The notes below the pieces were generated by a model that did not search any database, was not told the DNA's origin, and saw only the letters and a list, made by a program, of their open reading frames with translations. From contig JAUYRZ010000027.1 of the NCBI GenBank assembly GCA_030695565.1, forward strand, positions 62,001-126,000: DNA of 64,000 nucleotides. The letters are read 5' to 3'. Position numbers and translations under genes: made by a program. Source of the stretch: Archangium sp. Lineage in GTDB: Bacteria > Myxococcota > Myxococcia > Myxococcales > Myxococcaceae. This document shows positions 1 through 64,000 of the stretch, piece after piece. The stretch's first letter is position 1. Each line of letters begins with the position of its first letter.

Positions 1-2364
1 GGTGACCAGCACGTCGATCAACGAGGTCGTTCCGCGGGCCACGTTGAACGTCGACGGCACGAAGACGGCGTTCGAGGGCTCGGCGTAGTCCGTGTAGAGC
101 AGGTAGGTCTTCGTCCAGATCTTGGTCGACGCGTCCCAGACTCCGTTGGGCCCCGTCCACGCGCCGTTGCCGTCGACATCGATGTAGTTCTCTCCGACGT
201 TCCAGATGTCGTCGTCGTTGACGTCGACCAACGGTTCTCCCTGGTCGATGAACTGCTCGACGCCATCTCTGATGCCGTTCGAGTTCGAGTCGCTGAACCA
301 CTCCTCACCATCGGTGTACGCAACGAGCGTCACCAGGCCGTCGCGCGGGTTGCGCGTCAGGAACCCATCCACGGTCTGCGTTTCGGCGGCCCGTGCAAAA
401 GGGAACTGACCTGGCAGGGCCGTGAGGGGCGGCACGTCTGCCGCGGGGAATTGCCCCGAGGTGTCGAACGAGACGGTGCCTCGGCCCTCGTTCGGACCCA
501 ACGGCGGCACGTACGGCGTGGTGGGCGCGCTGTTCTGAATGTTGCCGGCCTCGGAGAGGAACTGAACGGTGGTGCCCGCGCCCACCGGGTTGTTGTTGCG
601 ATCGACCAGGACGATCGAGCACGTCGCGTTGAGCAACAGCGGGGGCGAAGGCGAGCGATACGCGGGGAGGTTGACCCTCGGGCACTGGAAGGAGAACCCC
701 TTGCTCGAAGGCTTTGCGCCGCGGACGCCGATGGTCGGGCTGGTGGCCGAGATCCCCGGAATGACGGTCGCCGTCACGGAGAACGAACCGATCGAGTCAC
801 CCGAGGTGACCACGGCATCGACGTTTCCCTGCGCGTCGCTCACGCCGCTGGCGGTCGCCACCGTGCCCGTGGGCTGGTTGTTGAGCACGAAGGTGACTCG
901 CACGCCCGACACCGGCTGAGAGTTCGTCCTCGAGTCGCGCAGGGTGAAGCGCAAGGTCGCCTGGGTGTTGAACCCGGAGTTGCGAATGCCCATCACCGAA
1001 CAGGGCGTGCCGGCGCAGGTGGTCGACACGTAGGCGATGGTGCCGATGCGCAGCACCTCGACGTTCGCGGCGCCGGTGCGCATCGACATCGGATCGGTGG
1101 CGGTGATGGTGGCGATGCCGTCGACGCCTCCTTCACGAAGCTCGAGGGACAGGGCGCCGCTCGAGTCGGTCGTTCCCGAACCGGAGAACACGCCGCCGTC
1201 GGCCAGGAGCAAGGTGCCGAGGTTGGTCGCGACCTGGAGCGTACGACCCACTGCGGGCGTTCCATTCGTCACCAGGCGAGCGCTCACGGTCGTCGAGTCG
1301 TTGACGCCCACGTACAGTCGCGGCTTGCCCACGGTGACGAAGACGCCTGCGTCGGGCTGCGCCAGGTTGACGGTGGTGGTGGCCGACACGCTGAAGGCCG
1401 GATCGCTCGCGGTGATGGTGGCGACACCGGGGGACCCTGTGTCGGAGAGCAGGGCCCTCACGCGGCCATTCGTATCGGTGAGCGCGGGCGAGACGAATGT
1501 GCCGCCATCAACCTCCAGCAACTGCCCGGCGGAGGTCTCGAGCTGAATCATTCTCCCCGGCACGGCGCGGCCGTCGAGGGTGTGGTTGACGGTCAGCTGG
1601 GCGATCTCATTGAAGCCGACGGTGAGCACCGTTCGATCGGTCATCACCATGATGCCCGCGTCGGGCCGGAACACCGTGACGGAGACGGAAGCCGGCCGGC
1701 CCGCGGTCGGAGTGGCAGTCACCTGGGCCGTGCCTGCACTGCCATCGTCGACGAGCACGGCGTGAATCTGCCCTGCAAAGTCGGTCGTTGCGGGCGACAC
1801 GAAAGGGCCACCATCGGGAAACAGCAGGTTGCCCAGCGAGGTGGTGAGCGCGACGGCGTTGCCGGGCGTGGGCACTCCGTCGACCGAGTACGTGCCGGTC
1901 AGTTGGGAACTCTGGCCGAGCCCGATGCCCACCTGAGTGCGAGAGGCCGTCAACGTCATGCCCGCATCGGGCACCACCACCACGGCGGGGGTAATCGTGA
2001 CGGAGGTCGAGGCCGAGGCCAGCTTTCCGCTGACCACCCACTCCGCGGTCAAGCGCACCGCGCCAGTGCAGGCGGGATCGGTGGCACGCGCGCAGGTGAA
2101 GTCAGTGGTGCCTTCGCCCGCGAGCAGATCGACCTCGACGCCATCCTTCAGCGAGCCGGCGACCGAGGTGATGCGCACCTTTCCCGAGCCGGGCTTGGCC
2201 TTGTCATCCACCGCGACGACCTTGATGGTGGCTTTCTGCGCGACGCCGTCGAGCGTGCGCGGGCTGGCCGAGATGGTGAGTTCAGGCTCGACGAGCATCG
2301 GGCCGCACGCAGCCAGACAGCCGGCCAGCAACAAGCCAGGGAGAAACTGCTTCGAAGTGGACAT
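1..2364 (-). CDS. Ig-like repeat lipoprotein, C-terminus cut by window edge
   Basis: At least 788 codons read without a stop from an ATG at 2364 to the window edge. The N-terminus is a lipoprotein signal (MSTSKQFLPGLLLAGCLAAC, lipobox LAAC), so the protein is probably a lipid-anchored surface or outer-membrane protein. After an N-terminal module come at least three similar segments of about 100 residues, each beginning with a PDAG-type motif and carrying a TDxxG turn. They resemble bacterial Ig-like (Big_1/invasin-type) repeats and are probably a stalk. Near the visible C-terminus lie three Asp/Asn loops (DSNSNGIRDGVE, DVNDDDIW, DVDGNGAW) that look like EF-hand or thrombospondin type-3 calcium loops. 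It diverges from the neighbouring lipoprotein, which has a paralogous N-terminal module. Adhesin or matrix role is inferred only. Confidence 0.8.
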   Translation of the reverse strand, partial: MSTSKQFLPGLLLAGCLAACGPMLVEPELTISASPRTLDGVAQKATIKVVAVDDKAKPGSGKVRITSVAGSLKDGVEVDLLAGEGTTDFTCARATDPACTGAVRLTAEWVVSGKLASASTSVTITPAVVVVPDAGMTLTASRTQVGIGLGQSSQLTGTYSVDGVPTPGNAVALTTSLGNLLFPDGGPFVSPATTDFAGQIHAVLVDDGSAGTAQVTATPTAGRPASVSVTVFRPDAGIMVMTDRTVLTVGFNEIAQLTVNHTLDGRAVPGRMIQLETSAGQLLEVDGGTFVSPALTDTNGRVRALLSDTGSPGVATITASDPAFSVSATTTVNLAQPDAGVFVTVGKPRLYVGVNDSTTVSARLVTNGTPAVGRTLQVATNLGTLLLADGGVFSGSGTTDSSGALSLELREGGVDGIATITATDPMSMRTGAANVEVLRIGTIAYVSTTCAGTPCSVMGIRNSGFNTQATLRFTLRDSRTNSQPVSGVRVTFVLNNQPTGTVATASGVSDAQGNVDAVVTSGDSIGSFSVTATVIPGISATSPTIGVRGAKPSSKGFSFQCPRVNLPAYRSPSPPLLLNATCSIVLVDRNNNPVGAGTTVQFLSEAGNIQNSAPTTPYVPPLGPNEGRGTVSFDTSGQFPAADVPPLTALPGQFPFARAAETQTVDGFLTRNPRDGLVTLVAYTDGEEWFSDSNSNGIRDGVEQFIDQGEPLVDVNDDDIWNVGENYIDVDGNGAWTGPNGVWDASTKIWTKTYLLYTDYAEPSNAVFVPSTFNVARGTTSLIDVLVT

Positions 2365-2450
2365 GGGGACCCTTTGGGACGGACCTGAAAAGAAACGGTA
2401 GTATTCGTGCCGGATGGGGTCGGGTCAACCTTCCTCAGAGAGGGAATCAC

Positions 2451-3425
2451 ATGAAGTCGTCGCGCTGGCTCTGGCTGATCCTCGTTGGTTCATGCGGGGC
2501 ACCGGTGGGGGAACCCGTCCTCGAACTCAAGCTCACCCCCAAATCCGTCAATGACGGCACTGTCATTCAGGTGGCCATCACGGCTGTCGAGAGCGACGGC
2601 CGTGTCGGCAAAGGCACCGTGCGAGTCACGAGCGTCGCAGGCTCCCTCACGATGCCCGTCGAGGTCGAGCTTGATTCTTTCGGCACCGGCCGCGTGCCGT
2701 TCATGTGTGATCCGACGATGGAGTCGGCGTGTGCCAACTCGGTTCGCGTGGTGGGTGAGTGGACCACGGGCGGCAAGGTGATCATCGCCGAGGCGCGGCT
2801 GAACTCCGCGGGCTCGAGCGGAACTGGCGGTGGCTCAGGTGCAGGGGGCGGCTCCGGATCCGGAGGCGGGTCAGGCCAGCCCAACGATGCAGGGGTGATC
2901 ATCTTGAACAACCAATGCCCCGCGGCGGCCAACCCGGGAACCGAACCTCGCTGTTGCTACCAACCGACCGTGTCTAAGGCCCCGACCTGTGGCTGGAGCC
3001 TGGTGACCGCGAGCACCGTCTTTGCGATCCCCTTCACCCTGGTGGACGGCGGCAGCCCGAACACGCTGAGCTACGTTCGCTACTCGGTGCCCGCGCCCAT
3101 CAACAACACCACCGAATGCGTGCCCGACTTCGGCTTCGACCTGCAAAGTGGCGGGCTCACCGGGTCGTTCAGCATGGACTGCTATCGCTTCGCCATCTTC
3201 GAGGACCAGAGCTGGCAGTTGGTCACGAACTCCCCAGACAACTGCCGGGAGCGCTCGAGCACCAGCGCGCAAAACTACTTCCAGGCTGACTGCCGCGACA
3301 TGTTCAACAACAGCCACATCGGCTCCGTGCGACAGATGACCAAGGCGGTGATCATCAACTCGGCCGGCAAGTGGCTGCAGTCGGACGACGCCGTCTACGT
3401 CTTCCCGATGCGCAAGGCCAACTGA
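2451..3425 (+). CDS. Lipoprotein with N-terminal Ig-like module and Gly/Ser linker
   Basis: 324 residues. The signal ends in a plausible lipobox (LILVGSC, Cys about 15), so I infer a lipoprotein. Residues about 25-120 align by eye with the N-terminal module of the divergently transcribed large lipoprotein: both have a TSVAGSL core, then FxC, a second Cys and an xxEW ending. A glycine/serine linker (about 122-145) separates this from a C-terminal domain of about 180 residues rich in Cys (at least seven, including a CC pair), which I do not recognise. A secreted disulfide-bonded domain is likely. The upstream start shares an 86-base divergent intergenic region with the large gene, suggesting joint control. 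Confidence 0.8.
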   Translation: MKSSRWLWLILVGSCGAPVGEPVLELKLTPKSVNDGTVIQVAITAVESDGRVGKGTVRVTSVAGSLTMPVEVELDSFGTGRVPFMCDPTMESACANSVRVVGEWTTGGKVIIAEARLNSAGSSGTGGGSGAGGGSGSGGGSGQPNDAGVIILNNQCPAAANPGTEPRCCYQPTVSKAPTCGWSLVTASTVFAIPFTLVDGGSPNTLSYVRYSVPAPINNTTECVPDFGFDLQSGGLTGSFSMDCYRFAIFEDQSWQLVTNSPDNCRERSSTSAQNYFQADCRDMFNNSHIGSVRQMTKAVIINSAGKWLQSDDAVYVFPMRKAN

Positions 3426-3470
3426 CCGAACGCGTGGTCGCCTGAGGCCAACTGCGTTACAGGCGAAGTC

Positions 3471-4613
3471 ATGAACTTCGGTCTCTCCGACGACGAGAAA
3501 GCGCTCCAGGAATCAGCTCGTAAATTCGCCCGCGAGGTGATGCGCCCCAAGGCCGCGCACCACGACGAGACGAGCACCTTTCCGGTGGACATCATCCGCC
3601 AGGGCTCCGAGCTCGGCCTGATGAACATGACCATTCCCGCCGAGTTCGGCGGCATGGAGCTGCCCCACGTCGCGCAGGCGATCGTGGCCGAAGAGATCTC
3701 CTGGGGCTGCGCCGGCATGGCCACCTCGATGATCGCCAACGACCTCGCGCTGCTGCCCATCATCATCGGCGCCAGCAAAGAGCAGAAAGAGCGGCTGCTG
3801 CGCCCCTTCACCACCGGCTTCAAGCTCGTCTCCTTCGCGCTCACCGAACCAGGCGCGGGCAGTGACGTGGCCGGCATGCGCTGCACCGCGCGCCGTGAAG
3901 GCGACTTCTACGTCGTCAACGGCCAGAAGCAGTGGATCACCAACGGCGAGTACGCCGACCAGTTCACGCTCTTCTGCACCACCGACCCCACCAAGCGGCA
4001 CAAGGGCATCATGTGCCTCGCCGTCGAAGGCCGGCCCGCGGGCCTCACCGTCGGCAAACACGAGAACAAGATGGGCCAGCGCGCTTCGAACACGGTGACG
4101 CTCACCTTCGAAGACGTGAAGGTGCCGGTCGCCAACCGCATCGGCGAAGAAGGCGAAGGGTTCATGATCGCCATGGCCACGCTCGACAACAGCCGGCCGC
4201 TCACCGCCATGTTCGCCATCGGCATCGCGCGCGCCGCGATGGAGCACGCCATCGACTACGCCAAGCAGCGCACCCAGTTCGGCAAGCCCATCGCCGACTT
4301 CCAGGCGATCCAGTTCATGATCGCCGACATGGCCGCCGACATCGAAGCGGCCCGCCTGCTCACCTACAAGAGCGCGTGGCTGCTCGACGACGGGCAGCGC
4401 AACACCCTCATCTCCAGCTACGCCAAGCGCTTCGCCGCCGACATGGGCATGAAGGCCGCTACTGACGCCGTGCAGATCTTCGGTGGCTACGGCTACTCCC
4501 GCGAGTACCCCGTGGAGAAGCTGATGCGCGACGCCAAGCTGGTGCAGATCTACGAAGGCACCAGCCAGGTGCAGCGCATCGTGATCGCCCGCGAGCTCCT
4601 CAAGGGAATTTGA
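3471..4613 (+). CDS. Acyl-CoA dehydrogenase (short/medium-chain type)
   Basis: 380 residues, the usual length for soluble FAD acyl-CoA dehydrogenases. It catalyses alpha,beta-dehydrogenation of an acyl-CoA and passes electrons to ETF. Visible family features are the substrate/FAD segment FALTEPGAGSD (about residues 124-134), the QKQWITNG stretch, and near the C-terminus the IYEGTSQVQRIVIARELL segment with the catalytic-base Glu position of the butyryl/short-chain branch. ETF beta and alpha genes follow directly, so this is probably an operon in which EtfAB is the electron acceptor. Butyryl-, isovaleryl- or other short-chain specificity cannot be decided by eye. Confidence 0.95.
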   Translation: MNFGLSDDEKALQESARKFAREVMRPKAAHHDETSTFPVDIIRQGSELGLMNMTIPAEFGGMELPHVAQAIVAEEISWGCAGMATSMIANDLALLPIIIGASKEQKERLLRPFTTGFKLVSFALTEPGAGSDVAGMRCTARREGDFYVVNGQKQWITNGEYADQFTLFCTTDPTKRHKGIMCLAVEGRPAGLTVGKHENKMGQRASNTVTLTFEDVKVPVANRIGEEGEGFMIAMATLDNSRPLTAMFAIGIARAAMEHAIDYAKQRTQFGKPIADFQAIQFMIADMAADIEAARLLTYKSAWLLDDGQRNTLISSYAKRFAADMGMKAATDAVQIFGGYGYSREYPVEKLMRDAKLVQIYEGTSQVQRIVIARELLKGI

Positions 4614-4714
4614 GGGCTGATTTTCTCGTTGCGCCCCCCGCCGTTGATTCATAAATCACCCGCACACAATGCGGCGCGTCAATTTGCGCCACTGATCCGT
4701 AAGGGAGCCCCCAG

Positions 4715-5518
4715 ATGCCATTGAAGATCCTCGTCACCGCCAAGCGGGTTGAAGACTCTGAGTCGAAGATCAAGGTGAACCCCGCCGGCACCGGCATCGT
4801 GGGCGAGGGGCTCAAGTACAAGATCAACCCGTTCGACGAGATCGGCGTGGAAGAAGCGCTGCGCCTGACCGCGAAACACGGCGGCGAAGTGGTGGTGGTC
4901 TCGGTCGGCACGAAGGACGTGCACGAGCAGCTCCGCCACGCGCTGGCGATGGGCGCCACCAAGGCCATCTGGGTCAACCACACCGGCCCCCTCGATCAGC
5001 TCGGCGTCGCCGCGTGCCTGCAGAAGGTCGCTGAAAAAGAGAAGCCCGACCTGTGCATCCTCGGCAAGCAGGCCATCGACGACGATCAGAACCAGGTCGG
5101 TCAGTACCTCGCGGAGTGGCTCGGCTGGTCGCAGGCCACCTTCGCCTCGAAAGAAGAGTCGCTCGAGTCCGACGCGGAGAAGACCAAGACCCCGGCCATC
5201 AAGCTGTCGGCTGACGGCAAGCGCGTCACCGTGGTGCGTGAAGTCGACGGCGGCCTGCAGACCATCGACAGCCCGCTGCCCTGCGTGGCCACCACCGAGC
5301 TGCGCTTGAACCAGCCGCGCTACGCCTCGTTGCCCGGCATCATGAAGGCCAAGAGCAAGCCCATCGAAGAGCTCACCCCCGCGGGCCTGGGCGTCGACGT
5401 GACCCCGAAGCTCACGGTCACCAAGATGATCCCGCCCCCTGCGCGCAAGGCCGGCATCAAGGTGCCCGACGTGGCGGCGCTCATCGAGAAGCTGAAGAAC
5501 GAAGCCAAGGCGATTTAA
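4715..5518 (+). CDS. etfB: Electron transfer flavoprotein beta subunit
   Basis: 267 residues. It is the AMP-binding subunit of the soluble ETF heterodimer, which takes electrons from acyl-CoA dehydrogenases and delivers them to ETF-quinone oxidoreductase. The N-terminus (KILVTAKRVEDSESKIKV), the NPFDEIGVEEALRL segment and the GKQAIDDDQNQVGQYLAEWL signature are typical of EtfB. A GGAG-type ribosome site (aagggagcccccag) precedes the ATG. It lies 101 bases after the acyl-CoA dehydrogenase and 27 before etfA, so etfB-etfA form one unit, probably with the dehydrogenase. Confidence 0.97.
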   Translation: MPLKILVTAKRVEDSESKIKVNPAGTGIVGEGLKYKINPFDEIGVEEALRLTAKHGGEVVVVSVGTKDVHEQLRHALAMGATKAIWVNHTGPLDQLGVAACLQKVAEKEKPDLCILGKQAIDDDQNQVGQYLAEWLGWSQATFASKEESLESDAEKTKTPAIKLSADGKRVTVVREVDGGLQTIDSPLPCVATTELRLNQPRYASLPGIMKAKSKPIEELTPAGLGVDVTPKLTVTKMIPPPARKAGIKVPDVAALIEKLKNEAKAI

Positions 5519-5545
5519 GAACTTCAGGAAAAAGGACACACCATC

Positions 5546-6508
5546 ATGGGCAACGTTCTCATCGTCGTCGAAGCCAACACTGACGGCTCGCTCCGCAAGG
5601 CGACCCTCAACGCCATCACCGCAGGTCAGCAGCTCGCCAAGGCCACCGGCGGCGCCGTGCATGCCATCGCGCTCGCCAAAGACGCCACGGCGCTCGCGAA
5701 CCAGGTCAAGGAGTATGGGGTCACCGTGCACGCCGCCTCGGGCGCGCAGTTCGAGCACGCCATCGTGGAGAACTGGGCGCCGGCGATCGCCGCGGCCGCT
5801 CAAGCCATCAGCGCTGAATGGGTCGGTGGGGCTGCCACCGCCATCGGCCGTGACGTGCTCCCGCGCGTCGCCGCGAAGCTCAAGGCCGTGATGGCCTCCG
5901 AGATTCTCTCGGTCGAGGGCTCGGGCGCCGACGTCTCGTTCACCCGCCCGATGTGGGCCGGCGCGGTCATCGCCACCGTGAAGCTCGCGGGCCCGGTGAA
6001 GTGTTTCACCGTGCGCGCCACCGAGTTCGCCGCCGCCGAGAAGAGCGGTGCGGGCGAAGTGAAGGTGTTCGCCGCCCCCGCGCAGGACAAGCAGCTCTCG
6101 ACGTTCGTGGGCTTCAAGGAAGTGAAGAGCGCGCGCCCGGCCTTGACCGAAGCGAAGGTCGTCGTCTCCGGTGGCCGTGGCACCAAGGGCGACTTCAAGC
6201 CCATCGAAGGCCTGGCCGACGAGCTCGGCGCGGCGGTCGGTGCCTCGCGCGCGGTGTGCGATGCGGGCTGGCAGCCCAACGATCTCCAGGTCGGTCAGAC
6301 CGGCAAGGTCGTCGCGCCTGCCCTCTACATCGCAGCGGGCATCTCAGGCGCGATCCAGCACGTGGCCGGCATGAAGAGCAGCAAGACCATCGTCGCGATC
6401 AACAAGGATGGCGAAGCGCCCATCTTCCAGATCGCCGACTACGGCCTGGTGGCTGACCTCTTCAAGGCGCTCCCTGAGATGCAGGCGGCCATCAAGGCCG
6501 CGAAGTAA
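5546..6508 (+). CDS. etfA: Electron transfer flavoprotein alpha subunit
   Basis: 320 residues, normal for EtfA, the FAD-carrying subunit of ETF. The C-terminal FAD domain is clear: [12 protein letters not shown] (about residue 207), [27 protein letters not shown], then [19 protein letters not shown]. An aggaaaaagga ribosome site precedes the ATG. The stop codon is followed at once, with no spacer, by the TTG start of the next gene, suggesting translational coupling to the MBL-fold hydrolase. Confidence 0.97.
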
Positions 6509-7525
6509 TTGCACGGCGCGACCGTAGACCTCGACGACGGCGCGCTCACCGCGCTGGGCATTCACCGGCTGGAAATTCCAGTTCCGTTCGTCGAGGCCGG
6601 CGGTCCCGCAAACGTCTACGTCATCGAAGACGCCGACGGGCGGTACACGCTGTTCGACACCGGCATCGGTACGCCGGATGGCATTGCGGCGCTGCGAGGG
6701 CAGGCGGCAGAGCGCAAGCTCGACCTGCGCAAGCTCTCGCGCATCGTGGTGAGCCACGGTCACCTCGATCACTTCGGCAACGCGCAGATGCTCTCGGAAG
6801 AGAGCGGGGCGCGGGTGTTCATTCACGACGCCGACGTAGAGAAGATCGCAGGCGATGCGCGGTTCGCGGCGTTGCTCAAGAAACACCGCGGTTACTTCGT
6901 GCGGCTGGGCGTGCCGGCCGAGACGCTCGATTTGATGCAGGCCGCTGCGGATCGGCAGTCGAACCAGATTCGGTACGTCGAGCGTTCGCGCCTCGGCCCG
7001 TTGCGCGAGGGTGAGGTGCTGCAGTTCAAGCACTTCGAGGTGGTGGTCAAACACCTGCCGGGCCACACGCCGGGCCTGGTCTGTCTCTACGCGGAGCAGC
7101 AGCGCGTCTTCTTCGCCGACGATCACGTGCTCGCGCGTGTCTCTCCGAACCCGCTGCTCGACCTCTCGCAAGGTGAAGGCGCGACCAAGTTCCGCGCGCT
7201 CGCCCGGTATCTGGAGGGCGCGAAGTGGGTCAGGGATCTCGAGCTCGACGCGGTGCTGCCGGGTCACGGGCCTGCGTTCCGTGGCCATCGCGAGCTGCTC
7301 GACGGGCTCTTCGCGTTCTACGGGGTGCGGCAGGAGAAGCTGATGACGCGGCTGGCGGAGTCACCGGCGAGCGTCTTCGAGCTGCTGCCCACCCTGTTCC
7401 CCCGGCGCGATCCGGGCCGGCTGGTGTTGATGCTCTCTGAGGTGCTGGCCAACGTGGAGGTGCTGGAAGACCTCGGCCGGGTCACCGCGCTCGAAGGAGA
7501 GATTGTCCGCTACGCACCGAGTTGA
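6509..7525 (+). CDS. MBL-fold metallo-hydrolase
   Basis: 338 residues of metallo-beta-lactamase fold. The metal site is complete by eye: SHGHLDHFG (HxHxDH, about residue 84), a HLPGHTPG histidine, the FADDHV aspartate and the LPGHGPAF histidine. This is the arrangement of glyoxalase II-like and thioesterase-like hydrolases. The C-terminal extension of about 100 residues is helical-looking. The start is a TTG abutting the etfA stop, because no ATG or good ribosome site precedes the conserved domain. Translation therefore probably depends on etfA. Hydrolysis of an acyl-thioester linked to fatty-acid oxidation is plausible but inferred from position only. Confidence 0.85.
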
Positions 7526-7546
7526 AGACGTGGGATCCTCCGCGGC

Positions 7547-8245
7547 GTGATCCAGATGTTCCACGTCACCAAGGCCTACCCGGGAGACCCACCGGTGCTG
7601 ACGGACTTGAACCTGGACATCGGAAAAGCCGAGTTCGTGTTCCTCACCGGGCCTTCGGGCGCGGGTAAGTCGACGCTGCTCAAGCTGATGTTCCTCGCGG
7701 AGCGGCCGAGCAAGGGGCAGATCCTCATCGGTGGTCGCAACATCGCGCGCGTGCGGGAGTCGTCGATCCCCTACCTGCGCCGGAACATCGGGGTGGTGTT
7801 TCAGGACTTCAAGCTGCTGCCGACGCGCACGGTGGCGGAGAACGTGGGCTTCACGCTCGATGTGCTGGGCGTTGCGCGAGAAGAGGTGCGCGAGCGGTCG
7901 GTGAAGATGCTCCGGCGCGTGGGCCTGGAGCACAAGGCCGACGTGTCTCCGCTGAAGCTCTCGGGTGGTGAACAGCAGCGCGTGTCGCTGGCTCGCGCGC
8001 TGGTGAACGATCCCGCGATGCTGCTGGCCGATGAGCCGACGGGAAACCTCGACCCCGCGCTCACCGTGGAGATCATGGATCTGCTGTGTGACGTGAACGC
8101 GCGCGGTACGACGGTGATCGTCGCGACGCACGATGCGTCGCTGATTGCGCGCTACGAGAAGCGCACGTTGCGGCTCGAGCGCGGCACCCTGGTGGCCGAT
8201 TCCCGCGGCGAAAAGGCGGCGCGTTTGATGGCGCACGACCAGTAG
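7547..8245 (+). CDS. ftsE: Cell division ATP-binding protein FtsE
   Basis: 232 residues of ABC ATPase. Walker A is GPSGAGKST (about 37-45), the Q-loop segment is GVVFQDFKLLPTRTVAENV, which is typical of FtsE, the signature is LSGGEQQR, Walker B is LLADEPTGNLD and the H-loop is VATHD. FtsE pairs with FtsX and couples ATP hydrolysis to activation of peptidoglycan hydrolases at the septum. Its start is GTG (MIQMFHVTKAYPG), the standard N-terminus. Unusually, ftsX is not adjacent: an LspA-like gene and an opposite-strand lipoprotein gene intervene. Confidence 0.93.
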   Translation: MIQMFHVTKAYPGDPPVLTDLNLDIGKAEFVFLTGPSGAGKSTLLKLMFLAERPSKGQILIGGRNIARVRESSIPYLRRNIGVVFQDFKLLPTRTVAENVGFTLDVLGVAREEVRERSVKMLRRVGLEHKADVSPLKLSGGEQQRVSLARALVNDPAMLLADEPTGNLDPALTVEIMDLLCDVNARGTTVIVATHDASLIARYEKRTLRLERGTLVADSRGEKAARLMAHDQ

Positions 8246-8266
8246 GGAATCAGGCCGGAGCGGCCG

Positions 8267-8776
8267 GTGTTGGCCTGCCTCGTGAAACGCCTGGCGCTCA
8301 TCGTGCTCGTGCTGGCTGGTTCCGTCGGCTGCGATCAAGCCACCAAGCGGGTGGCCATCGCGACCCTGGAGGGCCGGCCGACGCAGCGGTTGTTCACCGA
8401 CACGGTCAGACTCGGCTTCGCTCGCAACGAAGGGGCCTTTCTTTCACTCGGCGCGAACCTGCCAGGCGACGTTCGTTTCTGGTTGCTGACCGTCACGGTG
8501 GGCGTGGTGCTCTTCGGGCTGCTCGGCTTCCTCGTGCGCTCCCAGGAGCTCCGATTGATCGAAGCGGCCGGCTACGCCTTGATTCTCGGCGGTGGGTTTT
8601 CGAACTGGATCGATCGGGCTCGTCACGACGGGTCCGTCGTCGACTTCTTGAACGTCGGCATCGGGAGCTTGCGCACCGGCATCTTCAACGTCGCCGACGT
8701 CGCGATCTTGGCGGGGATCGCGGTGGTGTTGTGGGCGAGCTGTTCAGTTCCGGCCGCTGACCAGCGAGCCACCTGA
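8267..8776 (+). CDS. lspA: Signal peptidase II (LspA) family protein
   Basis: 169 residues with several membrane segments. Lipoprotein signal peptidase motifs are present: CDQATK (D-x-x-x-K, first helix), RNEGAFLSLG, GGGFSNWIDR, GSVVDFLNVG and IFNVADVAI. The two catalytic aspartates of the family (in VVDF and NVAD) are both kept, about 18 residues apart, so it is likely active in cleaving lipoprotein signals. The start is GTG with a ggag ribosome site; a GTG five codons on is an alternative. It lies 21 bases after ftsE, not beside ileS as is common, so it may be one of several paralogues, as known in Myxococcus. Its last 33 bases overlap the convergent GIN-domain gene. Confidence 0.85.
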   Translation: MLACLVKRLALIVLVLAGSVGCDQATKRVAIATLEGRPTQRLFTDTVRLGFARNEGAFLSLGANLPGDVRFWLLTVTVGVVLFGLLGFLVRSQELRLIEAAGYALILGGGFSNWIDRARHDGSVVDFLNVGIGSLRTGIFNVADVAILAGIAVVLWASCSVPAADQRAT

Positions 8777-9382
8777 GGCGCTCACGTTGGTCGAGTCGCC
8801 ACCGCCGCTGATGGTCACCCGGCTGCCACCCGAGGCGATGCCTTCGACGGACTTCGTCGCGGTCAGTTCGATGGTCGAGCCGCCCGTCGCTTCGACGCTC
8901 ACCAGTTCTGCGGTGAGCTTTTCGGCGGCGATGCCCGAACCTCCCGAGGCGTTGAGGCGCGCGTCAGCCGTGGTGCCGGTCACGCTGAGCTGACTGCCGC
9001 CCGAGGCCGTGGCGCGGAAGGGGCTCTCGGTGACGCCCGACACGGTGACCGGGCTGCCGCCGCTCGCTTCGACTGCGAGCAGGCCTTCGGTGGTGATCAC
9101 CACTTCGGTGCCGTCGAAGGAGGTCACGCTCACGTTCGGTTTCATGCGGACGATCAAAGTTCCGCTCTTCACGACGGTCTCCAGGTTCGCGACGACCTTC
9201 TCCGGCGCGTTCACTGTGGCTTCTGATTTGCCCGGGCTGATCGTGGCGGGGATTCCGTCTTCGATGCGCACCCTCGTGAAGGCGTCGAGCGAACGCGTCT
9301 CGGAGACTTCAGGGCCGCCTTCGATGTTCCGGCAGGCGACGAGGGAGAGTGCGGCGACGAGGAGGGTGGCTGAGCGGGTCAT
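8744..9382 (-). CDS. GIN-domain (DUF2807) putative lipoprotein
   Basis: 212 residues. The signal MTRSATLLVAALSLVAC ends in a lipobox (LVAC), so the mature protein should be lipid-anchored. The rest is a right-handed beta-repeat of the head-GIN/DUF2807 type, with recurrent ASGGS-like turns (at least six) spaced about 17-20 residues apart. Function is unknown; some relatives are called putative auto-transporter adhesins, but no beta-barrel is present here. Its 3' end overlaps the last 33 bases of the LspA-like gene tail to tail. It lies inside what would normally be the ftsE-ftsX junction. Confidence 0.85.
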   Translation of the reverse strand: MTRSATLLVAALSLVACRNIEGGPEVSETRSLDAFTRVRIEDGIPATISPGKSEATVNAPEKVVANLETVVKSGTLIVRMKPNVSVTSFDGTEVVITTEGLLAVEASGGSPVTVSGVTESPFRATASGGSQLSVTGTTADARLNASGGSGIAAEKLTAELVSVEATGGSTIELTATKSVEGIASGGSRVTISGGGDSTNVSASGGSLVSGRN

Positions 9383-9425
9383 GGTCGTTCAGGTGCCGGT
9401 TGGGGTCGAAGCGATCAATCCAGTC

Positions 9426-9470
9426 GGCCCCTCACCCCGACCCTCTCCCCGCTTCGCAGGGCGAGGGAGA
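9426..9470. repeat. Dispersed palindromic repeat, family A copy 1
   Basis: An imperfect inverted repeat with a CCCTCACCCCGACCCTCTCC arm, then a short variable loop and a GGGCGAGGGAGA arm. It lies between the divergent GIN-domain gene and ftsX. The same module is found at 21533, 21623, 26978, 48897 and 56086. It could act as a hairpin in mRNA or as a REP/MITE-like element. Confidence 0.75.
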
Positions 9471-9497
9471 CAGAAGTAGGACAGACTGCGCCCCGAC

Positions 9498-10397
9498 GTG
9501 AGCACCAGCGCCCGGGTTGCCTATTTCGTCCGCACCGCCATCGGCAGCATGGTCCGCTCGCCGTTCGTCCACGTGATCGCCGTGGCCGCGCTCGGTCTTT
9601 CGCTCGTCGGCTTCGGCATGGCCCGGATTGCGTCATCGCAGCTCGACGCACTCCTTGCGTCACTGGGTGGCGAGGTCGAGTTCACCGTCTATCTGGCCAC
9701 CGACGCGCCTCCAGCGCAGGTCGACGAGCTCGAGAGGGCGCTCACCAACCGCACCGGGGGCACGCTCGCCCGCATCTCGCCCGCCACCGCGCTGGGCCGG
9801 CTCGCCGCCCAGTTGGGAGAACAGGGCAAGGCGCTCACCGAGCTCGGCGACAACCCGCTGCCCTGGAGCCTCGAGCTCAAGCTGCCCCCGAACTCCCGCG
9901 AACCCGCAGCCCTCAAGCAGCTCGCCGAGAAGACGCGCGCGTTGCCCTTCGTCAGCGGCGTCGACTACGGCGAAGAAGCGCTCGAACGCCTCGGCGTCAT
10001 CTCGCGCGCCATGCGCTTGGCCGGGTTGGTCGCCTTCGTGCTCGTGTTCCTCACCACGGTGATCGTGGTCTCCGCCACGCTGCAGCTGGCGATCTTCGCG
10101 CGGCGCGAAGAGATCGAAATTCAAAAGCTCGTCGGTGGCACCGACCGCTTCGTGCGCATGCCCTTCCTCATCGAAGGCGCCCTGCAGGGCATCTTCGCCG
10201 GGCTCTTCGCGCTGGCCGCGGTCTTCGCGCTGGTGCGCTGGGTCGAACGCGAAGGCGGTGACCTGGTCGGCTTTCTCATGCTCGACGGCCGCTTCGTGGT
10301 GGCCTGGGGCCGGCTCGCGCTGGAGCAACTGGGCCTGGGCATCGCGCTCGGCCTCTCCGGCAGCTTCATCGCCGTGCGGAGGTTTCTGCGCGTATGA
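9498..10397 (+). CDS. ftsX: Cell division protein FtsX (ABC permease subunit)
   Basis: 299 residues, normal for FtsX. One N-terminal membrane helix (about 25-45) is followed by an extracytoplasmic domain (about 55-165) and three C-terminal helices. The conserved GVDYGEEALERL and the IFARREEIEIQKLVGGTDRF segment before the third helix identify the family. FtsX sits in the membrane with FtsE and recruits EnvC or other hydrolase activators through its periplasmic loop. The start is GTG (GTGAGCACC). It overlaps the EnvC-like gene by four bases, so FtsX and its presumed partner are co-translated. Confidence 0.93.
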   Translation: MSTSARVAYFVRTAIGSMVRSPFVHVIAVAALGLSLVGFGMARIASSQLDALLASLGGEVEFTVYLATDAPPAQVDELERALTNRTGGTLARISPATALGRLAAQLGEQGKALTELGDNPLPWSLELKLPPNSREPAALKQLAEKTRALPFVSGVDYGEEALERLGVISRAMRLAGLVAFVLVFLTTVIVVSATLQLAIFARREEIEIQKLVGGTDRFVRMPFLIEGALQGIFAGLFALAAVFALVRWVEREGGDLVGFLMLDGRFVVAWGRLALEQLGLGIALGLSGSFIAVRRFLRV

Positions 10398-11494
10398 CCG
10401 CCCTGCTGCTCGCCTTGCTGCTGCACGCCGGCAGCGACGTGGAAGAAGAGCACCAGCAGCTCGAGGCGCGCCTGGCGGCCGAGAAGGCAGCCTTCGACGC
10501 CATCGGTGGAGAGAAGAAGGATCTGCTCAGCCTGCTCGACACGCTCGAGCGGCTCGCGCGTGAATCGTCGCAACGTTCGGTGGCCCTCGAACGCAACGTC
10601 GCGCGGGTGACGAAGCAGGTCAGCGAAGCGCGCAAAGAAGCCGAGGTGGTGCAGGCCGAGTTGCTCGCACAGCAACGCCGCATCGCGCCCAGGCTGGTGA
10701 CGCTCTACCGGCTGCAGAAGCAAGACTCGCTGGGCGTGCTGCTCTCAGCGGGTGACTTCGCCACGTTGATCAAACGGCAGCGCGCCTACCAGACGCTGGT
10801 CTCCAGTGACGTGCGTGAGCTGCAAGAGCTCGCGGTGTTTTCTTCGTGGCAACGGCGCCAGGCACGGCGGCTGGAGCGGTTGGAAGCGACCGGCCAACGC
10901 TACCTGCGCGCGCTGCGAGCGGAGCAAGCCGTCAGCCAGGTGCGGCTGGCCCGCTTCAAGGATCTGCTCGCCAGCGTCAGCGCCGAACAGAACCGCATGA
11001 GCCGCCTCATCGCCGAGCTGGAGCAGACCGAGAAGGAGCTCGCCGGCATGGTGAGCGACATGCAGAGCACGGTGGGCAGCTCAGCCTTCCGCGCACGCAA
11101 AGGCCTGCTGCCGTACCCGACCGACGGCCTCGTCGAGGTGGGCTTCGGCAAGGTGGTCAACCCGCGCTTCAACACGGTGACCGTGCAGAAGGGCATCGAC
11201 ATCCGCGCGGCCGAAGGCGCCGAGGTGCGCACCATCGGCACCGGCTCCGTGGTGTTCTCGGGGTGGCTCAAGGGCTACGGCAACCTGGTGATCGTCGATC
11301 ACGGGGCGAACTTTCACTCGTTGTACGCGCACCTCTCGAACAGCCAGGTCGACGTGGGCAACGAAGTGGAAGAAGGGGAGACCATCGGCCAGGTGGGCGA
11401 TACCGGCAGCCTCAAAGGCAGCTATCTCTACTTCGAGATCCGCAAGAGCGGGCAGGCGGTCGACCCTCTGCCCTGGCTCAAGCCAGAAGAGTAG
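10394..11494 (+). CDS. EnvC-like murein hydrolase activator with degenerate LytM domain
   Basis: 366 residues. After an N-terminal hydrophobic stretch comes a long coiled coil (about 20-225), then an M23/LytM domain (about 245-362). The catalytic zinc site is not intact: the HxGxD motif reads QKGIDI and HLHFE reads YLYFE, so two metal-ligand histidines are replaced, while YAHLS and the fold are kept. This matches EnvC/NlpD-type activators, which stimulate amidases rather than cleave murein. The four-base ATGA overlap with ftsX supports an FtsEX-EnvC pathway at the division site. Confidence 0.9.
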   Translation: MTALLLALLLHAGSDVEEEHQQLEARLAAEKAAFDAIGGEKKDLLSLLDTLERLARESSQRSVALERNVARVTKQVSEARKEAEVVQAELLAQQRRIAPRLVTLYRLQKQDSLGVLLSAGDFATLIKRQRAYQTLVSSDVRELQELAVFSSWQRRQARRLERLEATGQRYLRALRAEQAVSQVRLARFKDLLASVSAEQNRMSRLIAELEQTEKELAGMVSDMQSTVGSSAFRARKGLLPYPTDGLVEVGFGKVVNPRFNTVTVQKGIDIRAAEGAEVRTIGTGSVVFSGWLKGYGNLVIVDHGANFHSLYAHLSNSQVDVGNEVEEGETIGQVGDTGSLKGSYLYFEIRKSGQAVDPLPWLKPEE

Positions 11495-11506
11495 AAGGAG
11501 CCCTCA

Positions 11507-12376
11507 ATGGAATGGTTGTCGCTCGCCAATCGGGTCATTCGCCGCACCCTCATCGCCAGCGGGGTCTCGAGCGAAGTCATTCGGCTGCGCGGCACCGACG
11601 TGCACTTCTACCGGGCAGAAGGTTCCGGCCGAGGCCCTCCGTTGATGCTGGTGCATGGCCTGGGCAGCTCGGCCAACGCGTTCTTCCGCACGCTGGCGCC
11701 GCTCGCGAAGAGCTTCAGCTCGGTGTTTGCGGTCGATCTCCCCGGCAACGGCTTTTCGCCGCTTCCCGGTGCGGGGCCGATGCCGGTGCGCGAGCAGGTC
11801 GACCTGCTGCTCGAGTTTCGTCATCGCGTGATTGGCCAGCCGGTCTTCCTGCTCGGCAATTCATTGGGCGGCGGCATGGCGCTCAACATGGCCTTCGAAC
11901 AGCCTGATGCCTTACGTGCACTGGGCCTCGTTTCACCCGCGGGCGCGCAGATCACCGAAGCGCGTTTCCAACAACTGGTCGAGAGCTTCCAGGTGCAAGA
12001 CGCGAAGGGCGCGCGCGTGCTGGCTCGCAAACTCTTCGTGAAGCCGCCCCTCTCGCTGCTGCTCTTCGCCGACGAGCTGCGGAAGATGATGAGCAGCGAC
12101 ACGGTCAAGAGCATCGTGGCCGCGATCTCCACCGCGGATCTCGTGCAGGGCGCGCAGCTGCGTGCGCTGCCGATGCCCACGCTCCTGATCTGGGGACAGA
12201 GCGAGAAGCTGCTGCCCTACGAAGGTCTCGACTTCTTTCGCACGCACCTGCCCGCACACGCCGAGATCCATGAAGTGAAGGGGTTCGGGCACATGCCGCA
12301 GATGGAGCACCCGCGGGCGTTCGTGGAGCGGGTCCAAAAATTCGCGGTGAGCCGCGGCCTGGTCCAGGCTGCTTGA
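11507..12376 (+). CDS. Alpha/beta hydrolase
   Basis: 289 residues. The fold is recognised from the oxyanion segment VHGLGSSANAFF (about 46-57), the nucleophile elbow GNSLGGG (Ser about 122), a WGQSEKL acid-strand region and the C-terminal catalytic His in GFGHMPQMEHP. The substrate is unknown; esterases, lipases and C-C hydrolases share this pattern. It has an aaggag ribosome site and lies 12 bases after the EnvC-like gene, so it probably belongs to the same transcript as ftsX. Confidence 0.88.
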   Translation: MEWLSLANRVIRRTLIASGVSSEVIRLRGTDVHFYRAEGSGRGPPLMLVHGLGSSANAFFRTLAPLAKSFSSVFAVDLPGNGFSPLPGAGPMPVREQVDLLLEFRHRVIGQPVFLLGNSLGGGMALNMAFEQPDALRALGLVSPAGAQITEARFQQLVESFQVQDAKGARVLARKLFVKPPLSLLLFADELRKMMSSDTVKSIVAAISTADLVQGAQLRALPMPTLLIWGQSEKLLPYEGLDFFRTHLPAHAEIHEVKGFGHMPQMEHPRAFVERVQKFAVSRGLVQAA

Positions 12377-12412
12377 CGCCTCACGCCGTTTGACGCGAAA
12401 AGGCGGACCCTC

Positions 12413-13525
12413 ATGGCTCGTGCGCTGCTCCTCTCGCTGCTGCTCGCCGCGCCTGTGTGGGCTGACGCTGGCATTGAGCTCGTCGTCGACGCAGGGACCG
12501 TGCTCGCAGAAGCCGCGCCCGCGCCTGTCGAAGATGCCGTCGATGACGACGATGACGCGGCCGACGAAGAGGGTGAAGCCGAAGTCGAGGCCACCATCGC
12601 CGAGGCGCTGGCCGACGCGGGCCTCCGGTACACCTCCGAGCTGACCGACGACGAGCTGACCAAACGCTGGATCGAAGCGCCCGAGTCACTGGGCACCATC
12701 AGCGTGGGCGTCACCGAAGCGGGGCGGCTGGTCAACGGCGTCTCCTTGCCGCCCGGCGACGCCTGGCAGGTGATCGACGCGAACAACGCGTACGGCACGC
12801 AGGAGACCATCGACTTCCTCATCGCCGCGGCCACCGCGGTCAAAGAGCAATACGCCGACGCCGCGCCCCTGCGCATCAACCACATCGGCAAGAAGGTGGG
12901 CGGCTACCTGCGCCCGCACCAGAGCCACCAGGCCGGTCGCGACGTGGACCTGGGCTTCTACTACCCGCGCAATGAAGACCCGGGCCACTTGTCGAAGAAG
13001 CGCGAGCTGGCGATGGATCTGTCGCTCAACTGGGCGCTGCTCAAGGCGTTGGTGAGCAACGCCGACATCGAGTTCGTGCTGGTCGACAAACGCATTCAGG
13101 CGCGGCTCTACGCCTTTGCGTTGGATCAGGGCGAAGACAAGGCCTGGCTCGACAAGCTCTTTCACAACGGCGCCGCTTCCCTGGTGAAGCATGCGCGCAG
13201 GCATCGTGATCATTTCCACGTGCGCTTCTTCTCTGCGCGCAGCCAGGAGCTCGGGCGCCGCATTCTCCCGTTGCTGGCCAGGCAGCCCGAACAGAACGTG
13301 CTGATCTACCGGGTGAAGAAGGGCGACACGCTGGGCGGTCTGGCCAGCCGCTACAACAGCGGCGTGAAGCTGATCCAGAAGGCCAACGGGCTCACTTCGA
13401 CGGCCTTGCGGGTGGGGCGGACCTTGAACATTCCACTGCGGGGTCCCTGTACCAACTGCCCCGTGCCCCCTCCGCTCGTGATTCCCGACCGCTGCCTGCC
13501 CCCGTCTCTGCCTCCCAAGTCCTGA
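12413..13525 (+). CDS. MepA-family (M74) murein endopeptidase with LysM domain
   Basis: 370 residues: signal peptide (about 1-18), acidic low-complexity region (about 40-62, DDDDDAADEE), a penicillin-insensitive endopeptidase domain (about 85-290) and a LysM domain (YRVKKGDTLGGLASRYN, about 300-345) that binds peptidoglycan glycan. The zinc-ligand motifs of the M74/LAS group are visible: SHQAGRDVDLGFYYP and RHRDHFHVRF. It should cleave D-alanyl-meso-DAP cross-links in the periplasm. The acidic region before the catalytic domain is unusual. It fits the FtsX-EnvC wall-remodelling neighbourhood. Confidence 0.9.
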   Translation: MARALLLSLLLAAPVWADAGIELVVDAGTVLAEAAPAPVEDAVDDDDDAADEEGEAEVEATIAEALADAGLRYTSELTDDELTKRWIEAPESLGTISVGVTEAGRLVNGVSLPPGDAWQVIDANNAYGTQETIDFLIAAATAVKEQYADAAPLRINHIGKKVGGYLRPHQSHQAGRDVDLGFYYPRNEDPGHLSKKRELAMDLSLNWALLKALVSNADIEFVLVDKRIQARLYAFALDQGEDKAWLDKLFHNGAASLVKHARRHRDHFHVRFFSARSQELGRRILPLLARQPEQNVLIYRVKKGDTLGGLASRYNSGVKLIQKANGLTSTALRVGRTLNIPLRGPCTNCPVPPPLVIPDRCLPPSLPPKS

Positions 13526-13611
13526 AGATTGGGGGTTTGCCTACACGGGCAGACATCGGGTGACGCGTGTGCCGTGCGCCGAGGGGCAGGTGCCTCTTAG
13601 GATGAAGAATC

Positions 13612-14949
13612 ATGCGCCTGGCTGGTGTGACCTCCGTCCTCGTCGTCGTCATCGGCTCGGTCGCTCTGGCAGGCGCCCCTCCACCACAACCCGGCAGCCG
13701 CACAGAGGCGACGTATCGCCAGCTCGAGCTGTTCGCGCGGGTGCTCTCGTACGTGCAGAACAACTACGTCGAGGCGGTCGACGAGCAGCAGCTCATGCAC
13801 GGCGCCATCAAGGGCATGCTCGAGACGCTCGACCCGCACACGCAGTTCATGCCGCCCGACATCTTCAAGGAGATGAAGATCGACACCTCGGGCGAGTTCG
13901 GTGGCCTGGGCATCGAGATCGCCAAGAAGAACGACAACATCGTGGTGGTCGCGCCCATCGACGACACCCCCGCTCAACGCGCCGGCATCCGCTCGGGCGA
14001 CCAGGTGATGAAGATCGACGACGAGTCCACCCGCAACATGGAGCTGGCGCGCGCGATTCAGAAGATGCGCGGCCCCGCGGGCAAGAAGGTGCTGCTCACC
14101 ATCATGCGCGAGGGCTTCAACGCGCCGCGTGAGTTCGCGATCATTCGAGATCACATTCGCATCGCGTCGGTCGAGGGCGCGCTCGTCGGCGGCATCGGCC
14201 ACATCAAGGTGAAGAACTTTCAGGAGCGCACCGATGCCTCGCTCTTCAAGGAGCTGGAGCGCCTGCGGGGCCTCAACGGCGGCAAGGAGCTGCGCGGCCT
14301 GGTGCTCGACCTGCGCAACAACCCCGGCGGGTTGCTCGATCAGGCCGTCGCCATCAGCGATCGGTTTCTCAACGGCGGGCTGGTCATCGTCTCCACCCGC
14401 GGCCGTTCATCGGCGCAGGTGACGGAGGAGCGGGCCAAAGATCGCGACACCGAGAAGGGCTACCCGATGGTGGTGCTGGTGAACACAGGCAGCGCTTCGG
14501 CCTCGGAGATCGTCGCCGGCGCCCTGCAGGATCACCGGCGCGCGGTGGTGATGGGCACGCCGACGTTCGGCAAGGGCAGCGTGCAGACGGTCATCGAGAT
14601 GGAAGACGGCTCGGGCCTCAAGCTCACCATCGCGCGGTACTTCACGCCCTCGGGCAAGAGCATCCAGGAGAAGGGCATTCTTCCCGACTTCGTGGTGCCG
14701 GAGGCCGAAGGCGGTCAGCTCACCAAGGCCGACCAGCTGCGTGAGAAAGACCTGAAGCGTCACTTCAAGGGCGAGAGCGAAGGGCCCGACTTCTCGGCGC
14801 TGAAGATCTCGCTGCCCGACAACCTCAAGCCGTGGGAGGTGAGCGACAAGCTGCCCGACTACCAGCTGAAGATCGCGCTCTCGTACCTGAACAGCCTCAA
14901 TGGCACCGGTGAAGGCCGGTCGACCGCCCGGGCACCGAAGGACCGCTGA
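13612..14949 (+). CDS. S41 C-terminal processing peptidase (CtpA type)
   Basis: 445 residues. Signal peptide, short N-terminal helical region, PDZ domain (about 80-175, with GLGIEIAKKND and the AGIRSGDQVMKIDD loop) and tail-specific protease domain. The catalytic Ser lies in NTGSASASEIVAG (about 297) and the general-base Lys in FGKGSVQT (about 323), both intact. Such exported enzymes trim periplasmic or envelope proteins and often control peptidoglycan hydrolases, which fits the neighbours. An AGGATGA sequence precedes the ATG. Confidence 0.95.
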   Translation: MRLAGVTSVLVVVIGSVALAGAPPPQPGSRTEATYRQLELFARVLSYVQNNYVEAVDEQQLMHGAIKGMLETLDPHTQFMPPDIFKEMKIDTSGEFGGLGIEIAKKNDNIVVVAPIDDTPAQRAGIRSGDQVMKIDDESTRNMELARAIQKMRGPAGKKVLLTIMREGFNAPREFAIIRDHIRIASVEGALVGGIGHIKVKNFQERTDASLFKELERLRGLNGGKELRGLVLDLRNNPGGLLDQAVAISDRFLNGGLVIVSTRGRSSAQVTEERAKDRDTEKGYPMVVLVNTGSASASEIVAGALQDHRRAVVMGTPTFGKGSVQTVIEMEDGSGLKLTIARYFTPSGKSIQEKGILPDFVVPEAEGGQLTKADQLREKDLKRHFKGESEGPDFSALKISLPDNLKPWEVSDKLPDYQLKIALSYLNSLNGTGEGRSTARAPKDR

Positions 14950-14983
14950 CATTCGGCGGGCGCCCGCTAAGGTGCGCCGCTCA

Positions 14984-15886
14984 GTGGCCGGAAATACCAA
15001 ACAGATCTTTCAGTCGCTCGCCGTCAACGTGTGCATCGCCCTCGCCAAGGGCGTCGCCGCCGTCTTCACCGGCTCGGGCGCCATGCTGGCAGAGACCCTT
15101 CACTCAGCGGCTGACTGCAGCAACCAGCTGCTGCTGCTCCTCGGGGTCAAACAATCGGCGAAGGCGCCCGATCAAACGCACCCGCTGGGCTACGGCCGCG
15201 ACCTCTACTTCTGGAGCTTCGTGGTCGCCCTGTTGTTGTTCTCGGGCGGCGGGGTGTTCAGCATCTATGAGGGGCTGCACAAGCTCTTCACGCCCGAGCC
15301 CGTCGACCACGTGCCGATGGCCCTGGGCATCCTGGTGTTCTCCATGCTGCTCGAGGGCTGGGCGACCTGGGGCAACCTGAAGGAGATGAAGAAGCGGCGC
15401 GGTTCGCTCTCGCTCATTCAGTATCTGAAGCGCACCAAAGACTCAGACCTCATCATTCTCTTCGGGGAAAACTCGGCCGCCGTGCTGGGCCTGACCATCG
15501 CGATCGTCTCGCTGGTGCTGGCGTGGATCACCGGCAACGGGGTGTTCGACTCGATCGGCTCGATGTTGATCGGCGTGGTGTTGATCGCCGTAGCCGTGTT
15601 CCTGGCCACCGAGGTCAAGTCGTTGCTCATCGGCGAGGCGGCTGACGAGCACATCAGCGAAGCGGTGAAGGCGACCGTGCCGGATCATCCGAACATCGAA
15701 GCGGTGCTGCGGTTGATCACCGTGCAGCAGGGCCCCGGCGAGGTGCTGGTGGCCATGAAGGTGCGGGTGAAGGCGAACCTGACCACCAAGGAAGTGGTCG
15801 ACTCGATCAACAGCTTCGAGCAGGCGGTGCACAACCGCGCTCCGGAGATCCGCTGGTGCTTCGTCGAGCCCGATCACGAGGCGTGA
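14984..15886 (+). CDS. Cation diffusion facilitator (CDF) transporter
   Basis: About 300 residues with six probable membrane helices, usual for CDF metal/H+ antiporters. The metal-site helix reads HSAADCSNQ (HxxxD) and the cognate helix GENSAAVLG; a HPLGYGRD loop and a C-terminal cytoplasmic domain (about 215-300) complete the family. The chosen start is GTG at 14984 with AAGG about 12 bases upstream. A GTG at 14972 is possible, and an earlier reading frame overlaps ctpA but gives a basic, non-conserved extension. Likely substrate is Zn2+ or another divalent metal; which one cannot be read from sequence. Confidence 0.88.
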   Translation: MAGNTKQIFQSLAVNVCIALAKGVAAVFTGSGAMLAETLHSAADCSNQLLLLLGVKQSAKAPDQTHPLGYGRDLYFWSFVVALLLFSGGGVFSIYEGLHKLFTPEPVDHVPMALGILVFSMLLEGWATWGNLKEMKKRRGSLSLIQYLKRTKDSDLIILFGENSAAVLGLTIAIVSLVLAWITGNGVFDSIGSMLIGVVLIAVAVFLATEVKSLLIGEAADEHISEAVKATVPDHPNIEAVLRLITVQQGPGEVLVAMKVRVKANLTTKEVVDSINSFEQAVHNRAPEIRWCFVEPDHEA

Positions 15887-15970
15887 CCATTCGGTTACCT
15901 GTCGCCCGCGTGTTCCGCTCGTGCGGTGAGCAGTCCGTAACTGTGGCGCTGGGCCCCCGGGTGAGCGACC

Positions 15971-17998
15971 ATGCGCGCCATGCGACCGTCGAGCAGGCCC
16001 GCTTCCCTGGCCCTCCAGTGCTTCATCGCATTGCTGGTGGTGGCGCTGGTGCGCTCGCCCCCCGCCCAGGCTTCTGCACCTGAGTTCCTCACCCAGCTGA
16101 CGCTCTCCGCGAGCGGCCCGCGCATCGCCGTGGTGGTCGTCTCGCAGGACCTGCGTGCTTCGCAGCAGCAAGGCGCGCTGGAAAGCGCCGCCGAGGCCGC
16201 GCTCGATCGCGCCGCCCGGTTCACCGTCCTTCCCGTGCACGACGCGTTCAACCCCAACGCGGCAAAGAAGCAGGAAACGAAGCTCGAAGAGGCGCGCGAG
16301 AAGATGAAGACGGGCAAGCAGGCGCTCGACGATCTGGACAACGTCAAGGCGACCGAGGCCTTCACTCAGGCTGTCGAAGCGCTGCAGACCACCGACCTCT
16401 CCCGCAACTTCCCCGCGCTGCTCGAGGCGTGGACGATGAAGGCCGCAGGTCACGCCACGGGTGGTGAGAACGGCCCCGCCAAGAAAGACATCGAGTCGGT
16501 CGTCGCGCTCTCTCCCAAGGCGGAGTTCACGCCCACCTTCTTCACCCCCGACCTCATCAAGTTCGCCGAAGCGCAGCGCAAGTTCGCCGCGAACGCGAAG
16601 GGTGAGCTGCTGGTGCGCACCGAGCCTCCCGGGGCGCGGGTGTGGGTCGATGGCCTGTATCGCGGCGTGAGCCCGGTCACGGTGGCCGGCCTGACGGGCG
16701 CCAAACACTTCATCGCCGCCTCCGAAGGGGGCTACGCGCTGGGGCAGAGCCAGGCGGGGCCGGGCGAAGAGGTCATCTCGCTGGCCGCGGCAGAGCTGGG
16801 GCCCGGTTGGAAGAAGGCCATCAGCGACATCAAGAAAGATCCCGAAGGCTCCACCCGCGACAGCGCGGCGCAGGCGCTGGGCAAGGCCGCGCAGCTGGAG
16901 CAGGTGTTGTTGGTGGTTTCGCGCAAGAGCCTCGCGGGCGAGCAGCTCGAGCTCATTGGCATCCGCCTCGAGGTCAGAGATGGCCACAACGCCTCGTTCC
17001 GCACCGCCACCGTCAACCCCGGCGACCCCGAGCAGCTCGCGTCGTTCTTCGATGCGCTCACCGGCAAAGACGCCAAGCGCGATGGCCGTGATGCGGTGCA
17101 CCACTTCAAGGGGGGGAGCGGCTCGTCGGTGAAGACCGTGGCCGGTATCTCGCTGCTGGGCGCCGGCGCCGCCGCGATCATCGTGGGCGGGGTGTTCGGC
17201 ATCATGGCCAACGGCAAGGCCAACGACTTCCGCGCGACGCCTCAGACCCAGACGTTCAACTCGGCCAACTTCAAGCGTGACGGCCAGACCTACGCGGCGG
17301 TGGCCGACGTCTCGTACATCATCGGCATCCTGGCGGCGGGGACGGGCGGGGTGTTGCTGCTGACGGACAAGTTGGGGAGCGCCGAGGCTGATGACACGTC
17401 TGGCCCCGGCAAGAAGAAGGACAGCACCGACGACCTCAAACGTCGCGAGCTCGATCGCAAGGCGGCCGAAGATCGCCGTGCCGCGGAAGAGCGCGCCAAA
17501 GACGACGAGCGCCGCCGTGACGAAGACCGCAAGCGCGAAGAAGAGCGCAAGAAGGACAACGACTCGAAGGCCGTCGACGACAAGCGCCGCGCCGAGGAAG
17601 AAGAAGCCGCGCGCAAGGAAGAGGCGAAGAAGAAGGAAGACGACGAGCGCAGCAACAAGAAGCTCAGCAAGAAAGAGCGCGAGGCCCTCGAGCGGAAGCA
17701 GCGTGAAGAGGAGAAGCAGGCCGCCGCGGAAGAGAAGAAGCGCCTCGAAGAAGAGGAGCGCGCGAAGAAGACGGAGGAGAAGAAGAACTCCGGCAAGCTC
17801 AGCAAGAAGCAGCAGAAGGAAGAAGACGAGCGCAAGAAGAAGGAAGAAGAAGAAGCGAAGGCCAAGGCCGAACAAGAGGCCCGTCTGAAGGCCGAAGCCG
17901 ATGCGAAAAAGAAGAAGGAAGACGAAGAGCGCAAGAAGCGGGAAGAGGCCGAGAAGAAGAAGAAGGCCGAAGACCACGACGACTTGCGGAACTACTGA
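15971..17998 (+). CDS. PEGA-domain membrane protein with long charged helical tail
   Basis: 675 residues. A signal/anchor (about 15-28) is followed by a helical region with TPR-like character (about 95-165). A PEGA domain lies at about 211-245 (EPPGARVWVDGLYRGVSPV). Two hydrophobic segments lie at about 390-412 and 443-465. From about 480 to 670 nearly every residue is Lys, Glu, Arg, Asp or Ala, predicting a single alpha-helix or coiled coil up to about 28 nm long. PEGA domains are linked to surface proteins, but the function here is unknown. If the two hydrophobic segments span the membrane, the tail shares the N-domain's side. The first ATG is used; a second is three codons on. Confidence 0.85.
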   Translation: MRAMRPSSRPASLALQCFIALLVVALVRSPPAQASAPEFLTQLTLSASGPRIAVVVVSQDLRASQQQGALESAAEAALDRAARFTVLPVHDAFNPNAAKKQETKLEEAREKMKTGKQALDDLDNVKATEAFTQAVEALQTTDLSRNFPALLEAWTMKAAGHATGGENGPAKKDIESVVALSPKAEFTPTFFTPDLIKFAEAQRKFAANAKGELLVRTEPPGARVWVDGLYRGVSPVTVAGLTGAKHFIAASEGGYALGQSQAGPGEEVISLAAAELGPGWKKAISDIKKDPEGSTRDSAAQALGKAAQLEQVLLVVSRKSLAGEQLELIGIRLEVRDGHNASFRTATVNPGDPEQLASFFDALTGKDAKRDGRDAVHHFKGGSGSSVKTVAGISLLGAGAAAIIVGGVFGIMANGKANDFRATPQTQTFNSANFKRDGQTYAAVADVSYIIGILAAGTGGVLLLTDKLGSAEADDTSGPGKKKDSTDDLKRRELDRKAAEDRRAAEERAKDDERRRDEDRKREEERKKDNDSKAVDDKRRAEEEEAARKEEAKKKEDDERSNKKLSKKEREALERKQREEEKQAAAEEKKRLEEEERAKKTEEKKNSGKLSKKQQKEEDERKKKEEEEAKAKAEQEARLKAEADAKKKKEDEERKKREEAEKKKKAEDHDDLRNY

Positions 17999-18072
17999 GG
18001 CTGGTTCTCTGGTCGCTCCGCCTCGGCGCATCTTCCGCTTCGCTTCAGCTGCGCTCGCCCAGCCTTCCGCTG

Positions 18073-18099
18073 GACCGGCTCGCTCCGGTCAATAATTCG
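18073..18099 (+). terminator. Possible intrinsic terminator after the PEGA-protein gene
   Basis: A perfect GACCGG/CCGGTC stem with a six-base loop is followed by AATAATTCG rather than a run of T. It lies about 75 bases past the stop codon. A weak but plausible terminator. Confidence 0.35.
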
Positions 18100-18106
18100 A
18101 CAGCCT

Positions 18107-18134
18107 GTGACAGACCTGTAGCGTCCCGTATTGC
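18107..18134 (+). promoter_or_regulatory. Candidate sigma-70 type promoter for ddl
   Basis: GTGACA and TATTGC are separated by 16 bases, about 80 bases upstream of the ddl ATG. Both boxes depart from consensus, so this is only a candidate, but it is the best match in the 217-base gap. Confidence 0.3.
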
Positions 18135-18215
18135 CGGGCTTTTCAGCTTCGGCACGGGGCCTGCTTTTCATGGTTCCCGAGGCGCAACACCGCGGCTCAA
18201 GGGACACAGGGAAAC

Positions 18216-19190
18216 ATGAATCAACGACGCGTCGGAGTGCTGCTGGGCGGGTGGGGCGAGGAGAAGGACATCTCGGTCAAGACGGGCGAAGCCATCGCCA
18301 CCGCCCTCGAAAAGAAGGGCCACGCCGTCACCCGCATTCTGGCCGGCTCAGGTCTCGACCAGGCCGTTCGTGGCGCGGGCATCGACGTCGCCTTCCTCGC
18401 GCTCCATGGCCGCATGGGTGAAGACGGCAAGGTGCAGGGCCTGCTCGAGGTGATGGGCGTGCCGTACACGGGCTCTGGCGTGCTCGCTTCGGCGCTCGCC
18501 ATGAACAAGGGCTTCGCCAAGAAGCTCTTCCGCCAGCACAACCTCGCGACCCCCGCGGGCTACGTGGCCAGCACCGCGCAGCTCGATCAGGTCGAGGAGC
18601 TCCACTGCGATCTCGGTTTCCCCTGCGTGGTGAAGCCCTCTTCGGGCGGCTCTTCGGTCGGCCTGACCGTGGTGCACACGCTGGAGCAGCTGCGGCCCGC
18701 GGTGGCCCTGGCCTGCCGCTACGGCGGCGAGGCGATGGTCGAGCGCTACGTGAAGGGCAAGGAGGTCACCGTGGCCATCCTCGGCGGCGAGATCCTCGGC
18801 AGCTGCGAGATCGCCTCGCCCGGCGCCACCTTCGACTTCACCACCAAGTACGAAGGCGGCGCGCGCTACCACCTGCCGCCGCGCCTGCCGCCCACCCGCA
18901 TCTCGAATCTGGAGACGATGGCGCTGACCGCCTACCGCGCGCTCGGGTGCCGTGGCGCCGCGCGCATCGACTTCATCTGCCCCGACGTGGGCAACGAAGT
19001 GTTGCTCGAGGTGAACACCCTGCCGGGCATGACGCCCACCTCGCTGCTCCCGAAGATCGCCAAGCAGCGGGGGCTGAGCTTCGAAGACCTGTGCGAGAAG
19101 CTGCTCGCCCTGGCCACCACCGAGACGGTCGACGTGCAGCCGCTGCCTGCCGTGACCGAGCGCGCCGTGCCTTCGCGGCACGTCGGGTAG
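18216..19190 (+). CDS. ddl: D-alanine--D-alanine ligase
   Basis: 324 residues, typical of Ddl. This cytosolic ATP-grasp enzyme joins two D-Ala for the peptidoglycan pentapeptide. Seen: N-terminal LLGGWGEEKDISVKTG, ALHGRMGEDGKVQGLLE, YTGSGVLASALAMNKGFAKKLF, the glycine-rich KPSSGGSSVGLT loop that closes on ATP (about 140-151), and the metal-ligand end IDFICPDVGNEVLLEVNTLPGMTPTS in pieces. It is outside the usual mur-ftsQAZ cluster, standing alone between the PEGA gene and a secretin-N-domain gene. The ATG follows an agggaaac sequence. Confidence 0.95.
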   Translation: MNQRRVGVLLGGWGEEKDISVKTGEAIATALEKKGHAVTRILAGSGLDQAVRGAGIDVAFLALHGRMGEDGKVQGLLEVMGVPYTGSGVLASALAMNKGFAKKLFRQHNLATPAGYVASTAQLDQVEELHCDLGFPCVVKPSSGGSSVGLTVVHTLEQLRPAVALACRYGGEAMVERYVKGKEVTVAILGGEILGSCEIASPGATFDFTTKYEGGARYHLPPRLPPTRISNLETMALTAYRALGCRGAARIDFICPDVGNEVLLEVNTLPGMTPTSLLPKIAKQRGLSFEDLCEKLLALATTETVDVQPLPAVTERAVPSRHVG

Positions 19191-19240
19191 GCGGCTTCCC
19201 CCCCTTCCCAGGAGGCCGGGCACCACGCCAGACTGCGCCG

Positions 19241-19846
19241 ATGATCACCGCGCTCCTGACGTTGTGTCTGGCTGCCTCCGAGCCCATTCGCCTCGCTCCC
19301 GGTGCTCAGGAGGTGGTGAAGGTGCACAACCTCACCCGGGTCGGCGTCGGTGATCCCAACATCGCCGACGTCACCACCACCGGGCGCGGCGAGCTGCTCG
19401 TCACCGCCCGCTCCCGAGGCCGCACCACGCTGACGCTCTGGACCTCCAAGGGCCTGGAGACGCGCGTGGTGGTGGTCGATGACGGCAAGAGCAGCGAGCT
19501 CGGCAGGCTGGTGAAGTCGGCGGTCAATCCCTCCCTGCGCGTCGAGGAGTTCAGCGGCCGCACGGTGATCGACGGCCTGCTCGATTCGCCCTCCGAGCTG
19601 ATGCGGCTGCGGGCGCTGGTGGGCAACGACCCCAACGTGACCATCCTCGCGCGGCTCGACCCGCGGGTGTTGCCGGCGGTCGCACAGAACATCACCGCCG
19701 CGCTCCACCGCGAGGGGCTCAAGAACGCGCAGGCCTCGGTGCTGGGCTCGACGCTGGTGCTCGAAGGCTCCGTGGCTGACGAACGCGAGCGACAGAAGGC
19801 CCAGCTGATCGCCGACAGCTACGCGGGTGATCTGCTGCGCCACTGA
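19241..19846 (+). CDS. Exported protein with CpaC/secretin N-domain and BON-like region
   Basis: 201 residues. Signal peptide (about 1-13, MITALLTLCLAASEP), then the pilus-assembly N-terminal domain seen at the front of CpaC/RcpA secretins (about 15-85: VVKVHNLTRVGVGDPNIADV and RSRGRTTLTLW), then a region resembling BON/N1 domains in secretins. The pore-forming secretin domain is missing, so it is not a channel by itself. A soluble periplasmic partner of a secretin, or a stand-alone adaptor, is possible. The ATG at 19241 is chosen because it gives the signal peptide; the in-frame sequence upstream overlaps ddl and is not protein-like. Confidence 0.8.
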   Translation: MITALLTLCLAASEPIRLAPGAQEVVKVHNLTRVGVGDPNIADVTTTGRGELLVTARSRGRTTLTLWTSKGLETRVVVVDDGKSSELGRLVKSAVNPSLRVEEFSGRTVIDGLLDSPSELMRLRALVGNDPNVTILARLDPRVLPAVAQNITAALHREGLKNAQASVLGSTLVLEGSVADERERQKAQLIADSYAGDLLRH

Positions 19847-19923
19847 GCCCAGGTCGTCCTGCTGGGGCCTGTGTTCGCGCTGCGCTCCACGGCGCGTTGC
19901 GTCAACTCAATTGATCGAAGGGT

Positions 19924-19952
19924 TTGACACAGGGGGCCATCCTCCCTAGAAG
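19924..19952 (+). promoter_or_regulatory. Candidate sigma-70 promoter for the GT2 gene
   Basis: A perfect TTGACA box is followed after 17 bases by TAGAAG, about 70 bases upstream of the GT2 start. It is one of the clearest -35 boxes in the window; the -10 box is weaker. Confidence 0.5.
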
Positions 19953-20019
19953 GACTCGTCCGTCGCCCGGGAGGTAGATTCCCAAGAAGTTCCGGGTACT
20001 TGGAGAGGCCGGCGCCCGA

Positions 20020-21522
20020 ATGAGCCCCGTAGAAATCGCGTTTTTAGCCGTCTACTTCAGCGTGCTGGCTGTTCTGTCTGTGTACGGTTCGCACCGCTAT
20101 CGGATGGCCTACCTGTACTACCGGCACAAATACAAACTGCCGACGCCGAAGGGCCCGATGGCGCAGCTGCCGCGGGTCACCATTCAGCTCCCCATCTTCA
20201 ACGAGATGTACGTCGTGGAGCGCCTGGTCGACTCGGTGTGCCGCATCGAATACCCGCGCGATCTCTTCGAGGTGCAGGTGCTCGACGACTCCACCGATGA
20301 GACCTGCGGCATCGCCCGCGCTCGGGTGGAGCAGTGGAAGGCGAAGGGCATCGACATCGTCTACGTGCACCGCACCAACCGCCAGGGCTTCAAGGCCGGC
20401 GCGCTGGAGAACGGGCTTCACCTGGCCAAGGGCGAGTTCGTCGCGGTGTTCGACGCCGACTTCGTGCCGAGCCCCGACTTCCTCACCCGCACGGTGCCGT
20501 TCTTCGTCGATGACAAGGTGGGCATGGTGCAGGTGCGTTGGGGCCACCTGAACCGCGAGTTCAGCATCCTCACCCAGGCGCAGAGCATTCTGCTCGACGG
20601 GCATTTCCTGATCGAGCACACCGCGCGCAACCGCTCGGGCTGCTTCTTCAACTTCAACGGCACGGCCGGCATCTGGCGCCGCGACACCATCAAGGACGCG
20701 GGCGGCTGGCAGCACGACACGCTGACCGAAGACCTCGACCTCTCGTACCGCGCGCAGATCAAGGGCTGGCAGTTCGTCTTCCTGCCCGAGATCATCTCGC
20801 CGGCGGAAGTGCCGGTCGACATGAACGCCTTCAAGTCGCAGCAGCACCGCTGGGCGAAGGGTTCGATTCAGACGGCCAAGAAACTGCTGCCGACGATCCT
20901 CCGCAGCAACCTGCCGTACGAGGTGAAAAAAGAAGCGTTCATGCACCTGTCGAACAACGTGGCGTACCTCTTGATGGTGGTGCTCTCCATCATGATGCCG
21001 CTGTCGATGGTGCTGCGTTTCAAGCAGGGCCTGTATGCGACGTTGTGGCTCGACCTGCCGGTGTTCGTGGCGTCGACCGCGTCGGTCGGGTTCTTCTACG
21101 TGGCCACCGGCCGCGAGCTGGGCCTGAGCTGGTGGGGCCGCATCAAGTACCTGCCCTTCGTGATGAGCCTGGGCATCGGCATGGCGGTCAATCAGGCCAA
21201 GGCCGTGGTCGAGGCGCTGCTCGACAAGCAGTCGGAGTTCACCCGCACGCCGAAGACGGGCTCTGAAGGTAAGTCGGTGAAGGCCGTGCAGAAGGCCTAT
21301 CGCGGCAAGCGCAGCTGGGTGCCCATCGTCGAGCTGCTGTTCGGGCTCTACTTCACGGGCGCGGTCTGGTTCGCGTGGACCGAGGAGATCTGGACCTCGT
21401 TGCCGTTCCTGGTGCTGTTCCAGTCGGGCTTCCTCTACGTGGGCATCAACTCGGTGCTCGAGTTCCGCGGGAAGTCGAAGTCGGTGCCGCAGGTCGAGGC
21501 GCAGGCCCAGCCGACCAGCTGA
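20020..21522 (+). CDS. Membrane glycosyltransferase family 2 (processive type)
   Basis: 500 residues. One N-terminal membrane helix (about 5-25), a cytosolic GT-A domain (about 50-280) and four or so C-terminal helices. All motifs of processive GT2 enzymes are present: VLDDSTDET, the FDADF (DxD) metal site, LTEDLDLSYR (catalytic TED) and QQHRW (QxxRW). The arrangement resembles glucomannan/cellulose synthase-like transferases. It should build a beta-linked polysaccharide or glycolipid from a nucleotide sugar at the inner membrane. A ggagag ribosome site precedes the ATG. No partner synthesis genes lie beside it. Confidence 0.92.
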   Translation: MSPVEIAFLAVYFSVLAVLSVYGSHRYRMAYLYYRHKYKLPTPKGPMAQLPRVTIQLPIFNEMYVVERLVDSVCRIEYPRDLFEVQVLDDSTDETCGIARARVEQWKAKGIDIVYVHRTNRQGFKAGALENGLHLAKGEFVAVFDADFVPSPDFLTRTVPFFVDDKVGMVQVRWGHLNREFSILTQAQSILLDGHFLIEHTARNRSGCFFNFNGTAGIWRRDTIKDAGGWQHDTLTEDLDLSYRAQIKGWQFVFLPEIISPAEVPVDMNAFKSQQHRWAKGSIQTAKKLLPTILRSNLPYEVKKEAFMHLSNNVAYLLMVVLSIMMPLSMVLRFKQGLYATLWLDLPVFVASTASVGFFYVATGRELGLSWWGRIKYLPFVMSLGIGMAVNQAKAVVEALLDKQSEFTRTPKTGSEGKSVKAVQKAYRGKRSWVPIVELLFGLYFTGAVWFAWTEEIWTSLPFLVLFQSGFLYVGINSVLEFRGKSKSVPQVEAQAQPTS

Positions 21523-21532
21523 CCCCCTCTTT

Positions 21533-21560
21533 CCCTCTCCCTCCGGGAGGGGTGAGGGCG
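21533..21560. repeat. Dispersed palindromic repeat, family A copy 2
   Basis: CCCTCTCCCTCCGGGAGGGG followed by TGAGGGCG, just after the GT2 stop. It is a short member of the repeat family described at 9426, in the orientation where the TGAGGGC flank lies on the right. Confidence 0.65.
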
Positions 21561-21581
21561 TTGGAAACAGCCCTGAAAAAC

Positions 21582-21609
21582 AAAAGGCCCGCATCGCTGC
21601 GGGCCTTTT
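21582..21609. terminator. Bidirectional intrinsic terminator
   Basis: A perfect 11-base stem (AAAAGGCCCGC / GCGGGCCTTTT) with a six-base ATCGCT loop. The A and T runs at both ends make it usable on both strands, ending the GT2 transcript and the oppositely oriented DEAD-box helicase transcript. Confidence 0.85.
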
Positions 21610-21622
21610 CATTTCTGCGTAA

Positions 21623-21662
21623 GCCCTCTCCCCAACCCTCTCCCCCTCGGGGAGAGGAGAGC
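21623..21662. repeat. Dispersed palindromic repeat, family A copy 3
   Basis: GCCCTCTCCCCAACCCTCTC followed by CCCCTCGGGGAGAGGAGAGC. It has the family A flank and palindrome and lies between the terminator and the 3' end of the helicase gene, about 60 bases from copy 2. Confidence 0.7.
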
Positions 21663-21688
21663 ATTGAGGAATTGAGTTCAGCAATTCT

Positions 21689-23803
<2,115 letters not shown>

Positions 23804-23920
23804 CGGATGTACCCGTGCCCCCCCGACGTGGCAACGACTCATTCCCTGCCCTAAAGGCGCTTGCCAGGCCCCCGGACAGACCGGCGTGCGTTCTGCCTTC
23901 GGTGGGAATATGGGTAAGCG

Positions 23921-25054
23921 ATGGCCGCGCGAAAGAAGGTCGCCCCGAAGCCCACCGAGGTGGTCGACGCCGAGTTCGTCGAGACGACGCCCGTGGCGCC
24001 GGTGCCGAAGGCCCGGGCCAAAGCCGCCAAGCCCGCGGTGGAGGCTGAGGTCGTCGAGGCGGACAACGAAGAGACCGAGACGGCAGAAGACGTCGAGCCG
24101 GCCGTCGACGAGCTGCAGGAGGTCGCGGCCGAGGTCGAGGTGCCCGAGATCGCCCTGAAGGTGAAGGCGACCCGCGGAACGGGGCTCGCCCGGCAGGATC
24201 CTCTCTCTTCGTACATGGCAGAGGTCACCAAACACCCCCTGCTGACCCGGGAAGAAGAGGTGGCGCTGGCCAAACGCTACCGCGACACCGGAGACGTGAA
24301 GGCGGCGTACAAGCTGGTCGCCTCGAACCTGCGCCTGGTGGTGAAGCTCGCGCACGAATACCACCGCAACCCGCTGGCGCTGCTCGACCTGGTGCAGGAG
24401 GGCAACATCGGCCTCATGCAGGCGGTGAAGAAGTTCGACCCGGAGCGTGGGGTGAAGCTCTCCAGCTACGCCGCCTGGTGGATCCGCGCGTACATCCTTC
24501 GCTACATCATGGACAACTGGAAGATGGTGAAGCTGGGCACGACGGAAGCCCAGCGCAAGCTCTTCTTCAAGTTGCGCCAGGAGCAGGAGCGCATGCTCAA
24601 GCTCGGGGTCGAGGTGACGCCCAAGTTGCTGGCTGAGCGGCTCAACGTCACCGAACAAGACGTGGTGGAGATGGATCAGCGCCTCGGCAACGACGAGGTG
24701 TCGATCGACGCGCCGATCGGCGGCTCAGAAGACGACAAGACGACGCGCGGTGATCGCCTGCTGCCGAACAACGCGGTCGGCGCCGACGAAGCGCTGGGCA
24801 ACAAGGAGCTGCGCGAACTCTTCCGCACCAAGCTGGCCAAGTTCAGTGAGGGTTTGAGCGAGAAGGATCGCTACATCTTCGAGAAGCGGCTCACCTCGGA
24901 TGAGCCGATGACCCTGCAGGACATCGGCGCGAACTACGGGGTGTCACGCGAGCGGGCACGTCAGCTCGAGGCCGCGCTGATGGATCGCATGCGCAAGTAC
25001 ATGCGCGAAGAGATCCCCGACTTCGATCTCGTGGCCGAAGCCGAGCGCGACTGA
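23921..25054 (+). CDS. RpoH-type (sigma-32-like) RNA polymerase sigma factor
   Basis: 377 residues. Regions 2 to 4 occupy about 92-365: LARYxx-type PLSSYMAEVTKHPLLTREEE, DLVQEGNIGLMQAVKKFDPE, SYAAWWIRAYILRYIMDNW (regions 2.3-2.4) and the region 4 helix-turn-helix LQDIGANYGVSRERARQLE. The segment TTEAQRKLFFKLR is the RpoH box that separates sigma-32 from sigma-70. An extra N-terminal part of about 90 residues, basic then strongly acidic and Ala/Val/Glu-rich, is not usual in RpoH. Heat-shock or developmental regulation is inferred from the family; Myxococcus SigB/SigC-type factors are similar. It diverges from the helicase gene across 117 bases. Confidence 0.9.
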   Translation: MAARKKVAPKPTEVVDAEFVETTPVAPVPKARAKAAKPAVEAEVVEADNEETETAEDVEPAVDELQEVAAEVEVPEIALKVKATRGTGLARQDPLSSYMAEVTKHPLLTREEEVALAKRYRDTGDVKAAYKLVASNLRLVVKLAHEYHRNPLALLDLVQEGNIGLMQAVKKFDPERGVKLSSYAAWWIRAYILRYIMDNWKMVKLGTTEAQRKLFFKLRQEQERMLKLGVEVTPKLLAERLNVTEQDVVEMDQRLGNDEVSIDAPIGGSEDDKTTRGDRLLPNNAVGADEALGNKELRELFRTKLAKFSEGLSEKDRYIFEKRLTSDEPMTLQDIGANYGVSRERARQLEAALMDRMRKYMREEIPDFDLVAEAERD

Positions 25055-25058
25055 GCTG

Positions 25059-25766
25059 CTACTGGCCGTTGCGGAAGCGGAACATGCGCTGCCGGTGCGT
25101 GCTGCCGTCGAGCGCCTCGAAGAGGAAGCCGCGGAAGACCACCACCACGTGCAGCAACCCGCCCAACAACACGGGCACCGTCACGGCAGGCATGGGCAAC
25201 GCGCGCAGCGGAATGGTGCCGTCGATCATCAGCCAGATCACGCCCAGGATCAGCGCGTTGGGAATGAACCACTCGATCCAGTTTTCCTGCAGGAAGCTGA
25301 AGCTGCGTTGCGCGGTCTCGATGAAGCCGCTGGTACCCTTGATGTAGATCACCTCGGGCGCTGCGTTGAACACCACCAGGCTCAACATCACCAACGCGTC
25401 GCGCAGCTGCCGGCTCTCGGCGGTCAGCATCATCGGCCCCAGCAGCAGGCTGATGATCCAGATGGCGAAGAAGACGTCGATCCACGTCCAGAAATAGGCG
25501 CCGATGCTGGTGCGCAGATCGGCCACGCCGACCCGGTTCTTGGCGACGATTTGCGCGACGAAGTACGTGTAGACGCTCAACACGGCGCTGCGAGCGAGCG
25601 AAATCACGAACCCGCCTGCGAAGCCCATCGGCGCGACCAGTTTGCCCAACGTGTTGAAGGCGAGCATCAGGCCGATGGGCAACACGAGCGTCCACAGGTT
25701 GCGGCCGATCGCCGCCAACGCGTTGACCAACGCCTGACCGTAGATGCGCGCGTAGACGACGAACAT
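25059..25766 (-). CDS. Multi-pass membrane protein of unknown function
   Basis: 235 residues with about five to six hydrophobic helices and short basic loops. I do not recognise the family; the C-terminus (STHRQRMFRFRNGQ) is basic and probably cytosolic. Its ATG overlaps the stop codon of the preceding minus-strand gene by one base (TGATG), so the pair is translationally coupled. Its 3' end lies only four bases from the end of the sigma-factor gene, tail to tail. Confidence 0.75.
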   Translation of the reverse strand: MFVVYARIYGQALVNALAAIGRNLWTLVLPIGLMLAFNTLGKLVAPMGFAGGFVISLARSAVLSVYTYFVAQIVAKNRVGVADLRTSIGAYFWTWIDVFFAIWIISLLLGPMMLTAESRQLRDALVMLSLVVFNAAPEVIYIKGTSGFIETAQRSFSFLQENWIEWFIPNALILGVIWLMIDGTIPLRALPMPAVTVPVLLGGLLHVVVVFRGFLFEALDGSTHRQRMFRFRNGQ

Positions 25767-26158
25767 CAGTCTTTCCCCAGTTCCTCGAGCAACGCCGCGG
25801 TGTGCTCGGTCAGTTCGCTGGTGCGATCGAGCAGCTGATCGAGCTCGAAGAAGATCGCGTCGATCTCGTCGGCGCGGCGCGGCGCGGGCACGTCACCTTC
25901 GTTGCCCAGGCGCTCGATGAGCGTGACCACCCGCAGCAGGTGTTCGTGCGCCAGCAGCAGATCGCGCCCCGCCCGGGTGCCGTGCTTGGTGAACAGCAGG
26001 CCGGTGGAAAAGAGCCGGGTGACCGCGCGCTTGTTCGCCTTGAGCACCCGATCGAGCCGGCCGCGGTAGTTGTCCACCCGGCGCGAGAGACGGGCGTCGT
26101 GGAGGTTCACCACCTCCGCGATGGGAACGGCTTTCAGGGTCGCGCGGCGCTTCGACAT
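25766..26158 (-). CDS. Small helical protein of unknown function
   Basis: 130 residues from an ATG at 26158; an ATG at 26173 adds five residues. It is mostly helical, Arg/Leu-rich, with a central block (RLSRRVDNYRGRLDRVLKAN) and an acidic C-terminal helix, suggesting a small coiled-coil cytosolic protein. No family recognised. Coupling to the downstream membrane-protein gene (TGATG overlap) suggests the two products act together. The start was trimmed from a longer open frame, since the upstream part is antisense to the crotonase gene. Confidence 0.7.
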   Translation of the reverse strand: MSKRRATLKAVPIAEVVNLHDARLSRRVDNYRGRLDRVLKANKRAVTRLFSTGLLFTKHGTRAGRDLLLAHEHLLRVVTLIERLGNEGDVPAPRRADEIDAIFFELDQLLDRTSELTEHTAALLEELGKD

Positions 26159-26215
26159 TTCGCCCGCGCGCATAGCACAGCCCACCCAGAGCCCAAGGCT
26201 GCTACGGGGTGCTTC

Positions 26216-26974
26216 ATGCCAGCCTCGCTGCAGGTCGTTGAAGTCGCTGAGGGCGTTCGCTCGCTGACCATCTCTCACCCTGAAAAGAAGAACGCGCTCG
26301 ACGCTGATTTTCTCGATGCCCTCGAGCATGTGCTCACCAAAGAGGTGGGCGTGCGTGCGTGGTTGTTGCGGGCGCAAGGCAGCGTGTTCTCGTCGGGCTA
26401 CGACCTCACCGCGCTCAAGGGGTTTCCGGAAGGCCGCCCGTTGCCCGAGGTGCGCATGGGCGAGGTGTTCGACCGGCTCGCGCGACATCCGGCTCCGAGC
26501 GTCGCGTTGGTGACGGGGCCGGCGGTCGGGGCCGGGTGTGAGCTCGCGGCCGCGTGCGATTTTCGGGTGGGGAATGTTTCGGCGCGGTTCTCGATGCCGC
26601 CGGCAAAGTTGGGCGTGGTGTACGCGCTCAAGGGGCTGCAGCGGGTGGCGTCGCGGGTGGGCGAGCAGGCGGCGCGGCGCATGTTCTTGACGGCGCGGCC
26701 CGTGGGGGCGGAGGAGGCGGCGCGGCTGGGTTTGCTCGATGTGTTGTCGGACAGCGCGGAGGCCGAGGCGATCCGGTTGTGTACGGAGATCGCGGCGCTC
26801 GCTCCGTTGGCGGTGCAGGGCATGAAGCGCGGGTTTGAGTTGTTTCGCGAGGCGAGGGAACAGGACCTGGCGGCGTATGAAACGCTGCGGCGGGTCTCGT
26901 TCAACAGTGATGATGCTCGGGAGGGTAAAGAGGCGCTGCTGGCTCGGCGGCCTCCGAAGTTCACAGGGGCGTGA
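26216..26974 (+). CDS. Enoyl-CoA hydratase/isomerase (crotonase) family protein
   Basis: 252 residues from ATG 26216 (MPASLQVVEVAEGV). Crotonase features: SHPEKKNALD, the first oxyanion segment FSSGYDLTAL (about 62-71), the second GPAVGAGCELAAACDFRV (about 101-118) and a KLGVVYALKG region. It acts on acyl-CoA thioesters; hydratase versus isomerase cannot be settled, because the two acidic residues of classic hydratases are not both evident (the C-terminal Glu position seems replaced near YALKG). It stands alone, divergent from the small helical protein gene. Confidence 0.88.
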   Translation: MPASLQVVEVAEGVRSLTISHPEKKNALDADFLDALEHVLTKEVGVRAWLLRAQGSVFSSGYDLTALKGFPEGRPLPEVRMGEVFDRLARHPAPSVALVTGPAVGAGCELAAACDFRVGNVSARFSMPPAKLGVVYALKGLQRVASRVGEQAARRMFLTARPVGAEEAARLGLLDVLSDSAEAEAIRLCTEIAALAPLAVQGMKRGFELFREAREQDLAAYETLRRVSFNSDDAREGKEALLARRPPKFTGA

Positions 26975-26977
26975 CTG

Positions 26978-27004
26978 ACCCTCTCCCCCTCGGGGAGAGG
27001 GAGC
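26978..27004. repeat. Dispersed palindromic repeat, family A copy 4
   Basis: ACCCTCTCCCCCTCGGGGAG followed by AGGGAGC, between the convergent crotonase and receiver-XRE genes. It keeps the palindrome but not the left CCTCACCCCG flank. It could serve as a hairpin terminator for either gene, though no T run follows. Confidence 0.7.
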
Positions 27005-27038
27005 CTCCTGCTTCAGGTCTTGTGCTTCGTTTGTCAGC

Positions 27039-27644
27039 TCAGACGTCGGCGAACAGCTCGCTCATGCGCACGCGGAGCGCCGTGGCGATCCGGTAGAGCG
27101 AGGAGATCGACGCCGATGATTCGGCTCGTTCGATCTGCGAGAGCAACGAGACCGACAGGCCCGTACGGCGCGCCAGCTGCTTGAGCGTCAGGTTCTGGCG
27201 CGTGCGGCCTTCACGAATGAAGCGGCCGATGGTGCGGTGCAGCTCGGCCTCGGGATCCCTCGTGATGCCCTTCTTCTCGAGCACCCGCTTCACCGTCTCG
27301 ATGAAGTTGACCGGGTCGATGGGCTTCTTCACGTAGTCGCTGGCGGAGAGCTTGAGGCTCGCCACAGCGGTCTCCACGGTGGGGAAGCCGGTGGCCACGA
27401 TGACGGCCACGTCGTCGTCGAGCTCGCGGATCTGCTCCAGGACCTCGGTGCCCGACAGCTTGGGCATCATCATGTCGAGGATGACCAGGTGGAAGTTCCC
27501 CTCCTTGAGGGTCGCGACCACCTTCGTCGGATCCAGCAGGGCTGTGACGAGGTAGCCCTCCTTGATCAAGAGGGCCTTGAAAAGTTCAGCGTTATCGGAC
27601 TCGTCGTCCACGACAAGGATTCGGATCTGTTGAGAGCCGCGCAC
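27039..27644 (-). CDS. Response regulator with XRE-type HTH output domain
   Basis: 201 residues. A receiver domain (about 6-125) has the acidic pocket VVDDE, the phosphoacceptor Asp in LVILDMMMPK (about 58), the ATGF Thr/Ala switch region and KKPID Lys (about 105). It is joined to a C-terminal Cro/C1-type helix-turn-helix (about 140-198: LTLKQLARRTGLSVSLLSQIE). This pairing is uncommon; most regulators carry OmpR, NarL or NtrC outputs. It lies 25 bases downstream of the double-FHA gene in the same direction, so the two are probably co-transcribed. The kinase partner is not visible nearby. Confidence 0.93.
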   Translation of the reverse strand: MRGSQQIRILVVDDESDNAELFKALLIKEGYLVTALLDPTKVVATLKEGNFHLVILDMMMPKLSGTEVLEQIRELDDDVAVIVATGFPTVETAVASLKLSASDYVKKPIDPVNFIETVKRVLEKKGITRDPEAELHRTIGRFIREGRTRQNLTLKQLARRTGLSVSLLSQIERAESSASISSLYRIATALRVRMSELFADV

Positions 27645-27669
27645 GGAGGGGTCCTGGGGTGGAGAGGAG

Positions 27670-29484
27670 TTACTGGCTTTTCGCCGCGTCGAGGATGGCT
27701 TTCACCTTCGGCACGTACTCGTCGTCAGGGGGCGCGACCTGGAGGAAGCGCTCGTAGTTCTTGCGCGCCTTTTCCATGTCGTTGGCGCTGCCGTCACGGC
27801 CAGCGATGAACGCGTAGACGCTGCCCAACTGGCGGTAGCACGGGTGGTAGGTGGGCGCGGCCTTGATGCAGCGCTCGAGGAGCATCGCCGCCTTCTCGAA
27901 GTTGCGCGCCTTCTTCTCGTCGGCCGCTTCCTTGGAGAGCGACTCGGCTTCGGCCGTCTTCGCGTTGGGCACCTTGGGCGGCTCGACCTTCACCACCGGG
28001 TCGACCCTGGTGGGGGGATCGACCTTCACCACCGGAGGATCCACCTTGGTGGGCGGGTCGACCTTCGCGGCCACCTTGTCGGCCACCAGCTTGGCGCGGC
28101 GCGACTCGAGCTCGTCGTACTTCGCGCGGAGCAGCTTGGTGCCAGAGGCCGAGTCGAGCTGCGTCTTGGCCTTCTCCAGCGAACCTGCGTCGAGCAGCTT
28201 TCCGGCCTGCTCCAGGGCGTTGCGCGCGGGCTTCTCGCTCTCGAGCTGCGTGAGGAACGTCTTCGCTTCGGGGATGAGCGTGCCTTCGACGGTCGCTTCT
28301 TTGGCCAGCGCTTCGGCCTTGTTCCAGTCGAGCTCGGTGGCGCCCTGGCGGGCATCGGCCAGCTTGGCGAGCGCTTCCATCTTGAGCGCCTCGAGGTCGG
28401 GCTTCACCTCGGGAAGGTTCGGGTTCTTCACCGCGATGGGGTCCTTCACCACCGGCTTGTCCCTGGGCGGGACGGTGACGGGCTCCTGGCTGCTCTTCCA
28501 CACCATGTAGCCGCCACCACCGATGATGACGACCAGCAGGGCGACGGCGATGGCGATGAGCGGGGTCTTCGAAGCGACGGCGGTATCGGCTTCCGCGGTG
28601 ACGCTCGAAGAGGTGCTGGGCGGAATGTTCACCTGCTCGCCGGGGCCCACGAACTTCAGCTTCACGTGGCCCAGCTCGATGACGTCGCCCGGGCGCAAGG
28701 TGACCTGCGCGTACGACTCGCCGTTGACCATCAGGCCGTTGGCAGACTGCATGTCGACCACGCGCCACTCACCCGTCTCTTCCCGCACCACTTTGCAGTG
28801 GGTGCGAGAGAGCGAACGGTGATCGAGCGCGATGTCGTTGTCGTCGGTGCGCCCGATCTTCATCTCGGTGCGGTTGCAGACGAACTCGCGGCCGGCGAAG
28901 TCGGTGTTGAGCACCACCAGGCGCGGTGCTTCGGTCGAGTCGATCTCGGCCACCGCGCGTTTGCGGTTGCCTTCGATCTGATCGATGCGAATGACGGCGG
29001 TCGACTGGTGCTTGGGGATCGAAGGGGGCGTATCGCCGCCGACCTCACCTTCTTCGGCGTCGCGAACGTCTTCGTCGGCTGCTTCCTGGGGTGACTCGAT
29101 CGCGGGCAGCGCCGGCATGGTGGCGCCGGGATCGGGGAGTTTTCGAGTGGCCGCCACCTCGAGGGGCACGGTGGGAGCCGTGGCCTGCTTCCCTTCTTCC
29201 GCCTGGAGGGCCAGATCGTAGTCGCCGATCTGAATCAGATCGCCGTCAGCGACCTGCACCTGTCCGGAGATCCGGTCACCGTTGATCCTGATCCCGTTGT
29301 AGCTCCCGAGATCTTCGATCAACACGTGACCGTTGTTCCGCATCAGTCGCGCATGGCGACGTGACACGTTCCGCTCCGTCAAGCGGATGGTGTTCCCCTC
29401 CTGACGACCAATGGTGATCTCGTCCCTCACAAAGGGGACGACGGTCTTCCGGCCTTCGTCGTCTTCGATGATCAGCTTCAACAC
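27670..29484 (-). CDS. Double-FHA membrane protein with TPR-like tail
   Basis: 604 residues from a GTG with an AGAAAGG ribosome site; the ATG 18 bases upstream is an alternative. FHA domain 1 is about 20-92 (IGRQEGNTIRL, SRRH, GSYNGIRING) and FHA 2 about 207-280 (IGRTDDNDIAL, SRTH, SANGLMVNG), both with the phosphothreonine-binding Arg/Ser/Asn pattern. One membrane helix lies at about 308-326, then a Pro/Lys-rich region with repeated KVDPP units and a C-terminal TPR-like segment. The FHA pair should bind phospho-Thr proteins at the inner face, with TPR partners on the far side. Co-directional with the receiver-XRE gene. Confidence 0.9.
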   Translation of the reverse strand: MLKLIIEDDEGRKTVVPFVRDEITIGRQEGNTIRLTERNVSRRHARLMRNNGHVLIEDLGSYNGIRINGDRISGQVQVADGDLIQIGDYDLALQAEEGKQATAPTVPLEVAATRKLPDPGATMPALPAIESPQEAADEDVRDAEEGEVGGDTPPSIPKHQSTAVIRIDQIEGNRKRAVAEIDSTEAPRLVVLNTDFAGREFVCNRTEMKIGRTDDNDIALDHRSLSRTHCKVVREETGEWRVVDMQSANGLMVNGESYAQVTLRPGDVIELGHVKLKFVGPGEQVNIPPSTSSSVTAEADTAVASKTPLIAIAVALLVVIIGGGGYMVWKSSQEPVTVPPRDKPVVKDPIAVKNPNLPEVKPDLEALKMEALAKLADARQGATELDWNKAEALAKEATVEGTLIPEAKTFLTQLESEKPARNALEQAGKLLDAGSLEKAKTQLDSASGTKLLRAKYDELESRRAKLVADKVAAKVDPPTKVDPPVVKVDPPTRVDPVVKVEPPKVPNAKTAEAESLSKEAADEKKARNFEKAAMLLERCIKAAPTYHPCYRQLGSVYAFIAGRDGSANDMEKARKNYERFLQVAPPDDEYVPKVKAILDAAKSQ

Positions 29485-29582
29485 GCCGGACCTTTCTACC
29501 ATCACTGTATGGAACCGCACACCAATCATGGCGGCCGAAACCCGAACGTTTCCACATCGTTCTGGAGATCGACAGCCTGATC

Positions 29583-31382
29583 ATGCCAGGGGCCTTCGAC
29601 TACAGTTCCATCGGACGAATGGCCGGCCCTGTCACATTGCGAACCGACGCGGGCGACGAAGACCTCGATCTGGCCGAGTTCGAGGCCCGTCTTCAGCAGG
29701 GAGAAGTCTCCCCACAGAGCCTCGTGCGCCTGCCGGCGGTGACCGGAGACCACTTCGTTCCGGCCTGTGAACTGGAGCTCTACCAGCGGCTCCACCAGCC
29801 CCGCCGGGCCTACTTTCGACGGGCTTTTTCGGTCAGCCGCTTCCCCTGGCTCACTTCGGGGCTGATCCTCATCAATGTGGCCGTCTTCCTGGCCACGGCT
29901 GAGAACGGCGAATTGGGCCTCGACGCGATGGTGCGCAGCGGGGCGAAGGTGGGGCCGCTCATCTTCGACCTGGGCGAGGTGTGGCGCCTCTTCACCGCCA
30001 ACTTCCTCCATCACGACGCCCTGCACATCGGGCTGAACATGTTCGTGCTCTTCAACGTGGGCGGGGTGCTCGAGAACACGTACCGCACGCTCGATTACCT
30101 CTGGCTGCTGGTCTTCACCGGCATCGCCACCATGACCACCTCACTCTTCCTCAACGACGCCATCACCGTGGGCGCGTCGGGCATGGTGTTCGGTTGTCTG
30201 GGCGGGGTGCTGGCGTTCGGGCTCAAGTACCGCAGCCTGCTTCCTCCCTCCTACCGGAGCCTGCTGGGCGACGCGGCCATTCCCACGGTGCTGGGGCTGC
30301 TGCTGATCGGCATCACCTCGCAGGGCGTGGACAACTGGGCGCACGTGGGTGGCCTGCTCGCCGGGATCGCCACGGGCGCGTTGATGCGGCCCCGGCTGCT
30401 GGCCGATGCGCGGCCGCTCTGGTGGGAGCCCGCGGTACGAGCCGCGCCTTCACTCGCGGTGTTGACCGTCATCTTCCTGGGTGAACCGCTCTTCTTCGGG
30501 CAGTTCCTCCCGCGGGTGCGGGTGGAGCGCTCGGAGGCCTTCGGGCTCACCATGCCGGTGCCTTCAGGCTGGGTGAGCGGGGCGGATCCACTCGGCTCCA
30601 TCGCCTGGTTCAACGGCCTGTCGAGTGCGGGCCGGGCGAGTTTTGCCGCGGAGGCCGTGGAGATGCCGGAGGGCGCCGACGTGCACGAGGCCGCGCGGCG
30701 GTTCGTGGAGGAGCGCCTCAATCCCCGCGATCTCGGCGACGAGGTGCTCTCGGTGCACGCGGAGCCGGCCGAAGCGTGGCGGGTGGCCGACCGCGATGGC
30801 CTGCGGGTGCGGGTGACGATCAAGGAGACCGGTGGGGTGCGCAGGTTGATGGTGTTCTTCGTGCCGCGCGGAACGCTCGTCTATCAACTGGTGGCGGAGT
30901 GGCCGCAGGGTTTCCCCCGCTATGCGCAGGTGGCGGAGTGGATGGTGGCGGGTCTTCGTTTCACCGAACCGCGCGCGCTGCGATTGGTGCGCGGTGAAGC
31001 ACTGCTCTTTCCCAACTCGCCCGACGCGTTGGCCCGGCTGGGTCTGGCGCTGCTGGAGCAGGGGGAAGGTCCGGCGGCGGCGGAAGCGCTGCAGGCCGCG
31101 GTGCGCGGTGCACCGGCGATCGTGCCGTACCGGGTGGCGCTGGCCCGCGCGTTCCTGGTCTCCGGTGAGGTCGACCATGCGTGTGAAGCGAGTCAGGCCG
31201 CGTTGACCTACAGCCCGGATGACGCGCAGGCGCTCGAGGCCGATGCCCGGTGTGAATTGGCCCGAGGGCACCCGCGTCGTGCGCTCGAGCGGTTGGGGCA
31301 GGCGAGGGTGGCGGCGCCGGAGGATGAGCGGCTCAAGGATGCAGAGACGAAGTTGCGCGCCACGTTGCCGGAGTTCAGATAG
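29583..31382 (+). CDS. Rhomboid intramembrane protease with GYF-like and TPR regions
   Basis: 599 residues. N-terminal GYF_2-like segment (about 15-70), six-helix rhomboid core (about 85-265), then an extramembrane domain (about 290-460) and a C-terminal TPR region (about 470-595). Catalytic residues are present: Ser in GASGMVFG (about 199) and His in NWAHVGGLLAG (about 250); the upstream HHDALHIGLNMF His pair also fits. It should cleave membrane helices. Substrate unknown. It diverges from the FHA gene and precedes a LolA-like gene by 13 bases, so it may head a rhomboid-LolA-porin unit. Confidence 0.9.
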   Translation: MPGAFDYSSIGRMAGPVTLRTDAGDEDLDLAEFEARLQQGEVSPQSLVRLPAVTGDHFVPACELELYQRLHQPRRAYFRRAFSVSRFPWLTSGLILINVAVFLATAENGELGLDAMVRSGAKVGPLIFDLGEVWRLFTANFLHHDALHIGLNMFVLFNVGGVLENTYRTLDYLWLLVFTGIATMTTSLFLNDAITVGASGMVFGCLGGVLAFGLKYRSLLPPSYRSLLGDAAIPTVLGLLLIGITSQGVDNWAHVGGLLAGIATGALMRPRLLADARPLWWEPAVRAAPSLAVLTVIFLGEPLFFGQFLPRVRVERSEAFGLTMPVPSGWVSGADPLGSIAWFNGLSSAGRASFAAEAVEMPEGADVHEAARRFVEERLNPRDLGDEVLSVHAEPAEAWRVADRDGLRVRVTIKETGGVRRLMVFFVPRGTLVYQLVAEWPQGFPRYAQVAEWMVAGLRFTEPRALRLVRGEALLFPNSPDALARLGLALLEQGEGPAAAEALQAAVRGAPAIVPYRVALARAFLVSGEVDHACEASQAALTYSPDDAQALEADARCELARGHPRRALERLGQARVAAPEDERLKDAETKLRATLPEFR

Positions 31383-31395
31383 GCCTTCACGCACC

Positions 31396-32151
31396 ATGCG
31401 AGTCACGTTGATGATCGTGTCGTTGGTCGCCTCCGCCGCGTTCGCGGAAGAGACGGCCGCCGAGATCTCGAAGAAGTCGCGAGAGCGCGGCGCCCTCAAT
31501 CTGGTGGGGCTGACCGCCGAGATGAAGCTCGTGTCCATCGCGGCCGATGGGAAGTCGAAGGAGCAGGTGCTCACTTCGACCTCCAAGACCATCAACGGCA
31601 AGAGCCACGCGCTCGCCCGGTTCTCCGCGCCCGCAGGTGTCTCGGGTGTGGCGGTGCTCACCATCGCCGGCGAGCAGGGCCAGGGCGACGACGTCTCGCT
31701 CTATCTCCCCAAGCTCAAGCGCGTTCGGAAGGTGGCGAAGAGCGATCGCGGCAAGGCGTTCATGGACACCGATTTCTCCTACGCGGACATCGGCTCGAAC
31801 GGCACGCGCGACGAAGACACGAAGCGCCTGGAAGATTCGAAGATCGAAGGGCGCGATTGTTTCGTGCTCGAGGGCAAAGGTGACGACTCGTCTCCTTACG
31901 GCCAGGTGAAGATGTTCGTCGACAAGCAGACCTGGGTGCCCATGCAGGTCGAGTACTCCGACAAGTCGGGCAAGCCGCTCAAGCGCTACCGCACGCTCAA
32001 GCTCAAGCAGTTCAAGGAGCGGGTGCTGGCCGCGGAGTCGGTGATGGAGAACCTCCAGTCGGGCACGAAGACCCAGATGACCGTTCTCAAGCTGGAGGAC
32101 TCGACGCTGGGTGACGAGGCCTTCACCGATCGCGCGCTCGAGCGCGGCTGA
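31396..32151 (+). CDS. Outer-membrane lipoprotein-sorting (LolA-like) protein
   Basis: 251 residues from an ATG giving a clean signal peptide (MRVTLMIVSLVASAAFA, cleavage before EET). The mature part matches the LolA-like/DUF4292-type beta fold: SLYLPKLKRVRKV, FMDTDFSYADI, FVDKQTWVPMQVEYSDKSGK. Such periplasmic proteins carry lipids or lipoproteins and often sit beside RND or barrel proteins. The next gene, four bases on, is an outer-membrane barrel candidate, so a two-protein periplasm-to-outer-membrane path is likely. Ligand unknown. Confidence 0.85.
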   Translation: MRVTLMIVSLVASAAFAEETAAEISKKSRERGALNLVGLTAEMKLVSIAADGKSKEQVLTSTSKTINGKSHALARFSAPAGVSGVAVLTIAGEQGQGDDVSLYLPKLKRVRKVAKSDRGKAFMDTDFSYADIGSNGTRDEDTKRLEDSKIEGRDCFVLEGKGDDSSPYGQVKMFVDKQTWVPMQVEYSDKSGKPLKRYRTLKLKQFKERVLAAESVMENLQSGTKTQMTVLKLEDSTLGDEAFTDRALERG

Positions 32152-32155
32152 AGCG

Positions 32156-33667
32156 TTGAAGCGCGTCGCGTTCGTCGTGGCGGTGTTCGCCCTTCCTGCG
32201 TTCGCACAGGAAGACGGCGGCGGAGCCATGGGCATCGAGACCTTCGAAGAGGTCGATGCGGGCACTCCGGTGGTTGCTCCGCTGGAGACCTTCAAGAGCG
32301 AGCCCGCGGCCCCCACGGTGCGCGTCTACGGGTGGACCTCTGCATACACCTCGCTCGATACCCGCTTCGATTCACCTCGCGGCGCGGCGTTGGCGGAGAA
32401 CGTGTGGGAAGGTCGGCTGCGCGCGGTGCTGGGCGTCGACGTGAAGTTGAACGAGCACGTGCGGCTGGTGCTGGAAGGCCGCGCGCAGGTGCGGGGCGCC
32501 ACGCAGCGTGACTTCGATCGCGCGAAGGGCTTCTTCGAGCCGATGCTCGGCGACGCGTTCGTCGATCTCTACACCTCGAAGGTCGACCTTCGTGTGGGCA
32601 ACCAGCGCATTCCGCTCGGGGCCAACGCGGCGCTCGCTCCGGCCGACGCGCTCAACCCCAGGGATCTGCGGGAGAGCAGTGGAGACCTGGAAGACGCGCT
32701 GCTCCCCGTCTTCGCGATTCGTGCCCAAGGCGAGCTGGGAAAGCTGTCGTGGCTCGCGGCGTACGTGCCGTTCTTCCAGCCGCACCGGCTGTTCGTCTTC
32801 GGGCAGGACGAAGGGGTGTTGCAGCCCGCGTTCGGTCAATCGCTCGACAACCGGCGCATCGACCCGTCGGTGGAGGACTTTCTTCAGGACCGCGTGCTGG
32901 AGACGCAGCGGCCGCCTCCGTTCGCGGGTGACCTCGCGCTGCGCGTGACGGCCGAGGGGCGCGTGAAGGTGGGCGCGAGCTGGGTGTGGATGAACGAGAA
33001 GCTCTCCCGGGTCACGGTGGATCCCGAGCTGGCCCGGGTGTTGGCGGCGCAGGCTGCGGGGCGCACGCCCGACCAGGCGGGCGCGGTGTCGGTGCTCAAT
33101 CGTTTTCAGGCGGGCGAGACGCTGTACCGCGGCTTCTACGGCAGGCAGCACCTCTTCTCTGCAGAGGCGTCAGCGCTGCTGGGGCCAGGTCAGCTCGACG
33201 TCGACTTCACCTATTCGCCGCGGCAGACCTTCTACGACGCCGACTTCTCCCCGGTGGACAAGGCGTCGGTCACGCTGGTGGCCAGCTACAGCCAGGCGTC
33301 GGATTCTCCGTTGCTGTATTCGATCAGTTACCTGGGCATGGCGCTGCCTGACATCGGGGCGCGCGAGCAGTTGATCATTCTCGAGCCGGCCACCTCGGTG
33401 GGCGCGGCGCACACCGCGTTCTTCCATCTGTTCATCGGGGTGCTCGGCTACACCTTCTGGGACAAGCGCTTCGAGGTCTCGTTTCGCGGAACGTTCGAGC
33501 CGGTGCAGCAAAGCTTCTCACTCGCGCCGCGGGTGACGTACCAGGGCATCGAGGGGCTCAAGCTCTTCGTGGCGGCTGAGTTCTACGAGGGCAAGCCGTG
33601 GAGTCCGTTCGGCTACTTCGATCGCAACGATCGAGTTCTCCTCGGCGCCCGGTACGAACTCTTTTAA
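32156..33667 (+). CDS. Outer-membrane beta-barrel (porin-like) protein
   Basis: 503 residues from a TTG four bases after the LolA-like stop; this start gives a signal peptide (MKRVAFVVAVFALPAFA). The mature sequence has alternating hydrophobic/polar strands and ends in Phe (RYELF), the outer-membrane assembly signal. It is reminiscent of alginate-export or DUF1302-like barrels, but not certainly. An upstream ATG in frame exists but gives no signal peptide. The stop codon overlaps the end of the kinase gene on the other strand (TTAA). Confidence 0.78.
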   Translation: MKRVAFVVAVFALPAFAQEDGGGAMGIETFEEVDAGTPVVAPLETFKSEPAAPTVRVYGWTSAYTSLDTRFDSPRGAALAENVWEGRLRAVLGVDVKLNEHVRLVLEGRAQVRGATQRDFDRAKGFFEPMLGDAFVDLYTSKVDLRVGNQRIPLGANAALAPADALNPRDLRESSGDLEDALLPVFAIRAQGELGKLSWLAAYVPFFQPHRLFVFGQDEGVLQPAFGQSLDNRRIDPSVEDFLQDRVLETQRPPPFAGDLALRVTAEGRVKVGASWVWMNEKLSRVTVDPELARVLAAQAAGRTPDQAGAVSVLNRFQAGETLYRGFYGRQHLFSAEASALLGPGQLDVDFTYSPRQTFYDADFSPVDKASVTLVASYSQASDSPLLYSISYLGMALPDIGAREQLIILEPATSVGAAHTAFFHLFIGVLGYTFWDKRFEVSFRGTFEPVQQSFSLAPRVTYQGIEGLKLFVAAEFYEGKPWSPFGYFDRNDRVLLGARYELF

Positions 33668-36600
33668 GGCTCAGCCACGACCCCCGCATCCGGCAACACG
33701 ACCGCGTTTCTCTTGAGCCACTCCACCAGCGGCACGCGGCGTGAACCACTGAGCTTCGGCATCAAGCTCGAAATCAGCTCCGCCGACGGGCCGCGCTCTT
33801 CCGGCCGGGCCAGCCACGTCGCCTCCGCCATCAACACCTGCGCCTCCAGCAACAGCCGCGCGTTCTGGGCCTCCGTAAAACGCTGCTGAGCACTCGTCGC
33901 CAGCGGAATGGCCTCGCCCGGTTTCCCCACGCGCAGGAGCGCCTGAGCCAGCAACAGCTCGGTCTTCCCCGCCGGCTGGCCGCCCACCTTCGACCTGAGC
34001 TCGAGCGAACGTTGAAGCGGCGCGATCGCCAGCTCCGCATGCCCCTGCGCGAGCTCGAGCCGGCCCTGACAGTCAGCCAGATCCGCCGCGTCGATGGTCT
34101 CGTCGCCCGCTGCCAACCGCCGCTGCACTTCAGCCAGCGCCTTGCGCGCATCGGCCCACCCGCCCAGCTGTGTCCACGCGGCGACCTGCTCGAGCAGCGC
34201 GGTGGAGATCTCTCTTTCCCCCGCAGCGCCCCGCGCCTTGGCGAGGGCCAGGTGCCGGGTGGCCGTCTGCAGCGCCTCGCCCCCGTATTCGCCGGCGAGA
34301 AACAGGTCAGCCTCGAGCTCCAGCACCGCCATCATCTCCGCCGAATCCGCGCCGCTCATCAGCGTGCGCGTCTCCTTCACCTCGGCGAGCAGCACCTGGG
34401 CCGCCTCCAGCTCGCCCACCGAGATGAGCAACCGCACCAACGCCTGCGCGCTGTGCAGCGACTCGGGGTGATTGATGCCCAGCGCCTTGCGGCGAATCTG
34501 CAGCGCGCGTTCGAAGGCAGCGCGGGCCTCAAGGGCCTTGCCCATGCGCCTGAGCGCGACGGCGAGGTTGTGAGAGGCGAACGCGACGTTGGGGTGCTCC
34601 GAGCCTTCCAGCTTCTCGTGCAGCCGCAGGCTCTGGTCGTACCGCGTGACGGCTTCTTCGTAGCGGCCGAGGTGCGTCAGCACGATGCCCAGGTTGTTGA
34701 GCGTGGAGGCCACGTCGGGGTGTTCGTTGCCCAGGTGTTCCTGCTGCAGGTTGAGCACGCGCTCGAAGTCGGCCAGCGCCGGCTTGAAACGTTTGCGGCG
34801 AATGTCGACGAAGCCATCGTTGCGGCCCAGCTCGACCTGCACTTCCCAATCACCCGGCACCCGGGCCGCCGCGGCGGAAGCGAGCCGGCTCCACGCATCG
34901 GCATCGGCGTCAGACTCGTCGTAACCCTCGCTCGCATAGAGCCGGGAGAGCCCACGCGCCGCCAGCCCTGCTTCTCCCGACTTGAGCGCCTGCTCGGTGG
35001 CCACCAGGTTGGCCTGCCGCGCCAGCCGGTTCTCGCCCCGCTTGAGCTCCAGGCGCGCCAGTAAGAGGTACGCCTCGGCCTGCGTGGAAGGAGGCGCGGC
35101 CGGAGAAAGCCCGGTCTTCAGCTTCTCGGCGCCCGCGGCGTACTTGCCGGCCGCGAACAACGCGCGCGCCTCGGCCATTTTTGCGTGCAGCAGCTGATCT
35201 GCCGCCTGCTCCTTCTCGTCGGCCGCGAAGTGCCGGCGCATGCCCGCGCTGGTGGTGCACGAAGCCGCACTCTCCAGGCCGCGAGCAGCGGTCGGCGCGT
35301 TGTTCACCACGTCGTGATCGGGCGCCTCGAACAGGGCCACCAACGCCTCGAGGCGTTGCACGCGTTCGTCGAGACAGGCCGTCTTGAGCTCGGTGGCTTC
35401 AGGCGAGTCGACCTTGCGAAGGCGGGCGGCTTCACAGACCTCACGCGAGGTGACCACCCATTCGGCGGCCCAGGTGTCGAGCGCCCGCTCTGAGCTCGCC
35501 CACGCTTCTTCCGCGTACGACAGCCCGGTCGCCTTGAAGCCTTCACGCAGCTTCGTTTTCCGGGGCGCGTCCCAGACCCCGGTGAGCCGGCGCTCGGTGC
35601 CGCCGCAGACGAGCAGGCGTTGGCGAGTCCACACGCCGTAGCCGATGCCGAAGATCGAGAAGAGTACCAGGCCGGTGACGAAGAGCGTGCGGCGCGGGTT
35701 CCGTCGGGCGCGGGGCTTGAGCGCCTTGATGAGCGCGTCCATCTCGGGCCAGCGCTCAGCGGGGTTCGCCTTCAGTCCCCTTCGCAGCACGTCCTGCACC
35801 CAGTCGGGCACCTGCGTATCGGAGGGCACGGGCGTGAGCCGGCCGGCGGCGATCTCCTGGGCGTGCTGCTTGAGCGTGGCGCCCGAGAAGGGGCGGTTGC
35901 CGAACAGGCCCTCCCACAAGGCCACGCAGAAGCTGAATTGATCTGAGCGCGCGTCGGTGGGCAGACCTGCGATCTGCTCCGGGGCCATGTAGCCGGGCGT
36001 GCCCATGACCGCGCCATCACGGGTGAGCGGCACGTTGAGCGAGCTGTCACCCACGTTCTCCGGCACCTCCAGCTCAGGCGGTGCGGCTGCGGGCGTCGAG
36101 GTCGATTGCCGCGCGAGGCCGAAGTCGACCACCCGGGGCCGGGCATCGGCGCCCAGCAATACGTTGTCGGGCTTGAAGTCGCGATGCACCAGGCCCGCGC
36201 GATGGGCCGCCGAGAGCCCTTCGGCCGCGCCGCGGAAGATGCGAACGATCTCGTCCCACGGGTGGTGGCCTCGCAGCCAATCGGCGAGCGTCTCGCCTTC
36301 CACGTATTCCATGGCGACGAAGACGCGATCGCCGAACAGCCCCACGTCGTGCACCGCGATGACGTTGGGGTGTTGCAGCCGGGCCATGGCCTGCGCTTCC
36401 CGCAGCAGCCGGGCTTTGCCTTCTTCGGCCGAGAGCGCACCACCGCGCAGCAGCTTGAGGGCCACCTTGCGATCGAGCTGGGGGTCGTACGCGCCGAACA
36501 CCTCGCCCATGCCGCCGGCGCCCAGCTTCTCCAGCATCACGTAGCGGCCCAGCGTGGCGCCGCGCTGGAGCACCAGGCCGCTGCCGTGGGTCGCCAACGA

Positions 36601-36795
36601 ATGACCTTCGGCCCGGGTGGGCACGCCGTCTTTCGAGCCGACCGCGGTCTTGGAGAAGGCCGCCGACGAGATGCTGTTCTGCTTCAGCCGGCACGCTTCA
36701 CACTCGGCAAGGTGGCGCTCGACCTCGGCGGCCGCCTCTCCTTCCATCTGCCCCAGCGTGAACGCGAGGAGCGCTTCGTCTACGACGTGGGGCAT
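33664..36795 (-). CDS. Ser/Thr protein kinase with zinc-finger N-terminus and TPR tail
   Basis: 1043 residues. N-terminal zinc-finger-like motif HLAECEAC (HxxxCxxC, about 28-35) as in anti-sigma factors. A complete Hanks kinase follows (about 84-350): GAGGMGEVF, catalytic Lys in VALKLL, HRDFKPDN, DFGLA and APEQ, with all catalytic residues. One membrane helix is at about 365-385. The large C-terminal part (about 590-1030) is full of TPR-like repeats, including the AL..QLRLHEKLEG type. It is an active kinase by sequence. Such kinases are numerous in myxobacteria and typically phosphorylate FHA-binding partners. It converges with the barrel gene. Confidence 0.93.
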   Translation of the reverse strand: MPHVVDEALLAFTLGQMEGEAAAEVERHLAECEACRLKQNSISSAAFSKTAVGSKDGVPTRAEGHSLATHGSGLVLQRGATLGRYVMLEKLGAGGMGEVFGAYDPQLDRKVALKLLRGGALSAEEGKARLLREAQAMARLQHPNVIAVHDVGLFGDRVFVAMEYVEGETLADWLRGHHPWDEIVRIFRGAAEGLSAAHRAGLVHRDFKPDNVLLGADARPRVVDFGLARQSTSTPAAAPPELEVPENVGDSSLNVPLTRDGAVMGTPGYMAPEQIAGLPTDARSDQFSFCVALWEGLFGNRPFSGATLKQHAQEIAAGRLTPVPSDTQVPDWVQDVLRRGLKANPAERWPEMDALIKALKPRARRNPRRTLFVTGLVLFSIFGIGYGVWTRQRLLVCGGTERRLTGVWDAPRKTKLREGFKATGLSYAEEAWASSERALDTWAAEWVVTSREVCEAARLRKVDSPEATELKTACLDERVQRLEALVALFEAPDHDVVNNAPTAARGLESAASCTTSAGMRRHFAADEKEQAADQLLHAKMAEARALFAAGKYAAGAEKLKTGLSPAAPPSTQAEAYLLLARLELKRGENRLARQANLVATEQALKSGEAGLAARGLSRLYASEGYDESDADADAWSRLASAAAARVPGDWEVQVELGRNDGFVDIRRKRFKPALADFERVLNLQQEHLGNEHPDVASTLNNLGIVLTHLGRYEEAVTRYDQSLRLHEKLEGSEHPNVAFASHNLAVALRRMGKALEARAAFERALQIRRKALGINHPESLHSAQALVRLLISVGELEAAQVLLAEVKETRTLMSGADSAEMMAVLELEADLFLAGEYGGEALQTATRHLALAKARGAAGEREISTALLEQVAAWTQLGGWADARKALAEVQRRLAAGDETIDAADLADCQGRLELAQGHAELAIAPLQRSLELRSKVGGQPAGKTELLLAQALLRVGKPGEAIPLATSAQQRFTEAQNARLLLEAQVLMAEATWLARPEERGPSAELISSLMPKLSGSRRVPLVEWLKRNAVVLPDAGVVAEP

Positions 36796-36840
36796 GGCCG
36801 AAGTCAGAACGCTAACACCGGCGCGCTGATTTCAAGGTTG

Positions 36841-38487
36841 ATGCTAAGGCGCCAAAAGAACATGGAGCGCTGGCTCTCACCCCGGGTTGGTTTCGCGCTC
36901 GTAGCGGGCCTCTATCTGCTGTCTTTTCCGTACCACCCGGGCTTGCGCTCCCCCAATGAGCTGTGCCGCCTGTGGCAGTCGCGCGCCTTCGTCGACTTCG
37001 GCACCCTGCACATCAACGGCGTGCTGCAGCAGCGCGGCATGGTGGGCGACCTCTCCTGCACCGCGGTGGTGAACGAGAACGGCGCTGCGCGCCTCGCGCC
37101 CTGCGTGGGCCCCGATGCCCCCCGGAGCGGGGTGACCGCGCGGTGGTATTACCCGTCGAAGGCGCCGTTGGTGTCGGTGCTGGGCGCGCCCGTCTACTGG
37201 GTGCTCACGAAGTTCCAGGGCCCGGTCTCCGAGGTCTCACAGGTGCTCTGGGGCCGGCTCTTCGTGACCATCATCCCCGCGCTGTTCCTGCTCGTGCTGC
37301 TGCGGCGATTTCTGGCGGCGTCCGTCGAGGCGGGCACGGCCGATCTCTTCACCCTCGTCTATGCGCTGGGCACGATGGCCTTCAGCTACGCGGAGTCGTT
37401 CATGAGCCACCAGCTCACCGCGGTGCTGCTCTTCTCTTCGTTCTACTGCGCGTGGAAGGTGGAGCGGGGCGAGTGGAGGGTGTGGGGCTACGCGCTGGCG
37501 GGCCTCGCAGCGGGCGCGGCGGTGACGGCCGAATACACCGGCGCGCTGGGCGTGCTCTGTGTCGCGGCGTACACGGTGGCTGCGCGTTGGAAGAAGTGGG
37601 GCGCGCTGGGTCAGGCGGTGGGCCTGGTGATCCTCGGCGCAGCGCCCTTGCTCGGAGCCCTGCTCTGGTACCACGCGGCGGTGTTCGGCGGCCCCTTCGT
37701 CTCCGGCTACAAGTTCCTCAACGACGCGGCCTACATGGGCTGGCACCAGGGCGGTTTTCTCGGCATTCGGGTGCCGGATCTGCGCGCGTTGGGGCTCTCG
37801 TTCTTCTCGCCGTTGCGGGGCTTGTTCGCCCTCTCGCCGTTCTTGTTCGCCGGCTTCTTCGGAGCGAAGGCCGCCCGCGCCAAAGACCAACCGTTCTTCG
37901 TGTTGCTGGTGGTGCTGCTGATCACCCACGCGTACTTCACCTCGTCGTTCACCTACGACTCGTGGGGGTGGACGGTGGGGCCCCGGCATCTGACCGGCAT
38001 TCTCCCGTTCCTGATCCTCCCGGTCGCCCTGGCCTTCGAGCGGTGGCGCGTTTCGGCCCCGTTGCAGGCTTCGATTCTGGCGGGGCTCAGCGTGTCTTCC
38101 GTGCTGGCGACGGGCCTGGTGGCCTTCATCAACTACGTGCCCGATGACGTCAGCTCGTCGGTGTGGGGCCTCGCCGTGCCGATGTTGGCCGAGGGGTTCT
38201 GGCCGGTCTCCTGGCTCGCCGCGTGGATTCCCAACCCTGCTTCGGGCGCGCTCCTGGTCGGTCTGTTGGTGGCGTTGGTGGTGTGGCTCTCGATTCGTTT
38301 CCGCGCGCTGGGCGCAACGCCGTTGCTGCTGGGCCTGGTGATGGTGCTGCACTTCGGGGCCCTGCGCGTGCTGCCCCTGCTCAGCGGCGACGCTCAGGCG
38401 GATGCGAGGGATCAGGGGGCGAAGCGACTCCTCGAGTCTGTCTGGCTGGCGCCCAATGGTGTGCCGGTACCCTTCAGCGGCATGTGA
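36841..38487 (+). CDS. GT-C-like multi-pass membrane protein
   Basis: 548 residues with 10-12 predicted membrane helices. A start at 36841 or 36862 is used; earlier in-frame codons overlap the kinase gene on the other strand. Short exported loops carry a WYYPSKAPLVSVLGAPVYW motif, of a type seen in many proteins described as dolichyl-phosphate mannosyltransferase-like or O-antigen-like membrane proteins. No catalytic DE pair is obvious. It is similar in size and design to the minus-strand protein at 57.7-59.3 kb. Sugar or glycan transfer is inferred. Confidence 0.72.
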   Translation: MLRRQKNMERWLSPRVGFALVAGLYLLSFPYHPGLRSPNELCRLWQSRAFVDFGTLHINGVLQQRGMVGDLSCTAVVNENGAARLAPCVGPDAPRSGVTARWYYPSKAPLVSVLGAPVYWVLTKFQGPVSEVSQVLWGRLFVTIIPALFLLVLLRRFLAASVEAGTADLFTLVYALGTMAFSYAESFMSHQLTAVLLFSSFYCAWKVERGEWRVWGYALAGLAAGAAVTAEYTGALGVLCVAAYTVAARWKKWGALGQAVGLVILGAAPLLGALLWYHAAVFGGPFVSGYKFLNDAAYMGWHQGGFLGIRVPDLRALGLSFFSPLRGLFALSPFLFAGFFGAKAARAKDQPFFVLLVVLLITHAYFTSSFTYDSWGWTVGPRHLTGILPFLILPVALAFERWRVSAPLQASILAGLSVSSVLATGLVAFINYVPDDVSSSVWGLAVPMLAEGFWPVSWLAAWIPNPASGALLVGLLVALVVWLSIRFRALGATPLLLGLVMVLHFGALRVLPLLSGDAQADARDQGAKRLLESVWLAPNGVPVPFSGM

Positions 38488-38510
38488 GATCAGTGCTAGG
38501 CCTTCACCCC

Positions 38511-40403
38511 GTGGGCGACCCTGAGCCATTCGGCGCGCTGGTTGACAGTCTGCCTGCCGTGGCCTTCGAATGTGCGCCCAGCGGTGACGTGCGCGCGATC
38601 TCCTCGTTTTGGACGGATCTGACCGGCCAACCGGTGGCTGAAGCGCTTGGCGCGGGGTGGATGAAGCACCTCGAGGGCGAGGGCATCTCGCGGGCCTTCA
38701 GTGAAGTGGCCTCGGGGGTGCGAGCCGGGGGAACCGTGCGCTTCGTGGTGCGCTGCCGCGATCGCGACGGTGAGTGGTGCTGGTTGCGCGCGGTGATGCG
38801 CGCGCGCCTGGAGGCCGGAGGGGTGGTGGGCGTGTCGGGCTTTGCCACCGTGGTCCACCCTGCCGAGGTGACTGACGAAGAAGGCCGGGTGCGTCTGGAA
38901 GAGGCGGAGAGCCTCGCTGCGCGCGCTGACGCCCTGCTCGCCGCCTCACCCGATCTCCTGTTCCAGTTGACGCCCGCCGGCGTGTTCGTGGGGTATCGCG
39001 CAGCTGATCCCTCGAGGCTCTTCATCAAGCCCGAGCAGTTCATGGGCAGGAAAATAGAAGAGGTGCTGCCGCCTCAGGTCGCAGCACCTTCTCGGGAAGC
39101 GCTGCAACGGGCGGTCGCCACCGGGCTCCCTCAGACCTTCGTCTACGAGCTCGAGACGGACGGCAAGCGCAGCTTCGAGGCGCGCGTGTTGCCCATGAAA
39201 ACGGGCGACTTGCTCTTCTCGATTCGCGACGTCACCGACGCCAAACGCAACGAAGAAGAGCTGGTGGCGGCCCGCGAAGAGGCGCTCGAGCGCAGCCGGC
39301 TCAAGACCCAGTTCCTCGCGAACGTCAGTCACGAGATCCGCACGCCGCTCAACGGCATCCTGGGGGTGACGCAGCTGCTCAAGCAGCACTCGTTGCCGCC
39401 TGAGTTCAGCGAGTACGTCGACGTGTTGCAGGGCGCCGGAGAGTCGTTGCTGGCCATCGTCGACGACGTGCTCGATCTCTCGAAGATCGAAGCCAACAGG
39501 CTCGAGCTCGAGCCGCGCGTCTTCGATCTCGAGCGCGTGGTGAGCGAGACGGCCCGCAGCTTCCTGGCGGTGGCGCAGCGCAAACGCGTCGAGCTGCTGG
39601 TGCACGTCGCGCCTGAAGCGAAGGGCCCTGTTCGCGGAGACCCCACCCGCATGCGGCAGATCATCAACAACCTGGTGGGCAACGCGGTGAAGTTCACCGA
39701 CACGGGCTCGGTGCGGGTGACGGTGGTTCGCGTCGAAGACGACCGGGTGCGCATCACGGTGACAGATTCAGGGCCGGGCATCGCGCCTGAACACCACGCG
39801 CGCATCTTCGAGGCCTTCGAGCAGGCCGACGTCGGGGTGCAGCGGCGGTTCGGCGGCACCGGCCTGGGGCTGGCCATCACCCGGCGCATCGCGCGCCTGA
39901 TGGGGGGTGACGTGACGTTGACCAGCGCGCTCAAGCAGGGCGCGACCTTCGAGCTCGAGGTGCCGCTCCCGTCGGTGGTGATCTCGCACGCGCCGCCGCA
40001 GGTCTCGCGGGTGACGCCCGCGCCCCGGCCGATGCGGGTGTTGCTGGCCGAAGACGATCCGGTGAACGCCTCGATGACCGCGGCGCTGCTGCGCAAGCTG
40101 GGTCACTCCGTGCAGGTGGTGAGCAACGGCCAGGACTGCGTGGAAGTGGCGGGGCAGGGGCAGACCGATCTCGTGTTGATGGACGTGCACATGCCGGTGC
40201 TCGATGGGCTCAAGGCCACCGGGGTCATCCGCGAGCAGGAGAAAGGCAGCACCCGGCATCTGCCCATCGTCGCGTTGACCGCGAACGCCATGAAGGGCGA
40301 CGACATCATGTGCCTGTCGGCGGGAATGGATGCCTATCTCCCCAAGCCGGTGACGGTGGCGGCGCTCAAGGACCTGCTCATGTGGTTCGGGCAAGAGCGC
40401 TGA
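38511..40403 (+). CDS. Hybrid histidine kinase with PAS and receiver domains
   Basis: About 630 residues. Two PAS-like sensory segments (about 10-125 and 140-245) precede the HisKA dimerisation helix with the phospho-His in NVSHEIRTPLNG (about 272), a HATPase domain (NLVGNAVKF, SGPGIAPEHHARIFEAF, RRFGGTGLGLAI) and a C-terminal receiver with Asp in LVLMDVHMPVLDG. There is no membrane helix, so signal sensing should be cytosolic. The start is a GTG at 38511; a GTG at 38493 is possible, and the upstream frame overlaps the membrane-protein gene and is not conserved. No separate response regulator lies next to it. Confidence 0.9.
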   Translation: MGDPEPFGALVDSLPAVAFECAPSGDVRAISSFWTDLTGQPVAEALGAGWMKHLEGEGISRAFSEVASGVRAGGTVRFVVRCRDRDGEWCWLRAVMRARLEAGGVVGVSGFATVVHPAEVTDEEGRVRLEEAESLAARADALLAASPDLLFQLTPAGVFVGYRAADPSRLFIKPEQFMGRKIEEVLPPQVAAPSREALQRAVATGLPQTFVYELETDGKRSFEARVLPMKTGDLLFSIRDVTDAKRNEEELVAAREEALERSRLKTQFLANVSHEIRTPLNGILGVTQLLKQHSLPPEFSEYVDVLQGAGESLLAIVDDVLDLSKIEANRLELEPRVFDLERVVSETARSFLAVAQRKRVELLVHVAPEAKGPVRGDPTRMRQIINNLVGNAVKFTDTGSVRVTVVRVEDDRVRITVTDSGPGIAPEHHARIFEAFEQADVGVQRRFGGTGLGLAITRRIARLMGGDVTLTSALKQGATFELEVPLPSVVISHAPPQVSRVTPAPRPMRVLLAEDDPVNASMTAALLRKLGHSVQVVSNGQDCVEVAGQGQTDLVLMDVHMPVLDGLKATGVIREQEKGSTRHLPIVALTANAMKGDDIMCLSAGMDAYLPKPVTVAALKDLLMWFGQER

Positions 40404-40493
40404 AGAAACGCGCGCGTTGCCTCGAGAGGGCAACCATGCGACGTACCGCAGCCTTCAAGCATTGCCTGACCTTACGTCAACGGAGGTACCCCC

Positions 40494-42776
40494 TTGTCCA
40501 CCCAGGTGGCGACGAACGAACCGGCGACTCTCACCGAGGCCATTCTCGGCAAAGAGCTGATCACCGCGCCCATTTTTTCGAAGGTGCGCGCGTGGCCTTC
40601 GGAGCTCAGGGCGGCCCTGGTGTCCGTGCTGATGGCCTCGGCGGTGCTGCTGCCGTACCTCGGCGCGGTCGGCCTGTGGGATCCGTGGGAGGTCCACTAC
40701 GGCGAGGTCGCGCGCGAGATGATTCAGCGCAACGACTACGTGCACCCGTTCTGGGAAAACGCGTGGTTCTTCAGCAAGCCTGCGTTCACCATGTGGATGC
40801 AGGCGCTCGGGCTCCAGGCCGCCGATGCGGGCTCGATGCTGGCGCTCGTGCTCGCCGTGCTGTTGGGCGGGCTGGGCTTCGCCGCGTACACCGGCAAGCT
40901 CAAGGGCGCCTCAGCCACCAAGGAGTTCTGGGGCGTGCTCGGCCTCACCTTCGGCCTCTTCTTCCTGGTGCTGTTCCTCTGGTCGAAGGCGGTCACGCTG
41001 CCCTGGCTCACCTCGACGGTGTCCGCCGGGCCCGGCGCGTTGCCGATCTACACCGAGTGGGGTTTCCGGCTCCCGTTCACGAGTTTTTCGATTTTGGCCA
41101 TCGGCCTGCTCACCTACGCGCTGAGCATCGCGGTGAACCCGCGCGCGGCGCTGGCGACGGCGGTGGTGCTGGTGACCATGCCGCTCTACTTCCTGCTCTC
41201 GCGGCAGGCCGTCACCGACACCCCCATCATCAGCGCCACCATCTGCGGCGTGGCGTGCGCGATGGTCGGGCTGTTCGACAAGACGACCAGGTTCCGCAGC
41301 GAGTGGTGGTACGGCGCGTACGTCTTCTTCGCCATCGCCACCCTGGCCAAGGGCCTGCTGGGTTTCGGCGTGCCGATGGTGGTGTTCATCGCCTACGTCG
41401 CGCTGCGCGAGATGACCTGGAAGTCGATCGGCGCGCACTTCAAGTGGATGGGAAACCACCTGCTGATGCCGATGCTCGCGGGTGTGGGCGCGGCAGTCGT
41501 GGTGGGCGGCCTCGCCTACCTGCTGGGCAAACGCTGGAACACCACCTTCATGGCGGTGCCGGTGATCGACAACGTGTCGCTCATCAGCGCGCCGAGCTGG
41601 CTGTTCATCATGTGGGGCTCGCTGGCGTTCTGGGTGGTGACCACGATCATGCTGGGCCTCGCCAAGAAGGCCACCGCCGAGCGGCCGCCTCCGATCTTCT
41701 CGATGGCGTACGACATGCGGCTGGGCACGGGCATCCTGCTGTTCCTGGCCGTGTGCCTGCCCTGGTACTACGAGATGTTCACGTTCTGGCGGCTCGACGA
41801 CGAGTCGAAGATCTTCTGGTTTCGCTTCATCATTCACGATCACTTCGCGCGACTGGGCAGCGGCGTTCACACCACCACGCCGGGCGGCGACTTCACCTAC
41901 TTCATCCTCCAGGGCGGCTACGCGATGTTCCCCTGGGTGGCGATCATTCCGGGCGCGCTGGCGACCGCGGGCCGCCTCAAGATTCGCGGCCTGACCACCG
42001 CTGACGGCGTGGGCGTGGTGGCGGTGCTCTGGTTCGTGGTGACCTGGGCGCTCATCGGCAGCTCGGCCACCAAGTTCCACCACTACACGGCGCCGATGTT
42101 GCCCCCGCTGGCGATCCTGATGGGGTTGTTCATCGACAAGCTCTGGGAAGAGGGCATCGACGCGCATGGCCTGGTGCTGCTGTTCGGCGTGCCGATCTTC
42201 ATGCTGGTCGGCAAAGACCTCGCTTCGACCCCGAAGCACTTCACCGATCTGTTCGTCTACAACTACGACCGCCCGTACCCCGCGTTCCTCACCGAGACGC
42301 CGGTGCTCGGCAGCAACAACATCAAGCAGCTGATGGGCCTGGGCATGGGGCTGGCGGGCGCGGTGATCGGCTTGTTCGCCCTGTTGCGTTCACGCGCGAT
42401 GATGTTCACCGCGGGCCTCGCTTCGGTGATGGTCTTCGCGCTCTGGTTCAACTGGAGCCACTGGGTGCAGCTGAGCCACCACTGGACGCAGCGCGATCAG
42501 TTCTGGCGCTACTACACGCAGCGCCGGCCCGGAGAGCCCATCGCCTCGTTCCTGATGAACTGGCGCGGCGAGACCTTCTATTCGCGGAACACGGTCAAGC
42601 AGATCAAAGACAACCCGCAGGTCGGCATGAAGAACTACTCCGACCAGCCGGGCCGCGAGTGGAGCCTCGTCGAACACGCGCGCCTGGGCATGCTCAAGAG
42701 CGCGGTGGGCGACAAGACGGTCACGCTGGTCGACAAGGATCTGAACAACAAGTTCGTCCTGGTGATCATCGAGTGA
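40494..42776 (+). CDS. GT39 (ArnT/PMT-like) membrane glycosyltransferase
   Basis: 760 residues with about 11 helices. The start is TTG, supported by a GGAGG seven bases upstream. The first periplasmic loop has WDPWEVHYGEVAREM, the catalytic acidic motif of ArnT/protein-mannosyltransferase family enzymes, followed by HPFWENAWFFSKPAFT. Long loops and a C-terminal periplasmic domain are also typical. It should transfer a sugar from a polyprenyl-phosphate carrier to a lipid or protein in the periplasm. Length is greater than classic ArnT (about 550). The acceptor is unknown. Confidence 0.88.
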   Translation: MSTQVATNEPATLTEAILGKELITAPIFSKVRAWPSELRAALVSVLMASAVLLPYLGAVGLWDPWEVHYGEVAREMIQRNDYVHPFWENAWFFSKPAFTMWMQALGLQAADAGSMLALVLAVLLGGLGFAAYTGKLKGASATKEFWGVLGLTFGLFFLVLFLWSKAVTLPWLTSTVSAGPGALPIYTEWGFRLPFTSFSILAIGLLTYALSIAVNPRAALATAVVLVTMPLYFLLSRQAVTDTPIISATICGVACAMVGLFDKTTRFRSEWWYGAYVFFAIATLAKGLLGFGVPMVVFIAYVALREMTWKSIGAHFKWMGNHLLMPMLAGVGAAVVVGGLAYLLGKRWNTTFMAVPVIDNVSLISAPSWLFIMWGSLAFWVVTTIMLGLAKKATAERPPPIFSMAYDMRLGTGILLFLAVCLPWYYEMFTFWRLDDESKIFWFRFIIHDHFARLGSGVHTTTPGGDFTYFILQGGYAMFPWVAIIPGALATAGRLKIRGLTTADGVGVVAVLWFVVTWALIGSSATKFHHYTAPMLPPLAILMGLFIDKLWEEGIDAHGLVLLFGVPIFMLVGKDLASTPKHFTDLFVYNYDRPYPAFLTETPVLGSNNIKQLMGLGMGLAGAVIGLFALLRSRAMMFTAGLASVMVFALWFNWSHWVQLSHHWTQRDQFWRYYTQRRPGEPIASFLMNWRGETFYSRNTVKQIKDNPQVGMKNYSDQPGREWSLVEHARLGMLKSAVGDKTVTLVDKDLNNKFVLVIIE

Positions 42777-42810
42777 AGCGTCAGCGGCACGCGTTGTGCT
42801 GAGCGGTTAC

Positions 42811-42840
42811 GACCAGCGCCGGGTTCCCCCCGGGCTGGTC
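42811..42840 (+). terminator. Strong GC-rich hairpin after the GT39 gene
   Basis: A stem of GACCAGC paired with GCTGGTC plus inner CCGGG/CCCGG pairs. It lies 34 bases after the stop codon. No T run follows, so it may be a transcript-end stabiliser rather than a classical terminator. Confidence 0.45.
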
Positions 42841-42848
42841 GAGCGCTG

Positions 42849-42865
42849 CGTGACATTTCGTCACG
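42849..42865. promoter_or_regulatory. Inverted repeat, possible repressor operator of the ABC genes
   Basis: CGTGAC-ATTTC-GTCACG is a perfect six-base inverted repeat with a five-base spacer, 31 bases upstream of the ABC ATPase start. Its length fits TetR- or MarR-type operators. No regulator gene lies next to it. Confidence 0.4.
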
Positions 42866-42896
42866 TCCTGCCCGATGCAAAGGACGTGGAGTCGAA

Positions 42897-43820
42897 ATGA
42901 GCATCGCCGTCGAGGGGCTCGAGAAGCGCTTCGGAGATCGGGTCGCCGTCACGGGACTGACCTTCGAAGTGAAGCCGGGTGAAGTGTTCGGTCTGCTCGG
43001 GCCCAACGGCGCGGGCAAGACCACCACCGTCCGCATGCTGACCGGCCTGCTGTCGCCCTCGAGCGGCCGGGGCACGGTGTGCGGCATCGAGCTGGGGCCC
43101 GCTTCCGACGGCACCGCGCTGCGCAAGAAGGTGGGCCTGCTCACCGAGCAGCCCGGCCTCTACGAACGCCTCACCGCGCGGGAGAACCTCACCTTCTTCA
43201 TGCGGCTGCATGAGGTCGACGAGGCCTCCACCTGGAAGCGCACCAGGGGCTACCTCGAACGCTTCGGGCTCGAGGGCCGTGAAGACGAGCCGGTGGGCGG
43301 CTTCAGCAAGGGCATGCGGCAGAAGCTCGCGATCGTACGCACGTTGGTGCACGACCCTGAGGTCATCTTCCTCGACGAGCCGACCTCAGGCCTCGATCCC
43401 CAATCGGCGCGCACCGTGCGTGACGCGGTGGCGGAGCTCGCGGCAGAGGGGCGCACGCTGGTGCTGTGCAGTCACAACCTCGCCGAGGTGGAGCGCCTGT
43501 GCACCCGGGTGGCGGTGGTGAAGTCGCACCTGCGCACGGTGGCCGCGCTGACCGAGCTGCGCCGTGAAGGTCTCGCGCTCGAGGTGACGGTGGAAGGCGA
43601 GGCGTCGCTGCTCCTGCCGGCGCTGGCCACGTTGCCCTTCGCGCCTACCGCTCACCACGAAGGCAACAAGCTCAAGGTGATGCTGGCCGATGAAGCGCAT
43701 GCCCCCGACGTGGTGGCGGCGTTGGTGAAGGGTGGGGCGCGCATTCACTCGGTGGCGCGCGCCGCGCGGCCGCTCGAAGAGGCGTACCTGGAGCTCGTTC
43801 GTGAGGAGGACGAAACGTGA
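42897..43820 (+). CDS. ABC transporter ATP-binding protein (ABC-2 type)
   Basis: 307 residues. Walker A GPNGAGKTT (about 37-45), signature GFSKGMRQK, Walker B VIFLDEPTSGLD and H-loop LCSHN are present. The C-terminal portion of about 80 residues matches the DrrA/CcmA-like exporter subfamily. It should energise the permease encoded directly after it, whose start overlaps by four bases (GTGA). Substrate unknown; exporters of drugs, lipids or polysaccharides belong here. An inverted repeat upstream may be an operator. Confidence 0.9.
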   Translation: MSIAVEGLEKRFGDRVAVTGLTFEVKPGEVFGLLGPNGAGKTTTVRMLTGLLSPSSGRGTVCGIELGPASDGTALRKKVGLLTEQPGLYERLTARENLTFFMRLHEVDEASTWKRTRGYLERFGLEGREDEPVGGFSKGMRQKLAIVRTLVHDPEVIFLDEPTSGLDPQSARTVRDAVAELAAEGRTLVLCSHNLAEVERLCTRVAVVKSHLRTVAALTELRREGLALEVTVEGEASLLLPALATLPFAPTAHHEGNKLKVMLADEAHAPDVVAALVKGGARIHSVARAARPLEEAYLELVREEDET

Positions 43821-44617
43821 GTGGTTTCTCGTTCAACCGCGTGAAGGCCGTGCTTTGGAAGGACCTGCTCGAGCTGCGAAAGAACAAAGGCATGATCTGG
43901 TCGCTGCTCGCGTTGCCGACGGTGATCGTGCTGGTGCCGCTGGGCATCGTGCGCACCTACGTGCGGAACCCGAGCGACCCGAACTTTCGGGCCATCGCGC
44001 TCTATTACGACTTCACCGTCGACACCGACAGCGCGGCGCGCTTCCTGGTCGACAAGGTGCTGGCGGATTGGTTCGTGCTGTACCTGATGATGCCGGTGTT
44101 CGTGCCGATCCTCATCTCGTCGCACGCCGTGGCGGGTGAGAAGGAGAAGCGCACGCTCGAGCCGCTGTTGAGCTCTCCGGTGACCCCGCTCGAGCTGGTG
44201 ATCGGCAAGAGCCTCGCCTCGCTCATTCCTTCGGTCTCGGTGTGCCTGCTGGCGTTCGTCTGCCTGTGCATCGGCGTCGATCTCGTCGCGTGGCCGTTGG
44301 CGCACAGCTTCATCTTGCCCAACGCGATGTGGACGTTCGGGGTGCTCATCATCGCGCCGCTCTTCGCGTTCTTCGGCAATGGCGTGGCGGTGTTGATCAG
44401 CGCGCGGGTGGGTGACAGCCGGTTGGCGCAGCAGCTGTCGGGCTTGTTCGTGTTGCCGTTGGTGGGGCTGGCGGCGGGCCAGTTCGGCGGCGTGCTGAAG
44501 GCGGGCCCGGAGTACTACGCGCTGATCGGCGGCATCGTGCTGGTGCTCGACATCGGCATTCTCTTCAGCGCCAGGCGGTTGTTCGATCGCGAGCGGCTGA
44601 TGTCGCGCTGGGGCTGA
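43817..44617 (+). CDS. ABC-2 type transporter permease
   Basis: 266 residues with six predicted membrane helices. A short N-terminal cytosolic part (VLWKDLLELRKNKGM) precedes the first helix, and the GEKEKRTLEPLLSSPVTPLEL segment is typical of ABC-2 permeases, the coupling helix region. It is the membrane partner of the preceding ATPase. The start is GTG inside the ATPase stop. The direction of transport is export by family. Nothing identifies the substrate. Confidence 0.87.
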   Translation: MSGFSFNRVKAVLWKDLLELRKNKGMIWSLLALPTVIVLVPLGIVRTYVRNPSDPNFRAIALYYDFTVDTDSAARFLVDKVLADWFVLYLMMPVFVPILISSHAVAGEKEKRTLEPLLSSPVTPLELVIGKSLASLIPSVSVCLLAFVCLCIGVDLVAWPLAHSFILPNAMWTFGVLIIAPLFAFFGNGVAVLISARVGDSRLAQQLSGLFVLPLVGLAAGQFGGVLKAGPEYYALIGGIVLVLDIGILFSARRLFDRERLMSRWG

Positions 44618-44626
44618 CCACCGTTC

Positions 44627-44652
44627 GCGTCGAGCGCAGTCGAGATGCCACC
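44627..44652. repeat. Dispersed repeat, family B copy 1
   Basis: CGAGCGCAGTCGAGATGCC followed by ACC, between the convergent ABC permease and methyltransferase genes. The same 22 bases recur at 50875, and related sequence at 50915, 60111 and 61622. Confidence 0.65.
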
Positions 44653-44656
44653 CTCG

Positions 44657-45286
44657 CTACGCCGTCGCCTGAATGAAGACCTCAGCGCGTTCCACCGGGC
44701 TCCACCACGGGCCCACTTCGACCTTCGAGCTGGCAAACCCGCACTCGCTGAGCATGCGGTACCACTGCATCACCGAGAAGATGCGCACCTCTTCGAGGCC
44801 GAAGACCGCGTTCTCCACCAGATCGATCGCCGCCCAGCCGAACAGGTGATCCTTGCGCGGATCGACGAGGCCGAGCACGCCACCGGGCCGCAGCACACGG
44901 CGCATCTCGCGCAGCGCGGGGATGTGATTGGGGTAGTGATGAAACGAGTTCGTGCAGACGATCTTGTCGAAGCTGCCATCGGCGAAGGGCAGCCGGCCGG
45001 CATCACCGCGGAGCAGCCTCCCTGAAAGAGCAGGCACCTTCGCCGCCGCCTGAAGCATGCCCTCCGAGTAGTCGAGCCCGATCGCCAACCCGCCGGTCTC
45101 TGAAATACGCGTGGCGCCGTCACCCGGGCCACAGCCCAGATCGAGCACCCGCTCGCCGGGGAGGATCTTCAGCCGCTCGATGGCGATGCGCTGAATGCGC
45201 CGCAGCTCGAGGCCGAAGGGACCCGTTCGGTAGAACTTCGACCAGACGTCGAAGAAGCGGCCGTGCTTGTGCAGTTCGTCGCTCAC
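44657..45286 (-). CDS. Class I SAM-dependent methyltransferase
   Basis: 209 residues from a GTG at 45286, preceded by GGAG; an ATG at 45334 would add 16 residues but has no ribosome site. Motif I is VLDLGCGPGDG (about 47-57), then the acidic strand end IGLDYSEGML, RLPFADGSFDKIV and a hydrophobic VLRPGGVLGLVDP motif. The order matches UbiE/COQ5-like methyltransferases acting on small molecules. The substrate is unknown. It converges with the ABC permease and diverges from the SPFH gene. Confidence 0.88.
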   Translation of the reverse strand: MSDELHKHGRFFDVWSKFYRTGPFGLELRRIQRIAIERLKILPGERVLDLGCGPGDGATRISETGGLAIGLDYSEGMLQAAAKVPALSGRLLRGDAGRLPFADGSFDKIVCTNSFHHYPNHIPALREMRRVLRPGGVLGLVDPRKDHLFGWAAIDLVENAVFGLEEVRIFSVMQWYRMLSECGFASSKVEVGPWWSPVERAEVFIQATA

Positions 45287-45425
45287 GTTCAGGACGCTCC
45301 CTCGTGCGCCTTCAGGAATCAGTTCATGGATCAACGGGTTGGCTTCTGCAATCGTGGCCCCCGTCGGCCGTTATGGAGCTCGGCGTGCACGTTTACCCGC
45401 AGTCCCCCTGGGAGAAGCGAAAACA

Positions 45426-46496
45426 ATGGGAATCTTCGACTCGCTGAAGTCCGAAGCGCAGCGCAACTTCATCGCTCGCGCGGACGATGCCAAGAACCAG
45501 ATCGTCTACAAGTATCCGGAGCGCAACATCCGGATCATGACGCAGTTGACGGTGCAGGCCGATGAGGTCGCGCTCTTCGTCAAAGACGGCGTGGTGGCAG
45601 GCAAGCTGGGCCCGGGGCGCCACAACCTCGACACCAACAACATCCCCTTCCTCTCCTCGCTGCTGGAGAAGGTCACGGGCGGCAACCTCTTCGTGGCCGA
45701 GGTGTACTTCGTCACCACGCGTGAGTTCCCGCAGGTGAAGTTCGGCGGCCCCATCGGCGACACGCGCGACCCGGAGACGGGCCTGGCCATCGGCACCATG
45801 GTGTACGGCGACTTCTCCATGCAGGTGACCAACCCCGAGCAGCTGCTCGTGGGAATGGTCGGCCTGCGCAAGGCCGACAACGAAGAGTTCATCGGCTGGT
45901 TCAAGAGCCAGGTGCTCAAGGTCACCCGCGATCGCATCGCCGAGCTGCTGGTGAAGAAGAAGTGGCCGCTGCTCGACGTGACGTCGGGTGCCTACACCGA
46001 AGAGATCGAGACCGAGGTGATGGCGGGCCTGGGCACCCACACCAACACGTACGGCGTGGCGATCATCCGCTTCGGCAACTTCACCATCAGCATCAAGCCT
46101 GAGGACGAGGCGACGCTGAAGAAGCTCTCGAAAGACGTGGCCTACTCGCGCCTCGCCGGTGGCTTCCAGCAGTACGCGCAGGGGCAGGCGATGCTGGGCG
46201 CCGCGGAAGGCATGTCGAAGGGCGGCGGCGAAGGCGGCGGCGGCTCGGGTCAGGCGCTCGGCGGCATGGGCATGGGCATGGGCTTCGGGATGGCCCAGAT
46301 GTTCATGAACCAGAACCAGGCGCAGAACACCCAGGCCCAGAACCAGCAGGCCCAGGCGCAGGCGGCCGCGACGAACTCGGCTCCGGCGCGCTCCGTGATG
46401 GATCGCCTCAAGGAGCTCTCGGAGCTGAAGAACGCCGGGCTCATCTCGGAAGATGAGTTCGCCGGCAAGAAGGCCGACCTGATGAAGCAGCTCTAA
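45426..46496 (+). CDS. SPFH/Band-7 protein with SHOCT tail
   Basis: 356 residues. The N-terminal SPFH/Band-7 like region (about 10-240) includes VYKYPERNIRIMTQLTVQA and VTTREFPQVKF, of the YdjI/virion-core-protein type, with no clear membrane anchor. A Gly/Met/Gln-rich low-complexity linker (about 255-310, MGMGMGFG and QAQNQQAQAQ) separates a SHOCT domain (RLKELSELKNAGLISEDEFAGKK) at the C-terminus. These proteins scaffold membranes or envelope stress responses. GGGAGAAG precedes the ATG. Its stop overlaps the stop of the next gene on the other strand by four bases. Confidence 0.88.
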   Translation: MGIFDSLKSEAQRNFIARADDAKNQIVYKYPERNIRIMTQLTVQADEVALFVKDGVVAGKLGPGRHNLDTNNIPFLSSLLEKVTGGNLFVAEVYFVTTREFPQVKFGGPIGDTRDPETGLAIGTMVYGDFSMQVTNPEQLLVGMVGLRKADNEEFIGWFKSQVLKVTRDRIAELLVKKKWPLLDVTSGAYTEEIETEVMAGLGTHTNTYGVAIIRFGNFTISIKPEDEATLKKLSKDVAYSRLAGGFQQYAQGQAMLGAAEGMSKGGGEGGGGSGQALGGMGMGMGFGMAQMFMNQNQAQNTQAQNQQAQAQAAATNSAPARSVMDRLKELSELKNAGLISEDEFAGKKADLMKQL

Positions 46497-47971
46497 GGAG
46501 CTGTCGCGGAGAGGGGTGTGAGCGGCTTGAGCCACCACCCCTCCCCGAGCTTGGCCCGCCACGACTCGGCGCCCAACAGCGCCTCGAGCGCAGTGGCCGA
46601 CCTCAAGAAGTCATCCGTCTCGATGCGCCAGCGTGCGCCTTCAGCGACGGCCAGCTTGAGGCCCATCGCGCGGCTCATGATGCTCACGTACTTCGCGCGT
46701 GCGGCCGCCTCGTCAGCGAGCGTCTGCGTCTGGAGCTTCGCGAGCACCACGCCCGCCGCCCGCCGCAGCAGGAACAGGCGATGCGCCTTGGCAGCGGCGA
46801 TCACCTGCGGCCGGTTGTTCACCTCGTTCGCCAGCAGCCACGCGTCTTCGGTCACCAACGAGGCGAACAGCTCACTGCCGCGCAGCGCCTCTTGGGGATT
46901 TCCCAGGCGGTCGAGGGCGAACGAGCCCGAGCGTTCGCCATGGAGGCTCAAGGCGGCGCCGAGCTCGCCCAGCACCGACTCCTGATCGCGCAGGCCCCCC
47001 ACGGGTTTCACGCTGACGCGCACGTCGTTGGGGCCCGGCGCCACCGTGAGCGGTAGCGGGTTTTTCTTCGCGGCCTCCGCGAGATCGAGGGTGAGGCCCG
47101 GCTTGCCGTAGACCCCGAGCGTGCCCAGCGTCTGCACGGCGCGCGCAGCCACCTTGCCCCTGGGAAACTCGGCGTCGACCACGTCGGGCGCCTTGAGCAG
47201 GCGGGGGAGCTCACCCCGGGTCAACGCGCTCACCGGCAACTTCACCGTCGCGTCACTGAGGGCCTGCAGCGTGGAGGCCCACTCAGCGTCGGTGCGGGTG
47301 AGCACCTCTTCGGCCGACTTCTGCAGCGCGTCGAGATCGAGCCCGCGGGTATCGGCCGCGAAGTCGAGCGGGGCGGGGAGCTCGAGGGCGGTGAGCACCT
47401 CTTTGACCTTCTCGTCGCGCCGCAGAATGGCCGCCTCGATGCGCAGCGCGGCCGCGTGAGAACCGTTCCACAAGGCACGGCGTTTGACCGCGCTCTTCTC
47501 GTTCAGCAGCAGCTTGTTCAGATCGCGCCAGGGGAGTTCCTTGCCGTCGACGGTGAAGGTGGTGCTGGCCTCGAGGTTGGCGAGCGCCTCTGACTCAGCT
47601 GCGACGCCCCGGGCGAGCAGCTCGCCGCCCAGCCACCGCTCGAGGTTGCCGAACTTCCGGGCATCTGCCGGCCGCAGCTCACGCGCGCGGCGCAACGTGG
47701 CGAGCGACTGCTTCGAGAAGAGCGCCTCGTGGCCCTGGGTGAGCGCAGGCAAATCGAGCGGCGCGCCCGTGGTCCAGTGGCGCCAGAGCGCATCGTCGAT
47801 GGAGCGCACCACCTGGGCGGCTTCTTTCTCCAGCGCGTCGGCCCTGGTGCCGAGGAGATCGGCTTCAGTCACCCCGGCATCGGGCAGGGCGGCAGAGACG
47901 TCGGCGCTGGGTGCGTTCTTCGGGCACCCGGCGAGGACCAGCAGCAGTCCGAAAATGCGCAGCGAATTCAT
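46493..47971 (-). CDS. Lipoprotein resembling an inactivated M3/M2-like peptidase
   Basis: 492 residues from the ATG at 47971 (MNSLRIFGLLLVLAGC, lipobox LAGC); the upstream frame is not used. The middle (about 100-200) has the helical pattern of oligoendopeptidases (EKSAVKRRALW). At about 330-345 the sequence VLGELGAALSLH aligns with the LFHELGHALH zinc site of such enzymes, but both metal-ligand His are replaced (Gly and Ala), so it should not be a metalloprotease. I therefore call it a possible pseudo-peptidase on the membrane. No known name. It is alone on its strand between the SPFH and MaoC genes, and family assignment is by eye. Confidence 0.6.
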   Translation of the reverse strand: MNSLRIFGLLLVLAGCPKNAPSADVSAALPDAGVTEADLLGTRADALEKEAAQVVRSIDDALWRHWTTGAPLDLPALTQGHEALFSKQSLATLRRARELRPADARKFGNLERWLGGELLARGVAAESEALANLEASTTFTVDGKELPWRDLNKLLLNEKSAVKRRALWNGSHAAALRIEAAILRRDEKVKEVLTALELPAPLDFAADTRGLDLDALQKSAEEVLTRTDAEWASTLQALSDATVKLPVSALTRGELPRLLKAPDVVDAEFPRGKVAARAVQTLGTLGVYGKPGLTLDLAEAAKKNPLPLTVAPGPNDVRVSVKPVGGLRDQESVLGELGAALSLHGERSGSFALDRLGNPQEALRGSELFASLVTEDAWLLANEVNNRPQVIAAAKAHRLFLLRRAAGVVLAKLQTQTLADEAAARAKYVSIMSRAMGLKLAVAEGARWRIETDDFLRSATALEALLGAESWRAKLGEGWWLKPLTPLSATAP

Positions 47972-48044
47972 CGTGCAGACCTTAACCCCCCAGCTGCGTT
48001 CGCCCATTTCCTTCAATCGGGGAGTCGTGGGAAGAGCCTCGGCC

Positions 48045-48494
48045 ATGCCTCGTTGGTACTTCGAAGATCTCACGCCCGGCTTCGTGTTGGAGGCCGACGG
48101 CCCCACCCTCACGCAGGCCGAAATCATCGACTTCGCGAAGAAGTTCGACCCGCAGCACTTCCACACCGACCCCGAGGCTGCGAAAGACTCGAACTTCGGG
48201 GCGCTCTGCGCGAGCGGGTGGCACACGGCCTCGGTGTGCATGCGGATCATCTGCGACGCCTACCTGCTCGACGCGGCGAGTCTGGGCAGTCCGGGCATCG
48301 ACGAGCTGCGGTGGACCAGACCGGTCTTCGTCAACGACACGTTGAAGTTGAAGATGACGGTGATCGAGCAGCGGCCCTCGCGCAGCAAGCCCGAGCAGGG
48401 TTCGGTGCTCTCGAAGTGGGAGCTGTTCAATCAGAACGGCGAGCCGGTGATGCACATGACGGGCTGGGGCATGTTCAAGAAGCGGGGCGCCTGA
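48045..48494 (+). CDS. MaoC-like (R)-specific hydratase
   Basis: 149 residues, hot-dog fold. The hydratase motif is FAKKFDPQHFHTDPEAA (Asp and His at about 31 and 36), followed by FGALCASGWHT. It should hydrate enoyl-CoA or act on a thioester. A GGGAAGAG sequence lies about 12 bases before the ATG. Its stop TGA abuts the ATG of the EpmA-like gene (TGAATG), so the two are translated together, although no metabolic link is known. Confidence 0.9.
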   Translation: MPRWYFEDLTPGFVLEADGPTLTQAEIIDFAKKFDPQHFHTDPEAAKDSNFGALCASGWHTASVCMRIICDAYLLDAASLGSPGIDELRWTRPVFVNDTLKLKMTVIEQRPSRSKPEQGSVLSKWELFNQNGEPVMHMTGWGMFKKRGA

Positions 48495-49499
48495 ATGGCC
48501 TCCGAAGCCCAGTGGCGAGCGGCGCGGGCGCGCGTGCAGCTGTACGCGGCTCTTCGCGCCTGGTTCGGTGCAGCGGGGTACCTCGAGGTGGAGACGCCGA
48601 CGCTGGTGCCCACGCCGGGGCTCGAGCCGCACATCGATCCATTCGAGGCGCCGTTCATTCCGCAGACGGGCGTGGGGGCGCGGCGGTCGTTGTGGCTCCA
48701 CACCAGCCCTGAGTACGCGATGAAGCGCCTGCTCGCGGATGGAAGTCCGCCGCTGTTTCAGATCTGCAAGACGTACCGGAACGGGGAAGTCTCAGGCACG
48801 CACAACCCCGAGTTCACGATGCTGGAGTTCTACCGGCCGCACGCCGATTACCACGCGATCATGGACGACCTGGAGCAAGCGCTCTCCTCTCTGGAACTCC
48901 CTCTCCCGTCGGGAGAGGGTCGGGGTGAGGGCCAAATCTTCTCATCCCGCCCGTACGAGCGCCTCACCGTGCGAGACGCCGTGTTGCGCCACACGGGAAT
49001 CGATCTCTTCGCTCACCCCGACGGCGCCTCATTGAAACGAGCCGCCAAAGAGATCGGAGTCCACACCGGAGACTCGACCGACTTCGACGACGTCTTCTTC
49101 CACATCTTCCTCGAGCGGGTGGAGCGCCAGCTGGGCCACGGCCGGCCCACCTTCCTCATCGAGTACCCCGCGTCGATGGCCTCGCTCTCCAGGCTCAAGC
49201 CGGGTGATCCACGAGTCGCCGAACGCGTCGAGCTGTACGCAAACGGCGTCGAGCTGGCGAACGGCTTCTCGGAGCTCATCGATCCCATCGAGCAACGAAA
49301 GCGGCTGATGGAAGAGCAAGCGCTGCGCCGTTCACTGGGCCGGCGGGTGTTCGACCTCGATGAAAAATTCCTCGAAGCGCTGCCCAAGATGCCGCCTTCG
49401 GGGGGCATCGCAGTCGGTCTCGACCGCGTGTTGATGTTGCTGTTGGGCGCGTCGGAGATCGCCGACGTGTTGCTCTTCCCCGCGCGCGATTTCGTCTAA
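48495..49499 (+). CDS. epmA: EpmA-like EF-P (R)-beta-lysine ligase, with in-frame repeat insert
   Basis: 334 residues, a class II lysyl-tRNA synthetase-like catalytic core without the tRNA-binding domain. Seen: [15 protein letters not shown], motif 2 [22 protein letters not shown] in pieces, [12 protein letters not shown], and motif 3 [18 protein letters not shown]. It is expected to add beta-lysine to elongation factor P. Residues about 135-146 ([10 protein letters not shown]) come from a dispersed family A palindrome lying in frame, at a surface insertion point after motif 2. The gene remains open, so the insert is tolerated. Family members lack it. It abuts the MaoC stop. Confidence 0.9.
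48897..48933. repeat. Dispersed palindromic repeat, family A copy 5 inside the epmA CDS
   Basis: CTCCCTCTCCCGTCGGGAGA followed by GGGTCGGGGTGAGGGCC, in the orientation opposite to copies 1 and 6. It contributes about 12 codons in frame without a stop. Confidence 0.8.
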
Positions 49500-49540
49500 C
49501 TCGCGGTGCAGCCTTCGCGGTTGCCGGTTATTCCCAGCGC

Positions 49541-50197
49541 ATGATTCGCGCCGCATTTCTCGGAGCCCAGTTCGTAGGTCAGTTGAGCCGCGGCAAGTTG
49601 GAACACGTCGAAGTGGTGTGGGCAGGTGCCTCACCACAGCTCTTCGCGACCGAAGTTCGTGCACTCAAGCCGACCATCGTGGTGTTGGACCTCGCCGAGT
49701 TTGCCGACGGCTCCGACGAACAGGTACGGGCCTTGATTGCCGGCTGCGGCGCGGAGTTGTCGATCGTCACTTACTCCTTCGCGCGCCGGCAGCTCATTCG
49801 CAGTCTGCAGAGCCAGCAGGTGCGGGTGTTGCCGTCACCCATCACCCTCGACGTGCTGCAGGCGCACTTCGCTCCCTTCATCATCCGAAACGTCCTCGAA
49901 TCGGCCCGCAGAGAGGTGTCTTCCATGGAGCAGTCGCCGAATCCCCCGAAGTACACGCGTGAACAGCTGGGCACCTTGATGGAGGTCACCAGCGCCGTTC
50001 AGTGCGAGTGCCCCAACCACGTGGCGCAGTTGGTTGACAGGCTGCAGGCGTTCGAGCGCTACTCGAAAGACTGTGAGAACCGCGACGACGCGGATCGCGC
50101 GGTTCACACAGCGCTCTACAAGTCGAGCGCGCTGGCCCGCGTGGAGATGGAGAAGGCCCTGACCATGTTGATCGCGCACGAGAAGATTCAGCTCTGA
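49541..50197 (+). CDS. Unrecognised protein with receiver-like N-terminus and CEC-type C-terminal domain
   Basis: 218 residues. About 1-120 is alpha/beta: VVLDLAEF could match a receiver Asp position and SPITLDVLQ the C-terminal part, but the acidic pocket and the Lys are missing, so if related it is a degenerate receiver. About 130-218 is helical with QCECPNHVAQLVDRLQAFE, a Cys-x-Cys motif, RDDADRAVH and ARVEMEKALTML. I do not recognise the second domain with confidence. It is probably regulatory, cytosolic, with no membrane segment. It is downstream of epmA by 41 bases and converges with a lipoprotein-like gene. Confidence 0.75.
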   Translation: MIRAAFLGAQFVGQLSRGKLEHVEVVWAGASPQLFATEVRALKPTIVVLDLAEFADGSDEQVRALIAGCGAELSIVTYSFARRQLIRSLQSQQVRVLPSPITLDVLQAHFAPFIIRNVLESARREVSSMEQSPNPPKYTREQLGTLMEVTSAVQCECPNHVAQLVDRLQAFERYSKDCENRDDADRAVHTALYKSSALARVEMEKALTMLIAHEKIQL

Positions 50198-50202
50198 GGT
50201 GA

Positions 50203-50775
50203 TCAGAGCCGCACGCCCATCGCCAGCGTGACTCTCGGGGCTCCGATGAAGGCACCGAGCAACGAGAGCTCGATGCCCACGCCTCCCACGTCGACGGCGC
50301 CACCGATACGAAGCACCGGAACCGGCGTCACGCCCCAGTACCTTTCGCCGTCGAGGCGGGCGCTCGCGATCTCCAACGAGAGAAGGAGATCGAGCCAGCC
50401 CGCGAGTTGCTCGTCGCCCAGCGCCAGCCCCACGAAAGGGGAGACGCCGATGAAGAGGATCGTGGCGACCGACGACGTGCTGAACGCGTTGGGCACCAGG
50501 GGCGCGCTGCGCAGCACCTCGAGATCACCTCGGGGATCCTCGAGCGCGTCGACCGCGAGCTGGCCCCCGAGGCGCAGCCGTTCGATCCGCCCGACGAGGT
50601 CCACGCTCGCGCCCAGTGCGGCTCCGCCTCCGTTCAGCGTGACGTGCTCGCGCGCCTGACTGACTTGCAGGCCCTCGACCCAATGGCCCGACACCGTGCC
50701 GTTGAGGCTCAGGCGCAGCTCTTCAGCATGGGCGAGTGAAGACCAGCACACCAGCAAGGTCAGCCAGGAACGCAT
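50203..50775 (-). CDS. Small secreted or outer-membrane protein of unknown function
   Basis: 190 residues from ATG 50775, which gives a signal peptide (MRSWLTLLVCWSSLAHA). The mature part alternates hydrophobic and polar residues with Gly-rich turns and ends VTLAMGVRL, suggesting a small beta-barrel or beta-sandwich. No family recognised. The longer open frame upstream has a basic extension that is not conserved-looking. It lies tail to tail with the preceding gene (five bases). Confidence 0.68.
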   Translation of the reverse strand: MRSWLTLLVCWSSLAHAEELRLSLNGTVSGHWVEGLQVSQAREHVTLNGGGAALGASVDLVGRIERLRLGGQLAVDALEDPRGDLEVLRSAPLVPNAFSTSSVATILFIGVSPFVGLALGDEQLAGWLDLLLSLEIASARLDGERYWGVTPVPVLRIGGAVDVGGVGIELSLLGAFIGAPRVTLAMGVRL

Positions 50776-50870
50776 GGCGCCAGCGACGGAGGCCGGCGCT
50801 CCAGAATTCGAACGACCCCCGATCATCCCGCTCCACCGGGTGATTTTCTTCGAAGGAACAGGCACCTTTC

Positions 50871-50942
50871 GCATCGAGCGCAGTCGAGATGCCACCTCTG
50901 CGCCGCGCGGCAAGTGACCCCTCGACTGGGCTCGGGGTGACC
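50871..50942. repeat. Family B repeat pair (copies 2 and 3), inverted
   Basis: CATCGAGCGCAGTCGAGATG (with CCACC) is followed 17 bases on by TGACCCCTCGACTGGGCTC with CGGGGTGA, a variant in the opposite orientation. The pair fills much of the 227 bases between the small secreted gene and plsC, and could fold as one hairpin. Confidence 0.55.
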
Positions 50943-51002
50943 GGTGCGCGGTTCGTTGGACTGCTCTCGGGAGGAACGGTTTGGCCTCACTTCGTGTAGC
51001 GT

Positions 51003-51752
51003 TTGGCCGTGCCATCGAAACCCCACGAGCTGCTTCGCAGCGCCTTCTCTGGAGCGGCCGCCGTCGGCATCACCGGCGCGATGTCCTCCGTCGTTTCCGC
51101 GCTCAGCTTCCTCGACGAGCGTGCCCCTGACCGCGCCATCTTCGTGTGGGCCGACTCCATCTTGAAGGCGTCGGGCGTGCGCACCGAGTGCCGGGGCCTG
51201 GAGAACCTGCCGCCCGGCAACTTCGTGCTCTGCGTCAATCACCAGTCGAACTTCGACGCGCTGGTGCTGTTCAGGCACATCCGCCGGCACATGCGCTACG
51301 TCGCGAAGGCGCAGCTTTTGAAGGTGCCCGTCTTCGGGCCGGCGCTTCGCCGTGCAGGCAACATCTTCGTGGATCGCACGGGCGGTGCTGGCGACCGCGA
51401 GAAGCTGATGGATGCCGCCGCCGCCGTCAGAGACCGGGTGAGCGTGGTGTTCTTCGCCGAAGGCACGCGCAGCGACGACGGCATCTTGCGGCCGTTCAAG
51501 AAGGGCGCAGCGGCCATGGCCATCGAAGCAGGCGTTCCGCTGATTCCCGCGGCGCTCGCCGGCACGCACCGCATTCTCGAGAAGGGCTCGGTGATCATCC
51601 GCCCCCGGCCGTCGGCACTGCTCATTGGCGAGCCGATCCCCACCAAGGGCCTCACGGCCGACGACCGCGAAGCGTTGACGCAGAAGGCGCACGCCGTGGT
51701 CGCCGCGCTCCTCGAACAGGGCAATCAGCTGGTCACCGAGATGGAGCGATGA
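51003..51752 (+). CDS. 1-acyl-sn-glycerol-3-phosphate acyltransferase (PlsC-like)
   Basis: 249 residues. The acyltransferase motifs are present: NHQSNFDAL (HxxxxD, about 79), a segment with KVPVFGPALRRAGNIFVDR, FFAEGTRSDDG (EGTR, about 148) and a VPLIPAALAG motif. It makes phosphatidic acid from lysophosphatidic acid at the inner membrane. The start is TTG; a GTG two codons on is possible, as no good ribosome site favours either. It overlaps the RNB gene by four bases (ATGA). Confidence 0.9.
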   Translation: MAVPSKPHELLRSAFSGAAAVGITGAMSSVVSALSFLDERAPDRAIFVWADSILKASGVRTECRGLENLPPGNFVLCVNHQSNFDALVLFRHIRRHMRYVAKAQLLKVPVFGPALRRAGNIFVDRTGGAGDREKLMDAAAAVRDRVSVVFFAEGTRSDDGILRPFKKGAAAMAIEAGVPLIPAALAGTHRILEKGSVIIRPRPSALLIGEPIPTKGLTADDREALTQKAHAVVAALLEQGNQLVTEMER

Positions 51753-53338
51753 CGGCGAAGAAGTCGGCCCGCGAAGAGCTGCAGGAGATCGCGAAGGCGC
51801 TCCAGCTCTCGGTGGAGTTTCCACCCGAGGTGCTCGCCGAGACGGAGGCTTGGCTGAAAGAGCCGCACATCGACGATCCACTCCTCGTCGATCGCACGGC
51901 GATGCCGTTCGTCACCATCGACAACGCGTACTCGAAGGATCTCGACCAGGCGATCTTCGTGGAGAAGGAAGGCGACGGGTATCGCGTCGCCTACGCCATC
52001 GCCGACGCCTCGTTCTATGTGCGGCCGGGCAGCGCGCTGTTCGCCGAGGCCATGAAGCGGGGCGCGAGCTACTACTTCCCCGGCTTCTCCATTCCCATGT
52101 TGCCGCGGCCGCTCTCGGAGGGGCTGGTCTCGCTCAACGCAGACGGCGCCCGCCGGGCGATCATCTTCTTCCACCACCTCGACGCGAAGGGTGAGCTCAA
52201 GGAAACGCGTCTCGAACGTGCCCGGGTGAAGAGCCGCGCGAAGCTCTCTTTCAACGACGTGCAGCGCCTGGTCGACGATTCGAAGACGAGCCCTCTCGGC
52301 GGCCGCGACTTCGAGCCGAGCATGCTGCTGCTGCGTGAAGTCGGCCGCCGCCGCATGGAGCTCGCCGCCAAACGCGGGCTGGTGCGCTACCGGCGCGAAG
52401 AAGTCTCCGTGCAGCTCGACGGTGAAGGCCTCGCGTTCTCCGTGATGGAGCTGGTGCGCGACGAGGTCGAGCTGTGGAACGAGCAGATCTCACTCATGTG
52501 CAACGCCGAAGGCGGGCGGCTGCTGCGCGAGTGTGAGAACCCGGCCATCGAGCCCATCTACCGCGTGCAGGCGGGCCCGGAGCCCGAGCGGCTGGCGTCG
52601 CTGGCCACGCTCACCGCGCACGTCGCCAAACGCCACGAGCTGCCCGAGTCGCCCTGGGTGTGGAAGCCCGAAGTCACGCCGCTCTCGAAGTACCTGGAAC
52701 AGCTGCCCCACGCGAAGCCGGGCACGAAAGAAGACCGCCTCGTCGCGGCGCTCACCCGCCAGTCGGTGATGGTGAACCTGCGCTCCGAGTACTCCACCGA
52801 GCCTGGCAAGCACGTGGGCGTCGGCGCCGAGCCCTACGCGCGTTTCTCCGCGCCGATGCGCGAGATGGTGGGCGTGTTCCTGCACAAGGAAGCGGTCGAG
52901 TTGATGACCGGAATCCACCCCACGGCCGAAGTCGACGAGGTGCTGCGCGCCGAAGTGGTGAAGGTGGCAAACCGCTCGCGCGGCATGCAGCGCAAGGTGC
53001 AGGACCTGTCGAACGAGGTGGTGATGAACCGCCTCTTCACCCCTGAGCTCACCAAGCCGAAGGCCTCGCGCACGCGATTCACCGGCACCGTGATGGGGCT
53101 GACCTCGAACAAGGTGCACTTGCGGTTCGACGTGCCGCCGCTCGACGTGAAGCTCTACTTGTTCGACATCGCGCCCTCCTTCAAGGGCGCGTGGCTCGAG
53201 CCCGCGGAAGAAGGCGCCATTCTGCGTGCGAAGAACACCACCGCCGCGCTGATGGTGCTGGGTCAGCCGTTGACCGTGATGCTCAGCAAGCGTGATGAGA
53301 AATCGCGTCGCTGGGTGTTCGAGCCGGTAGCCGTCTGA
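51749..53338 (+). CDS. RNB-domain ribonuclease (RNase II/R family)
   Basis: 529 residues from an ATG overlapping the plsC stop. The RNB catalytic domain (about 45-390) has TIDNAYSKDLDQAI, where the family has an ID-x5-DxDD pattern of four Asp ligands. The first three are kept and the fourth is Gln. Other conserved RNB parts (FYVRPGSALFAEAMKRG, FPGFSIPMLP, SLNADGARRA) are present. The N-terminal cold-shock domains of RNase R are absent; a C-terminal S1-like part may follow. 3'-5' exoribonuclease activity is expected but the Gln may matter. Confidence 0.87.
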   Translation: MTAKKSAREELQEIAKALQLSVEFPPEVLAETEAWLKEPHIDDPLLVDRTAMPFVTIDNAYSKDLDQAIFVEKEGDGYRVAYAIADASFYVRPGSALFAEAMKRGASYYFPGFSIPMLPRPLSEGLVSLNADGARRAIIFFHHLDAKGELKETRLERARVKSRAKLSFNDVQRLVDDSKTSPLGGRDFEPSMLLLREVGRRRMELAAKRGLVRYRREEVSVQLDGEGLAFSVMELVRDEVELWNEQISLMCNAEGGRLLRECENPAIEPIYRVQAGPEPERLASLATLTAHVAKRHELPESPWVWKPEVTPLSKYLEQLPHAKPGTKEDRLVAALTRQSVMVNLRSEYSTEPGKHVGVGAEPYARFSAPMREMVGVFLHKEAVELMTGIHPTAEVDEVLRAEVVKVANRSRGMQRKVQDLSNEVVMNRLFTPELTKPKASRTRFTGTVMGLTSNKVHLRFDVPPLDVKLYLFDIAPSFKGAWLEPAEEGAILRAKNTTAALMVLGQPLTVMLSKRDEKSRRWVFEPVAV

Positions 53339-53602
53339 TCCGCCGACGAGCTCCTCGCGCGCGGCCATACCGGAAGTTCGTTTTTACACGCTCAACCGAA
53401 GCTCGGCCTCGCGCATGCTTGTCGGCGAGCTGCTGAACGCAGCGTTGAACAGGTCCGCTCCCCGTGGAGGATCTCGGGCTCAGTGATTTCGTTTACAAAG
53501 CGAAGTTTGTCTCGGTGGACTCGTGGTGCTTCTTCTCGAGGGGCACGCTGGGTTCAGGGACAGGTGCCGGCTCCAGCAGACATCTGCTCGCGCGCGGAGC
53601 CT
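53339..53602. other. 264-base convergent gap with no gene
   Basis: I find no coding frame worth listing. It separates the converging RNB and modA genes. A small ACAAA/TTTGT stem at 53495-53510 could terminate transcripts; it is weak. The sequence is less GC-rich around 53380-53510 than its neighbours. Confidence 0.5.
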
Positions 53603-54334
53603 TCAGGGCGCGATGAGGAAGCCCGAGCGCTTCATCAGCTCTTGCGAATCGCTCTTGCCGAGGAATTCGACGAACTGTCTCGCCGCTTCGCCTTGTCCTC
53701 CGCGGCTGCAGCGCACGAGCGACTGTTCGATCGGCGTGTACAGCGCGTCGTCGATCAACAAGGTCACGCCGTCCTTCCGGCCGACCACGTTGGAGTACGC
53801 GACCAAGGCGACCTCGGCGTTGCCGGTCTGCGCGAGTTGCAACGCCTGGCGCACGTTCTCTGCGAACACCACGCGTGACTCGAGCTGCTTCCACAGCCCT
53901 GCCTTCTCGAGCGCCTCTTTCGCGGCCCTTCCGTACGGCGCGTGCTCGGGGTTCGCCAGGGCGATGCGCTTGTTCGACGCATCCGCGATCGACTGGAGCG
54001 AGGGCAGGGGACCCGAGAGGCTCCAGGCTGCGAGCCGCCCGCGCGCGTAACGCTGGGCCGAGGCTCCGTCACACGCGCCTGCCTTCACCGTCACGTCGAC
54101 GAAGCTGACGTTGGCGGCGGCGAACACGTCGAAGGGCGCGCCTTCGGCGATCTGCTTCGCGAGCAGTCCCGACGAGCCGAACGAGAAGACCACCTTCGTC
54201 TTCGTCTCCGCTTCGAAGCGGGCGCCCAGCTCGGTGAAGGCTTCGGTGAGATCGGACGCCGCGGCGACCCGGAGCGGTTGCGGGGTGGCACTGCGGCAAC
54301 CGCAGACGACCAACAACACGAACAGGAATCTCAT
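53603..54334 (-). CDS. modA: ModA-like molybdate/oxyanion-binding lipoprotein
   Basis: 243 residues from an ATG at 54334 giving MRFLFVLLVVCGCRS with a Cys-x-Cys end, a probable lipobox. The ModA pattern is clear: VAAASDLTEAFTELGARFE, FSFGSSGLLAKQI, GAPFDVFAAAN, VRQALQLAQTGNAEVALVA. It binds molybdate or another oxyanion for ABC import. No modB or modC is next to it. Instead its start overlaps the stop of the LpxL-like gene (ATGA), so it is co-translated with lipid genes. Confidence 0.87.
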   Translation of the reverse strand: MRFLFVLLVVCGCRSATPQPLRVAAASDLTEAFTELGARFEAETKTKVVFSFGSSGLLAKQIAEGAPFDVFAAANVSFVDVTVKAGACDGASAQRYARGRLAAWSLSGPLPSLQSIADASNKRIALANPEHAPYGRAAKEALEKAGLWKQLESRVVFAENVRQALQLAQTGNAEVALVAYSNVVGRKDGVTLLIDDALYTPIEQSLVRCSRGGQGEAARQFVEFLGKSDSQELMKRSGFLIAP

Positions 54335-55239
54335 GGCGGTGGTGACTTCCATCGTTGGTGGATCCACACCCACTGCTCCGGGTGCTCGCGGATCTGCGCT
54401 TCGATGCCCTGCGTGAGTTCGGAGGTGAGCGCCATCACCGCGGCCTCACCTTCGAGGGCCGGCAGCGCGAGCGCCTTCATGGTGATGCGGTACTTCAGCG
54501 GGCCGACGCGCGTGCAGAAGCCGAGCATGGGCACGGCGCCGGTGCGGATGGCGAGGTCAGCGGCCGCACGCGGCGTCTTCGCGGGTTTTCCGAAGAACGG
54601 CACCCAGACCGACTGCACCTTGGTGTCCTGGTCGATCAGGATCCCCAGGATGGCGTTGCCCTTGAGCGCGCGCAGCATCTCCTTCGCAGCGCCTTGCCGG
54701 CCGCGCCAGATGACGCGCAACTTGCCCGACGCCCGGAAGCGCTCGAGGAGGTGGGTGGTGCGTTCATCGCTGAGCTCTTTGCCGATCACCGCGGCCGGGT
54801 AGTTCTCCAGCGCGACGTAGCGGGCCAGCAGCTCCCAGTTGCCCACGTGGCCGGTGACGAACACCACGCCCTTGCCGCGCGCGAGCGCAGAGTCCATCGC
54901 CGCGCGCGCTTCGGGCATCCACTCCACCAGCGCGTGCCGGCGTGCGTCGAACTGGCGGATGCAGACCATCTCCATCACCGAACGGCCCAGGTGACGGAAC
55001 GACTCGCGCGCGAGCTCGCGGTGTTCTGCTTCGGTTTTCTCAGGATACGCGGTGGTGATGGAGGCCAGCGCCTTGCGCCGCTGCGAGCCCACCAGGGTGA
55101 AGACCATCAGCCCCAGCCGTTCCCCCAGCCATGACGCCGCACGCAGCGGAATCAGCTGCACCGGCAGCAGGAACGCTCGAATGAACAGATAGCGCACGAA
55201 GCGCTTCATTCGTTTGAAGAGGGGCGGCGAGGGAGTCAC
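54331..55239 (-). CDS. Lipid A biosynthesis acyltransferase (LpxL/HtrB-like)
   Basis: 302 residues, the usual length. One N-terminal membrane helix (about 18-38) precedes the acyltransferase domain with GHVGNWE (HxxxxE catalytic pair, about 128), IDQDTKVQSVWVPFFGKP and a C-terminal WIHQRWK. It adds a fatty acyl chain to lipid A or a similar lysophospholipid at the inner membrane. Its ATG overlaps the stop of the retropepsin-like gene by four bases. Confidence 0.93.
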   Translation of the reverse strand: MTPSPPLFKRMKRFVRYLFIRAFLLPVQLIPLRAASWLGERLGLMVFTLVGSQRRKALASITTAYPEKTEAEHRELARESFRHLGRSVMEMVCIRQFDARRHALVEWMPEARAAMDSALARGKGVVFVTGHVGNWELLARYVALENYPAAVIGKELSDERTTHLLERFRASGKLRVIWRGRQGAAKEMLRALKGNAILGILIDQDTKVQSVWVPFFGKPAKTPRAAADLAIRTGAVPMLGFCTRVGPLKYRITMKALALPALEGEAAVMALTSELTQGIEAQIREHPEQWVWIHQRWKSPPP

Positions 55240-56063
55240 TCGCGAGGGGTCATAAACCAGATGGGGTGGAGCTCGTGCACGGGCACGAGCAGCACGGTGT
55301 TCTGGAGCACGTCCATGCCGACCCAGCCCTGGACTTCAGTCTCCGCAGCGCGGGTGAGCACGTCGATGGGTCCGAACTCCGATTCGCCGACGCGCAGGTG
55401 GAGACCGGCCACTTTGCCTTCGATGATCAGCGCGGGGTCGAACAGCGCGGTGGCGTAGCTGGAGCGCTCCTGACCGGAGGCGAGGCTGGTGGCGACCTCC
55501 CGGCCATCTCCCACGCGGGTCTTCACGTGCAGCCCACCACCGAAGGGGGCAGTGCGGGGCAGGGCCTCGACCTGGCCTTTGGGTGAACGTTCATCGAGCC
55601 AGCGCAGCCAGGCGTTGGCTTTGCCCTCGAGCGCCATGAGGCGTTTGCGCGGGAAGTCGATCGCGATGGCGCCTTTGCCGAGCAGCCGTTGGGGGCACAG
55701 CGTGCCGCCGATGTTCACTTCGCGGTGCGCGGGCACGGTCTCGACCAGGCGCCACTTCGCGGTGGTCGCGCTGGTTCCGAGTTGGAGAACGAGTTCGGCC
55801 ACGCGGTGGCCTTCGAAGTCGGTCGGTTCGACTTCGAGGGCCTTGATGAACCAGGCCTCGAGCGTGGTTTCGGGTGCGCTCGTGTCGACGATCAGGAGCG
55901 TTGGTTTGCCGCCGATGGTGGCTTCGACCACCGGCACGCCCGCCTGGAACGTGATCGGCACTTCCCAGGTGGCGCTGGGCGGCGGGGCGGCCGGGGTGAC
56001 GGTCCTGCAGGCGCAGAGGAGGAGGAGCGTCAGCAGCGTCAGCAGCGACAGCGGGCGGCACAT
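55236..56063 (-). CDS. Retropepsin-like lipoprotein with an altered second active-site lobe
   Basis: 275 residues; signal ending in LLCAC (lipobox). The first lobe has LIVDTSAPETTLE, the DTG/DTS signature of aspartic proteases. The second lobe, expected to have another DTG, reads SLASGQERSSYATALF, with Ser at the Asp position, so a single-chain active site would lack an aspartate. It may be a homodimer like retroviral protease, or inactive. Next to lpxL and the GH3 gene. Family assignment is by eye. Confidence 0.72.
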   Translation of the reverse strand: MCRPLSLLTLLTLLLLCACRTVTPAAPPPSATWEVPITFQAGVPVVEATIGGKPTLLIVDTSAPETTLEAWFIKALEVEPTDFEGHRVAELVLQLGTSATTAKWRLVETVPAHREVNIGGTLCPQRLLGKGAIAIDFPRKRLMALEGKANAWLRWLDERSPKGQVEALPRTAPFGGGLHVKTRVGDGREVATSLASGQERSSYATALFDPALIIEGKVAGLHLRVGESEFGPIDVLTRAAETEVQGWVGMDVLQNTVLLVPVHELHPIWFMTPRE

Positions 56064-56085
56064 GGCGGGCTTGTATATCGGATTC

Positions 56086-56123
56086 GGCCCTCACCCCGAC
56101 CCTCTCCCGAAGGGAGAGGGAGA
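56086..56123. repeat. Dispersed palindromic repeat, family A copy 6
   Basis: GGCCCTCACCCCGACCCTCT followed by CCCGAAGGGAGAGGGAGA, the clearest full copy, right after the GH3 gene stop and before the retropepsin-like gene start. The stem is CCCTCTCCC/GGGAGAGGG with a short GAA-type loop. Confidence 0.8.
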
Positions 56124-56124
56124 T

Positions 56125-57249
56125 CTACAGGCCGTCGAGCAGGCCCATTCGCTCCTTGAGGCGGAGCACCCGGCGGCAACTTTCGTCGAGCTGCTTCTTC
56201 GCGGGCGGTTCCTTCTCGGCGAGCTCGGTGAGGATGCCGATGTAGTCGATGCCCTTGTTCCAATCGGGCGGCGCGGTGGTCAGCAGCAGATCGTTCCCCG
56301 CGAGAAAGGATTGCTTGAGCACGTCTTCACTGGTTCCCCCGATCGCGTCGGCCAGCAGTGCGATGGAGATGTCGTCGGTGATCGCCAGCCAATCCTGCTC
56401 GTGCACGCGCGCCACCAGCTTGCGGCTCAAGATCGCCGGCTTGTCGTCGACCGCCGCGTAGACCACGTTCGCCAGCATCACCCCACCGAGCGCCTCTTTC
56501 GCGCGCACGAACACGCCGGCTTCCGCGAAGACGCGTTCTTGCGGCCAGTCACTGGTCACCAGCGCGTGATCGCTGTCGCCATCGGTGTCGCCGTACCCGG
56601 GGAAGTGTTTGCCGATCGGCACCACACCCGCCTCGAGCAGTCCGCGCGAGTAGGCCATCGCCTTCTGCACCACGATCTCCGGGTCACCGCTGAAGCTGCG
56701 GCCATTGCGCTCCATGTGACCTGAAGGCGCGACGTCGAGCACCGGCGCCAGGTTGAGGTTGAGCCCCACCGCTTTCATCGCCTCGCCCACGCGCCGGCCC
56801 CAACGTTTCACCTCGGCGTCGTCCATCAAGGCGAGCTCACGGGCCGAGGGCATGTTGCGCAGCGCCTTCACGCTCTTCATGCGGTTGGAGGGCCCGCCTT
56901 CCATGTCGACCGAGACGAACAGCGGAATCTTTGCGCGCACGCGGGCGGCGTCGATCTTCTCCTTCGCCCTGGGGATGTTCTTGAGCGCGTTGCCGACGAA
57001 GAGCAGGCCGCCGACCTCCACCGGGCCGACGCGATCGATCTGCGGGTAGGCGAGGATCAGCTGGCCCGCGCGTTCACGAACCGAGAGCGAGGTGAGCACG
57101 CGCTCGACCCGCTCCTCGTTCACCTTGCGGCTCAGCGGCTGGGTGTTGAGGCGCTGGGGGGGAATCCCCGCGTCCACGATGTCGCCCACGAAGGGGAGCG
57201 AAGTACCTGCATCAGCTGTGAGGAGGACGGCAACGACGAGCGGCAGCAC
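56125..57249 (-). CDS. Glycoside hydrolase family 3, NagZ-like
   Basis: 374 residues starting at a GTG. The N-terminus is hydrophobic (MLPLVVAVLLTADAG) and looks like a signal peptide, so the protein may be exported, unlike cytosolic E. coli NagZ. Family motifs: FVSVDMEGGPSNRM, LNLNLAPVLDVAP, KHFPGYGDTDGDSDHALV and nucleophile region AITDDIS. The usual DSH acid/base triad position reads DSDH, with His moved by one residue. It should remove N-acetylglucosamine from muropeptides. Stands between a family A repeat and the DUF1285 gene. Confidence 0.87.
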   Translation of the reverse strand: MLPLVVAVLLTADAGTSLPFVGDIVDAGIPPQRLNTQPLSRKVNEERVERVLTSLSVRERAGQLILAYPQIDRVGPVEVGGLLFVGNALKNIPRAKEKIDAARVRAKIPLFVSVDMEGGPSNRMKSVKALRNMPSARELALMDDAEVKRWGRRVGEAMKAVGLNLNLAPVLDVAPSGHMERNGRSFSGDPEIVVQKAMAYSRGLLEAGVVPIGKHFPGYGDTDGDSDHALVTSDWPQERVFAEAGVFVRAKEALGGVMLANVVYAAVDDKPAILSRKLVARVHEQDWLAITDDISIALLADAIGGTSEDVLKQSFLAGNDLLLTTAPPDWNKGIDYIGILTELAEKEPPAKKQLDESCRRVLRLKERMGLLDGL

Positions 57250-57286
57250 CTGGCCAACCTAGCAGTGGGCATTCGTCTGAACGAAC

Positions 57287-57745
57287 TCACCAATCAGGGA
57301 GCGCGATGAGCTTTTCCCCGATGCGCACGGAAAGCGTGCCGTCGGTCTCTTCGAGGTGCTCGGCGAACTGGAACTGGGCCTCTCGGGAAAAGCGGGCCAA
57401 CGCTTTGCCCTCTTTGACCTTCGCCACCAGCACGCCTTCGTCGTCCTTGGACAGGGTGGCCAGGTCCAACCACTCGGCCGTGCGATCCGACAGGCGAATG
57501 GAGAACCGCTCGCCTTCCGCTTCATCCACCGCGACGACCATGAAGCCGCACTGCTCCACAGTCACGAAGCACCAGTCGTTGCCGAAGTGCAGTTGGTAGC
57601 GCCCGTCATCCATCACCCGCAGGCCGCGATTGAACGCCTCGATGATGTTCGGGTGCTCGACCGGCTCGTCGTCGTGCCACCAGCGGCCGCGGCGATCGAT
57701 GCGCAGCCCGCTGTCTTCGCGCGTGTGCCAGCGAGGGGTCACCAT
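57287..57745 (-). CDS. DUF1285 family protein
   Basis: 152 residues from the ATG at 57745. The start of the domain, SGLRIDRRGRWWHDDEPVEHP (in pieces), and the later CFVTVEQCGFMVVAVD region match DUF1285. Function unknown; a cytosolic protein with no membrane segment. It overlaps the stop of the GT-C-like gene by one base (TGATG), so expression is coupled. Confidence 0.82.
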   Translation of the reverse strand: MVTPRWHTREDSGLRIDRRGRWWHDDEPVEHPNIIEAFNRGLRVMDDGRYQLHFGNDWCFVTVEQCGFMVVAVDEAEGERFSIRLSDRTAEWLDLATLSKDDEGVLVAKVKEGKALARFSREAQFQFAEHLEETDGTLSVRIGEKLIALPDW

Positions 57746-59286
57746 CACCAGCCTCGAACCAACTCGGTGTACCCGCGGAAGCCGACCGCGCCCCAGAAGT
57801 TCACCACGAGGGACACCAGCGCGAGCGTCATGGGGAGCGGCTTCTTCCAGCTCCACCCGGCGAGCGGGATCAGCATCAGCAGGTACGGCGTGTAGTCGAG
57901 GCTGAAGCGGAACCCGAACTGCGCGTAGCCGGTGTTCTGGTACGCGAGGCCCGGGATCATGCAGGCGAGCAGGGTGAGCAGCACCGGAGCGGCCAACCGC
58001 GGCGCCTCTTTCGAGCTGACCCACTGCCACGCGCTCCAGGCGATGAAGGCGATCACCAGCGCGAGCAACAACCACAACGCGACCGGTCGCCAGCCGATCG
58101 GCGGTTCACCCGCGGGCGGGGGCAGCGGGGCGAACAGGGCCGAGGCGATGAGCAGGCCCACCATCGCGCCGAGCACCTGCAGCGCCCGCTTCTGCTGCGT
58201 GGCGGGTACGAAGCACAGCACCAGCAACGGCAAGGTGAGGAACAGCGACATGCCCCACGCGTCGTAGCCGAGGATCACCGGGTTTTTGCCGAGGAAGGGC
58301 AACTTCAAGAACGCCGCGTCGAGGTTGCGCGTCAGGTAGTGCGGGCTGAAGAGCCCGAAGGTGTCGATGTCGCGGTTGACGCGGTTGTTGAAGAGGAACT
58401 TGTGGCCAAACTCGGTGAGGCTGCCGAAGCGCGCGAAGTTGTAGCCGGCGGCGAGCAGACCCAGAGGCGCTGCGCCCATCACGAAGCGGCCCAGCGTCTT
58501 CAACTTCGGGCCGGGCGCCTTGAAGAACGCGCGCACCTGCGCGAGCCGGCTCCCGCGTTCGGGCGCGAGCACCTCGATGAGGAAGAACAACCCGGTGAAG
58601 AACAGCGGCGTGCGGGTGAGCACCGCCATCGACCAGAAGAGGCCGGCCAGCACGGGCTTCCGCGCGCCGACTGCGTTGCGCAGGTAGAGGGCGGTGAGCG
58701 CGATGCCCATCACCTCGGCCGAGAACCAGACCTCGCCGCGGATCGCTGCGTAGAAGAACAGGGTACCGAAGCCGAGCAACAACGCGGTGAGCGCGTCGTC
58801 CATCGCGCTGGTGGGCGTGCCTTCGACTTCTTTGAGCACGCGCAGCAGGGTGAAGAAGAGCGCGATGGCCAGCGCTCCGATGATGACGCCGAAGCTGGTG
58901 TCGTTGAGCTGGTACCCGTTGACCGCGACGAACGGCACCATCACCACCGCGGGGAACCAGGGGAACGACGAGTACCAACGATCGGTCGAGAGCGGCTGGC
59001 CTTCGCAGCGCACCTTTTTTCCTCCGAGGTCGCGCACGCACGCCCAGTCCTCCAGGTTCGGGAGCACCTCGGGATCGATGTCGGAGCGCCCCTCGAGGAA
59101 CGCCTTGCTCTGGTACACGAAGTGCGGCGCGGCGCTCTGGCGCCAGAAACGCTGCGCGCTGAACGCGGCGAGCACGAAGAACGCGACGGCGAACAACGTC
59201 ACTTCGGTGCGGTACGCGGAGAACCACAGCCGCAACACGCTGTTTCCAGCGGGAACGTTGGCAGGTGCGGCGAGCTGCTGACTCAT
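57745..59286 (-). CDS. GT-C-like multi-pass membrane protein
   Basis: 513 residues with about 11 predicted helices. The large first periplasmic loop has PHFVYQSKAFLEGR and a WYSSFPWFPAVVMVPFVAV motif, similar in design to the protein at 36.8-38.5 kb. A GT39/GT-C mannosyltransferase-like role is plausible; no catalytic pair is obvious. Its ATG overlaps the cinA stop (ATGA) and its stop overlaps DUF1285, making a cinA-GT-C-DUF1285 translated chain. Confidence 0.75.
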   Translation of the reverse strand: MSQQLAAPANVPAGNSVLRLWFSAYRTEVTLFAVAFFVLAAFSAQRFWRQSAAPHFVYQSKAFLEGRSDIDPEVLPNLEDWACVRDLGGKKVRCEGQPLSTDRWYSSFPWFPAVVMVPFVAVNGYQLNDTSFGVIIGALAIALFFTLLRVLKEVEGTPTSAMDDALTALLLGFGTLFFYAAIRGEVWFSAEVMGIALTALYLRNAVGARKPVLAGLFWSMAVLTRTPLFFTGLFFLIEVLAPERGSRLAQVRAFFKAPGPKLKTLGRFVMGAAPLGLLAAGYNFARFGSLTEFGHKFLFNNRVNRDIDTFGLFSPHYLTRNLDAAFLKLPFLGKNPVILGYDAWGMSLFLTLPLLVLCFVPATQQKRALQVLGAMVGLLIASALFAPLPPPAGEPPIGWRPVALWLLLALVIAFIAWSAWQWVSSKEAPRLAAPVLLTLLACMIPGLAYQNTGYAQFGFRFSLDYTPYLLMLIPLAGWSWKKPLPMTLALVSLVVNFWGAVGFRGYTELVRGW

Positions 59287-60569
59287 GACGACTCCCCTTC
59301 GAGACGCTTTCTCAACAGATCGAGGGCGGTGGTGCTGGCGAAGCTGCGCACGCGCTCCCGATCTCCGTGGAAACGGTGCTTCACGACCTTCACGCCGTCG
59401 GGCCCCGCGATCCCGATGTAGACGGTGCCCACGGGGTTCTCAGCGTCACCACCCGACGGCCCTGCCCAGCCGGTGGTGCTCAAAGACCACTGCACGCCGG
59501 TGTGCTCGCGCACGTTCTTCGCCATCGCTTCGGCGCACTCAGACGAGACGGCGCCGAACTGGGCGATGAGCCCCTCAGGCACGCCGAGCCACTGGGTCTT
59601 CGCTTCGTCCAGATAAGTGGCCGCGCCGCCGTAGAACGACTTGCTCGCGCCGGGTGAAGCGGTCAGTTGCTCCGCGATCATTCCGCCGGTGCAGCTCTCG
59701 GCGAGCGCGAGAAATTCTTTGCGCGCTTCGAGGCGGGCCAGCACCACGCCGGGCAACGTCTCTGCGTCGCGGCCGAAGCAGGTCGGCCCCAACACGGCAC
59801 GCGCTTCGTTCACCACCTGCTCGAGCAGCGCGCTCGTTTCGGCTTCGGTCGCGCCGGTGGCCAGCAGCTTCAAGTGATTCTCAGGCGGGTGCGTGCGGAA
59901 ACCGAACAGCACCTTCGGGTACTTCACGGCGAGCGGCGCCACGCGTTCATCGAGGTGCGACTCGGGAAGCCCGGTGGTCTTGAGCAGCGCCAGCTTGCGC
60001 ACTTCGGGCGAGCCCTTGAGCGCGGCGATCCGGGGCACCACGTGCAGGCCGACCAGGTGGCGGTATTCGCGCGGCACGCCGGGCACGAAGAAGACGAGGC
60101 AGCCCCCGTTCATCCCGAGCGGAGTCGAGAGGGCACCTGCCGGAAATCGCTGGATGAACATCGGCGCGCTGCCTTCTTGATTGAGCACCACCTCCGCGCC
60201 CTGCGGCACCTGGGCCTGCCGGCGGTTGTTTTCGGAGAGCACGATGCCGCGCGCCTTGAACCGCTCTTCGATGTGCCGCAGCGCTGTGTCGCTCTGCACC
60301 AGCGGCACACCCGCCGCGGCGGCCGCGCATTCGGCGGTGAGATCATCGGAGGTCGGGCCGAGCCCACCGGAGACCAGCACCACGTCAGCGCGGGAGACCG
60401 CCTGCTGCAGGGCCTCGATGATGTCCGCTCGATCGTCGCCCACCACCACCCCGCGGCGTACGGTCAGGCCGGTGCGGTCGAGCAGCGCCTCCTGAAAGAA
60501 GCGGCTGTTCGTATCGCTGGTCAGCCCGGTGAGGAGCTCGTCCCCGGTACAGATCGTCTCGATGCGCAC
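59283..60569 (-). CDS. cinA: CinA family protein, with an in-frame repeat insert
   Basis: 428 residues from a GTG (the usual VRIETICTGDELLTG start); a TTG at 60596 adds nine residues. N-terminal MoaB/molybdopterin-binding-like domain (GLGPTSDDLTAE) and C-terminal NMN-deamidase CinA domain (ESCTGGMIAEQL, STTGWAGPSGG). The pyridine nucleotide cycle and competence are associated by family. Residues about 143-153 (GALSTPLGMNG) arise from a family B repeat, expanding the loop between SAPMF and FFVPGVPRE beyond the usual length. Confidence 0.93.
   Translation of the reverse strand: MRIETICTGDELLTGLTSDTNSRFFQEALLDRTGLTVRRGVVVGDDRADIIEALQQAVSRADVVLVSGGLGPTSDDLTAECAAAAAGVPLVQSDTALRHIEERFKARGIVLSENNRRQAQVPQGAEVVLNQEGSAPMFIQRFPAGALSTPLGMNGGCLVFFVPGVPREYRHLVGLHVVPRIAALKGSPEVRKLALLKTTGLPESHLDERVAPLAVKYPKVLFGFRTHPPENHLKLLATGATEAETSALLEQVVNEARAVLGPTCFGRDAETLPGVVLARLEARKEFLALAESCTGGMIAEQLTASPGASKSFYGGAATYLDEAKTQWLGVPEGLIAQFGAVSSECAEAMAKNVREHTGVQWSLSTTGWAGPSGGDAENPVGTVYIGIAGPDGVKVVKHRFHGDRERVRSFASTTALDLLRKRLEGESS
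60111..60139. repeat. Family B repeat copy 4, inside the cinA CDS
   Basis: CATCCCGAGCGGAGTCGAGA followed by GGGCACCTG. It lies in the coding strand of cinA and is read in frame without a stop. Confidence 0.6.
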
Positions 60570-60602
60570 GGCTGCGGGGTGTAGCCCACCCGGCAAGGCA
60601 CG

Positions 60603-61454
60603 TCAGAGCACTTCTTCATCCTCCACGCCGTCTTCGTCGTCCTTGTCTTCGTCTTCATCGATGACGTCGGCGATCGAGTCGGCGGCGGCGTGCTTCTCCA
60701 TCAGGTACTTGCGCAACATCAGGGTGGATTCGACCAGCCCCGAGAGCAGGTAGAGCCCGAAGTAGGTGACCAGCACCCAGGCCGGGTGCGACATCACGCC
60801 GACGACCACGCCGGTGACGATGATGGTGAGCAGGGTGATCGCGCTCCTGGGGCTCGGCTTGACGTCTTTGAAGGTGCGGTAGCGCACCGTGGAGACCATC
60901 AGCAGCGCGAGGAACACCACGATGCCCAGCACCGGCCAGCGCGCTTCGCTGGGCAGCACGCCACCGCGGGCGTTCTCGAAGGCGATGATCATGGCGATCA
61001 CCCCGCACGCCGCGAACGGAATGGGCATGCCCACGAAGAAGTTGCCGCCGCCGCCGTGGGGCGACTTGATGGCCAGCACGTTGAAACGGGCCAGGCGCAG
61101 CGCACCACACGCCGCGAAGAGGAACGAAGCGAGCACGCCCACGATGCCCAGGCCCGAGAGCGCCCACTTCCACACCAGCAACGCGGGCGCGGCGCCGAAG
61201 GACACCACGTCGGCCAGCGAGTCGAGCTCCTGGCCGAAGAGGCTCTGCGTCTTGGTCAGGCGCGCCACGCGGCCATCGAAGGCATCGAAGAACATGCCGA
61301 AGAAGATCGCGATCGCCGCCTGGTACAGCTGGGTCGGCCCCGCTTCGCCCGTACACAGCGTCATCGCGTAGAAGCCGCAGAAGATCGACGAGACCGTGAA
61401 GAGGTTGGGCAACACGAACATCAGGTCACGCAGCTTCATGGAGCGCGGCACCAT
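60603..61454 (-). CDS. pssA: CDP-diacylglycerol--serine O-phosphatidyltransferase
   Basis: About 283 residues. CDP-alcohol phosphotransferase motif: FDGRVARLTKTQSLFGQELD (DGxxAR...GxxxD) and DSLADVVSFG, with several membrane helices. It makes phosphatidylserine from CDP-diacylglycerol and serine. Start at 61454 or 61439 (MKLRDLMFVLPNLFT); the further upstream ATG gives a Pro/Arg-rich extension. A strongly acidic C-terminus (DEDEDKDDEDGVEDEE) is unusual. cinA follows 33 bases downstream, likely co-transcribed. Confidence 0.9.
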   Translation of the reverse strand: MVPRSMKLRDLMFVLPNLFTVSSIFCGFYAMTLCTGEAGPTQLYQAAIAIFFGMFFDAFDGRVARLTKTQSLFGQELDSLADVVSFGAAPALLVWKWALSGLGIVGVLASFLFAACGALRLARFNVLAIKSPHGGGGNFFVGMPIPFAACGVIAMIIAFENARGGVLPSEARWPVLGIVVFLALLMVSTVRYRTFKDVKPSPRSAITLLTIIVTGVVVGVMSHPAWVLVTYFGLYLLSGLVESTLMLRKYLMEKHAAADSIADVIDEDEDKDDEDGVEDEEVL

Positions 61455-61671
61455 ACCAGCCTGTGTGCGGCGCGGCGGGGGTCGATCGACGTTCCCCGGG
61501 GGCGGCACTTCTTCGCGCTCGACGTCGCCCCGGTCTCGTGATGCGCCCTCGGCCATGGCGGGTTGAACCGGCTGGGGGAGCGGGCATTCCAGCTGCGCAG
61601 GTTCCTGCGCTGTGCCTCCGTGCATCCCGAGCGAAGACGAGGGGGTTCTTGCCCGGGCTTCCGGGTCTTTC
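61455..61671. other. 217-base gap upstream of pssA holding a repeat copy
   Basis: Between the end of the beta-helix lipoprotein gene and pssA. It holds family B copy 5 and nothing gene-like. The pssA promoter should lie here; I see no convincing boxes. Confidence 0.5.
61622..61645. repeat. Family B repeat copy 5
   Basis: GCATCCCGAGCGAAGACGAG followed by GGGG, in the same orientation as copy 4, and the most degenerate member (GAAGACG instead of GCAGTCG). Confidence 0.45.
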
Positions 61672-63132
61672 CTATTTCGGCTTCGCAGGCACCCGCACGC
61701 ACTGGCTGGGCAGTTGCTGAATCGTCGACTCGAGCCGCCCCACGGTCACCTGCGCCCCCTGCCTGCACTCCGCGTACACCGGCATCTCGTTGCCCCCCGC
61801 CACCGAGAGCGAATCGAGCTGCACGCGGGCCTTGTCCGGCACCACCACCGCGGCTCCCCGGCCGCCGCGCACCAGCAGATCGCCGATGGTGACCGACGCC
61901 CCCAGCTCCACGAAGAGCGCCGAGGCCCGCGCGCGTTCTACGCTCAGGCGGGGCAGCCGAACCGTGGAGTAGGTGCTGGCGAACAACGCGCTGCCGTCGA
62001 CATCCACCACGGTGATGGGCCCGGTGGCGGTGACCTCCGCCTCGGCCCTGACGTGGAGCGCATCGCCGAGCACTCCGTCACGGTCGGCAGCCACCCTGGA
62101 GATGGTGATGCCCGAGAGCGCCAGCGCGCCGTGCTTCACGAAGATGCCCAGGTCCTGCGCGGAAGAGATCTCCACGTCGGTGAGCCCCGCGTTCGAACCC
62201 TGCAGAGAAACGGCGCCGCCCGCACCACATGTGTCGAGCGAGGAACGCGACAGGCTCAGCTTCACGTTGATGCCGCTGATGCAGCCTTCGAACGCGCCGC
62301 GGGCCTTCACCCCGCTGAGCTTCGCGTCGACGCCGCGAGAGAGCTGCACCGAAAATTCGTGCCCGATGAGCTCAGCGCCCTGGAGGCTCACCGCACCGCC
62401 AGCGAAGAACAGCGCGGGGCCACTGCCGAGCGTCGAGCGCAGCTTCTCCAGGGTGCACTTCGCGTCGATCGCGTGCAGCAAGGTCTTCGGGCCTTCCGCG
62501 GCCACGTCGTTCAGCTCGAGCGTGCCGCCTTCGGTGGCGACCGCCCGGCGAAAGCCGCCCAGGAACTTCGTCTGCCGCAGCCTGAGCGTGGCGCCGCGCT
62601 CGACCGAGATGCCCTCGATGCCTTCCACGCTCGCTTCGAGGGTGGCCTGAGACATCGTCAACGCGCCGTGCACCACCACCGCCTGCTTCCGCTGGCCGCT
62701 GAAGTGAACGCGCGTCAGCGTCATGTTCGGCCCCGCTTCCACCCCGACGGCGCCGCCCTGCACGGAGAGCCGCTCGAGCGTCGCGCCGGTACCGCTCACC
62801 ACCGTCTCGCCCGCTTCACCGGTGAGCACCACCTCGCCTGAACCTTCGAAGCGGGTGCCTTCTCCCAGCACGAACGGGCCCGGGTAGAGACCGGTGCGCA
62901 GATGCACGGTGGCGCCCGGCGCCACGGGCCGCGGCACCGTCTTGAACGGATGCGCGGAAGAGCCATCACCACCGGCTGGGGAAAAGGCGTCGACCCAGAC
63001 CTCGGGCCGGTGTACTTCTGGCGCGGGGAGGGGGGCGGGGGCGCGGACACAGCCGGTCACCAGCAGCAGAACGACCACGCCCAGATCGGAAACACGCGTT
63101 CTCCGATCACGCTGGAGCCGATTTCCCGGCAC
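61672..63132 (-). CDS. Beta-helix repeat lipoprotein
   Basis: About 486 residues from a GTG that gives MPGNRLQRDRRTRVSDLGVV and a lipobox VTGC; an ATG at 63189 gives a longer N-terminus. The mature protein is an array of about 12 or more repeats of about 23 residues with Leu/Val/Gly turns (for example GGAVSLQGAELIGHEF), typical of right-handed parallel beta-helix (NosD/pectate-lyase-like) folds. No catalytic site is evident. It is probably exposed on the outer surface, as a scaffold or sugar-binding protein. The start choice is uncertain. Confidence 0.8.
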   Translation of the reverse strand: MPGNRLQRDRRTRVSDLGVVVLLLVTGCVRAPAPLPAPEVHRPEVWVDAFSPAGGDGSSAHPFKTVPRPVAPGATVHLRTGLYPGPFVLGEGTRFEGSGEVVLTGEAGETVVSGTGATLERLSVQGGAVGVEAGPNMTLTRVHFSGQRKQAVVVHGALTMSQATLEASVEGIEGISVERGATLRLRQTKFLGGFRRAVATEGGTLELNDVAAEGPKTLLHAIDAKCTLEKLRSTLGSGPALFFAGGAVSLQGAELIGHEFSVQLSRGVDAKLSGVKARGAFEGCISGINVKLSLSRSSLDTCGAGGAVSLQGSNAGLTDVEISSAQDLGIFVKHGALALSGITISRVAADRDGVLGDALHVRAEAEVTATGPITVVDVDGSALFASTYSTVRLPRLSVERARASALFVELGASVTIGDLLVRGGRGAAVVVPDKARVQLDSLSVAGGNEMPVYAECRQGAQVTVGRLESTIQQLPSQCVRVPAKPK

Positions 63133-63209
63133 GAATCGCGGCTTTGGCAGCGCCTGCTGATCGGCGCCCTGATCTCTCAGATCAGACATCGCGATGGGCA
63201 GAAATCTGT

Positions 63210-63220
63210 ATGTATTACAT
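63210..63220. promoter_or_regulatory. Perfect inverted repeat overlapping the HU promoter
   Basis: ATGTA-T-TACAT, an AT-rich palindrome in a GC-rich context, overlapping by one base the -35 box at 63220. It could be an operator for the hu gene. Confidence 0.4.
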
Positions 63221-63249
63221 TGACTTGCCGCACTTCGCTGCGCTATTTC
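63220..63249 (+). promoter_or_regulatory. Candidate sigma-70 promoter of the HU gene
   Basis: TTGACT and TATTTC separated by 18 bases, 46 bases upstream of the HU ATG. The boxes are one to three bases from consensus. Confidence 0.5.
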
Positions 63250-63294
63250 CTGCCGCCTTCGCGGAGTGGACGCCGCGATCGGGAGGGAGCACAC

Positions 63295-63564
63295 ATGACC
63301 AAGGCAGAGCTCGTTGAGGCAGTTGCTGAGCAGACCCGGTTGACCAAGAAGTCGGCCGCGGAGCTCATCGATGTCGTTTTCGACAACATCGGCGGCGCCG
63401 TGAAGAAGGACAGCCGCTTCAGCTACCCGGGCTTCGGGACGTGGACCATCCGCACCCGCAAGGCCCGCAAGATCCGCAACCCGCAGACCAACGAGATCAT
63501 GAAGCTGAAGGCCACCAAGACCATCGGCTTCCGCCCCGCCAAGGAACTCAAGAACACGCTCTGA
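63295..63564 (+). CDS. HU-family DNA-binding protein
   Basis: 89 residues, usual HU length. The N-terminus MTKAELVEAVAEQTRLTKKSA is the alpha-helical dimerisation part, followed by FSYPGFGTWTIRTRKARKIRNP (in pieces), the beta-arm, and FRPAKELKNTL at the C-terminus. A basic nucleoid protein that bends DNA. A GGGAGGGAG ribosome site precedes the ATG. The upstream in-frame region is not used because it overlaps the lipoprotein gene. A terminator follows. Confidence 0.95.
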   Translation: MTKAELVEAVAEQTRLTKKSAAELIDVVFDNIGGAVKKDSRFSYPGFGTWTIRTRKARKIRNPQTNEIMKLKATKTIGFRPAKELKNTL

Positions 63565-63589
63565 GCGTCGTTTCGGTTCTGTTTCCCTG

Positions 63590-63619
63590 AAGGCCTCGTG
63601 CTCCGGCACGGGGCCTTTT
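63590..63619 (+). terminator. Intrinsic terminator of the HU gene
   Basis: AAGGCCTCGTGC, a TCCG loop and GCACGGGGCCTT with a T run (TTTT). The stem has one G-T pair. It lies 25 bases past the stop codon. Confidence 0.8.
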
Positions 63620-63635
63620 GCGTTGCGGGAGACCA

Positions 63636-64000
63636 TCAGCCGCCCAGGAGCGCCGGGTCTCCCTTGCCGTCGGAGCCGTAGCGGCGCACCACCTCGGCCA
63701 GGGTGAGCCCGCGCGCCTTCGCGAGCACCTCGACCATCGGGCCGGCCTCCAGAAAGAGCAGCCCGTCGGCGGTGAACAACGAGACGAACACCGCGCCGCT
63801 GGCGGGCACCTTCACCCCGCGGCAATCGAGGAAGTAGACGAGCTTCGGCAGCGCCCTGGTGGTGAGGAACTCGTCGGGCGCGAGCGCGGGCAGGGCGATC
63901 TCGTAGCTGACCGCGTCCTGGCTCTCGGAACGTGCGATGCGCACCTCTTCAATCGCCTCATTGGCGGCCAGGGGCGAGGCGCGGTGAAAAGCGAGCTGCT
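63636..64000 (-). CDS. Conserved protein of unknown function, N-terminus beyond the window
   Basis: About 121 codons visible to the right edge, with no stop and no convincing start. A GTG at 63944 could be a start but the open frame continues past 64000 with a plausible sequence (QLAFHRASPLAANE). The visible part has LPKLVYFLDCRG and FVSLFTADGLLFLEAGP segments, and is probably soluble. Family not recognised. It converges with hu. Confidence 0.7.
   Translation of the reverse strand, partial: QLAFHRASPLAANEAIEEVRIARSESQDAVSYEIALPALAPDEFLTTRALPKLVYFLDCRGVKVPASGAVFVSLFTADGLLFLEAGPMVEVLAKARGLTLAEVVRRYGSDGKGDPALLGG

Follow-up and report, generated by a model that had tools for sequence, protein, structure and literature searches.

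The repeat within the epmA gene

The window, i.e. the whole stretch of 64,000 nucleotides that was analysed, belongs to an Archangium genome (G000) of 8.5 Mb in 134 contigs and 100% completeness. At 48495-49499, on the forward strand, it contains an open reading frame for a protein of 334 aa, which matched the TIGR00462 model with 360 bits, above the equivalog cutoff of 287. The closest PDB entries are the E. coli and Salmonella GenX/YjeA proteins, and the top fold match of the structural model was E. coli GenX (3a5z), with a TM-score of 0.86 and 38% identity. This reading frame is a genuine EpmA (GenX), the EF-P lysine aminoacylase, and an EF-P with a KPGKG loop is encoded in the same genome.

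Inside the gene and in frame with it lies the short palindrome that an earlier note on this DNA had described there. It occupies 48897-48932 on the forward strand, causes no frame break and encodes 12 aa, residues 135-146. After a leading CT, the C-rich arm CCCTCTCCC (48899-48907) is followed by a first loop, GTC (48908-48910), and by the first G-rich arm GGGAGAGGG (48911-48919), which pairs with the C-rich arm; a second loop, TCG (48920-48922), leads to the second G-rich arm GGGTGAGGG (48923-48931), the would-be third, reverse-Hoogsteen strand, and to a final C. Among copies of the repeat the first loop varies in length, mostly 3-12 nt, and in sequence, while the second loop is TCG in 106 of the parsed copies. 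The segment 48899-48931 fits with zero mismatches the TM_ECO pattern, CCCTCNCCC-N3-6-GGGNGAGGG-N3-GGGNGAGGG (Holder et al. 2015, PMC4666352), and by inspection its last block could form a third strand on the hairpin through nine G.GC or A/T.AT triads. Judged by this pattern, the epmA repeat is a complete copy of the G/C-rich intrastrand triplex motif TM_ECO, or PIT element. An Rfam search of the window gave no match.

The AlphaFold model of EpmA has a mean pLDDT of 94, with low values only around residues 131-150 (69 and 66, by blocks), between the helix 119-131 and the strand 155-158. The repeat-encoded residues lie within a 15-residue gap of the best PDB alignment. The surface turn at which the insert had been placed before thus corresponds, in the model, to an exposed, low-confidence coil, in a loop that is 18-43 residues long in a set of 43 homologues. 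Since the invariant EpmA columns are all retained in the insert-bearing protein, the loop is that variable and the low pLDDT values are confined to this stretch, the repeat is likely a tolerated extension of a surface loop.

Copies in the window, the genome and other genes

A search of the whole G000 genome with a 21-mer core, at up to two mismatches, returned 281 + 298 = 579 matches compared with 1 + 1 for the reversed control. The genome search that the earlier note had proposed thus identifies the palindrome as a dispersed repeat and not as ordinary coding sequence. The strict TM_ECO pattern matched 179 times in G000 (0 for the reversed control), 310 times in G004, a member of the same genus, and 580 times in G012, from a sister genus, whereas the published survey, with 3610 occurrences in 262 proteobacterial genomes, found at most 143 per genome (PMC4666352). 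By the core search, the counts in other members of the genus lie between 1 (G001, an incomplete genome) and 497 (G003), and many sister genera lack the repeat. Presence was almost all-or-none by genus, e.g. G012 and G070 versus G016 and G020.

The five other copies listed before in the window proved to be of unequal quality. Those at 9429-9469, 21624-21658 and 56088-56122, all on the reverse strand, are complete: the first lies between divergent genes and is also present at the same site in G003, the second, which has 2 mismatches, between convergent genes, and the third between tandem genes. The remaining two, read by eye, are a degenerate or partly deleted copy at 21533-21558 on the forward strand and, at 26979-27004 on the reverse strand, a truncated one that consists of the hairpin and lacks the third, G-rich block. 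The gap of G003 that is orthologous to the one at 56088 has no TM copy and holds a different repeat instead. This is a relative of a second dispersed family built around CGAGCGCAGTCGAGATG, which is found in the window at 44617-44656, 50861-50900, 60102-60141 and 61614-61653. A further repeat of about 80 nt, at 18000-18090, has many matches of 85-97% across G003 and G004.

The location of the copies was determined in a sample of 1.40 Mb, 87.5% coding, with a home-made gene caller. Among 167 sampled copies, 118 were intergenic, 24 lay over gene 3' ends, 2 over 5' ends and 8 at contig ends, while 15 (about 9%), the epmA copy and 14 others, were intragenic, some of which could reflect wrongly called starts or merged genes (L200, L191, L187). 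The density of copies between genes was about 65 times that within genes, with its maximum in convergent gaps; as the sample was picked mostly around copies, the proportions are meaningful and the absolute densities are inflated. In tandem gaps the orientation bias was not significant (35 versus 25). Over gene 3' ends, 20 copies were in sense and 4 in antisense orientation, and by hand count 14 of the 167 provide the TGA stop codon of the gene, together with a C-terminal ..PSPxGRGSG-like tail. Examples of such stop-supplying copies in the G000 sample are C114:192003-192046, L183:10116-10150 and L206:10313-10347.

Besides EpmA, the intragenic copies firmly assigned by Pfam/NCBIfam matches are located in the linker of PabA-PabB, in the N-terminal linker of RecG (two copies), between the two nucleotide-binding domains of a sugar-type ABC ATPase, in QueA (L223:9882-9922), in the linker of TonB and in the C-terminal tail of a HemG-like protein. 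The QueA copy is perfect, in frame and restricted to G000; the gene is empty in G003, G005 and G002, with a possible remnant in G004. G000 and these three empty relatives form a clean filled/empty pair for insertion junctions. G000 and G003 both have the element at the same place in the PabA-PabB linker, and between the two species the frame changes are compensating. From these locations the TM repeat would regularly add small peptides to working proteins, in EpmA and in other genes. Open-access full text, searched with the sequences tried, contained nothing on TM-encoded peptides.

History of the EpmA insertion

The EpmA loop carries the element in G000, G003 and G004, and is without it in the congeners G005, G002 and G001 and in all the other family members examined. 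The homologue alignment that had been proposed as a check gave the expected picture, with the insert missing from most EpmA homologues. In a tree of EpmA without this loop, combined with RecG, in which the bearers were tested against G005 and G002, the three bearers formed a clade with a support of 99/98. Since the same loop is filled in G003 and G004 and empty in three congeners and in the rest of the family, the element probably entered it a single time, in the ancestor shared by the three-species clade. The same two sister species contradict the view of the earlier note that the event is recent; with the element at the same loop, the insertion is neither very recent nor strain-specific. An assembly artefact was considered and ruled out, because the element is present at this loop in three separately assembled genomes.

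The loop measures 26, 25 and 30 residues in G000, G003 and G004, respectively, and 21 residues in the empty relatives G005 and G002, which indicates that native loop residues were replaced. The net length changes are +15, +12 and +27 nt, each a multiple of three. The figure of about 12 added residues given before holds for what the element encodes, but some 7-8 residues of the original loop gave way to it in G000, so that the net gain compared with the empty relatives is only 5 aa.

The three orthologous copies belong to different subtypes. This raises a less probable, although serious, explanation, namely that three lineages acquired the element independently, each from the subtype dominant in its own genome, the loop of EpmA being a hot spot or just a permissive site. 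Each of the three subtypes is common in its own genome, the left junctions differ between the three species, and the G000 epmA copy has zero differences from a paralogue elsewhere in the genome and 7 edits from its G003 orthologue. Moreover, the elements of the RecG linker sit at different positions in G000 and in G002, that of G002 being a degenerate match. However, orientation and frame are identical in all three EpmA copies, whose bearers form a clade. In a near-collinear region of 240 kb, G000 and G003 share nine sites, and the copies have the same orientation in 9/9 even though their sequences resemble each other little more than those of randomly paired copies (mean edit 7.1 versus 8.4, permutation p 0.055). 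Such shared sites with divergent subtypes suggest shared ancestry together with subtype turnover.

We therefore favour, with a probability of about 0.8, a copy of the TM_ECO/PIT repeat in a variable EpmA loop, gained in the ancestor of the three species, tolerated, most likely translated and later changed in subtype. In the common ancestor of G000, G003 and G004, a dispersed TM repeat would have landed in the loop that joins the motif-2 helix to the strand after it, and would have displaced about 5-10 of the native residues there. It would have survived because the element is open in 5 of 6 reading frames and the loop is tolerant of length change. The insert would be translated as a solvent-exposed loop rich in Pro, Gly, Glu and Arg, with a near-neutral effect on an EpmA that presumably stays active. 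Later, re-insertion or gene conversion between copies would have changed the subtype of the orthologous elements within each genome, with the frame kept.

Competing readings and related repeat families

The insert might instead have been kept because an RNA hairpin or a DNA triplex regulates epmA expression, and not because its peptide is tolerated. A 71-nt RNA with the epmA repeat has a predicted fold of -35.3 kcal/mol (z -3.2), and the triplex of the E. coli TM sequence was seen in vitro, although in vivo footprinting did not show it (PMC4666352). We consider this improbable: each of the three species has its own hairpin loop and junctions, copies lie in unrelated genes as well and, in the earlier work cited in PMC4666352, E. 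coli TM elements showed neither promoter nor terminator activity.

Movement of the repeat as a REP element by a RAYT (Y1) transposase is very unlikely. The size, the palindrome and the position close behind stop codons are REP-like, and the GTAG-/CGTC-tagged REPs (PMC3733652) are likewise short palindromes mostly behind genes, some intragenic, including in replication and repair genes, some giving a stop codon and some at approximately the same site in related species. However, the TM repeat has no GTAG tag in its flanks, and no Y1_Tnp (PF01797) match was obtained in the 100%-complete G000 or in six relatives with tens to hundreds of copies each (G002, G004, G005, G008, G013 and G017). The link to a RAYT was rejected on the latter ground. 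That the insert is ordinary coding sequence resembling the repeat by chance or codon bias has, despite its frame and the intact look of the enzyme, a negligible chance of being true, being refuted by the empty congeners and by a 21-mer core whose 579 occurrences compare with an expectation of 0.01 per window or, judged from the reversed control, of about 2 in the genome.

With TM_ECO/PIT, the repeat studied here shares the exact pattern, the nine perfect triads, many dispersed copies, the absence of a linked transposase and a patchy presence among close relatives. In E. coli TM_ECO is intergenic without exception, with no transposases close by (PMC4666352), whereas the sampled copies here include the intragenic fraction given above. 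The Rickettsia palindromic elements (RPE) are palindromic repeats that lie in frame within conserved protein genes, and for one RPE-bearing protein, Gmk, a review gives both translation and activity (PMC2229807). TM insertions are, in the same way, in frame in EpmA, QueA, RecG and PabA-PabB. The RPE differ in being 105-146 nt long (PMC2229807), compared with 32-46 nt for the sampled TM elements, in having unrelated sequences and in belonging to another phylum. By this analogy, the best reading is that the epmA repeat works like an RPE, though it is of a different family.

The edges of the element were also considered. Conservation stops there, with less than 0.3 bit per position on the 5' side, while on the 3' side only the three nearest positions reach about 0.3-0.7 bit, and no flanking target motif was found around the sampled TM copies. 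In the filled-versus-empty comparison of EpmA and QueA, where native bases were replaced, no target-site duplication of the kind left by a MITE was seen, a tentative negative given how far the relatives have diverged.

The repeat family itself is already known, as are in-frame palindromes in genes, in the RPEs and REPs. What is new is that the TM family does this as well, with many copies and no REP-type transposase in the genome, and that its orthologous copies agree in site, orientation and frame while their subtype differs. This repeat, present in more than 260 proteobacterial genomes, has no known function and no known mobilising enzyme. The Archangium lineage has many copies, some inside recognisable enzymes and some at species-specific sites, such as the QueA copy of G000. 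This allows a direct comparison of filled with empty sites, which makes two questions testable: by what route repeats that lack a transposase move, and how frequently short repeats contribute sequence to proteins. A speculative and rather doubtful answer to the first is that TM elements spread without a transposase by structure-driven copying, e.g. repair synthesis templated by the folded strand, which would replace target bases and be followed by concerted evolution in each genome. If true, the loops and C-termini of many myxobacterial proteins would be continually rewritten by one short repeat.
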